Assembly (NCBI GenBank): GCA_902728285.1
Contig: CACVBU010001294.1
Coordinates: 1,178,001 to 1,242,000 of the forward strand
Reading direction: 5' to 3'
Length of the DNA stretch: 64,000 bases
Source: Clytia hemisphaerica
Taxonomy: Eukaryota; Cnidaria; Hydrozoa; Leptothecata; Clytiidae
The notes beneath the pieces are model-generated. The model had not been told where the DNA came from. It saw only the letters and a list, made by a program, of their open reading frames with translations, and did not search any database. Positions 1 to 64,000 of this stretch are shown one piece after another. Both the position numbers and the translations under genes were made by a program. Numbering within the stretch: position 1 is the first letter of the stretch; every line of letters begins with the position of its first letter.

Positions 1-94
1 AGCTAGTTGAACTGCATTTGTTCGCTTCTGGGCAAAGTGTTGTTATTTGGTTGTTGTTGTTGTTAGAATGTTTATTATTGGAGCAGAATTGATT

Positions 95-605
95 TTTAAC
101 ATGTTCATATTATTTTACGTTTCTTGAGCAAAGTTTTACGCACTGGCTGTCGTTGTTCACTTTAGGACAAAACATATTTTTTATTTTGTTTTCTGAGCAA
201 ACTTAATTTTTAACGTGTACATATTGTCTTACGTTTCTTGAGCAAAGTTTTAGGCACTGGCTGTCGTTGTTCACTTTAGGACGAAACATATTTTTTATTT
301 TGTTTTCTGAGCAAACTTAATTTTTAACGTGTACATTATTGTCTTACGTTTCTTGAGCAAAGTTTTAGGCACTTGCTGTCGTTGTTCACTTTAGGACGAA
401 ACATATTTTTTATTTTGTTTTATGAGCAAACTTAATTTTTAACGTGTACATATTGTCTTACGTTTCTTGAGCAAAGTTTTAGGCACTGGCTGTCATTGTT
501 CACTTTAGAACGAAACATATTTTTTATTTTGTTTTCTGAGCAAACTTAATTTTTAACGTATACATATTGTCTTTCGTTTCTTGAGCAAAATTTAAGGCAC
601 TTGCT
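95..605. repeat. Tandem repeat, about 114-bp unit, roughly 4.5 copies
   Basis: The block containing 'gttcactttagga' recurs at about 155, 269, 384 and 498, a period of 114-115 bp. Each unit also holds 'cttgagcaaagttttaggca' and 'ttattttgttttctgagcaa'. The copies differ by only a few bases, so the array is young or homogenised. No coding sequence is evident in it. Confidence 0.9.
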
Positions 606-1431
606 ATGTGGATATTTCTTGATTAAGGGCTCTGACCATTGTGAATTTTTCATATTTTCTATTTACAAAATGTAAATGTTTGTCTGATGTAGTCAACAAA
701 CCTACATACATGTTATACACTTTCTGTTAACTATTCCTAATCGAAAAACTAAACTAAACTATTCTGAAAACTTAAAAATCGCAATAAAATAATTTAATGA
801 AAAGGAAAATGAAGATTTTTGCGAAAAAGAGTATTTTAACTTTGTGGACCTTATTTTCGGCGAAGAAAAATAACTTTGAAAATTTTTCGTTTGTTTTGTT
901 GGTGTATCTTTAAAAGGCTTCTTTGTCTCAAAATCTTGAAAATAGTGGTTTTTGGCCAAATTTTCATCCGAGTTTTTTATAGAAAAACATTCGTAACTTG
1001 TGATTTTTTAGAAAAGAATCCCGTCTTTGCAGACAATGTAAAGAAAATTCAAAACAAAAAGTTTAATTACCCATTGAAACTTAGAAAATTTAGAAATGAT
1101 GATTCTTCAATTGTACAAAAGGTTATAACAATACATTTACTAACTGAAATAAGGGTGAAATATCAAGACACCACCATTAAAAACCTCTAAAATTGATTCG
1201 TTTCAACTAATAATAGCATTTACCCTCTCCTTTCCAATAGTCACAATGCCATGAAAATTTAAAATCTTGATTTCTTGTGGAATGAAATTAATGCTTGTAA
1301 AAAATATCATCAAAGCCCAGCAAGAGGAAATGAGAATAGAGGCTGGAAATTGCACTTTGATAACTTCTAATCTTTTAAACTTTTGTCTCTTATTTTTTAT
1401 CATTTTAGGATTAGAACACATAAAAAAATAA
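606..1431. other. AT-rich stretch without a recognised gene
   Basis: Short open frames on both strands here have biased low-complexity composition and match no family I know. The last 30 bases may be the 5' flank of the integrase-core gene that follows. Confidence 0.5.
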
Positions 1432-2812
1432 ATGAATCCCGTTCAGCTCCCAACTCATGAATTGTTCAAAGAAAATCTCAGGTCAAGTATCAACTCTGTA
1501 AAGAGATTGCTGCAAGATGGGGGAGGAGAAGATAATACGCTTGATTATTGTAAATATGAGCTGGAAAAATTGATAAAAATTTCGAACACCGTGTCTTCAA
1601 TTTATTCCATTGAAAGTGTGACTCAGAATCTTCATCGTGCTTACAGGATGTTGATGTTAACAGATGAGACCTCTTCTTCCGTCACTCTCATCAAGACAGG
1701 AGCAGCGGGTCGACCGAAAGTCGACATAAAGTCTGATGCACTTGAATTATTTTTGGAGTATAACAACTTGACATATGATACTATTGAAAAACTAACTGGA
1801 ACTTCTAAGTCAACCATTCAGCGCCGCGTTATCGAGTATGGGCTCTCACCCACTCCTTATCCTGATATATCCGATGAAGACTTGTATTCCGTTGTGAAAG
1901 ATATTCTAACCGATTTTTCCCAACATTGGTATTCGCAGAATGAAAGGGTTTTTACTCTCAAAAGGCTTAAAAATTCAATGGGATAGGGTTCGCCAAGCGT
2001 TATGGAACGTCGACCCAGAGGGTATAATCAATAGATCGATATTCTCTACCATCATCACTAGAAGAAAATATTGTGTGCCAGGGCCCCTTGCGCTCTGGCA
2101 TATAGACGGAAACCATAAACTTATTAGATACGGTTTTGTTGTTCATGGAGGGATTGATGGATACTCGAGACGAATCATGTTTTTGCATTGTTCGACAAAT
2201 AATTTGGCTCGCACGGTGCTGCGATTGTTTGAAGATGCTGTTATCTATTACTGGCTACCATCTCGTGTAAGAGGTGACCACGGTGTAGAGAATGTAGATG
2301 TGGCTCGTTACATGTTTAATCATCCTTTACGTGGCCCTGGAAGAGGAAGCTTTATATCAGGTAAAAGCTGTCACAACCAGAGAATAGAGAGACTCTGGCG
2401 TGACGTATTCTGTGGTTCCTTGAGTTATTATTATTGTGCATTCCAATACCCGGAGCAGAATGATTTTTTAGACATTTCTTCATGGAAACATTTATACCTG
2501 CTGCATTACATATTCTTACCAAGATTGAATAAAAGTTTGGGGTCTTTTTGGGATGTATGGAACCACCATCCGATTTCAACAGCTCCAAACAAGACCCCGA
2601 TGTAGCTTTGGCTAACTGGAATCGTTAACTACTGCCCTAATCAACCGGATCAAGATTTTCATGATTCTAACATTGCTATCGAAGTGCCTCAATTTGACTG
2701 TCCTTTCACAATGAACGAGTTATTGGTGCTTCATTCAATCCATTCATTAGCAGAATCATCCTCATTTGGAATAGATATTTATGTATCTGCTTTAGAAATG
2801 CTTCAACTTTGA
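1432..2812 (+). pseudogene. Integrase-core (DDE) transposase-like gene, broken by a frameshift and a stop
   Basis: The protein has an N-terminal helical part, a helix-turn-helix-like segment (around GTSKSTIQRRVIEYGLSP) and an rve-type catalytic core. In the core the first Asp is in WHIDGNHKL (codon 2105), the second in RGDHGVEN (codon 2276) and the Glu in NQRIERLWRD (codon 2387). This gives D-x56-D-x36-E, close to the retroviral-integrase D,D-35-E layout. The frame shifts at about 1945-1955, inside gggttttt, where the two halves overlap. A TAG at 2603 replaces a probable Gln codon: the same frame continues for 69 more codons to TGA at 2810. It belongs to a family of integrase-core proteins that I recall as common in invertebrate genomes. 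With both lesions it is probably not functional. Other members lie at 44850 and 50524. Confidence 0.8.
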
Positions 2813-2825
2813 GTCATTTCACTTA

Positions 2826-3197
2826 CTTTAAAGGAAGAAACTTTCGCGATTTTCGCGAATTTTGGGCAAATTCGCGAAAGTTATTTCCGCGAAAAAAATT
2901 TTGAAAGCTTATTCGCAAAAGTTTATTCTCGCAAAAAAAATATTTTATCACAAATTCTACTTTTAGTCATGAAATTTTCTTTAAATCGACTAAAGAACAA
3001 TTTTAGGGCGCATTTGTGGTTCACAAACATGAAGAAAGTCAGGTTTTCGCCTTTTGCTTCTAAAAAATCAATGAAATCTATTATAAAAAGAAGTAAAAGT
3101 CAAGGGTTCGCGAAAGTTAATTCTCGCGAAATGCAAAAATTTCGCGAATTTGTCCATTCGCGAAAGTTTCTTTCCGCGAAAGTTTCTTCCTTTAAAG
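2826..3197. mobile_element. MITE, 372 bp, TA target site, rich in TTCGCGAA
   Basis: The ends are inverted copies of CTTTAAAGGAAGAAACTTTC, and each end is flanked by TA, which suggests a Tc1/mariner-type non-autonomous element. The interior has many 'ttcgcgaa' and 'cgcgaaa' motifs in both orientations, so it could fold extensively. A relative with similar ends is at 39708-40086. Confidence 0.8.
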
Positions 3198-3830
3198 TAT
3201 TTACATTCGAATAAATGATATAAGCATGCAAAGAATTTTTGTCAATTTTCCTAGTTTTTCACTGGAACGTTTACTTTTTGTCATTTCCAACAAATACCTG
3301 ATCGTATAGGGTTGTTTTTTTTATTCAAAAGTTGTGTTTACTTATTCCTTCGAAAGCGTATGAGTGGTATTTTTAGGTAAGGTTGGTGATGAAAATTAAT
3401 TTAATTTAAAATAACCTAAAGATTTTGGCGAATTTGGTCAATTTTTACCAAAATTTCTTTTCTGATAATCCTATATTGAAAAAAAGAAAGAGATCGATAC
3501 CTTCATCTTTTCCCTCTGTCTGGTTAAGTTGCAATATATGGTTGTCTGAAACTGACGGATTTTAGTCGGGTTTTGAACAAATGCGTATGTCGTATAATTC
3601 TGTAATTATATTCTCTTAGATTTTCTGATGTAAATCTAAACTTCATTTCACGCAACGCTTTGCGCCGCGCTTATAAAATTTTCGAATTTTACATCAAACA
3701 AGCAACATGCTGAATGGACCTACCTAATGATTAACACCAGATGAAAATAAGAAAAAAGTGACAATAATTGTACAAAAATTCAGAATGGAAAAATAAAGCT
3801 TGTGTGTTGAATAATGTAAAATGGTAAGAA
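3198..3830. other. No gene seen
   Basis: AT-rich sequence without a supported reading frame. Short palindromic bits such as 'gctttgcgccgcgc' near 3660 are the only notable content. Confidence 0.4.
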
Positions 3831-3834
3831 GGAA

Positions 3835-4850
3835 TTTCCCCAAATACGAAAATCACTTGAACCATTTAGGCCCAAAAAACCTTTTAAGCTATTTTTGGGC
3901 CAAATTTGCCCAAAATAATTTTCCTTAAAAATCTGGCTTCGTCACATTTTGGGCATTGCCATTTTGCATCATTGTGCAAAAAATCAGAAAAAAATTATGA
4001 GTCAACATTGAGAAAAGCTATATTTTCTTATTTGGTTAAAGGGAATTTCCCCAAAATACGAAAATCCGTCTTTTAAGGCGAATAAGAATTTCCCGGGAAA
4101 AACCACTTCAGTCATTCTTTAGAGAATCTTGCCCTCCATCTTTGTACAAAAAATCAGAAAAAAGTAATAACAGGATTTTGCACAAAGTCCAAAAAACCCT
4201 ATTTTAGGCAGTTTTTGGCCCAAATTTGCCCAAATATATTTTTTTTCGAAAATCTGGCTCCGTCACATTTTAGGCATTACCATTTTGCATCATTGTGCAA
4301 AAAATCAGAAAAAAATAATGAGTCAACTTTGAGAAAAGCTATATTTTCTTATTTGGTTAAAGGGAATTTCCCCAAAATACGAAAATCCGTTTTTTAAGAC
4401 GAAAAAGAATTTTCCGGGAAAAGCCACTTCAGCCATTCTTTAGAGAATCTTGCCCTCCATCGTTGTACAAAAAATCTGAAAAAAGTAAGGACAGGATTTT
4501 GCACAAAGTCCAAAAAACCCTATTTTTAGGCAGTTTTTGGCCCAAATTTGCCCAAATATATTTTTTTTCGAAAATCGGGCTCCGACACATTTTAGGCATT
4601 GCTATTTTGCATCATTGTACAAAAAATCAGGAAAAAGTAATGACAGGATTTTGCACAAAGTCCAAAAAACCCTATTTTTAGGTAGTTTTTGGCCGAAATT
4701 TGCCCAAATAAATTTTTTCTCAAAAATCAGGCTCCGTCACGTTCTGGGCATTGCCATTTTGCATCATTGTGCAAAAAATCAGAAAAAACTAATGAGCCAA
4801 TCCTGAGAAAAGCTGGTAACAGACGGACGGACGAACGAACGAACGAACGA
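3835..4850. repeat. Non-coding tandem repeat, units of about 155-320 bp
   Basis: Blocks with 'caaatttgcccaaa', 'cattttgcatcattgt' and 'ggaatttccccaaaa' recur near 3890, 4207, 4530 and 4690. The open frames inside are repeat-derived copies of one another (a recurring WPKFAQI/FFSK-like string) and not genes. The array ends in a (GAAC)n microsatellite at about 4826-4853. Confidence 0.8.
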
Positions 4851-4903
4851 ACGGACATGGGTTAATTTATAGGACCTCCACCGGGGCACCCGGAGGTAGG
4901 TCC
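4690..4903 (+). repeat. Dispersed non-coding repeat, copy 1
   Basis: This segment runs from 'ggctccgtcacgttc' through the GAAC microsatellite and 'catgggttaatttatagg' to 'ggaggtaggtcc'. The same blocks in the same order occur inverted at 48001-48190. The terminal part is an imperfect palindrome (ggacctccaccgg / cggaggtaggtcc). The DIRS element begins directly after it. Confidence 0.7.
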
Positions 4904-4981
4904 AAAAATCTTTCAAGATTTTATGGTGCAACCATGGCTCCGAAAAGTGGCCAAACGGCCGCGTTCGGCCAATGCCCTTCC
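4904..4981. repeat. DIRS inverted terminal repeat (3' end of the element)
   Basis: Inverted match to 13687-13765 over about 78 bp. The recombinase reading frame runs into this repeat before stopping at about 4930. Confidence 0.9.
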
Positions 4982-5735
4982 TTGTTCAAAGCTAATTTTA
5001 GCATTTTCTGTTGAGCCTGCTCTAAATTAGAGAGAATAGGTTTATGATAAAAAGATTGCCAAGTTAAGGCACTGTTCCAATTCCCTCAATCCATTATTTC
5101 GGAAACTGAGGCTCCTAGTGTTTTTAGCTTAGATGAAGCCGCTGACCTTGTAGAATTGGCAGAAAATTTTGTGGTGTCCACCCCAACGTTCCCAAGGACT
5201 GTCTTTAACCATCTACCTGTTGTACTAGAGGTAACCCCCTTAAGTGGATTGACATAACTAAGAAAAAATTTTGTTTCATCATTATTCTGTCTCCACACTT
5301 TCGTTCTCTCAACATAAATCTTGATTATAGACACTGGACAAAGATCACTTCCTGAAGCTTTACACTCAATCGGTTTCGGGGTTCCCCCCTTCTTTCTGAA
5401 CCCCTTGGGTTTCTCACTCAACTTGAAGATTACTTTATCTTCCCCAATTGCCATGTATCTTGTGTCAAGAATGTGTAAATCTGAGTATCTTTTGATGGCA
5501 GTTAAGGCCATGAGCATAACTGTTTTTAAGGTTAGATCTCTATCGGAAAGGCTCTGATCATACCCTGACTTTCTTAAAAAATTCAGGACATCCTCTACTT
5601 CCCAGATAACATTATACTTTGGAGTGGGTGGTCTATCCCTGATAGTAAAAGACAAACTACCTTTATTTGTCCTACCTGAGTACCATTGATCGGCTTGTGG
5701 TATGCTGAAATAGCTGAGCGATAACCATTTATTGT
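4930..5735 (-). pseudogene. DIRS tyrosine recombinase
   Basis: This is the integrase-like enzyme that would insert the DIRS circle by strand exchange, without a target duplication. The first catalytic Arg is in TAIKRYSDLHILD. The second box reads FSANSTRSAA, so the His usually found before STR appears replaced by Asn. The nucleophile Tyr is recognisable in WQSFYHKPI near 5050, but it lies beyond an in-frame TGA at about 5087. Upstream, the SAM-like N-terminal part (TINGYRSAISAYH, about 5690-5725) is in other frames because of two frameshifts at about 5660 and 5727. It is clearly inactive. Confidence 0.85.
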
Positions 5736-7564
5736 TCTAAACCCTTCTGATAAAGTTCCGAGAGAAACTCAACAACAAGATTCACAGGTGCTTCAAAGGG
5801 ATCCACCTGTTTCTGATCACACCACATGACCCACTTTCTCCAAGGCGTTTCGTAAGCACGTGTTGTACTTGCTCGCCTTGCCTGTACCATAATTTTGGAA
5901 GCTGATTCTGAAAATCCCTGCTCTTCCAAGCGTTTCCTGACACTAGAAATGCCGCAAGATGTAGTGTTTGATTTGAGACTAGTGGGCGTGATTCCTGCAT
6001 GTGATTTAAAAGAATGTTTCTCTTTTGAGGAATCAAGACTGGTTCTGCTATTAGCATTGATAGTAGTATTGGAAACCAATGCTGTCCTGGCCACAGGGGT
6101 GCTATTAGTAGAGCTTTCGGTGTTTTTTGATTTTTGAGAATTTTTAAAACCCTGCCCATTAGGCAAAACGGGGGAAACAGATACGGGTACTTTCCCCAAT
6201 TCTGATACAGCGCATTCGTTGCCAAGGATTCTGGATCGGGGTTTAAGGAGATGTAAAGTGGAAGTTTTCTCATTATTCTTGACGCAAAACAGTCCATCTC
6301 GGGTAATCCCCATCTGTTTGTTAGTTTTTGAAAAATCTGATTTGATAATTCCCATTCGCTGGAGTTGGCTCTCTGTCTCGATCTCCAGTCTGCTGTTTTG
6401 TTTTCCTTTGATGGGATCCATGACGCAGTAATCATGATCCCATTCTTGTCGAGGAACTCCCATATCCTTTTGGCTATCAGTGTTAACTTTACTGATTTTG
6501 TCCCCCCTTTTTGGATTAAGTAGTGCAATGCTGTCATGTTGTCCATGAAGATGTGAACTAATTTGGCTTCCCTGTCCTTCAAAAATGTTTTCAGTGCTAT
6601 TTCCGCTGCTAAGAGTTCTAACTCGTTTATGTGGAGGTTCTCCTTCTCCTCCCTGGTCCAAACTCCCCCTGTTGATCTCCCCCCTTCCAGGGAAGCCCCC
6701 CATCCTTCCTCTGATGATGCATCTTTGTAAATCACTGTGTCTGGGGTTCCCATTTTCATTGGGGCCCCTTGGCTCAGTGTTATGTTGATCACCCACCACC
6801 TGAGCTCTTCCAGGGATTCTAATGAGAGTTTCACTTCTGACTCGTACATTAACTCATGTTGTTGTCCCTTTATTAAATATTGTTGTAAAGCTCTCACCTG
6901 CATTGGTGCCATTGATATGGCAGGAGAATGTTGCTTGCAGTTTCCCTATAAGACTTGCAAGGTTTCTCAAACTTATCACTTCCTGTTTTAGAGTGTCCTG
7001 ACAGAGGTTCAATAGTTTTTTGACCTTTTCTTTTGGTAGCCACACTGTCAATGTGGTGCTGTTTATTATCATGCCTAAAAACTCCATCTCTTGGGATGGC
7101 CTGAGTTCTGACTTCTCCCAGTTTATTGCGAAACCAAGTTTCTGGAGCAGAAATAGTACACAGTCCCTCGACTGGATTGCCTCTTCCTTTGTTGATCCTA
7201 TGATGAGTAAGTCGTCTAAGTAGGCTACTAATTTCACCATCAGTCTCCTCAGGACTGTCAAAGGAACTTTTAACAATTTCGTGAAAATTCGTGGACCTGG
7301 TCCCACTCCAAAAGCTAGAACACACATCTCGTAAAGCTTTTTCTCCCAACGAAAACGTAAAAACTTTTGGCTCTCTTGGTGTATAGGGATATGCCAATAG
7401 GCATCTTTCAAGTCTATCTTTATCATGTGGTCTCCCTGATTCAACAGGTCTGACACATTTTTTATCCCTTCCATTTTGAAGTGGATGTAAGGCATGTAGC
7501 TGTTCACTTTCTTTAGATTGATAATTGGTCGAAATTTGTTTTCCTCCTTTTTGGGTCTCATAAA
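5729..7564 (-). pseudogene. DIRS reverse transcriptase and RNase H
   Basis: The RT starts at FMRPKKEENKFRPIINLKK and has the YLDD box in VAYLDDLLIIG and the primer-grip region NWEKSELRPSQEMEFLG. RNase H follows with DASSEEGWG, NELELLAAE, MDNMTALHYL and ADWRSR, holding the expected acidic residues. A one-base frameshift at about 6913 separates RT from RNase H (LQATFSCH in one frame, APMQVRALQQYL in the next). A further shift at about 5900 leads into the linker before the recombinase (VRKRLEEQGFSESASKIM). Its 5' part was cut off by the nested transposon. Confidence 0.9.
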
Positions 7565-7568
7565 AATT

Positions 7569-7900
7569 CTGCCGTGTTATGACAAAAGGAAGTAACTGCA
7601 AATTTTTGAATTTGAGAAAATTGATTAAACACGTTTTTTTTGGTATTGAAAAGAAAAGGCTTTCTGAGACATCACAGTAAGTTATTCTTGTTACTAATAG
7701 AAGGTATTAACATATAAAAGGGTTGTGGCAAGCAGAATACCACATGACATTTCGAAATCGGTAGACCTTCCACCTGTCAGAAGTTTAGATTTCAAATGAG
7801 TACCAAGGATTTGTGATAAAAGGAAGTAAGTAACTTTACTTCCTTTTATCAGAAAATGTCGTAGAGCTAAATAGACAGTACATTTCAGTTCCAATACAGG
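7569..7900. repeat. Terminal and subterminal repeats, left end of the nested transposon
   Basis: After the terminal repeat, the motif TGACAAAAGGAAGTAA recurs in variants near 7816 (gataaaaggaagtaa) and inverted near 7840 (ttacttccttttatc). Matching copies lie near the right end. Such clusters are typical transposase-binding sites. Confidence 0.6.
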
Positions 7901-8412
7901 TTGCTTGAAATATTTCTTATGAATCTAGCCTAAAATTGTAGCAAATATACTATAGTTTTTTAAAATATTGTCTAATACTTAAAAATCTACTATATAATAT
8001 TTGAAAATCTACCATAATCTTTAAAAATATACACTACTTTACTGTAATTTCTGAAGATATGTTTGAAAATTGTGTAGCATTTTACTTCTGAAAATAGGAT
8101 GAAATAATGCACTAAGGTAAAAAAAATTAAAACGTTGACCTAAGTGTCCATCTTTGTTAGAATGATGACAAATGATTATAATGTAACTTAGCAAGTATAC
8201 TTTTGATTTCCTAAAGACCTTTTTTATTCAAAGATAATGAAAAAATCTAAAAATTAAAGTTAAATGATTGCAGCTCCAGGAAAAATATGATACAACTTGA
8301 AAAAGAGGAATGCCAGGGTGAATATGCCTATTTTGAAATATTTTTTTGCTATAATATACAACAAAAAAGTAATATAAGGAAGATTACAATGGAAAAATAT
8401 CTAATTAAAATG

Positions 8413-8575
8413 AAATTTTTATTTACTTTTTTACGGATTTGAAAATTGCTATAAATTATTGAAGAACTATATACAATTAAATTTTTATTTACCTTTTTAC
8501 GGTTTTGAAAATTGCTATAAATTATTGAAGAACTATATGCAATTAAATTTTTATTTACCTTTTTAAAATTTAAAA
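8413..8575. repeat. 66-bp tandem repeat, about 2.5 copies
   Basis: The unit with 'gaaaattgctataaattatt' and 'gaagaactata' is repeated at 66-bp spacing in the 3' flank of the nested transposon's gene. Confidence 0.8.
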
Positions 8576-8694
8576 TAATTGTTTTTTTTTTTTTCATTTT
8601 ATTTACAAATAAAATCTTTCTCTAACTAATAAGTATAAACTTTGAACAACATTGATAAAACCAGATAAAACCAGAGTGAAATATTGTTGAATTG

Positions 8695-11600
8695 TTATCG
8701 AGTGTCAAGCAAATCATCTAACTGCTTAACTTTGGGTAAGCTTTTGTAAAAATCCAACCGACTTGCTGGCATCAACGGACCCAATTTGTCAATGATATCA
8801 TCCAATTTCTTTTTGTTGACCCCTCTTGCTTTTGCTTTTTTAGCAACTTTGTATGATTTGCTTTCAATTGATTCCTTTATTTTCCTTTTCAGGAACAAAG
8901 CTTCTTTGAATTCTTCATTTCTATTGTGTGATGTTTTATAGAAAAATGACGTAGACCCTTTGCGAAATTCTGCCACTGAAACAGTATCCAGCAGTGGTCT
9001 TGTTTCGATTCCGCGCTTTGACTAAGGCCATGCTCATAATCAGCAAAGTCCTTAACATCCATTTCTTTAACATTACCAACGTTCGAAACACACTCAACGA
9101 AATCTTTCCAGTCACACACCTTCTTCATCTCCTTCATTTCCTTTTCTACCATGCGATGAAAATTGTCAGCTGACATAAAAGTGTGGCCAACAGTAAAATA
9201 CTTGAGGGTGATTCTTTCAGGCCCTTCAGTACCACATAAACTGGCATTAACAAATGCAGCTAGGGTAGTGTAAAGGGTCCAGCATTTATTTTGGCCTGAG
9301 CAATTATCTAACCAAATAACAACCTCTTTGCTATCTCGAAAATATACTGATCTTAATGCTGCAACGTAGGCACTTGTGACATCCTCGTCCTTCCTTCCAG
9401 AAATTCCTTCATGCCAGAGCACACCCAAAGCTTTGCTTTTGTGTAAATCAGCCTTGTTTAATGGGGCGAAAGTCTGATTTATCACAACAAGGCGTTTCGT
9501 AAAAAGGTTTAGCTTGAACCCCGGTAGTCTGGGAAGTAGAATTACCTTTTGCATGTCAGATGAAAGAAACAATACTTGGTTATCTGTAGCCCCAACTTGA
9601 CTTTTATCATAATGGTAGGCTTCTCTTGTTTGGACAGTTTTTGTGATGATTCGACCATGATGCACATACGAGACAGTCAGTTTTTTTACAAATCTTTTCA
9701 GTTTCTATATGTTTCATTTTTTCGATCTTTTCTTTTGGTTTTTGATCTTCCTTTGTTTTTTCTGTATTTTTGTTGTTTTGAGCACTTTCTCCTTTTGTTT
9801 TGTCTCTCGCCTTTTGTTTTTCTTTTTCTTCTTTAGCTCTTTCCTCTTTAAGATGCATCTTGTGGGACTCGCAAGTTTCGCATTCTTCATCCCCTAACTT
9901 TGCAAAGCTGATATTCAAGTCTCTGACTTGATTTGCATAAAAACCGTAGGATACAGTGGAATCACTATTCTCTTTGAAATTATTGTGCATGTCTGTAATG
10001 GATAATTCAGGTGGCAGATACAGTCTATTAGGGGCATGCTCCCTTCGATAATGGGAAATTTGGGGATGGAAGGAAAATATATGATGTTGAACTTCTTCCG
10101 TTATGGCTTCTGTAAATTTATGGCCTGGTGTATGTTTACCACGCATGTCGGGAGCACAGACGCCAAACTCGTTAACATTTGTGAGTGCTGTTGTGATGAA
10201 TTTGTCACTTTTATATCCAAGCGTTGCCATGAACATATTTTTGCAAATGTAAATTCTTTTTGTTGAACCTTCCGGTAACCAGTATTGCCTCTGAACCTTG
10301 GGAGAAGGCGTTGCATTGGCTGTAGTTGTGTTGGTCTGTCGTTTTGGTTGCTCTTGAGTTATATGGTTGAAAACCCAGGATTTTTGATCCACATAATTGA
10401 GATTCCAAAATTCCTCATGTAGTTTTTCCCTGAGCTTTTCATCGATAATTGTGAAACATTTCTTGTTGCAATCACAAGGAGGCTTTAGCGGATGTTTTTG
10501 TTTTGGTGTTTTTTCTTGTTTTTTTGCTTCCTTCTTTCTCTTTTTTTTCGATGGTTGTTCTGAATCTGTAAAAAAAAATCACCTAGATATAGATAACGAT
10601 TTTGATACCTTGTAAGATACCTAAGGCATTAGCTGAAAGAAATTGGCTAACTCTTGATTCTTTATTTCTCAGCAAACTTTTTGATACGATTAATTACTTT
10701 TAGTTACTCGTTATATTATCATTGCTTTTAGGTTGATTTCATAACTTAAACAATCTTTCAGTCTGACATTACAAACTTACCATCATCTTTTGTCTTGCTA
10801 TTACCATTCTAAAGAGATGAAAAAGTCTTTATTTATAATGCTATCCTCTGCTTACATAATGTCATAGAAGGTTTTTTCAAAACTAGATCCCGTGTATTCT
10901 GCTAACTACAATCTTTACAACTAAAGACATTTTTGCTTTTAGTCAGAATTTCAAGAAATTATGAAGACCTACTTGATTATCAACATTTGTGTCTTCATTT
11001 CTTTCCGATTCTGGTCGAGCAACCTCCATCTCATCAGCCTGAAGTGAATAAAACACATTTTTTAGTAACTCAGTTTATTTCTGAAATGTTTCCAAAAGAA
11101 GAGAGTAAGGGGCCAGAGAGGGACAAGCCAGAATTTCATGGAAATATAAAGACGACCTACTTGATTATCAACATTTGTGTCTTCATTTTTTTCAGATTCT
11201 GGTAGAGCACTCTCATCAGCCTGAAGTGAATAAGATACAAATACCATTACCTCGGTTATTTCCAAAATATTTACAAAAGTAGAGAGGAAAGAGGCCAGAG
11301 ACAAATCAAAATTTAATGAAAGTATGAAATCCTACTTGGTTTAAAGACTGCTCATCCAAAGTTATCTTTGATGTTACTTCAATATCAAATTCGACATCTT
11401 CCTTCTGAAAAAAAATGTTTTCTCATTTTTGAGTTATCTCTTAAAATATTATAATGAATTTCATGAAAGTATAAAGACCTACTTGATTATCAACATTTGT
11501 GGTGTCAGTTTTTTCAGGTTCTTGTTGTGTAACGTCCATCCTATCAGCCCGAAGTGAATAAAACACAATTTTAGTACCTCTGTTATCTCCTAAATGTCAA

Positions 11601-12376
11601 AGGTACAGAGCAAAGAGGCCAAAGGGGGGCTAGCCAGAATTTCATGAAAGTATAGAGACCTACTTGATTATCCGCAACATTTGTGGTGTCAGTTTTTTCA
11701 TGTGCAACGTCCATCCTATCAGCCTGAAGTGAATAAAACACAATTTTAGTAACTCTGTTATCTCCTAAATGTCAAAGGTACAAAGAGGCCAAAGGGAGAC
11801 TAGCCAGAATTTCATGGAAATATAAAGACGACCTACTTGATGATCAACATTTGTGGTGTCAGTTTTTTCAGGTTCTTGTTGTGCAACGTCCATCCTATCA
11901 GCCTGAAGTGAATAAAACACAATTTTATTAACCCTGTTATCTCCTAAATGTCAAAGGTACAGAGCAAAGAGGCGAAAGGGGTACTAGCCAGAATTTCATG
12001 AAAGTATAGAGACCTACTTGATTATCAACTTTCGTGTCGTCAGTTGATCCAGATTCTGGGTGTGCAGCGTCCATCTTATCTCCCTAAAGAGAATAAAACA
12101 CAATTTTAGTACCTCTTATCTCCTAAATGTCAAAGGTACAGAGCAAACACAAACTAAATATACAGTAATATATTGCAGATCAATAGGTGAAAAAAAAACA
12201 AAAAATGAACTTACACTGTTACAAAGAATGCATTTGATAGTTTCCTTATCTTTTTGTACATCTTTGACTGATACTCGGCTGCATTTGAGATGGCACCATT
12301 GCCTGCAGCTAATGCAAGCAAAGGTACCACTTGTTGCCTTTTTGTGGCATATTGGACACATCCAAGGACGAACCAT
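8695..12376 (-). pseudogene. Transposase-like gene: PHD finger, acidic micro-exon array, basic region, DUF7869-like core
   Basis: Exon 1 (12376-12215, 54 codons, phase 0) is a PHD finger: W-x-CPIC, then C-x2-C (CISC), HxxC (HLKC) and a final CILC. Seven small exons follow (12018-12083 down to 10973-11038; see the array entry), then a 28-nt exon (10808-10781, NGNSKTKDD). The last large exon starts at 10565 with a Lys-rich, NLS-like stretch and a CDCNKKC motif. It continues to the catalytic-like region with LDNCSGQNK, TLKYFTVGHTFMSADNFH and VAEFRKGSTSFFYKTS. These motifs match the DUF7869 family, an RNase H-like fold widespread in animal transposon genes. The last exon is broken twice: by one extra A in an A7 run at about 9685, and at about 9010-9020. 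Splice sites are GT-AG, and phases agree up to the first lesion. Confidence 0.8.
10973..12083 (-). repeat. Tandemly amplified micro-exon array (7 exons of 60-69 nt)
   Basis: Exons at 12018-12083, 11837-11902, 11664-11723, 11483-11548, 11336-11404, 11161-11220 and 10973-11038. Each is a multiple of 3 (66, 66, 60, 66, 69, 60, 66 nt), starts and ends in phase 0 and is flanked by ...CAG (or TAG) and GTAGG. The repeat unit, exon plus intron, is about 115-190 bp. The peptides are acidic variants such as ADRMDVAQQEPEKTDTTNVD. The 11336-11404 exon is divergent. In the 11483-11548 copy the acceptor reads CGG instead of CAG, so that exon may be skipped. Confidence 0.85.
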
Positions 12377-12604
12377 AACTTTTATTAATTATTAATTGTC
12401 TCACTGAAATAAACTTAAAACTCTCAAATTTAATCTACTTAACAAATTTGCATAATGTCTGCTCTTATCAAAGAAGAACTGCAAAGAAAGTTTTACTAAC
12501 AACAAAATGACTCTTACCATTTAAAAAAAATAAAAAAACAAACAAACTGTCCAAAATTAACACTGGAATGTCTTCTTTGAAGTCATTGTAATGCAAATAT
12601 TAAA

Positions 12605-12935
12605 AGAAGTAGTTGGTTTAAGCTTCACTTTTTTCTGACAAAAGGAAGTAACCTATATCTTACTTCCTTTGTCAGAAAATTGAAGTGTCTTAATTAGGTC
12701 TTTTTCAGAACGAAAAAGAAGTACAATTCTACTTCTTTTTGTCATATTATTGATGGAAAAAAGGCAAGCGACTTCTTTTTTCTCATTTTTCTTTTTGCTG
12801 TTTTCTCACAAAAAGAAGTAGTATTATTGATATAACTAATATAGGAGGTCAAGTTGGACTACGAGGAAGGTTTTTAGCCAAAAAAACGAAAATTGAAAAT
12901 TTGTTGGTTACTTTCCTTTTGTCATAACACGGCAG
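12605..12935. repeat. Terminal and subterminal repeats, right end of the nested transposon
   Basis: Inverted pairs of the GACAAAAGGAAGTAA-type motif lie near 12634 and 12658, with variants near 12730 and 12806 and the terminal copy at 12908-12935. Confidence 0.6.
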
Positions 12936-12939
12936 AATT

Positions 12940-13582
12940 GTCGACAAGAATTGGTCCTTCACAGATTGTACCTCTTTCAGGGCACCCTTCTGTATCATAG
13001 TCTGAATCTCTATGTTCACTATTTCCCTTTTCTCTTGGGACATTGGAATCCCCTTTGGCTCCCCCCATTGTCGGGGTCTGCCCATTATGGAGAGTCTCCA
13101 CCCGCTCACTATCTCTAGAATTTTCTGGTCTGAAGTCAGCACTTCCCAGTTTTCCCAAAAAAACTTCAGTCTCCCTGCAGACTGAGCTATGTTTCTCTTT
13201 CTTAAACCATCGGGGAACAGTGACCTTAGTTTGGGGGTGGACATGTAAAAGATTTTCTGGCTCCCATTGACTGTCCCTGACTGGGCCCTTTGGGAGTATA
13301 AATTTGAATCTTTCTTACCTCTTCTGTTCCAGCTGCCACGACCTTTTTGGGTAGGGGCCCCTCCAGTTGGACGTGGTCCTTGTTGGTACGGGGAGAGGCC
13401 TTGTTGATTGGGTCGGTTGGTAGCAGACCACTTCCTTTTGCCACCAGTTTGGGCTTTGGCTGTTGCCTTCACGTGTTTTTGAAAAGTTTCACCAAACAGA
13501 AACTTAGTTTCTGTGTTGACGTCCTCGAGATTGTCTTGTCGAGATTGTCTGTTCTTTGTGCAATTTCATCAGTTGAAGACAT
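12940..13582 (-). pseudogene. DIRS gag-like / polymerase N-terminal region
   Basis: The frame begins at ATG 13582 (MSSTDEIAQRTDNL). It is then shifted by an apparent 14-bp tandem duplication (tcgagattgtct twice at 13525-13550) and resumes in another frame as NTETKFLFGETFQKHVKATA. A Gly/Pro/Gln/Arg-rich basic segment follows. The DIRS-typical sequence GRLKFFWENWEVLTSDQKI and QTMIQKGALKEV leads directly to the reverse transcriptase. The frame is cut at 12940 by the nested transposon. Confidence 0.8.
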
Positions 13583-13686
13583 TTTATTTGTAATGATTTG
13601 AGTGATAGATTCAATGAGATTAAAAAGATATAAATTTAAAATTTTGTGCTGGTCGACTGTGTCCTTCTTCGGTAGAATTTACAAGA

Positions 13687-13765
13687 GGAAGGGCATTGGC
13701 CGAACGCGGCCGTTTGGCCACTTTTCGGAGCCATGGTTGCACCATAAAATCTTGAAAGATTTTTT
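13687..13765. repeat. DIRS inverted terminal repeat (5' end of the element)
   Basis: Inverted match to 4904-4981. It marks the upstream end of the minus-strand element. Confidence 0.9.
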
Positions 13766-13954
13766 GATGTAAAATTACACTGGGCCGCTTATCAGCGCCA
13801 TCCAGTCTATCAAAAAGCTAAAAGTGGCCCCCCGGGCTAACAGTCTCATAGAAACTAGCTAATTAGATGTGCACCGGGCCTTAAAAAGAGATTGTGCTAA
13901 TAATATTTTGCAGAACGAAGCAAAGCAATAATCGAATATTCCGACAAAAACCGG

Positions 13955-14105
13955 CATTGTAACCCGACAGTTTGATATTACGACCCAATGGTTTGATATT
14001 ACGACCCGACAGTTCGACATTACGACCCGACCCTTTGACATCACGACCCGACTGCTCGACATCACGACCCGACCCTTTGGCATCACGACCCGACGTTTTG
14101 ATTTT
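13955..14105. repeat. 24-bp minisatellite, about 6 units
   Basis: The unit resembles 'gacccgacnntttgacatcac' and alternates 'tcacgacccgac'. On the minus strand it reads as an open frame with recurring RVVMSxx, which is a repeat artefact, not a gene. Confidence 0.85.
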
Positions 14106-15038
14106 GACACCGATCTGACTTTATAGATTTTTGAGCAGTCATTATGTTTCAGCATGTACCTATGTATATACCCTGTCCTCGTAAACATTCGCCAACCAAA
14201 AAGCTGAAAGGCTGAAAGAAATTTTGAACTTTGAATCTGACTATAGCTAGTTTTTCTTTTAAAAGTATTTTTGATTTATTTCCTTGTAAAATTTCAATTT
14301 TATGTTGGGGTGTTTAGGCTAGGGCCACATAATTGTTGAAGATACATCTCTTTCTTTATTAATCTCCTTAAATGTTGCAGACATCACTGCAGTAGTGGCC
14401 CATGTAAAAGGGGAACTTTTGGTAGGCTTGGCATGCCCCCTATTCCCCACTGTCTCTTTGGCTGGTGAATATAGTAAAACTTCTTTTTAGGGATATTTTT
14501 TGTGGAATTTGATGAGTAAAGTGCAATTTGAACCGTTGAGAAATAGGAAAGCTATGACCTCATACGTATCGTAGTAGACAAAAATTTACCAAACATAATT
14601 TGAAATGGCTTTTGTTCACTTTTTACTCTCTTGGGGTCTATGTAATACAACATTCATTTAGATATATTCTTCATTTTCATGCTTGCTTTGCATCTCTCCC
14701 TTGAAATTATTTTGTATATGTGCACCCTTGAGGTATTATTGAGGATGTTTTATTGAATTATTTCAAAGAATTTTAGTTCAGGGAACGTTCTACTATCGGA
14801 ATCTATTAGTCCAGCCACCTGAAAATGTAAAAAAATAACTTAAACTCAGGGTGAGATATATGAGGGCATAGCTCTGTATCACTTAAACTGTGCGCAATAC
14901 GAGATTTTGAAATACCGAAATACCGAAAGATTTTTCGCAAATTTCCGAAACGGCAAACCAAAAAGAGCTCCTCAATTTTCTAAAAGCAAAGGATTTTTGA
15001 CACGATGTCTGAAATTATGGACAAAAAAGAAATCTAAA
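14106..15038. other. No gene seen
   Basis: Unremarkable AT-rich sequence. The weak open frame at 14907-15251 (+) lies opposite the MULE-like gene and has no family resemblance. Confidence 0.4.
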
Positions 15039-17226
15039 TCACGTGTTAACCTGCATGCTATCACTGCCAAAAATGTCCGCAAGAATGATGTCACGAACGA
15101 TGCTATCAACTTTCAATTTTGTGAGCTTCTCTCTGATGTTGTCTTCCACATGTTTTGTACAAAACAGGAAGACAGCAAACGCCATTTCCGTTTGCAAACC
15201 GTTCTTGACGCTTTTCTCCCTGTCCAATCCAATAAAAAGCATCTTTTTTAACGATGGTTCTTTGTTGATTAAAGTTTGAGCAAAATACTGTGAGACTGAT
15301 GCATCCTCGTCAACATGAAATAGCGCTGGACCGGGAATCCATGGACTTTTGCTAGGGTCGTTTGCCTTTACCACCTTCTTAAACTGATACGTCGTCGTTG
15401 TGACAAAGTAATTACCGACATTGTATGTCTTGTCTATGATCCAAGGACTCAAAAGATGACTGTCTTCATTGGTACAAATCTCCTTCATATGCTGCAATGT
15501 CGTCAGATGACAAACTACGAATTTAATTTGTGGACCAAACTGGAGATTGTCCAACCATTCTGACTTTTCTTTTGCGAGACTAAGAAGCTCTGTAAGCTCA
15601 TCTTGATCTTTACAAGATTCTGATTATCTAACGATTGAAAAATATGAAAGTGGATAGACTTTTCAAAGTGCCATCGTGCGACAGATGCACTCGATGAAAA
15701 AGTTATTAAATTCACATAATATTTAAATCCGTGTTACCTGGGTTCTCACTCTTTTGATTTGGTGCTCTTCTCGAGGTACCGAAATCACACTTTCCAAGTT
15801 TCGTATGCCTCAAGCCTTTTCAAATAATTGATCATAAATTTTCGTGGGACCAGCGCGTGTATGATTTGTGGTTTGTCTCATGTTTTGCATTGTTGATTTC
15901 ACCGTTTTTAAAAAAGGTCGAGAATGTTTCTTCGCTGACCCATGAGGTTTTATGTGAAAACTTTGTACGGGACCGTCGTATATAAATCGAATTGTTGAAA
16001 ATAGGACTCCCACTGGCTTTTTTCTTTTCAATATTTTCTGCTCAAAAATTTTCCGTTTGTTGACAAAGTCTCAGCATATCGGGTTAATCTTCAGGCACGT
16101 ACCAGAACAAATAATGATACTTAAAATCCTAACCAGCAATAAATATAATGATAAAAGTTTGTGGACAAAATTTTGACTAGTTTTTTAGAAAATAAGCATT
16201 CGAGGTTAAACACCGATAGATCTGTGAAAAACGAACGTGTATAAAAGCGTGTATTATGATACTCTACAACTGGTCAAGTATCAGAGTTTCAGAAGGGCCT
16301 ACGCGATTTTTCTTTCATAACAATAGCTCCTTTAAGAATATCAGGGTGTGATACTTTGGGTGTAGAACACTAAAATTAAGAATAAGGCTCATCCTCAACG
16401 GAAAAACACTATAAAACATAAAAAACACCGGGTAGCCGTTAAAAGTGAGACGTCGCAAAGCGAGACATTTAAAGTTTAAAGTTTTGCTCAAAAAGACTTT
16501 ATTTTCTTAATCTTTGGTTGTCCGCTTTAAATCACTCAAGGAACGTAATTTTTTTGATTCACGATCAAAATATATAAATAAAAACACGTTTTTTACCTGT
16601 ACTCGATAAGAATAAAATCTTTGACATTATTATTGATATCTTTAAGTTTAATGACATCCTTTTTGTAGTTTGGGAAGGAACCATTTCTAAAATACGTCCG
16701 TTCAATCAGCAATTGGTTACTTTCCAGTATTTGTCGATCCTTTACCTTTCTCTGCAATGGCTCTGAACAAACAATCTTACTATCTTGATCGATTGTTATT
16801 ATAGTCCGACTAAAACTACGATTCTCCCATTTTCCCAAGTCGTCGGCCTTCCAATCTTCCCTAGCTTTCAATTTTGAAGTGTCGATTATGAAGCTGACAT
16901 TGTCTTTAACTCTATTTGGCACTCTATTACATATTCTAGTAGTTTTCCCATTTATGAGAATGTCTAAAATTTCTTGGTTATCCCATACTCGCTTTCCATT
17001 GTAGAAAATCGGTATACATTTTCGGGGTCTCATTTTGGCTAGTATAACCATCATCATCATCGTCGATTACCATTTCGCTGACATCATTTGTTTGCTCACT
17101 TTTACATCCACAAGTTATTTCTTCTTTTAGATAAGAAGTCTCTCTCGGCAATCTATTTTCCTCATCAGAAGACGACGAACTAAGTACTATTACGTCAAGG
17201 CTACTCATATCAATTTTTTTTTTCAA
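15039..17226 (-). pseudogene. Decayed MULE-like transposase gene, 5' part
   Basis: Segments occur in the order expected of this family. First comes an acidic Ser-rich start (SSSSSDEENRL). Then, after a frameshift at about 17040, a domain with YNGKRVWDNQEILD, VSFIIDTSKLKAREDWKADD and ERTYFRNGSF (17040-16593), ending at a good donor after EY. A segment with KPHGSAKKHSRPFLKT (16031-15810) follows, then a catalytic-type segment with DKTYNVGNYFVTTTTYQF, GPALFHVDEDASV, LFIGLDREKS and LFCTKHVEDNIREKL (about 15620-15051). The Asp in IDKTYNVG and the LDREK region fit a MULE-type RNase H core. Frames and splice phases do not join cleanly between the second and third segments, and the 3' part is absent. 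I therefore call it a remnant. Confidence 0.65.
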
Positions 17227-19381
17227 CTAAGAGGAGTAAACATAAAAAATCTTGTTAACAGATTTATTTCAATTGGTAAAAAACAATCGCAAAATGGTGA
17301 TTGCTTCACCGCATTCCGTAATACTTCGAATAAATGCCCCCTTTTTGAGGAAAATATGATATGAAAAACCTGAAAAACCACAAAAACCGAGTTGATGTCT
17401 AGGAACCCTCAAAATTACAGATCAAAATGTCTCGTGTTTCAAACGACTGTTTTGTTAGTTTATTTATTAATTAAATTCATCGCTCTAAAACCCCTTTCTG
17501 ACAACCTTTACTAGCTTCTGATTGGGTGTCAACTTATATCCTTTTACACTATCCACATCATATTGAGCATGATGAATATTTTTGGTATAAATAAGTTTAC
17601 TTGCCTTATATTTTATGATTCCGTCAATATTTTTGTCATCAGGTGTCACTTTAATTTTGTCATTTTAACTTACTTCAATTAATTGCATGTCAATTTACCT
17701 GGTCATTTGTAATTTTAAAGGTTAGAGTTTTTTCTGCTGTCTGTTCAGTTTTTTTCCCGCGATTTATTCCCCCAATTCTGTCATCATTACCCTTAAGTTC
17801 TGGAAAGGACCACCCGCGAAAATAAATCACTGTGAAATTTTGGAAAAATGTCCTTTTTTAAAAGAAAAATATATTCAAAAACGTTACGTATATTACTTTT
17901 CAAAATATAAGCAAAGAATTTTTCATCCACGAAAATAAACCCTCGCTTCAAAATAGCCCATCATTCGAAAATTAGTTTGTCCCCGCAAAATTCTCAAAGA
18001 TAATACCTGCAAAAACTTATCCTGTTAAAGTATCTCATAAAGTGTCTAAAATCTTATTCCATGCGACTCAGAAACAACCCCACTAAACACCATATTCAAT
18101 GTTATAGAACACACAGGTTGCTTTTGCAGTCCCATGTGGTTTGAGAAAAAAAATTAGAATTTGGTAACAAGGGGTTGTTTTTGGATACTTTACTGTATTT
18201 GAAGAATTAGAATAGCACCTTTATCCCATAATTAAACATAAAATTCATTCATCTTTTGCCAACTAAATAGGCTACGTGACCCCCTAAATAGGCTGAAAAT
18301 ATTCGTTTCCAATCTCCCGTCTTTGACCTTTGATTACAATATTGCATTGTTAACGATTTTATTAACCTGAGAACAGATTGTGTATCTTGCTCAAAAATGT
18401 GGCTCGTTAGAAGAGTAAACAGAAAGCATGTGTCCCGATAAATTAAAAAGAAAACCAATACACCTTTCCCGAGTTTATTTTTTCCAACATGAAAACGAGG
18501 CCGAGTAGAACAAACAAAAATTCAAAATGGCCGAACAAGCGAGTAAAGTGCTGAAAGCTACTGTTGTTTAAAACTTTTAGGTGAATAATATTGAAGTAAA
18601 CATCGAAATAACCTTCGAAATATTTGTAAAATATGCTGAAGTCATACCATGATGTATATCTCTGAAAGTTCTGCCTTTATTTACTCTCAAAGTGATCGAA
18701 ATACACACCCCCGTGTCACAGACCCATTGGGCACCCCCACCCGCTGAAAAAAAAGTCCAAAATTTTGTCCCCGGGGAAAAAAGCGGGCTAAATTTGCCTC
18801 CGGGGAATCCCCACTGAAAGCTTTTAATTTTTCTAGATCCCCACTAAGTAGCTCTTCAAAACTTTTATTTCCCCGCCGGTCCCCACTGAAACTTGAAGAT
18901 TTTGAGAAAACCCCGCTACCCGCCTATGTTCAAAAACATCAACAGAATTTATACAAAACTTTAGTTTGAAAACTTATGTTAAAAAACTGCTAAATGCTAT
19001 TTTATCTTTGATTAACTCTTAACTGATAATCTTTATCTTTAAGACTGACTGTTCATTGTCAAGCAACTTCATCCAGCCAGCCAATTTTTTTTAACATCCA
19101 ATTTAGATTGTCTACCTTATTTGTTTTGATTTTGAAATACCTTTAAATATATATTTTGCACCCTCGCAAGCTAAGCGAAACATGCTATTGGATTGGCGCT
19201 AAAACTTACTTGGCAAATTTCTTTGAAAATGTGCAAATGTCCACCTTGCACCTAAACACCTATTACGTGAAATCAAGAAGCAAATTGAATGAAGTCCACC
19301 TGGTTAGATTGGTTGGAAATGATGTGATTTGTAAATGTGAACGGAATAAAGCTACACAAGGTATTTCATGAAAATATATTA
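17227..19381. other. Gene-poor stretch
   Basis: No supported gene. A short fragment at about 17311-17345 (ccgtaatacttcgaataaa) matches the end of the MITE at 19382. At 17810-18060 there is a Cgcgaaa-rich piece like other MITEs here. At 18740-18900 there are G/C-run blocks (gggctaaatttgcctccgg). Confidence 0.4.
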
Positions 19382-19770
19382 CCGTATTACTTCAAATAAA
19401 CGCCCGGGGCGTTTCTTTGGATTTTTAAGGGGACGTTCATTCGTGGGGGTGTTATTAAATAATTTGAAAAATTGAACACAAAGTTTTATTATTGGTTAAT
19501 ATGATACATATATTTTGATACAATAACAACATCATTTGATCTGAAATTTAGGAAAAAGGATTGTATTGCAAAATAAAAACAAAAGATAATAAGGTATCCT
19601 TGATTTCTTACGTATTTATTTCGAATGAACGCCCCTTTATTAGGGGAGGGAGTCTTTCGAGGATGCGTTTATGTGAGGGGCGGGGTAGTTATTGAATATT
19701 TTCCTAAAACGGACGGGCGTTTATTCGAGGAGACGTTTAAAAGAAAATGACCTTTTTCGAAGTAATACGG
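19382..19770. mobile_element. MITE, 389 bp, TA target site
   Basis: The ends CCGTATTACTTC are inverted and flanked by TA on both sides (19380-19381, 19771-19772). Inside, 'aataaacgcccg' blocks recur in both orientations near 19400, 19620 and 19710, so the interior looks like a partial internal duplication. TA duplication suggests Tc1/mariner-type mobilisation. Confidence 0.75.
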
Positions 19771-20171
19771 TATACTATAATCGCTGAAGCCTAACGCTTA
19801 TATAAGCATAAAAAAGCTAGGATTTTGTGTCGAATCAATGGATTAAATTTTTTAGAAAGATATAAATATCCAGCCTCAGCTGAAATTACCCCTATGTTTA
19901 AGAAATAACGTGTCTGTCTCCTTGGTCTCCCTTTTTGACGAATTATCCAGTCTAGTTTGTAATTTTGTTGCAATGTTTATTTACACACTTAAATAGATAC
20001 TCGGATTACTACCAGTTCTTTTGTTGAAGATAAAAACAATAAAAATTTTTTAGTTCATTTCTAGTTTATTGGGCTTACTTTAGACGACATGAAAAATGTC
20101 TTGTCTCTTATTTTATCTTGTTCAATTAGAAATATGTCATCAGCTTATAATCAAATGCCTTATTTAGGTAT

Positions 20172-20637
20172 TTGCAGTCATACAATTTGTATTGCGTATC
20201 ATTAAGACGTGTTGGAACAACATTTGCTAAAATGGCACCCGACTTTGGACCAGATAATCGAGAGGCCACAGTGCGCTGGCAAAAAGAAGAATCAAAATTC
20301 CCGAAAAAGGGCAAAGAACAATGTCCCTCGCGATATCACCTCGTATCGAGATGGAAGGCCACGGATTGAGGACGATGAGAAATTCCATCTTGTTTACATC
20401 ACACAGACGCGATCGATTAGGTGTTACGGATGCCAAATCAAATACCGAGATACCGAGAAGATAGCTCCACCCCCGGAGCCGTTGGATATGGTTCTCGGTA
20501 TAAGGCTCGTCAAGACATACAAGCCGAAAGGAGAAAATGTCATTAAGATTTCAAGAACGGAGGAAATTGTTTATTTTCACCTCGATAAGAATTGTCTCGC
20601 AGCTCGAACGAGCAGACATTGTAGTCGACGAGCTTAA
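20172..20637 (+). pseudogene. Zinc-knuckle fragment of a transposon protein
   Basis: The frame has a short Lys/Arg-rich part, then RSIRCYGCQIKYR, PPEPLDMVLGIRL and VYFHLDKNCLAAR. This is a C-x2-C ... H-x4-C module with a spacing that I recall from C-terminal regions of invertebrate transposon proteins. Two overlapping frames cover the N-terminal part (about 20172-20370), suggesting a frameshift. No catalytic domain is nearby. The function is not known. Confidence 0.45.
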
Positions 20638-20639
20638 AG

Positions 20640-22077
20640 CTCAACCCAAAAAAACAACACAAACAGAAGATAAGAGCTGAGTTTGGTTTTTCCTTGTAAA
20701 ATAGATTTATTTTAGCTTTTAAATATTGTTTTAGCCTTGACACTTTGTTTTGTATAACCTTTCTCATATATTTTTGCCTTTTTGTTTGTTGTTTATTGCA
20801 TGAAAATTTTGTGGACATTTTAATTTCGTAGAGTCGTGTACATGTTTTTCTTTTTATAAGCATATGTCTGCCCCTACATCAGGCTCGCATAATACTCAGC
20901 ATTCTATTGTTCTCAAACAATAGAGCCATTGTTTAGGTACCAAAAACTGAGCCTGCATATGCTTATAAACGTTATGCTTATAAAAGAAAAAACATGTATT
21001 ATATGACGTAATCTTATTCGATACGACGAAATTTATCAGTAAGAGTAGTTTGTAAAAACTATATATTCGTACTAGTACTGTAGTCAATATTTTTTATAAT
21101 CAGTCTTCCCCTACTTTATAATTCTACTACTCTACTATTAGACTACGGTCTAAGCCGTAATGTGGATTTCGCAGCATTTTAATTTCGCGGTATCCAAGAG
21201 AAAAAGTATTTTTTGCCGTGGTTTTGGGTAAATTAGTCGAATTTCGCGGATTAGATCCAAATACATTTTTCACAGCATTTTAAATTCATTGTATTTGATT
21301 GATTGTTTGTAGGTTTAGGTTGTTTGTAAATATTTTAGAAAACCACCTCCCTAATTTTTATTGAAACACATGTGTACATAATCAAAAATGAAAAAACGTT
21401 CTTATTTCTTTACTCCTTCTTTCACTTCAAATGCTCTTAACACGATCTTAAATTTTTCACCTCGAAGGCTAACTTATAAATAAAACGTGTACCTCGGAGG
21501 AGGAGAAAGAAAAAAAAGACCGACAAATTTCGTTATCCACAACCCCGACCGAAAGTGACCACCCGTGTACCACACGCTATTTAACTACATGTGGTTAAAG
21601 AACGACAGATTACGCATTTCTCTATATGGTTGTGTGTTTTAAACTGCCTTTTACACGATCAACTTTTTTATAAGCATGAAGTTTTAAAAGCTTAGAAATC
21701 ACATTTAAAACTTTTATATTGCTGCGGAACAATATAGAAATGAAGCATCTCGAGGCTGAGTCAAAAAGTGGAGACAATAGTATTATTAAGAGCTAACAAG
21801 GATCGCAAAATTGCGAATAAATATTATTGACATATAATAGCAAGTAGCTGTCGCTAAGAATGCCCCGCAGAGCTTCCTATCAATTTTCCCTAAGTAAGCA
21901 AAATAACGCATGTGTAGATTTTAAATTCGTTTTATCGATAAAATTTAAGTTGGAGGAAGAAAGCTTTTGTTTCAGCTTTACTTTTGAGATGACATGGGAT
22001 AGACGGTCGCTCACATCTCAAAAAGAGAAGGCTCACATGTTATCACAGTGAAAACGCCAAAAATTCTGAAATTTATT
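20640..22077. other. No gene seen
   Basis: AT-rich. A Gcg-type motif cluster (tttcgcagcatttt, atttcgcgg) near 21160-21250 resembles degraded MITE sequence. Confidence 0.4.
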
Positions 22078-22990
22078 TGATTCTTATAAAGTAGACACTT
22101 AAAATATAAATAAATAATCTCATCTTTTTCGCCATACTTTTTTTCTTGTAGAAACTATTACGAAAGATATTTGCCTTATCAAGAGTTTTTATTTGATTCT
22201 CAGGGGCGGGGGGGGGGGGTCATGCAGTTATTATATAAACACTATGACAATTACTACCGTGGTGGTATATAAGCCAAAATTTGGGAAAACAGTTACTCCA
22301 CCAGTGGACTAACTGCACATGGGTGGTGCCTAAGCCCAGAATTGTCTATTTTGTAGGATATGTGTACTAAGTGAGCACATTTTCAATTTTCACTTAAATT
22401 TTAGGTTTTAAATTCCGGGAAGCAAAAAATTCAACATTTTTTCAAAGTCAAAAAAAAATCACAAAATTTTTTCTTCAATCAAGGCATGAAAGATATTTTA
22501 ACAAACTTGGAAAATGGTTGAGATATTTAACTTTTGAACGGTCGTTGATAAGACGTATTCAGTAAAATGGTATCAAAAATGAGGAATTCAGTGAAAAAAT
22601 TGCCAAATTTGGCATTTTTGGGGTGGTATACACCAATTTTGAGGGTAAAATCAGTTAGTACACTATGGAATAACTGCAAGGGTGGTGTCTGAAGAAAATG
22701 TCCTAAATTGCAGTTACTCCACATAGTGTCAAGGAGTAACTGCAAGACCCCCCCTGGATTCTTATAAAGTAAATGAGTATAATAAAAATAAATATGATCA
22801 TCTTTTTCGCCATCCTTTCTTTACTTTGTAATAACTAATTACCGAAAGATATATTACCTTCAATCAAGAGTTATTGATTTGATTCTTATAAAGTAGATGG
22901 TTATAACAAAAATAAATATGTTCATCTTTTTCGCCATCCTTTGTTTACTTTGTAAGAACTAATTACCGAAAGGCATAATGCCATTCCTTA
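22078..22990. repeat. About 120-bp tandem repeat, 3 copies, interrupted by a MITE
   Basis: The unit runs from 'gattcttataaagta' to 'tcatctttttcgccat' and 'attacgaaagatat...caagagtt'. Copies are at 22078-22200, 22757-22873 and 22874-22990. The MITE at 22201-22756 sits between copies 1 and 2. Confidence 0.8.
22201..22756. mobile_element. MITE, 556 bp, CAGGGG ends, 6-bp target duplication
   Basis: It starts CAGGGGCGGGG... and ends ...CCCCCCCTG. The inverted ends continue as GGTCATGCAGTTA and TAACTGCAAGACC. GATTCT flanks it at 22195-22200 and 22757-22762, and the surrounding tandem repeat reads correctly through one GATTCT when the element is removed. CAGGG ends are common in hAT elements, so a hAT relative is likely but not shown. 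Confidence 0.8.
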
Positions 22991-24372
22991 TGTCATATCT
23001 TCCTTCGTTTCGAGCGTAAAACTCCTACTCTTCGGGCTATGAGCAATTCTCCAGATAAATCGCACGCGCACTGAGGCCTAAGCCAATCAGCTGTGTTTTA
23101 AACATTCTTTTATTTAAAATCTCTTTTGATAAACATCTTTTGTGAATGTTGTCTATTATGTTCAAACCTATTAATAAGCAATTCCCGGTGGGGGTCACTA
23201 GTGGTCAACTATAGCAGTGCCTATAGACCAAGAGTAAGGCCTAAAAGCCTGGATCTGTCTATTGTGTAGACTATTATACACCCCTAACGCCGAATTTTTT
23301 CATTTGTTCGTAACCAATGTAGAATGAAACGACGTAGTCCGAAGGTTGTTTATTTAAATTCCATCTGGTCTGCAATATATACAACCTGTAACCTGGACCT
23401 GTAACCTGAAACCTGAACCTGCGTTTCATACTAGCCGGTCTCAATCACGTAATCACGAGTTAAATTTCTTATTTATCACGATCACGTTCGTTCCTCTCAT
23501 CACGCAATCACGCATTTTAAAATCTCAAATAACGAAATCACGAACTTAAAAAACGCCAATCACGCCATCACGAAAACCGCTGGGGGGCGTCTATAGATAT
23601 ACATTTCTTGAAAGAAGACAAGATAGTATTGTAGCAAAAAAATATCATTATGTACACCAGGAACATAACAATATTCTTCTAAAAATACTGAGTAATTTCT
23701 GATTTTACAGCCTTGTTTGAAATCATCTATCACGTATCATAGTCCGCCTGGAAACCTTTTGTTGTAACTTTTGTTAACTTTTTCCTCCTTTGTTTAATAA
23801 CGATTATAACAAAATAGATTTTCTCAATTTTAGGTCACGTTAGTTATATACCAAATACTCCTCTTGGAATTGGTTCAAAAGTTAATCACACGATCAAAAA
23901 GTAAGCAAAACAATATTATATATGGTGAAGACCAGAGATCTGATCTCAAGGAGAGAGTGTTGAAAATACTAAATAAACTAAAGATGAAACATAAAAAGGG
24001 ACTAATATTTTTATAATTATACGTTTATATATATAGTCTAGAAGTATAAAACCTTCAACTACTCAAAATGGAAACAATAAAGACAAAAACCCGCAAAACA
24101 GAAAGACAATACAAATACACAAAAATCTAGAATGAACATTCACAGAAAATCAATCAGGTTGGAGTAGAAAAGGAAAATATGATGACATAGAAATCCGTCA
24201 ATGTAAAACTAGTGATCTAAAATGACTTTAAGGAAGAAAGTAACTCAATATGAGTTAAGATGGAAAGAAGTAACTCAATGTGAGTCAAAAGATATTTAAA
24301 GAAAACACATTATCTGTTCCTCAGTTTTCGACCTACACAGGATTTCGGCCATTTGTGAAAATATCCTCCTAT
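22991..24372. other. No gene; simple repeats
   Basis: Contains 'acctgtaacctg'-type repeats at about 23375-23420 and an irregular 'atcacg' repeat at about 23440-23575. No supported reading frame. Confidence 0.5.
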
Positions 24373-24501
24373 ATGATGGAAATAGGGTTGTGTAGGTAGG
24401 CCAAGCAGTGTCAATTAGACACCACCACAGATAAAAGATAGTAAAAAGATGTGTTTATTGAAAGTATAAAACGCGCGCAATAATATAAAATAAACTAAAA
24501 C
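24373..24501 (+). repeat. Dispersed direct repeat, copy 1
   Basis: 'atgatggaaatagggttgtg' through 'aaaataaactaaaac' recurs at 30249-30375 with about 90 percent identity by eye, in the same orientation. Its nature is unknown. It directly precedes the truncated retrotransposon at 24515. Confidence 0.75.
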
Positions 24502-24514
24502 GTATTCATACAAC

Positions 24515-26180
24515 TTGAAGAATATTATAAAAGATCCGACACGCATCACACCAACATCGTCCACTTTAATTGATCTAGCAATTCTCTCAAACCCTTCTTC
24601 AGTTGCAATTTCTGGCAGCTTCAATACATGTATATCAGATCATAACCTTGTTTTTGCAAACCTTGATATTGCCCTCAGAAGGCAAAATACACCCAAGTTG
24701 ATCACAGTTCATAACTATAAGGATATTAATATGAACGATCTGAGATATGATCTTGAAAGCGCACCTTGGAGCTTGATCGACTTGTTTGATGATCCTGATG
24801 ATGCATTATGGTGCTGGGAAACTAATCATAAAGACATCATTTCAAACCATGTTAAAACAAGAAAGGTCAAAGTAAAAAGTAATAATCAACCTTGGATGAC
24901 CGGTGCCATAACAAAATCTCTTAATGAACGTTATAAACTGTTTGTTAAAGCAAAAAATACCGGTAAAGGATCAGCTGAATGGAAACAGTACAAAAAGAAA
25001 AGGAACTCTTGCACTAACTTGGTCCGCATAGAAAAAGCTACTTATTGGAAAAACAAATTTGACAAGTCTAATAATAGCAAATCATTCTGGAAAACTGTCA
25101 ATGAATACAACGGTGGAAAGAATACTTCAAAAATAGGACCGTTGCTTGAAAACAAGAATCTTATAACTGATAATTTTGAAAAATCTCAAACAATGAATCA
25201 TTTTTTTGCTAATGTAGGAGAGAAATTGGCAAAGAATGTCGAATCAGTTAATGATAACCTGAGATCAGAATGTGGTTGTTTTCTGCACACCACGCTGAAG
25301 CTCTAAAGGGATGTGTGAAATCAATACAATCTGACGAATATGCAATCTCGAAATCGTAAGGACCGCGTTCGTCTAAAAGGACTGGGAATGACAACAAAAT
25401 TGCGTGATTGTGTTTATGAATAGGGCGCCGTATCAGTTTTTGACTTTCTGGCGCACGACAGGATTCTTGTTGTAAAATTTTCCACGGGAGGACTATTTTC
25501 CTCAGATGTAATAATTTTCAAGCGCCTTTAGAGGTTTACCGTGTGTAAGAAAATTACGAACATCTGTTATCAGGTTAGTTAATGACAACTCAGATGTATA
25601 TATGATCACCCCCACATTATCAGAAATTGAGCCAGAAATCAATGAATTCAAAAAGTGTTTTTCCTCAGCTGTTAAAAATCGAAAATCTTGTGGCCCTGAT
25701 AATATTTCTTCAAAGGATTTGAAATTACATGAATCAATGTCAGTTTCAAGCCTTTTCAAAGTTTTTTGTAAAAGTATTGAGCATGGATCCTTTCCATCTA
25801 CTTGGAAAACTGCAAGGGTATCCTGTTTATATAAAAACAAGGGATCAAAGAAAGATTGTGGTAATTATCGTCCTATTTCACTGTTATCTATACCAAGTAA
25901 AGTCGTTGAGAAATTCATTTGCAATGCTCTAGTTGGTCATTTGGAATCAATCAATCTTTTCAGCAATTTTCAATGGGGTTTTCGCAAACAGAGCTCTTGT
26001 GAAGATCTTCTTCTTCATATGACAGAGAAATGGCTGAAATCTATTGATTCAGGAAAAGTTGTTGTTGTTTTATTTATTGACTTTCAAAAAGCATTCGATA
26101 TTGTAGCTCATCCTATTTTGCATGATAAACTGGCTGGTTGTGGAATATCTGGATCATTTCTTGCTCAATCAGGGAGCTGA
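24515..26180 (+). pseudogene. Truncated non-LTR retrotransposon ORF2, interrupted by a MITE
   Basis: The first part (24515-25254) is the end of the endonuclease domain (STLIDLAILS, CISDHNLVFANLD) and the linker (NQPWMTGAITKSLNERYKL). The second part (25586-26180) starts the reverse transcriptase: KSCGPDNISSKDLK, FPSTWKTARVSCLYKNKGSK, NYRPISLLSIPSKVVEK, QWGFRKQSSCEDLL and LFIDFQKAFD with the first catalytic Asp. The palm with the YxDD-type box is missing. Removing the 323-bp MITE plus one 8-bp duplication restores the frame through ESVNDNSDVY. The copy is truncated at both ends. Confidence 0.9.
25255..25577. mobile_element. MITE family A, 323 bp, 8-bp target duplication, copy 1
   Basis: The ends are TAACCTGA...TCAGGTTA, inverted. 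GTTAATGA flanks it at 25247-25254 and 25578-25585. It is inserted in a retrotransposon reading frame. A second copy is at 60751-61073. No coding capacity. Confidence 0.92.
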
Positions 26181-26263
26181 AAGATCTTTCTTGCGAAAAC
26201 AAATTGTAAAGTGTTTTGATAGATTTCCAGAGACTTTTATGAAATTCGGAGAATCTTTAAACA

Positions 26264-26967
26264 ACGGGTACATAATGCATAAAACATAATGCATATTGCA
26301 TAATGCATAATGCATAATATTTGAAAAATGTCAATTTTAGAGGCTATAATAAGGAGAATATGAGAGATAATACTTTCAACAAATCAAATATACCATTTTC
26401 TACCAGAAATTAAAGGGTAGAAAGCTGTAAATTAGAATTTTGGATGATGAAGAAATTCCATGATCCACTGAAAATGCTTGTCGCCATTTTGATTTTCATA
26501 GTTGTATTTTACAGAACATAGTATAGTGTAGAAAAAACACATAAATATCTCCTCCGTATATTACTTTTTTGACTCGAAAACGTCTTTTTAATAGCAAGAT
26601 CTTTATTCTGGGTTTTCTCAGAGATCTTTTCGAACGAACAATATTGCTAATAAATTTCGACGGGTTTTCCATCTTACAAAGCATTGACCTTGTGAAAACT
26701 AGATCAAAGATTGGTTTTTCTTAATATTTATGCTGAGGGAAAACCCTTTCTGTTGTTATGATTCGAATGTTTTCTCTTTCGTTCGGATTCGAAAAGTAAA
26801 TATCATGTCTGGGGAAATCCCTCTGATTGGAATGTTTACTTAAGAAACTCCGAAAAGGTTTTCGCAGTTTTAGCCTCTGTAAAGGAGAGTTTTAGAAAAT
26901 ATAAAATCGTTCTGTAAATTACACAATACTATTATTATGCATTATGTTTTATGCATTTTGTACCTGT
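26264..26967. mobile_element. Inverted-repeat element, about 704 bp
   Basis: The ends share GGTACA(t/a)AATGCATAAAACA and more, inverted, about 35 bp. Inside the left end 'cataatgcat' is repeated several times. A second inner pair ('ttagaggcta' / 'tagcctct') is also inverted. The target duplication is not clear. Confidence 0.65.
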
Positions 26968-27841
26968 CCAATCTTTAGATGGTTTTTTAGCGCAACTGCA
27001 TTTTTGAAAAATTGAAACATTTCTTTATATTATTAGTCCCGCTGCTGAGGTCGATAAATGTTTCATTTCGTGACACACATCTTAGAACTAACTTTTTTTG
27101 TTGGAAACTCGCGAATTAGTATATGTAGATTCCAAAATCAAAAAGTTTCCACGATATTATCGTGCAAGTAACGAAAATGGCGATTTTTTGCGTTTCCAGG
27201 CAAAATTAAAAAAAGACCTGTATCACATGATAGAGCTCTTCAAACTGAGCAAAAAAGTGTATTACACCAAAGTCCCAACTTCTCTAGATCAAAAGTTATG
27301 AGCCTATTTGTGGTCAAAAAGGTGTTTAATTTTGCATAAATTAATGCAGATTATGGGGAAATTCCCTGTTTTCCATCAGTTTTTAACCACAAATATGCCA
27401 ATAAATTTTGATCTATTTATTCATGTATTTATTTATTGAAATTGAACCACTCCACGTCCGTGGGCAAACTACAAATTTTCTATTTATAAAAACAAAAAAC
27501 TGTTCGTTTGCGAGTTCACGCTTCTGTGACTGGCCCCTCGCACTGGCCGCATCCTAACGGCCGTGTCCAGAACCCTTCACAGTAGCGTCTATCGTTTACG
27601 TTTATATCATAAATATATATTTCTATTCAAATGAAACTTTGTCGTGAGAAAGATAGCTTACTAATTGTAAGTCGAAGCTTGAAACTAGGTAGTAGAGTGA
27701 CGCAGATCTAGATAGATGAAAAAAGTAGATGTATACTAATTTGCGAAGATCGTGTCTAAAAGTTGTAAGGATAATCCACCAAAAATTCGAAGTTGGCTTG
27801 AAGAGAATTAAAAAAATCAAAATTTGCCGTAGTTATTTTAA
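26968..27841. other. No gene seen
   Basis: Open frames here are short and of no known family. The sequence near 27490-27600 is relatively GC-rich (cactggccgcatcctaacgg), possibly a fragment of another repeat. Confidence 0.4.
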
Positions 27842-30074
27842 AATCTAAAGATAAATTTCTCTAATTTTCAAAGCTTTTTTAATATATTTTTCTAGCATTT
27901 TTAATTTGACCACATTTTCGCTCGTTATGTCTTCTTTCGATACTGATGTTGATTCCTCTCCTACTTTGTCCTTTAAGTCATTACATTCAAATAAATGTTC
28001 CGTGGTGTCGTCCTCTGTCTTGCATATCGGGCATTTCATATCTCTGTACTTTCCTTTGTAATTCATCTACTTTCATACTTAATACCGGGTGACCCACGAA
28101 AAAGTTCAGACGTTTCCCTACATCTTGAGGCCGAAAAAATGTCCCAAAGTGCTTGGAGTTTTGATATTTAGAAAGTAGATATCCTAACTTAGAATTTGAG
28201 CTATCACTTTTTAAATTTGACCAACTTGTTCTCTACTTATGAGCTTTTAAAGACAAAATTCACTTTTCGGAAAGTGTAAAAAACATGTAAAAAATAGGTA
28301 TTAAATTTATGCAATTAATTAGAAAATAACTTACAAATTGACTTATGTAACGAGTGTTATGACATTAAAAATTAATAAAAACACCTTTAAAAGTACTTTT
28401 TGTTTAAAACAAGACTAGTTTTTATAAAATTTGGCGCTTTTTCTAGATTTTTCAGATTTTTTTCAAAAACTGTATATCAAAAACGTCTAAAAATACCAAA
28501 TTTGATACCCCTTTTTTACGTGTTTTTTACACTTTCCGAAAAGTGAATTTCGACTTTAAAAGCTCATAAGTAGAGAACAAATTGGTCAAATTATAAAAGT
28601 GATAGCTCAAATTTTAAGTTAGGATATCTACTTTCTAAATATCTAAACTCCAAGCACTTTGGTACATTTGTTCGGCCTCAAGACGTCGAGAAACGTCTGA
28701 ACTTTTTCGTGGGTCACCCGGTATCTTCCTCATTGTGGCTTTGTCAGTTTCGTCTAAGTATTTCTTTCTTTCGAACCCCTTACTGTTTCTGTATTTTGTA
28801 CGTTTCGTCCATTCTTCGTTTTCAATACTTTTCGTGATGGCTTTTCGTATTCTTTTTTTCCACTCATTTTTTGATGTCTCTTTCACGCTCGTTGTGTCGA
28901 TTGCGTACTGGTCACATCGTTCTTTCAGTTCACTGTACCAACAATTTCGTATTTGATTCTCCATTTGGGCCTTTAGAATCTTTGCTGCTACCCTTTCATC
29001 TGGAGAATTGATTAGGTTGTGTAACAGTAGAAGTTTTTTGTAATTTATGTAGTGTCTTATAGGCCAAATGCCTAATTCACTTAGGAATGGCTCGTACGGT
29101 GTTGTTTTTGGCATTCCGTATATTCTCAATAACATATCTTTTTGCATTTTTTCAATGCTTGCCATTTCACTTTTTGAAATCGCACTCCAAGTTTCCATGT
29201 TCGACGTCACGTATGGAAGTGCCTTCGTTAAGTATAGCTTGTTAACTACTTTTCCGTAACTTTCTCCAGTGCAATCTGCATCTTTTATAATTGCCTTCGT
29301 AATTCCGTATATCTTTTTCTCCTTGTTTTGGATCGTATCTTTATATGTACCTTTGTTGTTGACGTAATCTCCTAGGTACTTATATTTATCGGTTTTGATA
29401 ATAGGGCCTTTTTTAACCCTTTTCTTAATTTCTACTCGATCTCTTTTTTCGCCAAATTCTAAAATTTGATAGTTACTTTTAGTTTCATTAAAGGTCATTC
29501 TCTTCTTTTCCTCCATCCTCGCACAGTTATCAATGGTTTTGGAGACGGTTTCTCTGCCTCCTGCTCCACAAATATCATCTACATAGGTGAGTGACTCTAC
29601 ATTTAAATTTGAATATAAGGTACTCACTTTTTCGCCGACTTTGTTCACCTTCTCTGTGGATACTGCACATAATGTTGGCCCCCAAATTGTTCCCTGACGT
29701 ACAATCTCCTTGGTTGTTATCTCTGCTGTTCTCCCGTGTGGCGTGTCCACCACTATTTTCGCTTCTTTGTTCATTTCGAAAATGATCATCGCCTCGTTAG
29801 CAGGTACTCCTGCCTTCCACGCTTCCACTATACAATCGCGAAGCCAGAGTTTGTCGAAACATTTCTCCAAATCACCATAGAACAAGTAAAGATTTTTGTT
29901 GTAATATTTCGCGTCATCAATTAGTGCTCGCATCGTAAAGAGATGGTCACAAATTCCCCTGCCGCTCCTTCCACCACACTGGAAAGGAGACATATTCTCT
30001 TCAATCGTCGTTTTGTTTCTATTGAGAAGGATTCTCTCAAAGATCTTGCTCACTATGCTCGTTAGAAAGATCCC
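27842..30074 (-). pseudogene. Non-LTR reverse transcriptase, truncated by the assembly gap and split by a MITE
   Basis: From the gap inward on the minus strand: FERILLNR, PFQCGGRSGRGICDHLFTMR, LYLFYGDLEKCFDKLW (first catalytic Asp), VRQGTIWGPTLCAVST and LTYVDDICGAG (YVDD box). A thumb and C-terminal region follow, ending beyond the MITE with the zinc knuckle KCPICKTEDD-x2-EHLFEC. The frame is intact from 30053 to the MITE at 28722. Removing the MITE and one TA gives MRKI|LSMKVDE. A frameshift then occurs at about 28065. The first part of the ORF lies in or beyond the gap. Confidence 0.9.
28085..28721. mobile_element. MITE with long palindromic arms, 637 bp, TA target site
   Basis: The ends CCGGGTGACCCACGAAAAAG are inverted and flanked by TA (28083-28084, 28722-28723). 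The arms extend over 200 bp each with few mismatches, so a long hairpin is possible. It is inserted within the reverse transcriptase C-terminal region. TA duplication suggests Tc1/mariner-type. Confidence 0.88.
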
Positions 30075-30248
30075 NNNNNNNNNNNNNNNNNNNNNNNNNN
30101 NNNNNNNNNNNNNNNNNNNNNNNNNNNNNNNNNNNNNNNNNNNNNNNNNNNNNNNNNNNNNNNNNNNNNNNNNNNNNNNNNNNNNNNNNNNNNNNNNNNN
30201 NNNNNNNNNNNNNNNNNNNNNNNNNNNNNNNNNNNNNNNNNNNNNNNN
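30075..30248. other. Assembly gap (174 N)
   Basis: Run of N bases. It separates the reverse transcriptase fragment from copy 2 of the dispersed repeat, so order and spacing across it are not certain. Confidence 1.
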
Positions 30249-30375
30249 ATGATGGAAATAGGGTTGTGTAGGTAGGCCAAGCAGTGTTAGCTAGACACCA
30301 CCACAGATAAAAAGATGTAAAAAGATGTGTTTAGTGAAAGTGTGAAACACGCGCAAATATAAAATAAACTAAAAC
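30249..30375 (+). repeat. Dispersed direct repeat, copy 2
   Basis: Same orientation as 24373-24501. It begins at the edge of the gap, so its true start is unknown. Confidence 0.75.
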
Positions 30376-30625
30376 TTAACCTCCACGGAACCAGCCGAAG
30401 AAACTAAAATAACAATGAAAAAAGAAGTGTACTTTCTACTAGACAAAGTTGCCACACCTTTGACACGTTTCTGCCACAACGTTGTAGAAAGCATACTAGA
30501 TGGGAAGGAGCTGGGATTGGATCGCCACTATTCAACCCTGTGGCTCTCACACACATTTTACAGTTCAAAGAAGAAGATGGAAAGAGTGGGAAAAGAATGA
30601 GAATTTAAAAAAGTTGGACTATAAC
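30376..30625. other. No clear gene
   Basis: A 61-codon open frame (30415-30600, +) matches no family I know. The segment may be the body of a repeat that ends in the promoter-like box near 30920. Confidence 0.3.
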
Positions 30626-30910
30626 CACTGACCTTTATATAACCCTGGACAAAGCTTCTCAATCTCAGCCAAGCAAAATCTTTGATCGGAGTTTTTTGAA
30701 AATTGGTACCCTAATGTCGGCACTACTCGATAGTGGTGTAAATGCATCGAGAGCGCTAGGTCTACTTTTCCTCAAATTCTTTTGATGATGTAGCGGCGTT
30801 AGACGTTAATTTTTAGCATTGCAATGGCTTCTCCTTGGGTACCAATTCTAAAAAAACTCCAATCAAAGATGGCAGATATTGCTTGGTCCAGGGTTATATA
30901 AAGGTCAGTG
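30626..30910. mobile_element. MITE, 285 bp, 8-bp target duplication
   Basis: The ends CACTGACCTTTATATAACCC are inverted, about 30 bp with one mismatch. ACTATAAC flanks it at 30618-30625 and 30911-30918. The 8-bp duplication is compatible with a hAT-type origin. Confidence 0.92.
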
Positions 30911-30945
30911 ACTATAACCCGGTTCGAAGCCCCGTACACCGTGAC
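30911..30945 (+). promoter_or_regulatory. Possible tRNA-type B box of a SINE or tRNA relic
   Basis: GGTTCGAAGCC matches the pol III B-box consensus. Removing the MITE joins it to 'ggactataacc' as in a tRNA anticodon-to-T-arm region. I cannot see a convincing A box, so this is weak. Confidence 0.3.
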
Positions 30946-31220
30946 TTTCTTCGGGCGGCACGAGGGCGCAAAATTTTTTTTTTATTCAGAAAGTCTAGGT
31001 AAGAGGTAACAATCTCAAATGTGCCAGTTAGTTTGTTATCATAGCTATAAGTTCACTCCATGAAGAGTGATGGGAAAGAAACGACTTCATACTGCAAAAG
31101 GACTTTATTAAAAAGATATATTAACACAAGAAGAACTTAACTAATTTGTCTCTTTTTGCAGATATTAAAAAATTAAATATTAAGTCCTTCTTAAGTCAAA
31201 CCAGGTCAAACAAGCTTTAC

Positions 31221-34200
31221 CTAGAATGTCAGTTTCGTCTGGGTCTATTCCCTCTGCGCGATTCAAAACAGTATGACAAGCAGCATACAAGTCAAATAAT
31301 GTCTTGAAAGTCTTGCAAACTTGGATGCTATCCATATGCACTTGCGAACCAGCAAGGTTATTCCTCCAAACATACTTCGGTAGAGTCTGAACCAACATTC
31401 TAATGTTTTCTCCCTAAAATTGATTTAAGTGTTACTTGATTTAAACTGATTAACAGTCAAGATTTGTATGATTTTTCCAGGGGAATATGCTTAATCGAAA
31501 TTTAGATAAATTGGCCAGGAGAAACTATGTGTAAAACAAAATACCTTTAGAAGCTTATTCACATGGTTGCCAATAAAAGATTTGCTGTGATAGGCCTGTC
31601 GTTCTACATTGACTGATTTCAACATATCATCCAAAGCTTTGGTACATTTCCCCTTCTTTAGCTGTTCTTCAATTGGCTTTAATTTCATGTATTCTCTGAT
31701 CTCTGATTGCTGAAATAGGAAAATAAAGCTGAAAATAGCAATCTCAGTCCAAACATATTTTGAATCTCAATTTTTTAAATCTTGTTAGTACTTGTCCTGG
31801 CCCCTGAAATAGAAAAAACTACCTTTTCTAGGATTTTCTCTTGGTTATGCTCGAGCTGAGGTTTAAACGCTTTATATATTTCCTCTTCTATTGTAGGGTC
31901 AGTGCTAACTTGGTGGGCAATAGCTGCTTCAATGATGTCGATAACCTCATGATGGCGATTTATTTCATCTTCAAGGTCAAAGATCTTCTGGTGAGTGGAA
32001 ATAATACTCTCATCACATTCTCCTTTTGCAGCTGCCATTTTAAGGTCAATCAACTAAAAAGAATATTAAGGTTATTCTGGGTTATTCCAGGTTATTCATC
32101 ATAAATTTTTAAGTTGATTTTTCATCAATTTCCTTAGGGGGCTGTCCACATAGTACGTACACATAAGGGGAGAGGGGTCTTCTCAAAAACGTATGCTTGC
32201 GTACAGGGGAGGGGAGGGCTCAAAGGAAAATGTATGCAGATATAATATTTTTCATAATCCTATTTTGCTTGTTTTTGTCTACTTTAATCCTTCTTTTACG
32301 CATCAAGGAAAATAAAAAGTTACCAATGCTCACCTCACAGTTTTTTCCAATAGATTGAAAAACTTTTTGAAGGTTCCCAACGATATATGGAGAGCTGGCA
32401 GTGCAACCTAAAGAGAATTTCAATATACTTTTTTCAGAATTTGGCAAAAATATCTTTGTTTACTCAAACTAAGGGCTCTTTGGTTTTGTTCCCTTCGATG
32501 GGCTAGCAAAAAGAATTCTAGTTACCTGATCAAGTGGAATGTTGAATAATCGTTTTCCTATCACGTTTTTACACAATTTTGCATGTTTCAGATCTCCCTT
32601 GTAGGTCTCTACAAATTTCTTCAGATTTTCATCCAAAGAGGCAAGTGCTCTTGGCTTGTTGTAGCGTTCGTCTTTGGGAATTTTTAGATCAGATTGTTTG
32701 ATGTCACACAACAAGCATGGGTACTTTCCTGAAAAAAGAAAAACTTTAGTTGTACACATAATTTGTTGATGAAACAAAAAAGATTTTCATGGTGGACAAT
32801 TGAAATTGGGCTTTTACAGTTAATAATAGTTAATACAGGTTAATACTTACCACTTGCTCCTGTCAACCCATAAGCTGCACACAAAAACTCATAGTCACCA
32901 GTAAAGGGGTGATCACTGTAAAAGAAATTTATAGTCTCAAAATTTTGATTATTGTTTTGGACCGGCTCTCTGTAATGATTGAGATGAGAATTTGATTCAT
33001 AAGGTCTCCTGGGGAATCCAATTTTAAAGCTGCGAGTTTTCTGAAATATCAAATTTGCTTTAAACAGATAGAAATATTGTTAAAGACTCACTTCCATTTC
33101 ATTTCTTGCAATTGGTCAACCTGACTCGTAAACATACTGAGACCTGTTCGTAGGTTTGGACGTTTATCCTTTGCTTCAAACAAGGAAAATACAACTGTAT
33201 TGTCCTTGCTGTTAGGATTCACAGTGTTGCAGACTTGATAACAGGCTTTGAACGACTTTCCTCCATGGTCACCGCCAATCTTGATATGAATTTCATGATC
33301 CATCTGTGGATGATGTACCAATCTGCCTTCCCTAAACATAAATATTTGTACCTGATTTTCAAAAGCTCTTTTTGAATTTTAGACATTAGAGAATTTCAAG
33401 ATATTTACCATTTATATATTTTCTTTCATAAAAAATGTCCTTTTTCTTCAGGAAGACTTACGTATCATTACGTATTGTTCACAAAGGTGACTACAGCACT
33501 TGGAAGATCAGGAATGAAGCCCCATGCAGCAGAACCAACTACGTGGACGCCCTTCTTGTCCTTTACATCAAATAAGAAAGGAGCTTTTTCTACGCAGAAG
33601 TTTTCACCACACCATTCTTTAGAGATCGCTCTTTGCTTATGGTTGGAAGCCATCGAAATGTTGAATGTTAACATCCATCTAATAGAAATTATAATTTCAT
33701 GTTAGATTGACTTGCCTGGACTGGAAAAAATTGTATCCACTTCACCTTTAATTTGATAAAGATTCAGTGTTGGTTAAGAAAAGCATATGACATACTGTAA
33801 GAATTGATTTTACCTTGAAAGTGCTTTCATGCGTTGCCAGGACAGGTCAAGGTCAGCTTTCATTGCAACTAATAGTTCAGCATCAATATGAACTGCCGAA
33901 ATACCACCATTATCCAAGATTTTCATCCTATCATCTGCCCCAATCGATTTTAAAATGTCTCTTGTTTGATGAAGAAATACCCCTCCAGAAGCCAAAGCAA
34001 TCGTCTCTCTTAATAATTTAGTTCTTTTTTGGATCGTGCGTTTTGATGACTCGGTGCTGTCCTTCTCTGCCGCAGGTATGACCGTCAACATCAATGGCTT
34101 GAAAAGTATTGAATTGAATTTTTGAAAATATTTTATTTGGTATCTCTTCACCACTTCCCACACCCTCCAACCTCATAAGTTTTCGCATTTTAATCTTGTT

Positions 34201-35309
34201 TAGTTTCGAATCATTTACATATTTTTCTACAGAATATGTTTGTAAAATATTTCTTAAAGTGCCTTCCTGAAGTTTTCATATCAGTATCAGTTCAAAGTTA
34301 ATTTATATTTTTAATTTTCATAATTTTTGATTCTTGTATTTATTTCTAGTATATAAAATAATAATCTCACCTTTGGTCCACCGGAAGAGATATTTATACA
34401 ATTGTTTCCTGAATTTTCAATTTTGTTCTTGATTAATACCCCAGCAAGTTTTTCGGCAACTTTTGGAAGGTTATCAACCGGTGCAATGCTCAACAAATCC
34501 TTTATTGAATAACCTTCGCAAGAGAGTTCGTGTTTCTTCTGAGCATATAGATCGTTTGTTGAAAATTTCTCACCGCAACCCTTCAAACAGGTCGAATGCA
34601 ATGTCATTAATAATTTCGATAAAATTTTGGATGGGATAAGATGATTCTTTGTAATTTTTTCATTGCAAATTGGGCAACACATGTCATTTTCATAACAACC
34701 CTCGATGGTGCGGATTAGACATCCAAAACAAAAACAATGTTGACACTTTGAAATCATCACAGGTTTTCTCAAAAGCTGACAACATAAATCACATTTACAT
34801 AAGGCCAGTTGTGGGTTCGACTTTTCATCGAAGTCTTGGAGGGAAAGATGAATCGGAAAAGGACTTAGTATCATGGCCTCTAGTTCTTCACTGTCAGATC
34901 TTGTCCAATATGTCGAATGTGATGCCGGTTGTCCTGATGGTCTACCCCTTCTGTTCTTGCCGCTCTTTGTTTTGTTTTGTTTTGGATTGTTTGTCAAAGT
35001 GTGGTACAATTCACATACCTTACAGGAATCGTCACTGTGGGGTAGCCAGGAGGGTCTAGTAACGGGACTTGATGTTGCTGTTGATCTTTTAGTGAAGTTT
35101 TTCATTTTGTAGTAGCACTTTATACAAATATTTTTGGGATAGTGACGGGTCTCTTCAAGGGATAAATCAAAATGAAAAGCAGGCTCGAGTTCAGCTCGAT
35201 GATTCTCCCATGGGTATGAAAATGGACCTTGTTTCTTCGAGGGTCTTTCAATCAAGACTCCACAAACCATACACAAGTCATTCATTGCCTTTTCGTGTAT
35301 TTCATCCAT
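31221..35309 (-). CDS. RAG1-like gene, 10 exons seen, 3' end missing
   Basis: Exons: 35309-34371, 34097-33814, 33678-33472, 33331-33092, 33029-32851, 32728-32526, 32407-32339, 32053-31823, 31709-31545, 31413-31221. All have GT-AG introns and agreeing phases, giving about 903 codons without a stop. Residues 13-99 have CxxC pairs (13/16, 62/65, 96/99) like the zinc-binding N-terminus of RAG1. Residues 173-215 form a C3HC4 RING (173, 176, 189, H191, 194, 197, 212, 215), and 241-264 a C2HC finger as in the RAG1 dimerisation domain. In the core, D498 (KIGGDHGGKSF) and D602 (GDYEFLCAAYG) correspond to the first two catalytic Asp, 104 residues apart (108 in RAG1). The zinc CLLC follows D602 by 19 residues, as in RAG1. 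PALHISLG and GNHVNKLL match further RAG1 core blocks. The catalytic Glu would lie in unseen exon(s). It may be a transposase of the RAG1/Transib or N-RAG-TP/Chapaev-related type, or a host gene. Confidence 0.85.
32130..32225. repeat. Repeat fragment in a RAG1-like intron
   Basis: 'ggctgtccacatagtacgta' and 'gcgtacaggggaggggaggg' are half-matching inverted pieces. They look like a short degraded repeat inside intron 7. Confidence 0.4.
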
Positions 35310-35869
35310 GTTTTTAGGAAGGAAAGCACCAACAACAGTGCCTGGAAGCCTGTCAAATATTTTTGTTTGTTTTTATTTAGAACTTTCCCGCGCATTTTTT
35401 TTGCGCGGTTCCCGACTGGGAACTAGTATTTTCGAACGTTTTCGGGATTCGAATGTTGTGAAAATTGAAAAAAGCAATATGGCGGAATTTGTTGACAGGC
35501 GAAGTGAGAAGAGAATTTTATGAAAATTGTGACTTGAAATTGGCTTGGTAATCTTGTTTAAAAAATGACAATGGCTTTAGCACTTTTAAGAACAGACATT
35601 CAGTCTCTCATCAATGGGTGGAAGTATTTTTTTTAATCGTTGTTGGAGCATACTCCCAATCAAGCCCATTCTTTTTGTGACCTACCAGTGTTTGAGGAAG
35701 GAAGATAAATCGAGTTTTTGGTCAGATCAAAGCATATATTGGTATGTTTATGGTTGTTTTACTTTTTCAAGATGTATATCTGGCTTATTCAATCAATCTT
35801 TTTTAAGCATTTAGCTTACAAGCTGGTTAAAAGGCAACTTTTATTGATGGGCGGGAAAAGTACGCCCCT
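35310..35869. other. Upstream region of the RAG1-like gene
   Basis: Contains a GC-rich hairpin-prone piece 'cccgcgcattttttttgcgcgg' and no supported gene. No CACAGTG-type (RSS/Transib-like) terminal repeat is visible next to the start codon. Confidence 0.4.
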
Positions 35870-38230
35870 TCACTTGTTTCTACCGCCCTCTCGCTTTGAT
35901 CTGACGCCCAATTCTAAAGATTCGCGCGAATAGCTTGCGCTGAAAAGCCGTGACCGCAAGAGCTGGCGAACGAGTGAATCTTGAGAGAGTTGAAATCTTG
36001 AAAATTCTGAAAAATGACGAACTATAACCCGTCGAAGACTGTAATCTAACTTTGCGTTTTCAGCACCTTGACATCGCATTCTTTGTATAAAAACTTTGGC
36101 TTTAACTTTCAAGTCCTCGAAAAGTAACGTAGAACGAGCAATCCTGAGAAGTTCACCAACAAAAGAAGAATAAAAAATCGATTCTGGCAAGTTGCTATCT
36201 TTATGTGGCATTCGGACTATGGAAAAAGGAAATGCATCCCGTTTATCAAACAACTTATAAATAAATATCCCGTCTTTGATGGTAATATCCAGGTTTAAAA
36301 AAAAAGCATGATTACCAGAGTACTCAATTTTGAGTTCAAGCTCATCTGGATAGATATCTCTATACACAGACTGAAACAAGTTACCGTCATTGATCGCACA
36401 CAAATCATCAATGAATCTTTTAGTCGAATGAAAATGGCGAGCCTTAACCTTATTTTCCTCGATGACTCTGCTCATATACCTTTGTTCGTATTGGTAGAGG
36501 AAAAGATTAGCCCAAAATGGCGCCGGGTCGATTCCCATGGGAATCCCGATCACTTGACACATAACAATATCACCTGCATTGAAAAAACAATTTTTTATCA
36601 GATGTTTCATAGCAGTTTTCAAAGAATTCTGTGTAAAAGACACAGAAGATTTGGGTTTTGTTTTTGACCAATACGCTTTATCATTTTTAGAAATAGCGAT
36701 AAACTTGCAGTTACCTGCATCAAATACAAAATCAATGACCTCTGATAGTTCTTTAATCAGTTTGTCATGAAGAATCTTTGTGTACAATGTACTAAAGTCA
36801 AAGGTGGAAATAGATTTGGCGTTTTTCTTTTTATTGATTCGGTTGAGTGAATCTAGTACTGGATCACAATTTTGTAGTACCCAAAATTTATTATAATTGC
36901 TCAAAAACTTGTTGCTTTTGTATGGAAATTTTCACCTTGTCTGTAAACAAGCTTAAAAACTAGACTGACAGATCTAGAAATCAGTTTGGTGGAACAATGT
37001 TTTGAAGCGATAATGAAACGTTTACCAGTAGGAGTCTTGTGTTTCTTTGGAGTCCAATAGATGCATGGAAGATCCAAGTCCTTCTCAGAAACAGCAAGAC
37101 CAAAACGTTTAGAAAAACGAACATTTTCATTCACCATTTCTGCTTTATTCTGATTAACTCTAATGTATGTTTCATTTCCTGCACCCAAAATCCCAATCTC
37201 CTTCAAAATTACTTCAACATAGAAACGTTTACAAATAAATGCAACGTTATTAGCAGCTTTATCAATGGGGACAATAACAAAATTAGTGGTGTAAAAAACA
37301 TTCAAATAATCAAACAACATCTTGTCTTTTGAGCACAGAGCTCACTTTATTGTACCTGATCTTCTTTTTCAAAAATTTTATCTTTTTATCCACCTGTTTT
37401 AACACTTCAACCTTCCATTGAAGAAAGTTTTCGTCAGTCTCATTAATTTTGGCTGAAGTTTTATTCACAAAACTATCCAGACCCAGACCACTAGAAATAA
37501 CATCTCTGCATTTATTCCAATTGATATTTCGAGGTTCACGATAATTTGGTCCCTTGGATATCAATTTTCGCAAATGATTATTTTTAATGAAACTTAAATC
37601 TCCGGTCATGATATGACCATGGTCTAGATCAATAAAAGGAGAATCGTGACACTCACAAGATGGAAGGTTGGTGCCAAAAGTTTCTAAATCTGCTGTATTG
37701 ATGGAATTTACAGTTTCTTTATGATTAAAGATTTTATTTCTAATCGTAGGAGTTAAAGAGTAAACAATCGATTGTGGATCTTTTTGAAGTTTTTCAGGAA
37801 GTTTGGAATTCACACAAGGCTTGCGAAGAATATTTTTGAGCTGAATAAACTCAAGACCTTTATTGTGGAAATAAATAGGAAGGATGTGGGAAGGAGATTT
37901 CTTAACATTAGCTTTATCAATTTTCATAGTCTTCGTAAGAAAAGTATCAATCAATAATTCATACCATCTTTTCAGATGGCTTTCGCAAGAAAAAAGTGAA
38001 GTGCTAGCTTGTTCTGCAAGTTTTCGTAAATTTGACTGTCGAAGCCTATCAAACAAAATGCGACATTTCTTGGAACGTTCTTCCGGAGAAAAAGAAAAAA
38101 TGGAATGAACAAGAGAATCTAGATCAGAGATCCTAGCCTCAACTTTGGAGCGGTAAAGGTGCTCAACAAACTTAGTGCCATGTCTGGGAAGAGGTGGAAA
38201 TAATTTCCCAGCCGGAATATCCTTGTTCAT
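35870..38230 (-). pseudogene. Penelope-like element reverse transcriptase, two frameshifts
   Basis: The N-terminal part (38230-37310) has CECHDSPFIDLDHGHIMTGD and LRKLISKGPNYREPRNIN, typical of Penelope-like proteins. The middle (37320-36901) has FVIVPIDKAANNVAFICKRF and YWTPKKHKTPTGKRFI. The last part (36904-35870) has STFDFSTLYTKI, IGIPMGIDPAPFWANLF and RFIDDLCAIND (DD box), then FLNLDITI. The frame changes at about 37315 and 36901. No GIY-YIG endonuclease is recognised after the RT, so it is either an endonuclease-lacking type or truncated. Confidence 0.88.
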
Positions 38231-39707
38231 AGATTTTACTCGCTCATTTAAACCATATAGATAAATAGATCGTCAACTTTTTATCCAGTTTGTAGCAGTT
38301 TATTTCAGTTTGTAGCAGTTTACTTCATTTTGATACCTTTTATAATAATGTTTACTAGCTCAATGAAACTAAAAACAAACTAGTGTTTTCGAGATGGTGA
38401 AAGTTACCTCTTGTATAGGAAAGTTATCTCAATCAACAGTACAAGTATTTCAAGTACAATGCAAAACTTGCCACTTTATCTTGGATACAAATGGGTTCTT
38501 ACACATTACAAATCAAACACTTACTACAGTAGGTAGAAATCCTGGTGAAGTACAGGCTGTTCCGCATCTGATGTTGGTCTTTCTCGGTGTCAGTTTTATT
38601 AGCTCCTTGACAGGGGATCGCTTGGGTCTAGCTGCCTAAGAAGCAATTTCTTTTCTAGCACTTTGGTTCCATTTGGTAAAGTAGAGCTGGTGAAACGACA
38701 CATAGTAATGTTTGTTTCTCTTCTCCAAACTTACGATATTTTTCAAATAACAATTTCCTTCGAAATGTAGACACAATGTTGACTTTGTTCATTATTCATT
38801 ACTAATTTTTCATTACAGCGAAAGCAAAAAGAGAAACCATAAATTTCTTTTAGCTATCACATTCAAATAAATACCTCATCGCAGAAAAAAAACTGCTTAT
38901 TTGCATTTCATTGAGGAAAGAAATACCACACACACTTCTGCTATTTTATAATCTATTTAACAAAGTTCAGATGAAAAGTAGACAATCTTTACTGAGAAAT
39001 ACATAAATTTCAACATTCTCACAAAAGTGGTCTTTTTGATTTCCCAAACATTCCTCTAAAACGTTCACTTCCACAATAATTTATGTAAATTGCAATTTCG
39101 GTCAGTCCACAGTCGGCTTCAACCTATACACGTGTTTTTATTTACGTGACCGAAGTGTCTACTAAAACAATCCGGGGGAAAGTGGCGAAGCAACACAGCA
39201 GATTATACGCAAAGTAAAGAAATATCCTTTGGCATTGACAATCAAATATAATATATTATATTATTATATCCTTAATTCAAAAATCAAAAATTCATTTAAA
39301 AGGGGTTGCGGAACGAGCGTTCTGTTTTCGCAAAGCGAAGAAATCTCAAAATGTACAAGAAATCGACTCCATTATTAATATGCAGAATTTAAAGAACAAA
39401 CTAATAAGACTTTACATTTCACCTAGAATATATTAGCGAGTCATAACAATAATGCCAAAAAAGAGGATGTTGGAAAATTAGAAGACAAAAAGTCATTTGT
39501 TCTCGATTTTGTAATACTTGTAGCTTTAAATAAATTTCCCTGATTAAAAGTACAAGAATATCATTCTGTTCAATACAACTTTCCACAAAAGTAAATAACA
39601 AAAATAAAAAATTAAAACTCTAGAGTATAGCAATGTAACATGGACGTAATAACATAGGGGTATTACAGTTTAGACTAAGAAACTCACGGAATGCAAAAAT
39701 TCCCATA
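38231..39707. other. No gene seen
   Basis: Contains a short duplication 'cagtttgtagcagttta' near 38285-38325. An 81-codon open frame at 38394-38639 (+) is unrecognised. The rest is AT-rich. Confidence 0.4.
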
Positions 39708-40086
39708 CCTTAAAGGAAGAAATTTTGGCTGGAATTTAATTTGGCAGATGCCCGAAAAGTTTTTTAGATGGAATTTAATTTGGCGGATGGATGAAAAAAC
39801 TAAATTTGGCGTTTGCTGAAAATTTTATCCTTAAAATGGCGTAAAAACAGCAAAAAAAATGCAAAAACACCTTAAAAGAGATCATATTTTCAAAAAGTTT
39901 AATTTGGCGGGAATTTAATTTGGCGGATGGCGGAAAAAAGAAATTTTGGCAGGAACTTAATTTGACGGATTCTGGCAATTTTATGAAATTGATCTATCTA
40001 TCGTCAAATTAGCTAAATCCCTGTCAAAAAATTGTATTTTGGCCAATTGCCAAATTAATTCCACGCCAAAATTTATCCACTTAAAG
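39708..40086. mobile_element. MITE, about 379 bp, TTTGGCGG-rich
   Basis: The ends CCTTAAAGGAAGAAATTTTG and the inverted 'caaaatttatccacttaaag' are flanked by TA. Inside, 'aatttaatttggcgg' recurs four times. The ends are close to those of the 2826-3197 element, so both may be moved by the same transposase despite different interiors. Confidence 0.65.
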
Positions 40087-41494
40087 TATATTCTAAGGCG
40101 GCGATCACAACCATCTTCATTTCAATTCACCAAAAACATGCTCAAGAGTTTTGAGGAAAATGCTTCAAAAGTGCTTATTTTATTTGGGAATTATTTAAAG
40201 TGTTTGAGCTGAATAATAATGATCACCAGCACCAGAGAATTTGAAATTTTCTACTACTGACTGAAAAAGATTCAAATAAAATGGAAGTGTATTAGTGATT
40301 GCTGCCTTAGTATATGTAAAAGTTATAAATGTCATTGAACATCACATGTCACAAAACATGATCACAAATTGACCCCCTTCTTGTGTTGCATTAATACGTA
40401 CATAATAAGCGTTTGCTTGATCTCAAACCACAACAAAGTCTTTCTAATGCCATGATGAATAATTAAGCAACTCCTGCAAATATTTTGTCTGTTCTTCACA
40501 GCAGCGTACCTCCTCAATCAGCCTCAAGGAATGTTACTGACCACAATCGCTCAATATTGGATATGGCGTATGATCTTTTTCGTAAAAGTGTTACTCGAAT
40601 AGTCGAACAGTATTGACTGACAATGTGACAAAAAAATCATTGTTTGGCAACAATACCGGCTGAATGTTAAGTTTAACCATGACATAATTCCAATAAAATC
40701 ATAGGGTCTAAAAAGTTAAAATATTTCGAAATCCGAATGTTGTTTTATAAATCTGACTGACTTGGCTGTTGCAGATATTTGCAATTTGGTTTGATCAAGC
40801 AATAAAAATAGTTTTCCATGAGATTAATTGATGTAATAGTAATGGTTACTCCAATCAATTATCACAAAAATGTGCCATGAAGTTTGAATGCCACAAAGTA
40901 AACAACCATCATCACACCATTTATGGAAAATTTCAGCAGTGAGTGCATGGCAGCGCCACCACCATCAGCAAGTGGAGGATAGGACAGCTCTCACCTCTCC
41001 CAGAGGAAGTGGTTAAAAAACCTCAAGAATGATACTCGTTTAAAATTTCCAATAAGTGTGAACAGCAGCAACGTCATTTTACAAGCAAAAGATGCCTTCC
41101 AGCTTAAAAAATCAGCAGGATCCTGCCTTGACAAAAATCGCCATCTTTGTTTATTTTTCGCAAGTGTGCAAAAGTGAAAGTAGCAGCAACGACACAAAAA
41201 CAGACATCTCGCACTTGATTGGATAGTCAAACTCGATATAATTTTAGTACCACTATTACTTTTTTTTTAAATATGTATGATTTTTGAAAAAAATGACAAA
41301 AACAGAACCAAAGTTTTACTAGAATTAATTTTCAATAAGATTTACGAGGTAAATACTTCTTTTCGGTGGCTAAACAGGTACCATTCTTCAATACAGAGCA
41401 AAGTCGACATTTATCGTCGGAGGTAGCAGTTTTGGAAACACTTTTTTGAACATATACAAATTTACGCCCCGCGTACGCAGATCTTGCCAAAGGA
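40087..41494. other. No gene seen
   Basis: No supported reading frame or long repeat. Confidence 0.4.
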
Positions 41495-41545
41495 TGCGGA
41501 ACGCGCGTTTGAGCGCGCTGCGCGCGCTCAAACGCCCGTTCCGCA
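41495..41545. repeat. GC-rich near-perfect hairpin, 24-bp arms
   Basis: The left arm TGCGGAACGCGCGTTTGAGC (plus GCGC) pairs with 41522-41545 with one mismatch around a 3-base loop. It stands out sharply in an AT-rich neighbourhood. Confidence 0.85.
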
Positions 41546-44500
41546 AAAAAATAATGAATTACTATTACTAACACCAAGGAACTTGAATAAAAACAGAAGG
41601 AATAACATGTCGTTTGTTTTGCGGCATGGTTCTTTGAAGTATGCGTGTTTCCTCCCCAGACTCTTTTTTGCGTACCGAGTGTGAGCCGACAATAAAAAAC
41701 CATTTCACAAGAATTTCAACCGACAATTAGTCCGTCTTTACAGTAGCATTGCTTCCTTAATTTCAAACCTTATCTCAAACTATGAATCGGCTAGTAATCG
41801 TCTATCCTTTAGCTAACATTTGTATAAAAAATTTCGTGTTGAACCTTTGTAAAACAGCTACAAATCGAGCTTAAATATGAGGCCTGTTATTTTTTCATGT
41901 TTTTCAGAGGTTGAACGAAAGACCTCATATCTTATTTTGTAAATTTTTTTATGAAAACCCTGACGGATATGTTTTTTGGGAAGGGTTTATCCATCAAATT
42001 TTGTAAAAATTATAATCAGGACCTGAGGATTTCCATTTTTACAAGAGTTTTTATCAGCACAAACTCTCGTTTACTCACAGAAAACAGATTTTGCTATCCT
42101 CTCTTTTGTACTCAAAACATTTGAAAATGTTTCGTTAGATCTCTCTTTGTTATTTTACACTAAACAATGAATGTTTATACAACCGACTACAAATTACGTA
42201 AATCAAACAAGATTCGGTACAAAAGATATCTTTTGAAACTACTTTTCTCTTTTGTTATCTATTTGAAAAGCTTTTTCTAGTAATGACTTAAAGACATTGG
42301 CGCGTGCCAAAATCTTTTTTAACAATACAACTACCTGCAAAATAACACGCTTGTTTTAGGGTTATATGTGCAAAACGAGAAACTTGTTATTCCTTCTCTA
42401 TTTATTCAAGTTCCTTGCTAACACGCCCCCGTTTTTTACTCTCGTTTAATTTCCGATCTCGGAACGTGCGAAACGCCCGTCCGCCCCATATCCACCCAAT
42501 CAGCTTAAATTCACTTTAATTGTCCATTGACTTTCAAAAAATGGTATTTAAAAATTATGAATTTATAATAATTACAAAAAACAAAAAGTTTGATACTTCC
42601 TCAGTGAAATATTCAATAAATTCCTAGTTTCAATTTTCAGTGGGCGTTTTTCTAGGACTTCGTTTATCGTGCAATTTCTGCGTCACACAAACTTTCTCGG
42701 CCGCTCGTAATAATTATGCATTGCCAAATTTGGTTCTCCATTGTCAAGTCAGGATCGATGGTGACGTCACCTAAGCATAAAAAAGAAAGGATTTCGTCAG
42801 TTTTATGCATATATTAATTTGCGAGATATTCTATTCGCCGTGCGAGCGCACTTTTCGTAGACTAGTCGGAATACTTTTTTTTACTCGCGGGATTGATGGT
42901 AACTTTTTATCTTCGTTATTTTTAAAATGAAGCACAACCGAAAAAAAACAAAACTTCAGAAAGTTGCGTATTTCCAGTGAGTAAACGATTCTGAAAATTA
43001 ACAAAATTGATGATGATGATTTTTTTTCGGTCAGGCTAATGTCTCGTATTGGGGGTTCTAGTCTTGACCACTAAGCCTACGCGAGATTGAAGCGTTTGGG
43101 TAAACGAGACAAAACTAAAAAAAAGCTGGTGTTTTGAAGCGATTCCGTGCTCTCGAAGTATCGCTGTTTGTGACGGACTGTTTATATTTTTTTGGATAAA
43201 TCTCGGAACGTTTTTGTTTCCGCAGAATCTTGCGCACTTTTGAATTCCGTTTATTAGTACTACTTTTTGCTTACATTTCGGAACGCGTATTTCATTCAAA
43301 ATCAAAGGCAGAGAAATCGTTCTGTATAATACATATTGATAATCGATTAAACACGAATCTCCTCGATAATGCCTAACTTTGAGACTAAATTCTGGCTTAC
43401 CTGCACCCTTTTAACGTGGAGACTTTTTAGATTTGGAATCAGCACTATCAAATTACAAGTTTCCATCATTTATTTTTAATATCTCAAAGATGTATCAAGT
43501 GAAACGATTTTCAATATCGTGAGCGGGACTATTTATCATTTACTTGACTCAAAAGCAAAGAAATGCGCTGCATAACTTCCGAAGGTGTTTATGAAAAAAT
43601 AACCCGGCGCTTTTCAATAAAATTTACATAGAAGAAATCCTTGAAAAATTCCCTAAATTTTAAGCCAAAGATGAAAGAATTTGAGCCGAGCCAAGATCCA
43701 AAATTAATTCGAAGAACAACTTCACAAGAAAAAGATCTACGTGTGAGTGACAAGCAACTAGATCCGCGCACCCGCCGGATAGTCTATTTTCTGGAAATTT
43801 TGCCAGACCATGCCGGACCTCATACATATGCCCCATTTACACGTGTGGAATCATTTTTGACCAATCAGTTTAGTTTAGCGTGTAATCAAGGCCTAACAAA
43901 TCGAAGCGCTATCTCGATAATAAAAATAACACATTTTGGTTGGTTGATTAGATGGATGTTGATGTCCTTCCGTGACGATGTCCTTCCGTGACACTGATCT
44001 TTCTCAGTTGCAAAGGCCTGTAGCCATTGAAATTAATTTTTTTGACTCAGTTCTTTTTTCAATGACAAACAGATGGACATAAGTTTCTTCTGGTGGTATT
44101 TTGGTTTTAAAATTCTCTTTAAATTCACAGGAATCTGAATCAGCATACTTTTGTCTTTTTTAATGTCTTTGCTGCGTTCCTTCCGTGACAGAACCTTCAA
44201 ATTTCAATTATTCAACGAGGAAAAACTTTTATGAAATTTATTTTGCTTTGGAAGTAGAAGTACTATGAAGGCTTTAATTCAGGACTAATACTATTTTCAT
44301 TAATTTTACCATTTTTAAAAAAATAGACCAAAAAAGGCTCTGATTTCCTTCCGTGACAGAAACGGGACTTTTAAATAAATAAGTTTTTATCCTCTTCCTG
44401 TTCTGTTTCTTTTGTTTCTCCTATTGGCTCCTCAATTCCATATATAATGATGTTATTCTTTCGTGATGCAATAACTGTTTGTTCTTATCTTCTTCTTTTT

Positions 44501-44849
44501 GTTCTGTGACTGCTGATTTGACATTTTCCCTGTGTTTCTTTGCTATTTCAGCGTATGTTTTTTTGTGATGTTTCTTTCATAAGATCTTTCGTTTGCTGTA
44601 TTTCTTCTTTTATCATCTTCTTAGTTTTTGTTTCCAAATCAGCCATCTTTTTCGTAAAGATGCTTTCGATATCATTCTTTAAGCTGCAGTTTTTGGCTAG
44701 CTCGTTTTTGAGTTTTTTGATGACTTATATAAATATCCATCTTAGAATTTCTGAAAGAAACTCAAAATATACGAATGGCCCAAATGGGCCACCATAGACG
44801 TGCTGTGTTGGGTAAAGTTTAATTTGATTTGGTTGCTTGTGTTTTTTAA
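41546..44849. other. Gene-poor stretch
   Basis: No recognised gene. The open frame at 43641-43991 (+, 116 codons) matches nothing I know. The minus-strand segment at about 43085-43040 (ggcttagtggtcaagactag) resembles a degraded tRNA-like A box region. 'ccttccgtgac' recurs at about 43967, 43980, 44178 and 44347. Confidence 0.4.
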
Positions 44850-45122
44850 ATGTCTTGGAAAGAAGACTTAGCTCTAAAAGAGCACCTTGAAATTTATGTA
44901 AAACAAGGTTTCAAGAAAAGTGAAATTTTAGACTTTGTCATCAGGGACTATGGATATCATTTTAAATCTGGCTCTTGTAGCCCCTCTACCTTGTCAAGGA
45001 TGTTGAGACATTTTGTGTTAACTTATATAGATTACTCTGTTACTCCTGAAGTTGTTGAAGAAGTAGTACGACAGGAAATGAAAGGAGCAGGAAAAGATCT
45101 GGGATATCGAGCAATGAAATGA
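44850..45122 (+). pseudogene. N-terminal fragment of an integrase-core transposase-like protein
   Basis: 90 codons with an HTH-like part (KSEILDFVIRDYGYHFKSGS, STLSRMLRHF) and the family-typical VVRQEMKGAGKDLGYRAM just before the core should start. The frame then stops. No catalytic residues are present. It is the same broad family as 1432-2812 and 50524-51113. Confidence 0.6.
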
Positions 45123-48000
45123 ACTGAAAGTCCCAAGAAACGTTTTTTTTTATTTTATTAACATCTCTTTAATCACCATAAAAATCTACGGTATAATTTA
45201 TAAGGTTTCCTTTTTGAAGAAAAAAAAATAATAATAATAATAAAAATATATTTACATCGTTTTCGTTTTTCCTTTATGTACTAATAAAAAGGGGAAAAAA
45301 TGTGTGTCAGAAGGGGAGCTACAGTGAAAGTGGGGGCGGTACGATGGCGTAAGGTGAAAATAGGAATCACCTCGAAAGAGAGACTAAGGGTCGGTGTAGA
45401 CCGAGACTAAAAATCTTAAGGACGGACTTGAGTTGAGAGTAATAAGGACTAAAGTATACTAAGAAAAAATTAAGGATAAAATAAAAATTCTATCTATATA
45501 TCTGGTCCTAGTCTAGAGAGGGCCTTGGAGGCAGGAATCACCCGCCAGGGAATTGCGAAAATGAACTGGATGAGCTAAATGGACTAAATCGGGGTGCCTC
45601 CGAGGAGGATTCCCCGAAAAAATAATCCAAAAATTCCAAGAGTTGAAAGTCCAAAATATATATGTTGGACGACCAACAGCAATCCTGACGTTGTCGGCCA
45701 TCGGTACCTGGAATTGTTAAAGGAATAAAAAATCTTGCCTGGTAGTATGAGATGTGACCGTGGCACAGAAACTGGCAAATTGGTAACAATTTGTGGTTAT
45801 CTAAGAGCTCAAGTTAGAGATCTCACTGACCCAGTTGATTCAATCATATAAGGCACTTCAACCACTAACCAGGTACTAGGGCTGGCTTTTTACTAGTTTC
45901 TGCTGAAAGAGAGTTTTAGAATCAGTGCCTGTACACGTTTTTTTTATAAGAACAAAGTATATAAGATCATAAGGCTTCGATAGGTCAAAAAATGAAGAAC
46001 GTGCTAAGAACATTGAGGCTTCAAGAGTAAAGGGTTTTGGGCAATAAGAGAGAGACTATGATTATACTAATTTTTTTATTTTACTTATTTTACTTCTCAC
46101 GACTTTGAAACAAACAATCTTCCAATTTAGAAAGAACATCGATCCACATTTCTCTTGCTTGTCCTCTCTAAATTCACACATTCAACATTCTCAAAGAATT
46201 TCCAAGTGAAATGAAAATAAATTCTCAAAATTGCTTTGCTGAAACCTGACACTAGTGACCCTTTTCTTGACCACGTTTGTCACTAGATCTATCGGGACTT
46301 TGGAAATCCTATAAAGGTACCCTTAAGGGCGGCACATATCGTACCCTCCATTTGCCTAAGTACTCCCCCTGGGTAATTCGCATTAATTAATTCTGTAAAA
46401 TTTCTAAAATTAGCCAATTCGCATTAATTTATTCCTCAAAGCATATAAATTTTGGGCGTTGATCGCAATAATAAATTCCGTGTTAATCTATTCTCGCATT
46501 AATTTATTCGCATAAACTTACTCCCTAAATTCACCTTCTCAGGCCCTTTAAGTGGATTTCTTTTCGGAAAAAAAAGTTGATTCTACTAACCATTTTTGAA
46601 ACATCATCACTCTTTCAAAAAAAATTATTTAAAAAAAAAAAATTTCGACTTCATTACGGAAAATGGTGGAATTTTGATATGGTTACAATGATGCCCATCA
46701 AGTCTGTAAAAAAATTACATAGAATTTCATTATTGTGGAGAAAATCGCTAAAAAATACATAAAATGGCGCCTCCGCGGGATACAGCGTTGAGCTTTTCAC
46801 CTCAACTTTTGTACACGAGTAGTTCAAGCAGGTGGCTATTCTAAACTACCTCAATAGTGAAAGATATATTTGTAGTCTTTTCTCCATGCACCAAAACTTT
46901 AGTATTTTTACTTGAGTTCAAAGTTCAAGCCGTATTTTAACTATATTGCACAAGGAAACCTCCACTACAGAGGTACTTTCATTATGCCGGCTCTCCTCCC
47001 TACTACCTTGGAAAAAGAAAATCACGAATTTCCAATTTTGTATCGCGCGGAATGTAGGAAAAACATAGTTTCTCCAAGAAAATACTCAAAAATGGAAGGT
47101 ACAGGCCAATGGGTTAACCTGTTTGTTAAATATGGTTGATTGACAAGTAGATTCTTACGCAATAAGCCAGTCACGGCGATCTTTGATTGGATTAATCGGA
47201 TTCAAATTTCCTTGTTTTAGCCAAATTTTAGGAAATTAACTGAGAAGAAATGCTTTCCTTTTCCTTTATCCTTTAGAGGTCAAGTATAAGTACATTCTGT
47301 GAAAATTTCAAGTTTCTAGCACTTTCCTATTCGGAATTATCTTGATTACGATTTAGAGGGATCTCAACCGGGATGAGGACGGGATAGAGGGATCTTTCGA
47401 AAACGAAAGTTCCCTATAACTGGTGAACAGTTTGATGTATCAAACATATTTGGTCTAAGAAGACTTTATATACCAAATTTCATCTCCTTATGAGCACTAC
47501 TTAAGGAGATACAAGGGATATTAGCCAAAATAATCCCGATTTTACAAAGTTCCAATGAAAGATGACTGTGAGTAATCAAATTTAAAAGGAAGACGCAATT
47601 CTTTCGTTCTTTTGAGCATAAACCAATTAGCTCTCTCTTATATTTTTTCTTAAAAGAATGCTTACAAGAATAAGATTTCGTTTATTAAATAATCTTTTAA
47701 AAGTGTTGATTGATGCGTGAGGCCTTTTCATTGAACATACATTTCTGACGGTGTTTTTTTAGACTGTACCAGAGAGATCTTAGAAAAGAGGGAAAAGAGA
47801 ATTTTCGTTTCAGAACCACTTAAAGGGCCTGAGTTTCACCAACTTTTCGGAAAATATATCCCGATATTAAAGATTTTGAAATAAAAATACTCAACAAATT
47901 TTGACTTGACTGACTTTTTGAGTGATTAAAATTTGGAAAAATGGGTTAATTAGTGAAAAATTCATATCTAAACTTAATATTAAAGTCAATACTAATTTTT
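45123..48000. other. Gene-poor stretch with MITE-like fragments
   Basis: Contains a short (AAT)n run at about 45227-45242 and repeated 'cgcattaatttattc' motifs at 46378-46530 that look like a degraded MITE. No supported gene. Confidence 0.4.
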
Positions 48001-48190
48001 GGACCTACCTCCGGGTACCCCGGTGGAGGTCCTTTAAATTAACCCATGTTCGTTCGTTTGTTCGTCTGTTACCAGCTTTTCTCGAGATTGGCTCATTACT
48101 TGTTTCTGTTTTTTGCAAAAATGATGCAAAATGATGATTCCTAAAAAGTGACGGAACACGATTTTCAAAAAAAATAAGCGGGAAAACTGT
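48001..48190 (-). repeat. Dispersed non-coding repeat, copy 2 (inverted)
   Basis: 'ggacctacctccgggtaccc' and the following blocks are the reverse complement of 4690-4903, including the 'ttaacccatg' and GTTC microsatellite parts. Confidence 0.7.
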
Positions 48191-48794
48191 TTTTTTTTTA
48201 ATTGCTGGAACAACCTACTTTCGCCGGAAAGACAGTATTTCATGAATTTCTCGAGCTGTATGTACTTTATATTTTTTATGAAATTTTGCACACTAATGTA
48301 AAATGACAATACCCACTCCCTAGCACTGGGCCTTTAAAGGGGGTGTCACTATTTTTTTGTCCGTGTTTCCTTCTGTCTGTCCGTTTTGGTAGAAACGGCG
48401 CTTAATACCAGTAACACACTTTTTGCCGTCTGGACAGGGAAAAGCTTGCGAAAATCGGGTACTGGCTAAAAAAGATATATTTTCTGATTCCGCGCTCCTT
48501 AAACAACAAACGTTTTCATAACAAAACAAGATGGCGGTTGAAGCGGGGAGATTGATTTCATGTGTTGATTCATACTTTCTTGAACATTTTCTTTGCTTTA
48601 GTTGTCAAGAGACTTTCAAACCAAAGAAACTTTGTAGTGATTTTTCTTTGTAAACTTTTTCAACATTCTGTCATATGTTATAGTTTTCATAAAGCTTTCT
48701 GAGTGAAAATTCTACCTTAAATCACTTTCATTTTTAGTTTCTTGTTTTCAAAAAGACTTTATTTTTAGGAAATAATGGCTTCTAATATATAAAT

Positions 48795-50060
48795 AAATAA
48801 ACAGAAATGCAGCTCATGTGTAAATTTGAATAAGATTGGAACTTATTTCTTGATGCTACTCAAAGTTACTTCTGGATCTGTCGCTGTTAACAAAGGTCAG
48901 TGTCAGTGACAATGGGACTTGGCTAGGACGTAGCATGATCTTCAAACTCGACACAGAATTATTTCAAGTAAACTGATTCTGGAATTTGCTGATGGACACT
49001 AAAATGGAGTTCATGTGTAAATTAGAACAAGATCGGAACTTTTTCAATGATGCTACGTGTGAAAATGGTTATTTCTAGATCTGTCTCGTTTAAAACGAAT
49101 TGGTAGCTTGATTTTTCAAACTCGACACAGAATTATTTCAAATACCGATTAAATGGAATATGGCAATGGAGACTAAAATGCAGCTCATGTGTAAATTTGT
49201 ACAAGATTGGAACTTTTTCCATGATGCTACGTGTGAAAATGGTTATTTCTAGATCTGTCTCGTTTAACGAATTGGTGGCTTGATTTTTCAAACTCGACGC
49301 AGAATTATTTCAAATACTAATTTTAAATGGAATATGGACATGGTAAATGGAGACTAAAATGCAGCTCATGTGTAAATTTGAACAAGATTGGAACTTTTTC
49401 CATGATGCTACGTGTGAAAATGGTTATTTCTAGATCTGTCTTGTTTAAAGAATTGGTGGCTTGATTTTTCAAACTCGGCGCAGAATTATTTCGAATACTA
49501 ATTTTAAATGGAATATGGACATGGTAAATGGAGACTAAAATGCAGCTCATGTGTAAATTTGAACAAGATTGGAACTTTTTTCATGATGCTACCCGGGGGG
49601 GGAGGGGGTGCACTCAAGGTAAATGACCTACCAGACGTTCGACCCTTAAGGGTACGTTTTTCATAGTTCAGCTAGTGCACTGTAAGGGTAGGAAATTACA
49701 AAGCTGCACTGGACTGCACTGTAAGGGTAGGAAATTGTGATAAAAGGCCAATTTTTTGGTAAAATGGCACAAAATTGGTCAATTTTGGAGGGAAAATTCC
49801 ACATTTTCTTGGAAAATTGCAAATATTTTCGCCCTTACGGGCAAAAATTTTGAAAAAGTGCACTGTAAGGGTATCATTTTTCATGGAAATTCACTACACT
49901 GTAAGGGTCCGATTTTAGAAGCTAAATTTTGGGCCGAACGTATGGTCGTTTTCAGATCGAGTGCCCCCCCCCCCGGGGATGCTACACATTAAATGAAATG
50001 TTCATTTCTGGAGTTGTCACATTTAACGGTCGATGGCTTGGATTATTCCAACTCGACTCA
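48795..50060. repeat. Satellite array, units of about 164-207 bp, interrupted by a MITE
   Basis: 'atg(c/g)agctcatgtgtaaat'-type starts occur at 48807, 49014, 49178, 49359 and 49540; the last two steps are both 181 bp. A further partial unit follows the MITE at 49986. Each unit holds 'ggttatttctagatctgtct' and 'caaactcgacgcagaatt'-like blocks. Confidence 0.85.
49593..49978. mobile_element. MITE, about 386 bp, poly-G/poly-C ends
   Basis: The ends are CCGGGGGGGGAGGGGGTGCA and the inverted GAGTGCCCCCCCCCCC. ATGCTAC flanks both sides (49586-49592, 49979-49985), with 1-2 bp ambiguity. The motif 'cactgtaagggta' occurs near 49680, 49720, 49860 and (as 'cactgtaagggtc') 49905. Confidence 0.8.
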
Positions 50061-50523
50061 CATAATTGTTTTCAAGTCGAATTGACCTTAATGGAGGAAA
50101 GAGGAAGTAGAATGAACAAAGATAATACAACGAAGAAGCTCAATAAATCGATGTGGACCATTTTTACATTGTTTGATGTTGTTTCTTATGGGAGTTGAAT
50201 TTAATGATATTTTGAATTTGATTGTTTACCTTCGGGTAGAAAGTTTCGAGCTTTCAACATTCAATTCATTTTTGATAGACTACATTATGTTTCGTTTATT
50301 TTTTCACCTCCCTGTTCTAAGAAATGAAGAAATGAAGAAAGGGAGAATTATCCTTGTCGACTTATTTTTCATTTTGTTTTACTTGACGCAGTAAAATTTG
50401 AAATCCTTTGGCCATCCCTTTCCTGGGGGAAATTTGAAATCTTGTTAAACATTTTTTGGAATTTTAGGAAATCCCGAAATTCGCGAAAATCGCGAAAATT
50501 TCGCTTTTGCTGGGCCTTCACGC
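50061..50523. other. No gene seen
   Basis: AT-rich. Open frames are short and unrecognised. Confidence 0.4.
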
Positions 50524-51113
50524 CTAACGGGCTTCTTGTTCTATAATTGTTCTGAAAACCATTTTTGCTTGTTGCCAATTCTTTGGAGGATACGGCAAAG
50601 ATTCTGAATCGACCACGTATCGAAAATATTCACTCAAATTTGCACCCTCTTCCTGAATTACCAAAGCTCCTGCCTCATCTAAATTGTTCCTTTCATTAAG
50701 TAATTGTCCGATATTGTCGTTTTGTCTTTCGATCTGTTCATTTTCCTATCCTTCAGGTGGCGGAAAAAAATGTCCGGTATTCCCGTGTTACTATTGTTCC
50801 TTGACTTACGGATGTAGTGAGTGTTCCATTCATATCGCACTTCATCAAGACGGTTTGATAAAAAATCTGAAAATACAAACCACACGCATTCCATATGGAC
50901 ATGGTGACCAAGGACAAGGATATTTTCTTCAATAAGGTCTTTGAAAAATTGAATCACCCAAGCAGTATTACTTCTCTTCAAGCTTGACCACCAGTTTTCA
51001 ATTCTCTGATTTGCCACCGACGTTCCATAATTATGAGCATTCGCACCCTTAACAAGATAGCAATGCATATCTGCCATAATGCCATTTTCTGTCCCTAAGT
51101 CGGTGATGGCTAC
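50524..51113 (-). pseudogene. Integrase-core transposase-like remnant, C-terminal half
   Basis: It starts inside the core with VAITDLGTENGIMAD (second catalytic Asp) and continues with NQRIENWWSSLKRS (catalytic Glu). It then has the family-typical tail VWFVFSDFLSNRLDEVRYEW and NTHYIRKSR. A frameshift at about 50730 leads to QLLNERNNLDEAGALVIQEE and YPPKNWQQAKMVFR, ending at TAG 50524. The first catalytic Asp and N-terminus are absent. Same broad family as 44850-45122, but on the other strand. Confidence 0.7.
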
Positions 51114-51480
51114 GACAAATTAAAGCCTTATGGACTGCCAGCACATGGCTGCATCGTTGGATTCTCCTGTAGAATTATATGGCTCAAGGTGACAAGAACG
51201 AATAATAATCCCATAATACCAGCTTCATTTTATGTCAAATCAGTGCAAGAACTTGACAAAATCCGTATAATCTGTATCTTTAATCTGTATCTATGATGTT
51301 AATATCTTTATTTGTCTTCAAATGTTGTCTCAAAGCTGTTGTCTAAGAATTTTTTAGTTTGTTTTATCGCATTAAAATTTTAAGAATTGCTTGTTTGAAA
51401 AATGAAATAGAAGGAAGATTTCCTATAATTTCGCCCAGGTTATTCTATTCATTGATGCAAAAGGGAAAAAAGGAGGCACT

Positions 51481-51967
51481 TTAATGTTCAGTCCTACAAA
51501 GTGCCTCCAATGGTGGTGGTATCCTCCGCCTTGCCCTACTTTCCTCCTCCTCTCTTTGCGGAGGAACATTTGAAAGATAAGCAGATGCAAAGCCATTGAT
51601 TATTTTATAAAAGTAAATTAGTCTTCGACTTAGTCGCCTGTCCAACAGGCTTTCAAGAACTAACTCAAGATAAATTTTTTCTCTGGATGTTTCCCTGAAA
51701 CACCCAGTTATTGCAAGACAGGCATCATATTGAACTGATTCTAGTTTTTCAGAAAAAGTGGAATTACCTGAACGATCATACAAAGGTTTTAAATATCGTG
51801 ACTAGTGAATCCCTAGGTAGGAATACACGAAGCCGACGAATAAGACCAATACCTTGATTCCCTTTATTAATATTTTTATCAAGATGACGGTCAAAACTGA
51901 TTATTTGGGCACATTTCTTAACTTGAAGGTTAATAGTGTTATGCTTATTAAAAAGAGAACTTGGCAA
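51481..51967 (-). pseudogene. Non-LTR retrotransposon C-terminal fragment
   Basis: Two frames join: GNQGIGLIRRLRVFLPRDSL, IFKTFV, then LESVQYDACLAITGCFRETS, REKIYLELVLESLLDRR and LIYFYKIINGF. This is the region after the RT thumb in CR1/Jockey-like elements. A small deletion or frameshift at about 51780 removed the usual spacer. Everything upstream is missing. Confidence 0.8.
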
Positions 51968-52390
51968 ATCTGAATAAACCAGATGCGCTGGAAAGTCAGT
52001 CCGAATAATTAATAGGCTTAGAAAGATGTTGTTTAAAACTGATTAATATATAGTAGGCCAAAAGCAATTAAAGTTTAAAAGATTAAATTTTAAAAGTGAC
52101 GATCCCGCTTCAGTGAGAGTGAATATGAGTGGTATGTACCCAGAATTACAATCAAAATTATGTAAGGAGCAATCTGCGAAAACCATGTTCAAGATTTAAG
52201 AGCTATTTATTTTCCTACTAACAAATTGAGTTTAAAATCATAAACTTGCAATTTGGCAATGTGTTTGAAAATGCCGTTTTGGCCTTATTCAACTGCTTGC
52301 AGAAACCAAAAGCAAAGTAGAATGATCTAATTATGTCTAAAAATTGTGCTAAAATAAGTTCATTTATTGAGAAATGAATTTAAATCAAAC
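51968..52390. other. No gene seen
   Basis: AT-rich with no supported frame. It could be intron sequence of the following minus-strand exons. Confidence 0.3.
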
Positions 52391-52907
52391 CTTTTTGCTT
52401 TGATAATGGGGTACTGTGACTGTCAGATGGACCATCTCGTTTAGGATCTAAAATTGGGATAAAGATGGTAATGATATAACACAAATATTTATTTCAGAAA
52501 AGTTAGCAGGTTAAAATTTATCCAAAATCCTTCTAATTTATATACTTAAATCCTCACATTTCTCTTTTGAACCTAAACAAATGAAAGTGGATAACTTTCA
52601 AACCCAGCTCCACTTTTCATTCATTTTTACATTTTAGAAAAAAACTTATCGAAAATGGCAAAAGCTTTCGAAAATTTGTCCACGAGAAAATAAGTCCACT
52701 TAAGATAGTTTGAATTCCCTATGAATTTCAGACTTGCCTACCTGAAAACTTAACCTTTTCAACTGACCACCCATCACAGGAAGGGATCATTGAAATTTTA
52801 TTTTCGATTATCTTGCCATCTGGCCACCACAATTTCTTGTCATTATTAGAGAGCCAGTGTGCTGGAACAATGGATTCCTCTTCAATTTGTCTTCCAGTTC
52901 GTGTATA
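52391..52907 (-). CDS. Two spliceable exons of an unidentified gene
   Basis: Exon 52907-52742 (166 nt) has acceptor ...GGTAG and donor TCAG|GTAGGC. It encodes IVPAHWLSNNDKKLWWPDGK and ends in phase 1. Exon 52447-52391 (57 nt) continues in phase as DPKRDGPSDSHSTPLSKQK. The W-(x)n-WWP pattern resembles a small conserved module that I recall in invertebrate and fish proteins of unknown function. A possible upstream exon is 53662-53599 (GYTKIKKKAKQLTDAEIQ). Neither end of the gene is visible. Confidence 0.4.
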
Positions 52908-53799
52908 CTACCAATACCCATGCATTTTTATCGATCGAGTTGTTTCTTGATTTCGACATTTTTATCTTACAGTATATCTAATGTTAAGAGAAAGAAATTA
53001 GAAAAAGCAATTTGAAAAATAAATAGCATTTTAATTTAGCAACTCAGAGATTAAATTTTACAGATTTCCAGGAGTTAGGTGCCATCTGCGAAACTAAGTT
53101 TCAGTGGATGTTGATGCCCACATCAGACTGGTTACCAAAGGCCCGAAAGAATAGGATAGGATTTGAACGCGAATGAATGATCTTTGACAAACAGCTAGAA
53201 TAAGCACAAAAATCAAGTGTTTGGCAGTCGGTGTGGTAGACGTACCAGAAAATCCAAACAAAATCTCAAAAACACCTGAGTGAGAAACTGAAAATGTCGA
53301 AATCCAAAAATAGGCAAGAAATAAGTAGGCAGAAAATAAAGGAATTTTTGCGGTCAACGGGTAGCTTATGCCCCAAGGGTCCCAAAAAACCAAAAAAAAT
53401 ACAGGTAGAACCTGTTGAGTGTTAAAAGTGCAAAGATTTTCCATTGATTGAGGCCAGTTTTAAGGCAGACAAATCTAATTATGAAATATGCCTGCAAACA
53501 TCAATTTGCGAATCTAGAAGGTATCAAAAAATGTTTTGTTTAAATAGTATTTTGGCAAACAGCCATCAAATATTATATCTAAAATAATCTTCCAACCTTG
53601 TATTTCTGCATCTGTGAGTTGCTTAGCTTTCTTCTTGATCTTTGTATAACCTGTTTTGCATCCTGAAGATTAAAAATAAAACCATTTGTTTAGAAAACAA
53701 AGAAATGATGCCATTTAAACAATATCTGCTTTTGATAACCCTCCTCTGGCCTTCTATAAGAAATTTGATGAGTTAAAAAAGTTACATCTATTAACAGTA

Positions 53800-54336
53800 A
53801 TGGATACCCCGAAAACCACAAAACCGGCTCTAAGGACCACGGAAGAATCAAACCCCAATCTGAAACCACCAAACGCGAGACAACAACCACGTCAACCTAT
53901 CTTTGGGAAAAAGGAAACCACAACCAAGCGAATCGCTGGCCCATCGAGACCACTCTCTTTCTTTGTGGGCGGCTTTGACCTTAACCTAACGGAGGACGAG
54001 ATCTGTTGGACACTGAAGGAGGAAAGCGGATTAGAGATTAGAGACATTCAACTAAATAAAGCTAACAAATACAACAAGTCATTTAAAATTGACATAGACT
54101 TTAAGCAGAAAGATATTGCCATGAACCCGAACACATGGTTTCAAGGTTTGGTTGTCAGACCGTTCCGTAAACCTAAGTCTGCATACAGACCCACACAACA
54201 CCCCAAATCAAACCCATCCGAGCAACACAGAGAATCAGAGCATGATAACAACCAAAGAAATACAGGCAATCGAAACCATTATGACAGCTTCAACCATACC
54301 CCTCAATACCGTTTAAATGGATTCTTGCAACAGTAA
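53800..54336 (+). CDS. Non-LTR retrotransposon ORF1 (RRM-like)
   Basis: 178 codons. A Pro/Arg/Lys-rich start is followed by an RRM-like fold (LSFFVGGFDLNLTEDEICWT ... WFQGLVVRPFRKPKSA) and a Gln/Asn/His-rich tail. Such ORF1 proteins bind the element's RNA. ORF2 begins 20 bases before this stop, in another frame. The A/C-rich sense strand is unlike the flanking DNA and typical of this element class. The frame is intact. Confidence 0.8.
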   Translation: MDTPKTTKPALRTTEESNPNLKPPNARQQPRQPIFGKKETTTKRIAGPSRPLSFFVGGFDLNLTEDEICWTLKEESGLEIRDIQLNKANKYNKSFKIDIDFKQKDIAMNPNTWFQGLVVRPFRKPKSAYRPTQHPKSNPSEQHRESEHDNNQRNTGNRNHYDSFNHTPQYRLNGFLQQ

Positions 54337-57331
54337 CCTTATAACATTGAACTGTAATGGTATCAAAGCCAACTTTGTATATGTGAATAACTTAATAACA
54401 AACAATGACTTTATTTTTCTATCAGAGCTATGGATCACCACAACAGAAAAACACATCCTACACAATTTCAATAAAGACTTTCACTTATTCTTTGTACCAG
54501 CTCAGCAGGGCATCACTGGTCGACCACATGGAGGATCTGCCCTACTACTAAGAAGAACCAAAGTATCTAACCCCGAACTGATACTAGAAGAGGATTTTAC
54601 CATCATTGTCAAATCATTGGTAGGCTCCATTGATATTCTTTTTATTGGAGTTTATTTACAGTGTGTATCAAACAAAGAAAACTACCGAGATACTTTTTCA
54701 TCCCAACTAGCATCTATTGGTGGAATCATCAACCATTTCGAGGACACCTCTGAAATTATTGCTTTTGGGGACTTTCAGACCTGCCCATCAAACCATGCAT
54801 CAGTCAGACTCTCTAAACCCAACCCACTTACACCGATACTCGACGACTTTATCGAGCTCTAACACCTAACTCCCATCGACATCACCCAGGGAAGCGGTCC
54901 CAATTTCACTTATCACCATGCCTCACTCGATAATAAATCATACATTGACCACATCATCATCTCACATGGGCTCAATATCTCTGCAAGGAACACGCATGTT
55001 CTAGACTGTCACCCTATCAATGTGAGCGACCACCTGCCAGTCAAATCAACATTCAACTTCACCGCCGTCACTCGAGACCATCAATCCAAAATTCTAGAAA
55101 AGGACTCTGTTCCAAACTTTATGTGGAAAAACGAACTATTTCAAACCACATACCAATCACTCGTAAACGATAACTACCTACCTACATAGAAAATGACGAC
55201 GAAAACAATATCAAGCAGATACAATCTATTCTGAAAAACTGTGCCCTCCAGGCGTACAATGACATTAAATCTGATAGAGACTTTCACCAAATCAAAACGA
55301 AACCGTGGTGGAACCAAGAACTGTCGCAGAAAAGAAAAATTCTTCAGAGTAAATTTAATGACTGGAAGGCAGATGGATTCCAAAAGGACCCTGAAAACGT
55401 ATTCTTCTGCCGATACCTACTAGCAAGAAAAGACTTTCGGTCACTAGTCAAGAAATGCAAAAATCAGGCTGTGGCAGACCATTACATCAACATAGAAAAA
55501 ATAAAGAAATCTAACCCAAGATCCTACTGGTCCAAAATTAAACTAGCAAAACATTCATCTCAAAAACTCTACACAATTAATAACAAGACAACCGTTAAAG
55601 AAATAACAGAGGAATTTAGTTCACATTTTAACAAACTGTTGAATACTCCAAGAACGAACATTATCAACAATGATGAATCAAAATATGCTGCTTAAGGAAG
55701 TCCTTGATGACCTAAGCAACTCGGATAGAGACTTTTATGTGACCGAAATGGATGTTAGAACAGCCATCCAAGGCCTCAACAAGAATAAAGCCCCGGACCC
55801 TTTTGGTATCAAAGCTGAACATCTCATCAACGCTATGTACAGTCAAAATCTATCATCTTACCTAGCTCAGCTGATCAATGATATTTTCCAAAACGAATCA
55901 TTACCAAATCTACTTTCAAGGTCATACATTATTCCTGTCATCAAATCGTACAGAAAACCAGTAAGTGACCCAAATAACTATAGGGGCATTAGTCTCATAC
56001 CCATAATAACAAAACTGATTGAAAAGATAATTGTAAATAAATGTCCGCAACTCAAGGATCATAAGAATGCTCAATTTGGCTTTGCATCAGATGCATCCAC
56101 TTTACACGCAGAATTTCTGATAAATGATACTATTTTGAAATATAACACCGAAGGGACCCCAGTGTACATTTGCAGCCTTGATGCCGAGAAAGCGTTTGAC
56201 AGCTGCAATTGGTATCAACTATTTGACAAACTCCATCAAAACAACACTCTTCCGAAATTGGTCATTCGTTTTCTCATCAACCTCTACATGAACGGTGAAG
56301 CTAATACGAAATACAAAGGAACAGTATCGAACAGCTTTACACTATCCCAAGGAGTACGACAAGGCTCAATAATATCTCCATATCTATACAACCTGTATAC
56401 AGAAGAACTCATCCAGAGAATACAAAACCTATCGATTGGCACCTATCTACCCCCAGGCATCAACACCTCCATTATAGTATTTGCCGATGACATAATCCTG
56501 ATGAGCCCCAATCTATACCAACTACAATACATGATCGATGAATGTGTCAGGTTTGGCCTACCGAAAGGCATCAAATTTAACAGCGACAAGAATAAAACCC
56601 AATTTGTGATCTCAGGAATCAGCCCAATCGACAACCCTGTACTGAAAATGAACAACGAGACAATTTACCCACAGAAAAAACTCAAGCATCTTGGCTTCAC
56701 CTGGTCAGTCCACTCAAACCATATTTCTCTTCTCAGACATAGACAGGATCGCATTTCTGAACTGTGGGCGGTGACTTCGTCCCTAGTATCGAGCGGGATT
56801 CGTAAATTACACCCAGACACAATCACCACCATATTCAAATCAATAGTAATTCCAAAGATGCTCTACGGAATGGAATTAGTGGACACTAATAAATCATTCT
56901 CCGATCTGATGAATAGGCAATGTCGGTCGGCTCTCAAGTGCTTGCTGGGTCTCTCGAAACACTCAACAAATGAACTGTTAAAGCACTACCACCTATACGA
57001 TACAGCACATTTGGTGGACCAACGAAAAATCAACTTTGTCAAACAACTTTTGAAAAACGAAACTACTCGGAATTATCTTTTCAACCTCTTACACAGTGGA
57101 AGTCAGTCTTACTCTTGTATGAAAAAAGTTTTTGAAATTTGTTCTACTGAAAATGTTGATTTGGTTAGTTTAATTCTGAACCCAACCTTGAAATATAGAA
57201 TGATCGTTGATGGAGTAAACAACTTGGATCCGGAAACTGAGCAGAAATTGAATGACTTACTGACTAACTGGCACATTTATGAGAATAGAAAAGAACTGAA
57301 GGCAATGCTTCATAGATTTATACCATCATAG
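54317..57331 (+). pseudogene. Non-LTR retrotransposon ORF2: endonuclease and reverse transcriptase
   Basis: APE-type endonuclease motifs: LITLNCNGIKANF, FLSELW, GRPHGGSALL, IIAFGDFQTCP, YIDHIIIS and VSDHLPVK. Reverse transcriptase motifs: NNYRGISLIPIITKLIEKII, CSLDAEKAFDSCNW (first Asp), LSQGVRQGSIISPYLYNLYT and VFADDIILMS (FADD). TAA at about 54860 replaces a probable Gln codon (IEL*HLTPID). A frameshift lies in a CTAC repeat at about 55180, and another at about 55690 where two frames overlap. From 55670 to the end (553 codons) the frame is open. The copy is nearly complete and recently inactivated. Confidence 0.9.
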
Positions 57332-58528
57332 ATTACTTTATATTATAGACTTATCAATTATTACTTCTACATAATCTCCTTGTGAGGCCTACCCCAGTGT
57401 AACTTTCAATCCAGCAACTACTATTTTTCAAGATTTTCAAGCTCAACACCATTATTGTGTGTTTACACAATCGGGGAATCTCCCCTGTTTTTCGAATTCT
57501 ACATATCATTTCGTGTATGTGTGTACCAAGCCCTAGTTTAGGCTCGTTTCCCATCTAATCATTCTATTTCTATCCAGCCTGGTTTAGCGGTGGTCTCTAT
57601 TAGGAGTTTTTCTTTTAATATTGTTGAAATATCATTATGCTAGAATATGGTTTTTTTTTTTTTTTTTTTTTTTTTTACTTGCTTGACATCACTACGTACT
57701 TTGAATCTTACACTTCGAACTAAGAACTGTGCGGTTTTTGTCTTGTTTTGTTTTGTTCTCTTTTAGTCCCTTTTCTAATATTCTCGGTTGTCAAGCGCTT
57801 TTTGGAGCAATTCCCCGAGCGTCTCAAATCAACGGGGATTCCTTTAGTGTGCTTCCTCTATGATTTTTTTACCGAACCATTCCTTTATAAAGCAAAATTA
57901 ACTTTTCCAAGAAAAGGTTATTCCTAAACGCAGAGCCCAGAAAGATTCTAGTTTACAACCAATCAATGTTGGTGACCTGGAAACACTTCTTCCTGTCTTC
58001 TTAGAAACATATTTTGCAATTATTTTAATACAGGTTTCGGTGAAATAGTGGCAGGATTGTAGAATTCCCATGTTTTGTCGCAGTCCAAAGTTAGAGACGT
58101 TGACGTTATTGTCATATATTTATATTTGGTAAACATTGGAAATAAACGATTTCTAGGTCAAAAACTTTCAAATTTAACTTACATCAGGTGACAAACCCAT
58201 AGAGCCATCCCCAGTAGGTATGTTGGCTTAAGATAGAGATTTGCATTGGAAAATGCCAGCATCCTTGGTGCTCTCAATCCCGTCCAAAAATCTGAGTTTA
58301 AGCCTCACACCTGTGTCTGAAAAAAAAATTAGAGAATAAAATTGCAGCAAATTTTCCTACTTTCCGACTAGAAAAGAATCGTTCTTGGCTGACCCAAACA
58401 TAATCAGCAATTGGCCAGAATAATTTTCCCTGACTTTTGCTTAAAATCCACCCTTTTCCCTGGGAAAAGTGTTAAAAAAGGACGATTTTTCCCTGACCAG
58501 AAACAGCAAATTTTTCGTCTTGTACCTG
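57332..58528. other. Retrotransposon 3' flank and gene-poor sequence
   Basis: A run of about 26 T lies at 57651-57676. No polyA tail in the sense direction follows ORF2, so the exact 3' end of the element is unclear. The rest lacks genes. Confidence 0.4.
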
Positions 58529-58951
58529 ATCGGCCCTTATTACGCCGGCCCTTATTCCGCCAAAGGCCAATTTTGGCCTTACGCCAATGAGGGCTGTTAA
58601 TAACGCCAAAATTTGTAAAAATCACTACTTATGCCTCAAATTAGGAAATAATGACTAAAATTTACATTTAAATGTCATTTTTTGGTAGTAAAGTGTGGAG
58701 AGAATTCCATTGAAAATCACTGATTTTCATAAGGATTTAGATATACATGGAGTAAATCAATGGATAATTTTCGTCTTTGAATCATACCTAAAATCCTTTG
58801 AATTGAGAACTAATGATAAAAAATTAACGCCGCTTTTAGGTGGAATTTACAAAATCTTGGCTCTTTTTACACCGGGCCTTTTAACGCTGGCCTTTATAAC
58901 GCCAAAGGCCCAACAATAACGCCAATAAGGGCCGGCGTAATAAGGGCCGAT
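58529..58951. mobile_element. MITE, 423 bp, perfect 28-bp inverted ends
   Basis: The ends ATCGGCCCTTATTACGCCGG (28 bp in all) are exact inverted copies. Internally, 'aacgcc', 'ggcctt' and 'gccaaaggcc' blocks recur. I cannot see a clear target duplication. Confidence 0.8.
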
Positions 58952-60314
58952 AAGGTAGTAAAGAAATTACCGTGCTCTTCAAAAGTAACCCGATCAGCAT
59001 TACAATAGGTGACCATCAATAATATGTTCTGTTCTTGTCGCCCGACCAACTCACCTTCAAAACATAAATCCCGAGTCGGACTAGTTGAAAAAATGTCGCA
59101 ATAATTTTTTGATAGCCATAAGCTTCTTTGAATCGTCATTTGCGCTATAAGTTTTATTTACTGAACCCACATTGAGTCCCGTTCAAGATTTTTTATAATG
59201 TACCCTTATGGAAATTTTCAAGTCGAAATTCAGCGAAGCAGGTAGGGCCGATACCCAAGAGGGCCGAAAATTAAGGTCTGCTTTTAAGGTTAACACATGC
59301 GCACATACATATTTCACTGGGTTTAGTTTGGCAAATCAAAGATGGTGGCAAAAGATTTTGTTGATTGCCGACATATATCGGGACTTACTAAATGTTAAAA
59401 ACCTGACGAAATATACTACCGACCGACCGAGCGACTGGATTTGAAGATATTTTTATGACGCGAACGGAACTATTTTTGATGATCGCCATTAGTCAAATTG
59501 TGCTGATTTTAGTCGTTAATTTGATCATTTGGAGGACCCACCATGGTTGGGTCCGACAAGAAAAAATTTGAAAAATGGAGATTCAAAGATTGGCTGAGAA
59601 AAGCATCAAATTCATTCAAAGAGGCATTATGGAAAAAAGTTCCCTGACTTTTGAGAAACTTTACAAAAATTCCCTGACTTTTCCAGATTTTCCCTGCTAA
59701 AAAACAACCCATTTTCCAGGTTTACAGGTTCCTCCTGACTGCTGGGAACCTTGTATGAAGTAAAACTTTGCGCTTTTATTTGGTTTATTTGTGACTTTTG
59801 GAGATCCGGTATGTGTAAAGTCACGGACTGTGATCCTTTTATTTGGGAAAATATTATAAAAATTAAGATTTACCTTCGATAACATCCAATTTACGTTTGA
59901 CGCTGACACGTTTTCGGCTCATTTCAATGGGTTTTCGTAGCAAACTTGGAGACTATAGGTAGAACAAGATGGCGGCGCTTCCTTCCTTATTGATGTTGAT
60001 GCGAATTCAGGGGTCTGAGGATAGCTTTCCTAAATTTTTCGGTTACGAAGACATTTGTTTTGCTTTGCTCTTACAAAAAGTATTTGATTCGGTGGACAGT
60101 TAAATTTCTCTCTTCCCGCCGAAATTTATTACGGTAACCGAGAAGTTCTGAGCCTTACCCTCTCCCCATCGCAAAATCAGTCGGCTAACGGAAGAATGGG
60201 ACAAATAAAAATGGTATCCAGAGTTGTTTCAGAATATTCGTTAAGTTTAAGTTTAAGTTTTTTTTAAGTCAAGGATGTTGGTCGCTATTATTTGAATCAA
60301 AACTTTAAAAAGAT
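58952..60314. other. No gene seen; likely 5' flank of the next gene near its end
   Basis: 'ttccctgacttttg'-type pieces recur near 58428, 59641 and 59671, suggesting an old dispersed repeat. The last 300 bases before 60315 may include the promoter of the Transposase_21-like gene, but I see no specific element. Confidence 0.35.
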
Positions 60315-63300
60315 ATGGAGAAGAAATTCGTTCTTGATAGCTTCCTTCACTCAGTGCATGATCTCCCAGACACACCACAACCAGCTTTTCAAAATTTATT
60401 AGAGGAGGTTGTTCCAATCGAGGTTGAGAATCAACACCCATCATCATGTCGTCCGCCATCATCATCTTCATTAGCCAGCAGTCCTACCAGTTTAGAAGCA
60501 GCAGTTACTACAGTAGATGAAATGGAGAATATGGAGATTGATCTGCAAGGCACAAAAACACTCGAGAATGACAAAGACCAAGATGGCAACCTATGGTATT
60601 ACAACAACAAAGTGAATTTTCCAACAATCAGTCTTGAGGATCTTCAGCAGAACAATAGTGAATTTTGTAAGTTTTATAGTTGATCGGCAATCGGAGCATA
60701 TTCAAAAATTACGTACGCCTATTTTGACCTATTTCAAGACCCCCTCCCTCTAACCTGAGATCAGATTGTGAATGTTTTCTGCACACCACGCTGAAGCTCT
60801 AAAGGGATGTGTGAAAACAAACAATCTGACGAATATGCAATCTCGAAATCGTAAGGACCGCGTTCGTCTAAAAGGACTGGGAATGACAACAAAGTTGCGC
60901 GATCGTGTTTATGAATAGGGCGCCGTATCAGTTTTTATTTTTCCGGCGCACAACAAGATTCTTGTTGTAGAATTTTCCGCGGGAGGACTATTTTCCTCAG
61001 ATGTATAATTTTCAAGCGCCTTTAGAGGTTTACCGTGCGCGTAAGAAAATTATGAACATCTGTTATCAGGTTACCTCCCTCCTGTTGGTGTTTTGTTTTG
61101 AAAAGACCTGGGTCATCATTTCGCATCATTTTCAGCACCAAAATGGGAGTGGTCCATCGTCAGGCGGTGGCATACCGTCAATGGCTTTAACTTTAGGACA
61201 GTCTGACAAAACATGGGACAGCAATTCGGGCATAATAGTAAAGAGGGGGTTGGTGTAATTTAAGATGCACGATCCACAATTTACGATCCATTTATGAAAT
61301 ATGTTAATTTATGCGTAATTATACTAATCATGATAAAATATTATGATAATTTACAAAGTTTCATTCGCTGAAATTTGAAATTATTATTGAAACATAACTT
61401 ATGAAAATGTATTCTGCCACAGAATTATTACCACATGCTTCCCTGAATAAAGAAGATGAGAAAAAGCAAAAAAACTTGCTCTTTGACGTCACGTCATTGG
61501 TAAACACAAGACCTATTTGTAAAGGAATGTATTTACACAGACTCTCTGAACACAATCTGTATGAACTAAAAAGAAATCGTATTAAAGAAATAGGCTTTCT
61601 TTATAAGAACATCCTACTTAAGAAAGGGAAAACGATGTTTTATTAGAACGAGTATTTGCTTGAACTTTCTTACTTTTACCCGCGTACATAATTTGTGAAA
61701 CACTTCTTTGTAGGAAGAATGAAAAACATTTCTTTTGTATATAAAAATTCATTCGTTTGTGTCTGTTTTAATTATAAGAATAGATTTCCAAAATAGAATC
61801 AATTAGATTTTTCTTAAGAAATATCTTGACTTCTTTTTATACGCAGAGAAGGAAAATTTCTCTATTTTCTTTTTTGTTAACTATTCAATGACTTTTTGAA
61901 CTGTTTTATATTGTTCCTATTTATTGAGAGAAAATAAGAAATTCAAGACTTGTTTATCATTTTCTGGGTGACCACAGCAAAATATTCTCACTCTCGTTGC
62001 ATATTTATTTTCTATGCCTAACTTATCATCGTAAACAAAAAATGAGGAAAGATTATTCCATTGTTTTGGAATTATGTTACATAATTTGAGTTTTATGATA
62101 ATTATCAGGAATAATCAGCAAAATTTATGCATGAATCGTGCATCGCGCAGCGCAAATCGTTGGATCGTGCATCGTAAATTACACCAACCCTTAAAGAGGC
62201 CACCCTTATGTACTCCAGCAGAAAGACAAGATACAACCATGTATTAATTATTACAATATACATGGTACAGTAATTATGCATGGCTGTATCATTGTTTTTA
62301 TGGCTGGAGTACATAGTTATTCGACAGGGTGGCCTCTTTGAAAAAAGGTCTATTGGAATTGCTTATATAGTGACGTGATTTGTGAAATCATAGAGCGAGA
62401 GAAGGTTCATGGTATGATTGATCAACTCAGTATACAGTTTGTTTACTTTTTGCTTTCTAATTGTCAGCCATAAATCTATTCTCGAAATATGGCTTCAACT
62501 GTTGACTTAGCATTGGCTTATGGTAAGTAATTCCACCAGCATAAATTACTTACCCCAAGATGTATGGGCCGGAAATCATTGGTTCTGTATTACGGAAAAT
62601 TGCTAAAGTTGTATAAATACCGTAAGTTGGTCTAATGTCGACATCCTTCGCTTTAGGCCCCGCAATTTTGTCAACAATTCATCACAGTGCTTTATATAGG
62701 AGATTTTCCAAATTAAAGGGATAGCCAGATAAAAATGAAATTCAGCTCAAAGATTCGTTCCTTAGTCTTAAGCAAAACCTCTAAATTTTTTTCAAAGTCT
62801 AAATAATTAGGCTTATAATTTTTAATTTCTACTGGAGAACAATAGAATTTCAACGTGAGGTACGAAAAACTGAGATTTTTAATCGTCATATCTTAACTTT
62901 GGAATCTTATAGTTGTTAAAAATATTTAGAGGACTTACTAAGGACCATGGGGAAGGAATCTTTTAGCCAATTTTCATTTTTATCTGGTTATCCTTTTAAA
63001 TAAGGTTTGATATTTTAGGGGGGGTCAAGTAAAAATAGGGGATAGTAACCTTTGGTCAAAATTGACATTTAATGGTAACATTTGTGTAAAATTAAACAAA
63101 TTTTTGTTTTTCTTGAATTTAGCTAGAGCACAAGAGATGATGAATATAAATGCAGATGATTGTGGCTACGATGACGAAGATTCAATCTTTGAATTTTCAA
63201 GTCCTCATGTTGAACCAAAACCATTATGCAAAGGAGTAAATCTATCCCTGGAAAGCTCACTTCTGTTACATTTGGTTTTCGCAAGAAGACATAATCTGAC

Positions 63301-63941
63301 AAAAGCAGCATTGAAAGATCTTTTGTCACTTACTTCGCTTCATTTATCCAAGCCAAATAAATTTCCAGTCTCGATAAAACAAATGTACAATCATCTTGGG
63401 TTACAAGATGATGAATCTTCAAAGATCTACTATTGTAAAAACTGTTACACATCTTTGGCTGGACAACATGATAAGTGTCCAGATTGCAATACTGAAGATA
63501 AAGATCATTTTGTATATAACAATGTTGAAGCTCAATTGAAAAGAATCCTAAAAAGTAAGACACCCCTGTCTCAGTGCCTGATGGAACATCTCGCTGTGGG
63601 GATAAAAATTTCATTTTGCTACTTTAGATTTTATGGAAAAATTAAAAAGATTCTTATGTATTTTGCGAGAAATAATCACATTATGATCCTGATAAATTGT
63701 ACCTTTTTTCAGAACCTGGTGTTTGTGAATCCTTACATAAACCTTCGATTAAAACAGAGCCGGTCTACAGAGATTTGTACGATGGACAAGCCTACCAAGA
63801 TCTGATAAAATATGGTTATTTTGACAAAGAGTTGAGTTTGACTTGTCAAATGAACACTGATGGAGTCAATCTTTTCAACAGTAGTTCATATTCTGTTTGG
63901 CCAATATATCTTCGCATCAATGAACTTCCACCAAAAATGAG
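60315..63941 (+). CDS. Transposase_21-like gene, 5' exons, continues past the window
   Basis: Exons 60315-60666, 63123-63554 and 63713-63941 join in phase (1, then 1, then 2 out) with GT-AG introns. Exon 1 encodes a Ser/Pro-rich acidic N-terminus. Exon 2 encodes a helical part (LHLVFARRHNLTKAALKDLL) and a zinc ribbon, CKNC-x10-CPDC. Exon 3 encodes CQMNTDGVNLFNSSSYSVWP and YLRINELPPKMR. The last block matches the start of the Transposase_21 (CACTA/EnSpm-related) core in animal proteins, with the first catalytic Asp in NTDG. There are no stops or frameshifts, so it may be expressed, either as a transposase or as a host gene derived from one. Two mobile elements sit in its 2.46-kb first intron. 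Confidence 0.75.
60751..61073. mobile_element. MITE family A, 323 bp, 8-bp target duplication, copy 2
   Basis: Same ends and orientation as 25255-25577. CCTCCCTC flanks it at 60743-60750 and 61074-61081. It lies in the first intron of the Transposase_21-like gene. Confidence 0.92.
61247..62191. mobile_element. Non-autonomous element, 945 bp, 8-bp target duplication
   Basis: The ends GGGTTGGTGTAATTTA and a following GATGCACGATCC are inverted, about 30 bp. TAAAGAGG flanks it at 61239-61246 and 62192-62199. An 81-codon open frame inside (61401-61646) matches no known protein. Confidence 0.8.
62193..62339. repeat. Small palindromic element, 147 bp
   Basis: AAAGAGGCCACCCT and its inverse form the ends, with 'gtactccagc' / 'gctggagtac' as a second inner pair. 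The 945-bp element appears to have inserted into its left end. Confidence 0.7.
62340..63122. other. Rest of intron 1 of the right-edge gene
   Basis: No further gene or clear repeat. The ATG at 63062 lies in the intron and is not needed, since the exon starts at an AG acceptor at 63121-63122. Confidence 0.4.
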
Positions 63942-64000
63942 GTAAGATTTTGGTTTATTTGTTGATTTATTTTCATCTTATGTTAATTAATTAGCTGGAA

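Follow-up and report, generated by a model that had tools for sequence, protein, structure and literature searches.

The locus described here raises the question of whether a gene of Clytia hemisphaerica joins both halves of RAG1, the enzyme that builds antibody genes, as a preliminary description of this DNA had proposed. Our analysis covered the window (the whole stretch of 64 000 nucleotides) and suggests that the locus is probably a copy of a Chapaev-type (DUF1280) transposase gene with a RAG1-like Chapa and RING front, most likely truncated at its 3′ end and unable to cut DNA. The earlier interpretation is partly supported by this reading.

The gene lies on the minus strand and runs from 35309 to 31221 in ten exons. 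These join in phase to give 865 codons with no stops, and AG and GT are present at each inner exon border, which bears out the earlier observation that ten exons could be joined without a stop. The borders of exon 7 (32339..32407) were set by trying eight combinations, of which one was stop-free, and the donor of exon 3 (33472..33678) was weak by splice scoring. A full-length profile based upon 73 relatives, with the window left out of the build, recovered the pieces in order on the minus strand, nine of them, including exon 3, at E ≤1.4e-6. Exon 8 (31823..32053), a variable helical insertion, was matched only at E 0.61, and it is flanked by conserved blocks in exon 7 (PALHISLG) and exon 9 (31545..31709; RQAYH..GNHV). 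When the profile was searched against all other frames of the window, none scored below E 1. An old remnant would not usually keep its reading frame so well, which counts against that part of our explanation.

In a Pfam scan, DUF1280 was assigned to the core of the window protein with 47.8 bits against a cut-off of 25; Majorek (2014) equated this family with Chapaev. Transposases of the Chapaev group in which Chapa and RING domains accompany a DUF1280 (PF06918) core have been described (Kapitonov and Koonin 2015, PMC4411706), and the window gene has both the core family and the order Chapa, RING, DUF1280 core in common with them. With the joined protein as query, seven database proteins were found at E ≤1.4e-49, and this search, an alignment search and a search with the P0008 core (at least 100 matches listed) together gave at least 102 relatives. 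Those named among the matches listed include Hydra, several echinoderms, lancelets, an acorn worm, abalone and a sea slug, and the identifiers of some others are presumably those of the sponge Sycon. DUF1280 was present in all 46 relatives of at least 800 aa, compared to RAG1_imp_bd in 23 and zf-C3HC4_2, the commonest RING model among them, in 10. A tree of the window row and 42 relatives, selected by hand, placed the window row on a long branch (0.99) within a 15-row clade (100/99) that held every one of the ten Hydra rows included, together with four others, which makes a cnidarian host likely. Two uncharacterized Hydra vulgaris proteins in this clade, LOC124815234 (P0002) and LOC136081893 (P0006), were 37 and 45 % identical to the window protein, respectively. 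Several Hydra vulgaris relatives retain a GEQGGE tail, unlike the window copy, and some are without the Chapa front.

Exon 1 (34371..35309) encodes 313 aa in which all of the N-terminal elements first reported are present: paired CxxC motifs in a Chapa-type region (residues ~1–100), a C3HC4 RING (~170–216) and a C2HC finger (~240–265). The RING scored 16.6 bits against a Pfam cut-off of 21, and a Pfam scan of the window protein returned no match to RAG1_imp_bd up to E 10; both results stand against our explanation. The Chapa kinship of the window protein rests on alignment with relatives, as it shares conserved cysteine, proline, tryptophan and histidine positions with those that match RAG1_imp_bd. 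A model of exon 1 superposed on the RINGs of both TRAF6 and RAG1, and was equally near to the two. The family profile matched RAG1 101–491 at E 2.1e-14 and the RAG1 N-terminal fragment 21wb at E 4.8e-12. Its alignment with RAG1 passes through the segment encoded by exon 2 (33814..34097), where GGPKP and a helical region lie at the position of the nonamer-binding and dimerization domains in RAG1; this nonamer-binding segment, searched by itself, found no RAG1. The zinc-finger-associated domain (zf-AD) weakly matched the Chapa region in two of the 46 relatives, and the Chapa region of relatives matched the solved chain 7po9 (LD30467p), which we take to be a fly ZAD protein, at E 0.05. This likeness hints at a possible zinc fold common to the RAG1 front and ZAD.

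The two catalytic aspartates and the zinc CxxC are spread over three exons. Exon 4 (33092..33331) carries the DUF1280 block and the first catalytic aspartate, D498 (codon 33270–33268), exon 5 (32851..32915) carries the second, D564 (codon 32896–32894), and exon 6 (32526..32728) carries the zinc CxxC (C583 and C586). The preliminary description had picked out D498 in the core and had placed a CxxC exactly 19 residues beyond the second aspartate. Both claims held, as D498 was invariant in one alignment of relatives and at least 90 % conserved in another, the CxxC lies 19 residues past D564, and D498, D564, C583 and C586 all sit in invariant alignment columns. The second aspartate itself had been given as ‘D602’, with a spacing of 104, figures that arise if exon 5 is begun at 33029, a start that reads 38 residues of intron. 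The best acceptor, 32915 (score 8.1, compared to 7.4 for 32969 and 2.9 for 33029), instead gives D564 and a spacing of 66. The acceptor at 32969, a close second, would give a spacing of 84, but it adds 18 residues that are absent from relatives. A pattern search of 102 relatives found both residues in 79, with 23 unreadable, and the spacing was 70 in 62 of the 79 and 71–75 in the other 17. The window protein is without four residues before D564, and its spacing is 66 against the usual 70. Fold comparison showed that a complete relative has an RNase H core fold with a zinc insertion, as in RAG1, and its D, D, C, C, H, H and E align with those of RAG1, the H, H, E stretch being insignificant alone.

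A RAG1-like domain order and fold would also be expected of a true RAG1L gene from a RAGL (RAG1L–RAG2L) transposon, and cnidarian RAGL elements exist, one of them, in Aurelia, without a RING domain, according to Martin et al. (2020, PMC7204232). We regard this origin as very improbable. Pfam gives DUF1280, and the RAG1 core family PF12940, which the library is assumed to include, was listed neither for the window (E up to 10) nor for eight relatives (E up to 1) nor for the 46 relatives (E up to 0.001). The D–D spacing of RAG1 is 108, and nothing near this value was seen in the window (66) or in any of the 79 readable relatives (70–75). Furthermore, no RAG2 partner was seen by the window gene: ten window ORFs gave no Pfam match to kelch or PHD, and none of seven plus-strand frames of at least 75 aa in 20–31 kb resembled RAG2 by eye. 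The RAG1-type front that had been proposed is supported (family profile, E 2.1e-14), and the core is DUF1280. Vertebrate RAG1 and lancelet RAGL have the Chapa-like front, the RING and finger and the RNase H core with zinc insertion that are also found in the Chapaev family, but are only 11–15 % identical to it. The Chapaev transposase is a distant cousin of RAG1.

Exon 10 (31221..31413) is the final recognizable coding piece, and complete relatives extend ~100 residues further, with TPKxHxLExH and GEQGGE. The window copy corresponds to about the first 865 of 960–970 residues, an incompleteness that had been overlooked. It keeps 48 of 50 near-invariant residues in the body (to P0001 position 865), within the range of 40 to 50 for 13 relatives scored likewise, and none of 12 in the tail. 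Neither tblastn nor tail profiles detected in the 64 kb the segment with the HxxxxH zinc pair and catalytic Glu, which sets its Chapaev relatives apart from it, and the copy is therefore most likely a 3′-truncated remnant that is unable to cut. If it is truncated, the active site could not form. The missing tail bears on the completeness of the copy and leaves its kinship untouched. There is an outside chance that the copy is complete and belongs to an element that may be active, with its last exon in an assembly gap of 174 N (30075..30248) or displaced beyond the window. The ten stop-free exons and the well-kept body would suit such a copy, as would the GT next to exon 10 at 31221 in a donor context (CTAG/GTAAAG) and the position of the gap, ~1 kb downstream, where it could hide or mark the lost 3′ end. 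However, the gap lies within a reverse transcriptase frame that goes on at its low side, no tail was found by tblastn or tail profiles in ~31 kb of downstream sequence, and profile similarity may pass the GT and continue for a few residues in frame to a stop at 31180–31182.

The presumed transposon status of the locus is by kinship only, because a search of 26000–40000 revealed neither terminal inverted repeats nor a target-site duplication flanking the gene, whose 3′ end is missing. RVT_1 was matched in four frames (28638–30071, 6857–7576, 55643–57328 and 35873–36931, the last under the Pfam cut-off), and the window is therefore rich in mobile elements. One reverse transcriptase frame has an inverted repeat at its low end (28082–28724; 227-nt arms, 93 % complementary, with 189 nt between). 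Just 3′ of the gene lies a palindromic element of ~300 bases that resembles a MITE (30618–30919; 36-nt arms, 92 % complementary), flanked on both sides by the direct repeat ACTATAACC. A further frame at 8892–9704 matched Pfam DUF7869 at 27.3 bits (cut-off 26).

The intact frame and splice borders, a body conserved as in complete relatives and the absence of the tail would together be expected of a domesticated host gene, in which a Chapaev protein minus its catalytic tail was retained for the sake of its RING and DNA-binding regions. We consider this improbable, as there was no sign of orthologues (best relatives 27–45 % identical; long window branch), several reverse transcriptase frames surround the gene and four residues are missing before D564. 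The chance is similarly slight that the locus is an emerging host gene, whose Chapaev protein has lost the catalytic Glu and zinc histidines while selection maintains the Chapa, RING and DNA-binding parts, for example as a transposon-silencing or chromatin factor; if true, this would represent a second domestication route beside RAG1.

For the complete relatives, we infer that they most likely act like RAG1 and Transib enzymes. A dimer would bind the element ends and cutting would proceed via a D-D-E metal site within the RNase H fold, as the fold and residue alignment suggest, with the RNase H insertion presumably held by the zinc site CxxC ... HxxxxH. The RING could serve as a ubiquitin ligase, as in RAG1.

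The Chapaev family bears on the source of the N-terminal half of RAG1. Transib has been described without any identifiable domain other than its core, and by that description HzTransib is a core alone, whereas the window gene has Chapa and RING ahead of the core. The N-RAG-TP element of Aplysia, reportedly the work of Panchin and Moroz in 2008, has a RAG1-like N-terminus, as does the window gene, but by description a core follows only in the latter. PMC8355894 presents N-RAG-TP as a transposon with only a RAG1 N-terminal-like part. The joining of a RAG1-like front to a core is already published and we claim no first description; our study contributes a profile match to RAG1 over the whole length and a comparison of the fold of a complete relative with that of RAG1. 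A single incomplete copy leaves the question of RAG1 origin undecided between the proposal that Chapa, RING and core were present in one ancestral protein (Kapitonov and Koonin 2015, PMC4411706) and the alternative, given in PMC8355894, that an N-RAG-TP element and a Transib were joined later. If Chapa, RING and core were united in a common ancestor, such a later joining would be unneeded.
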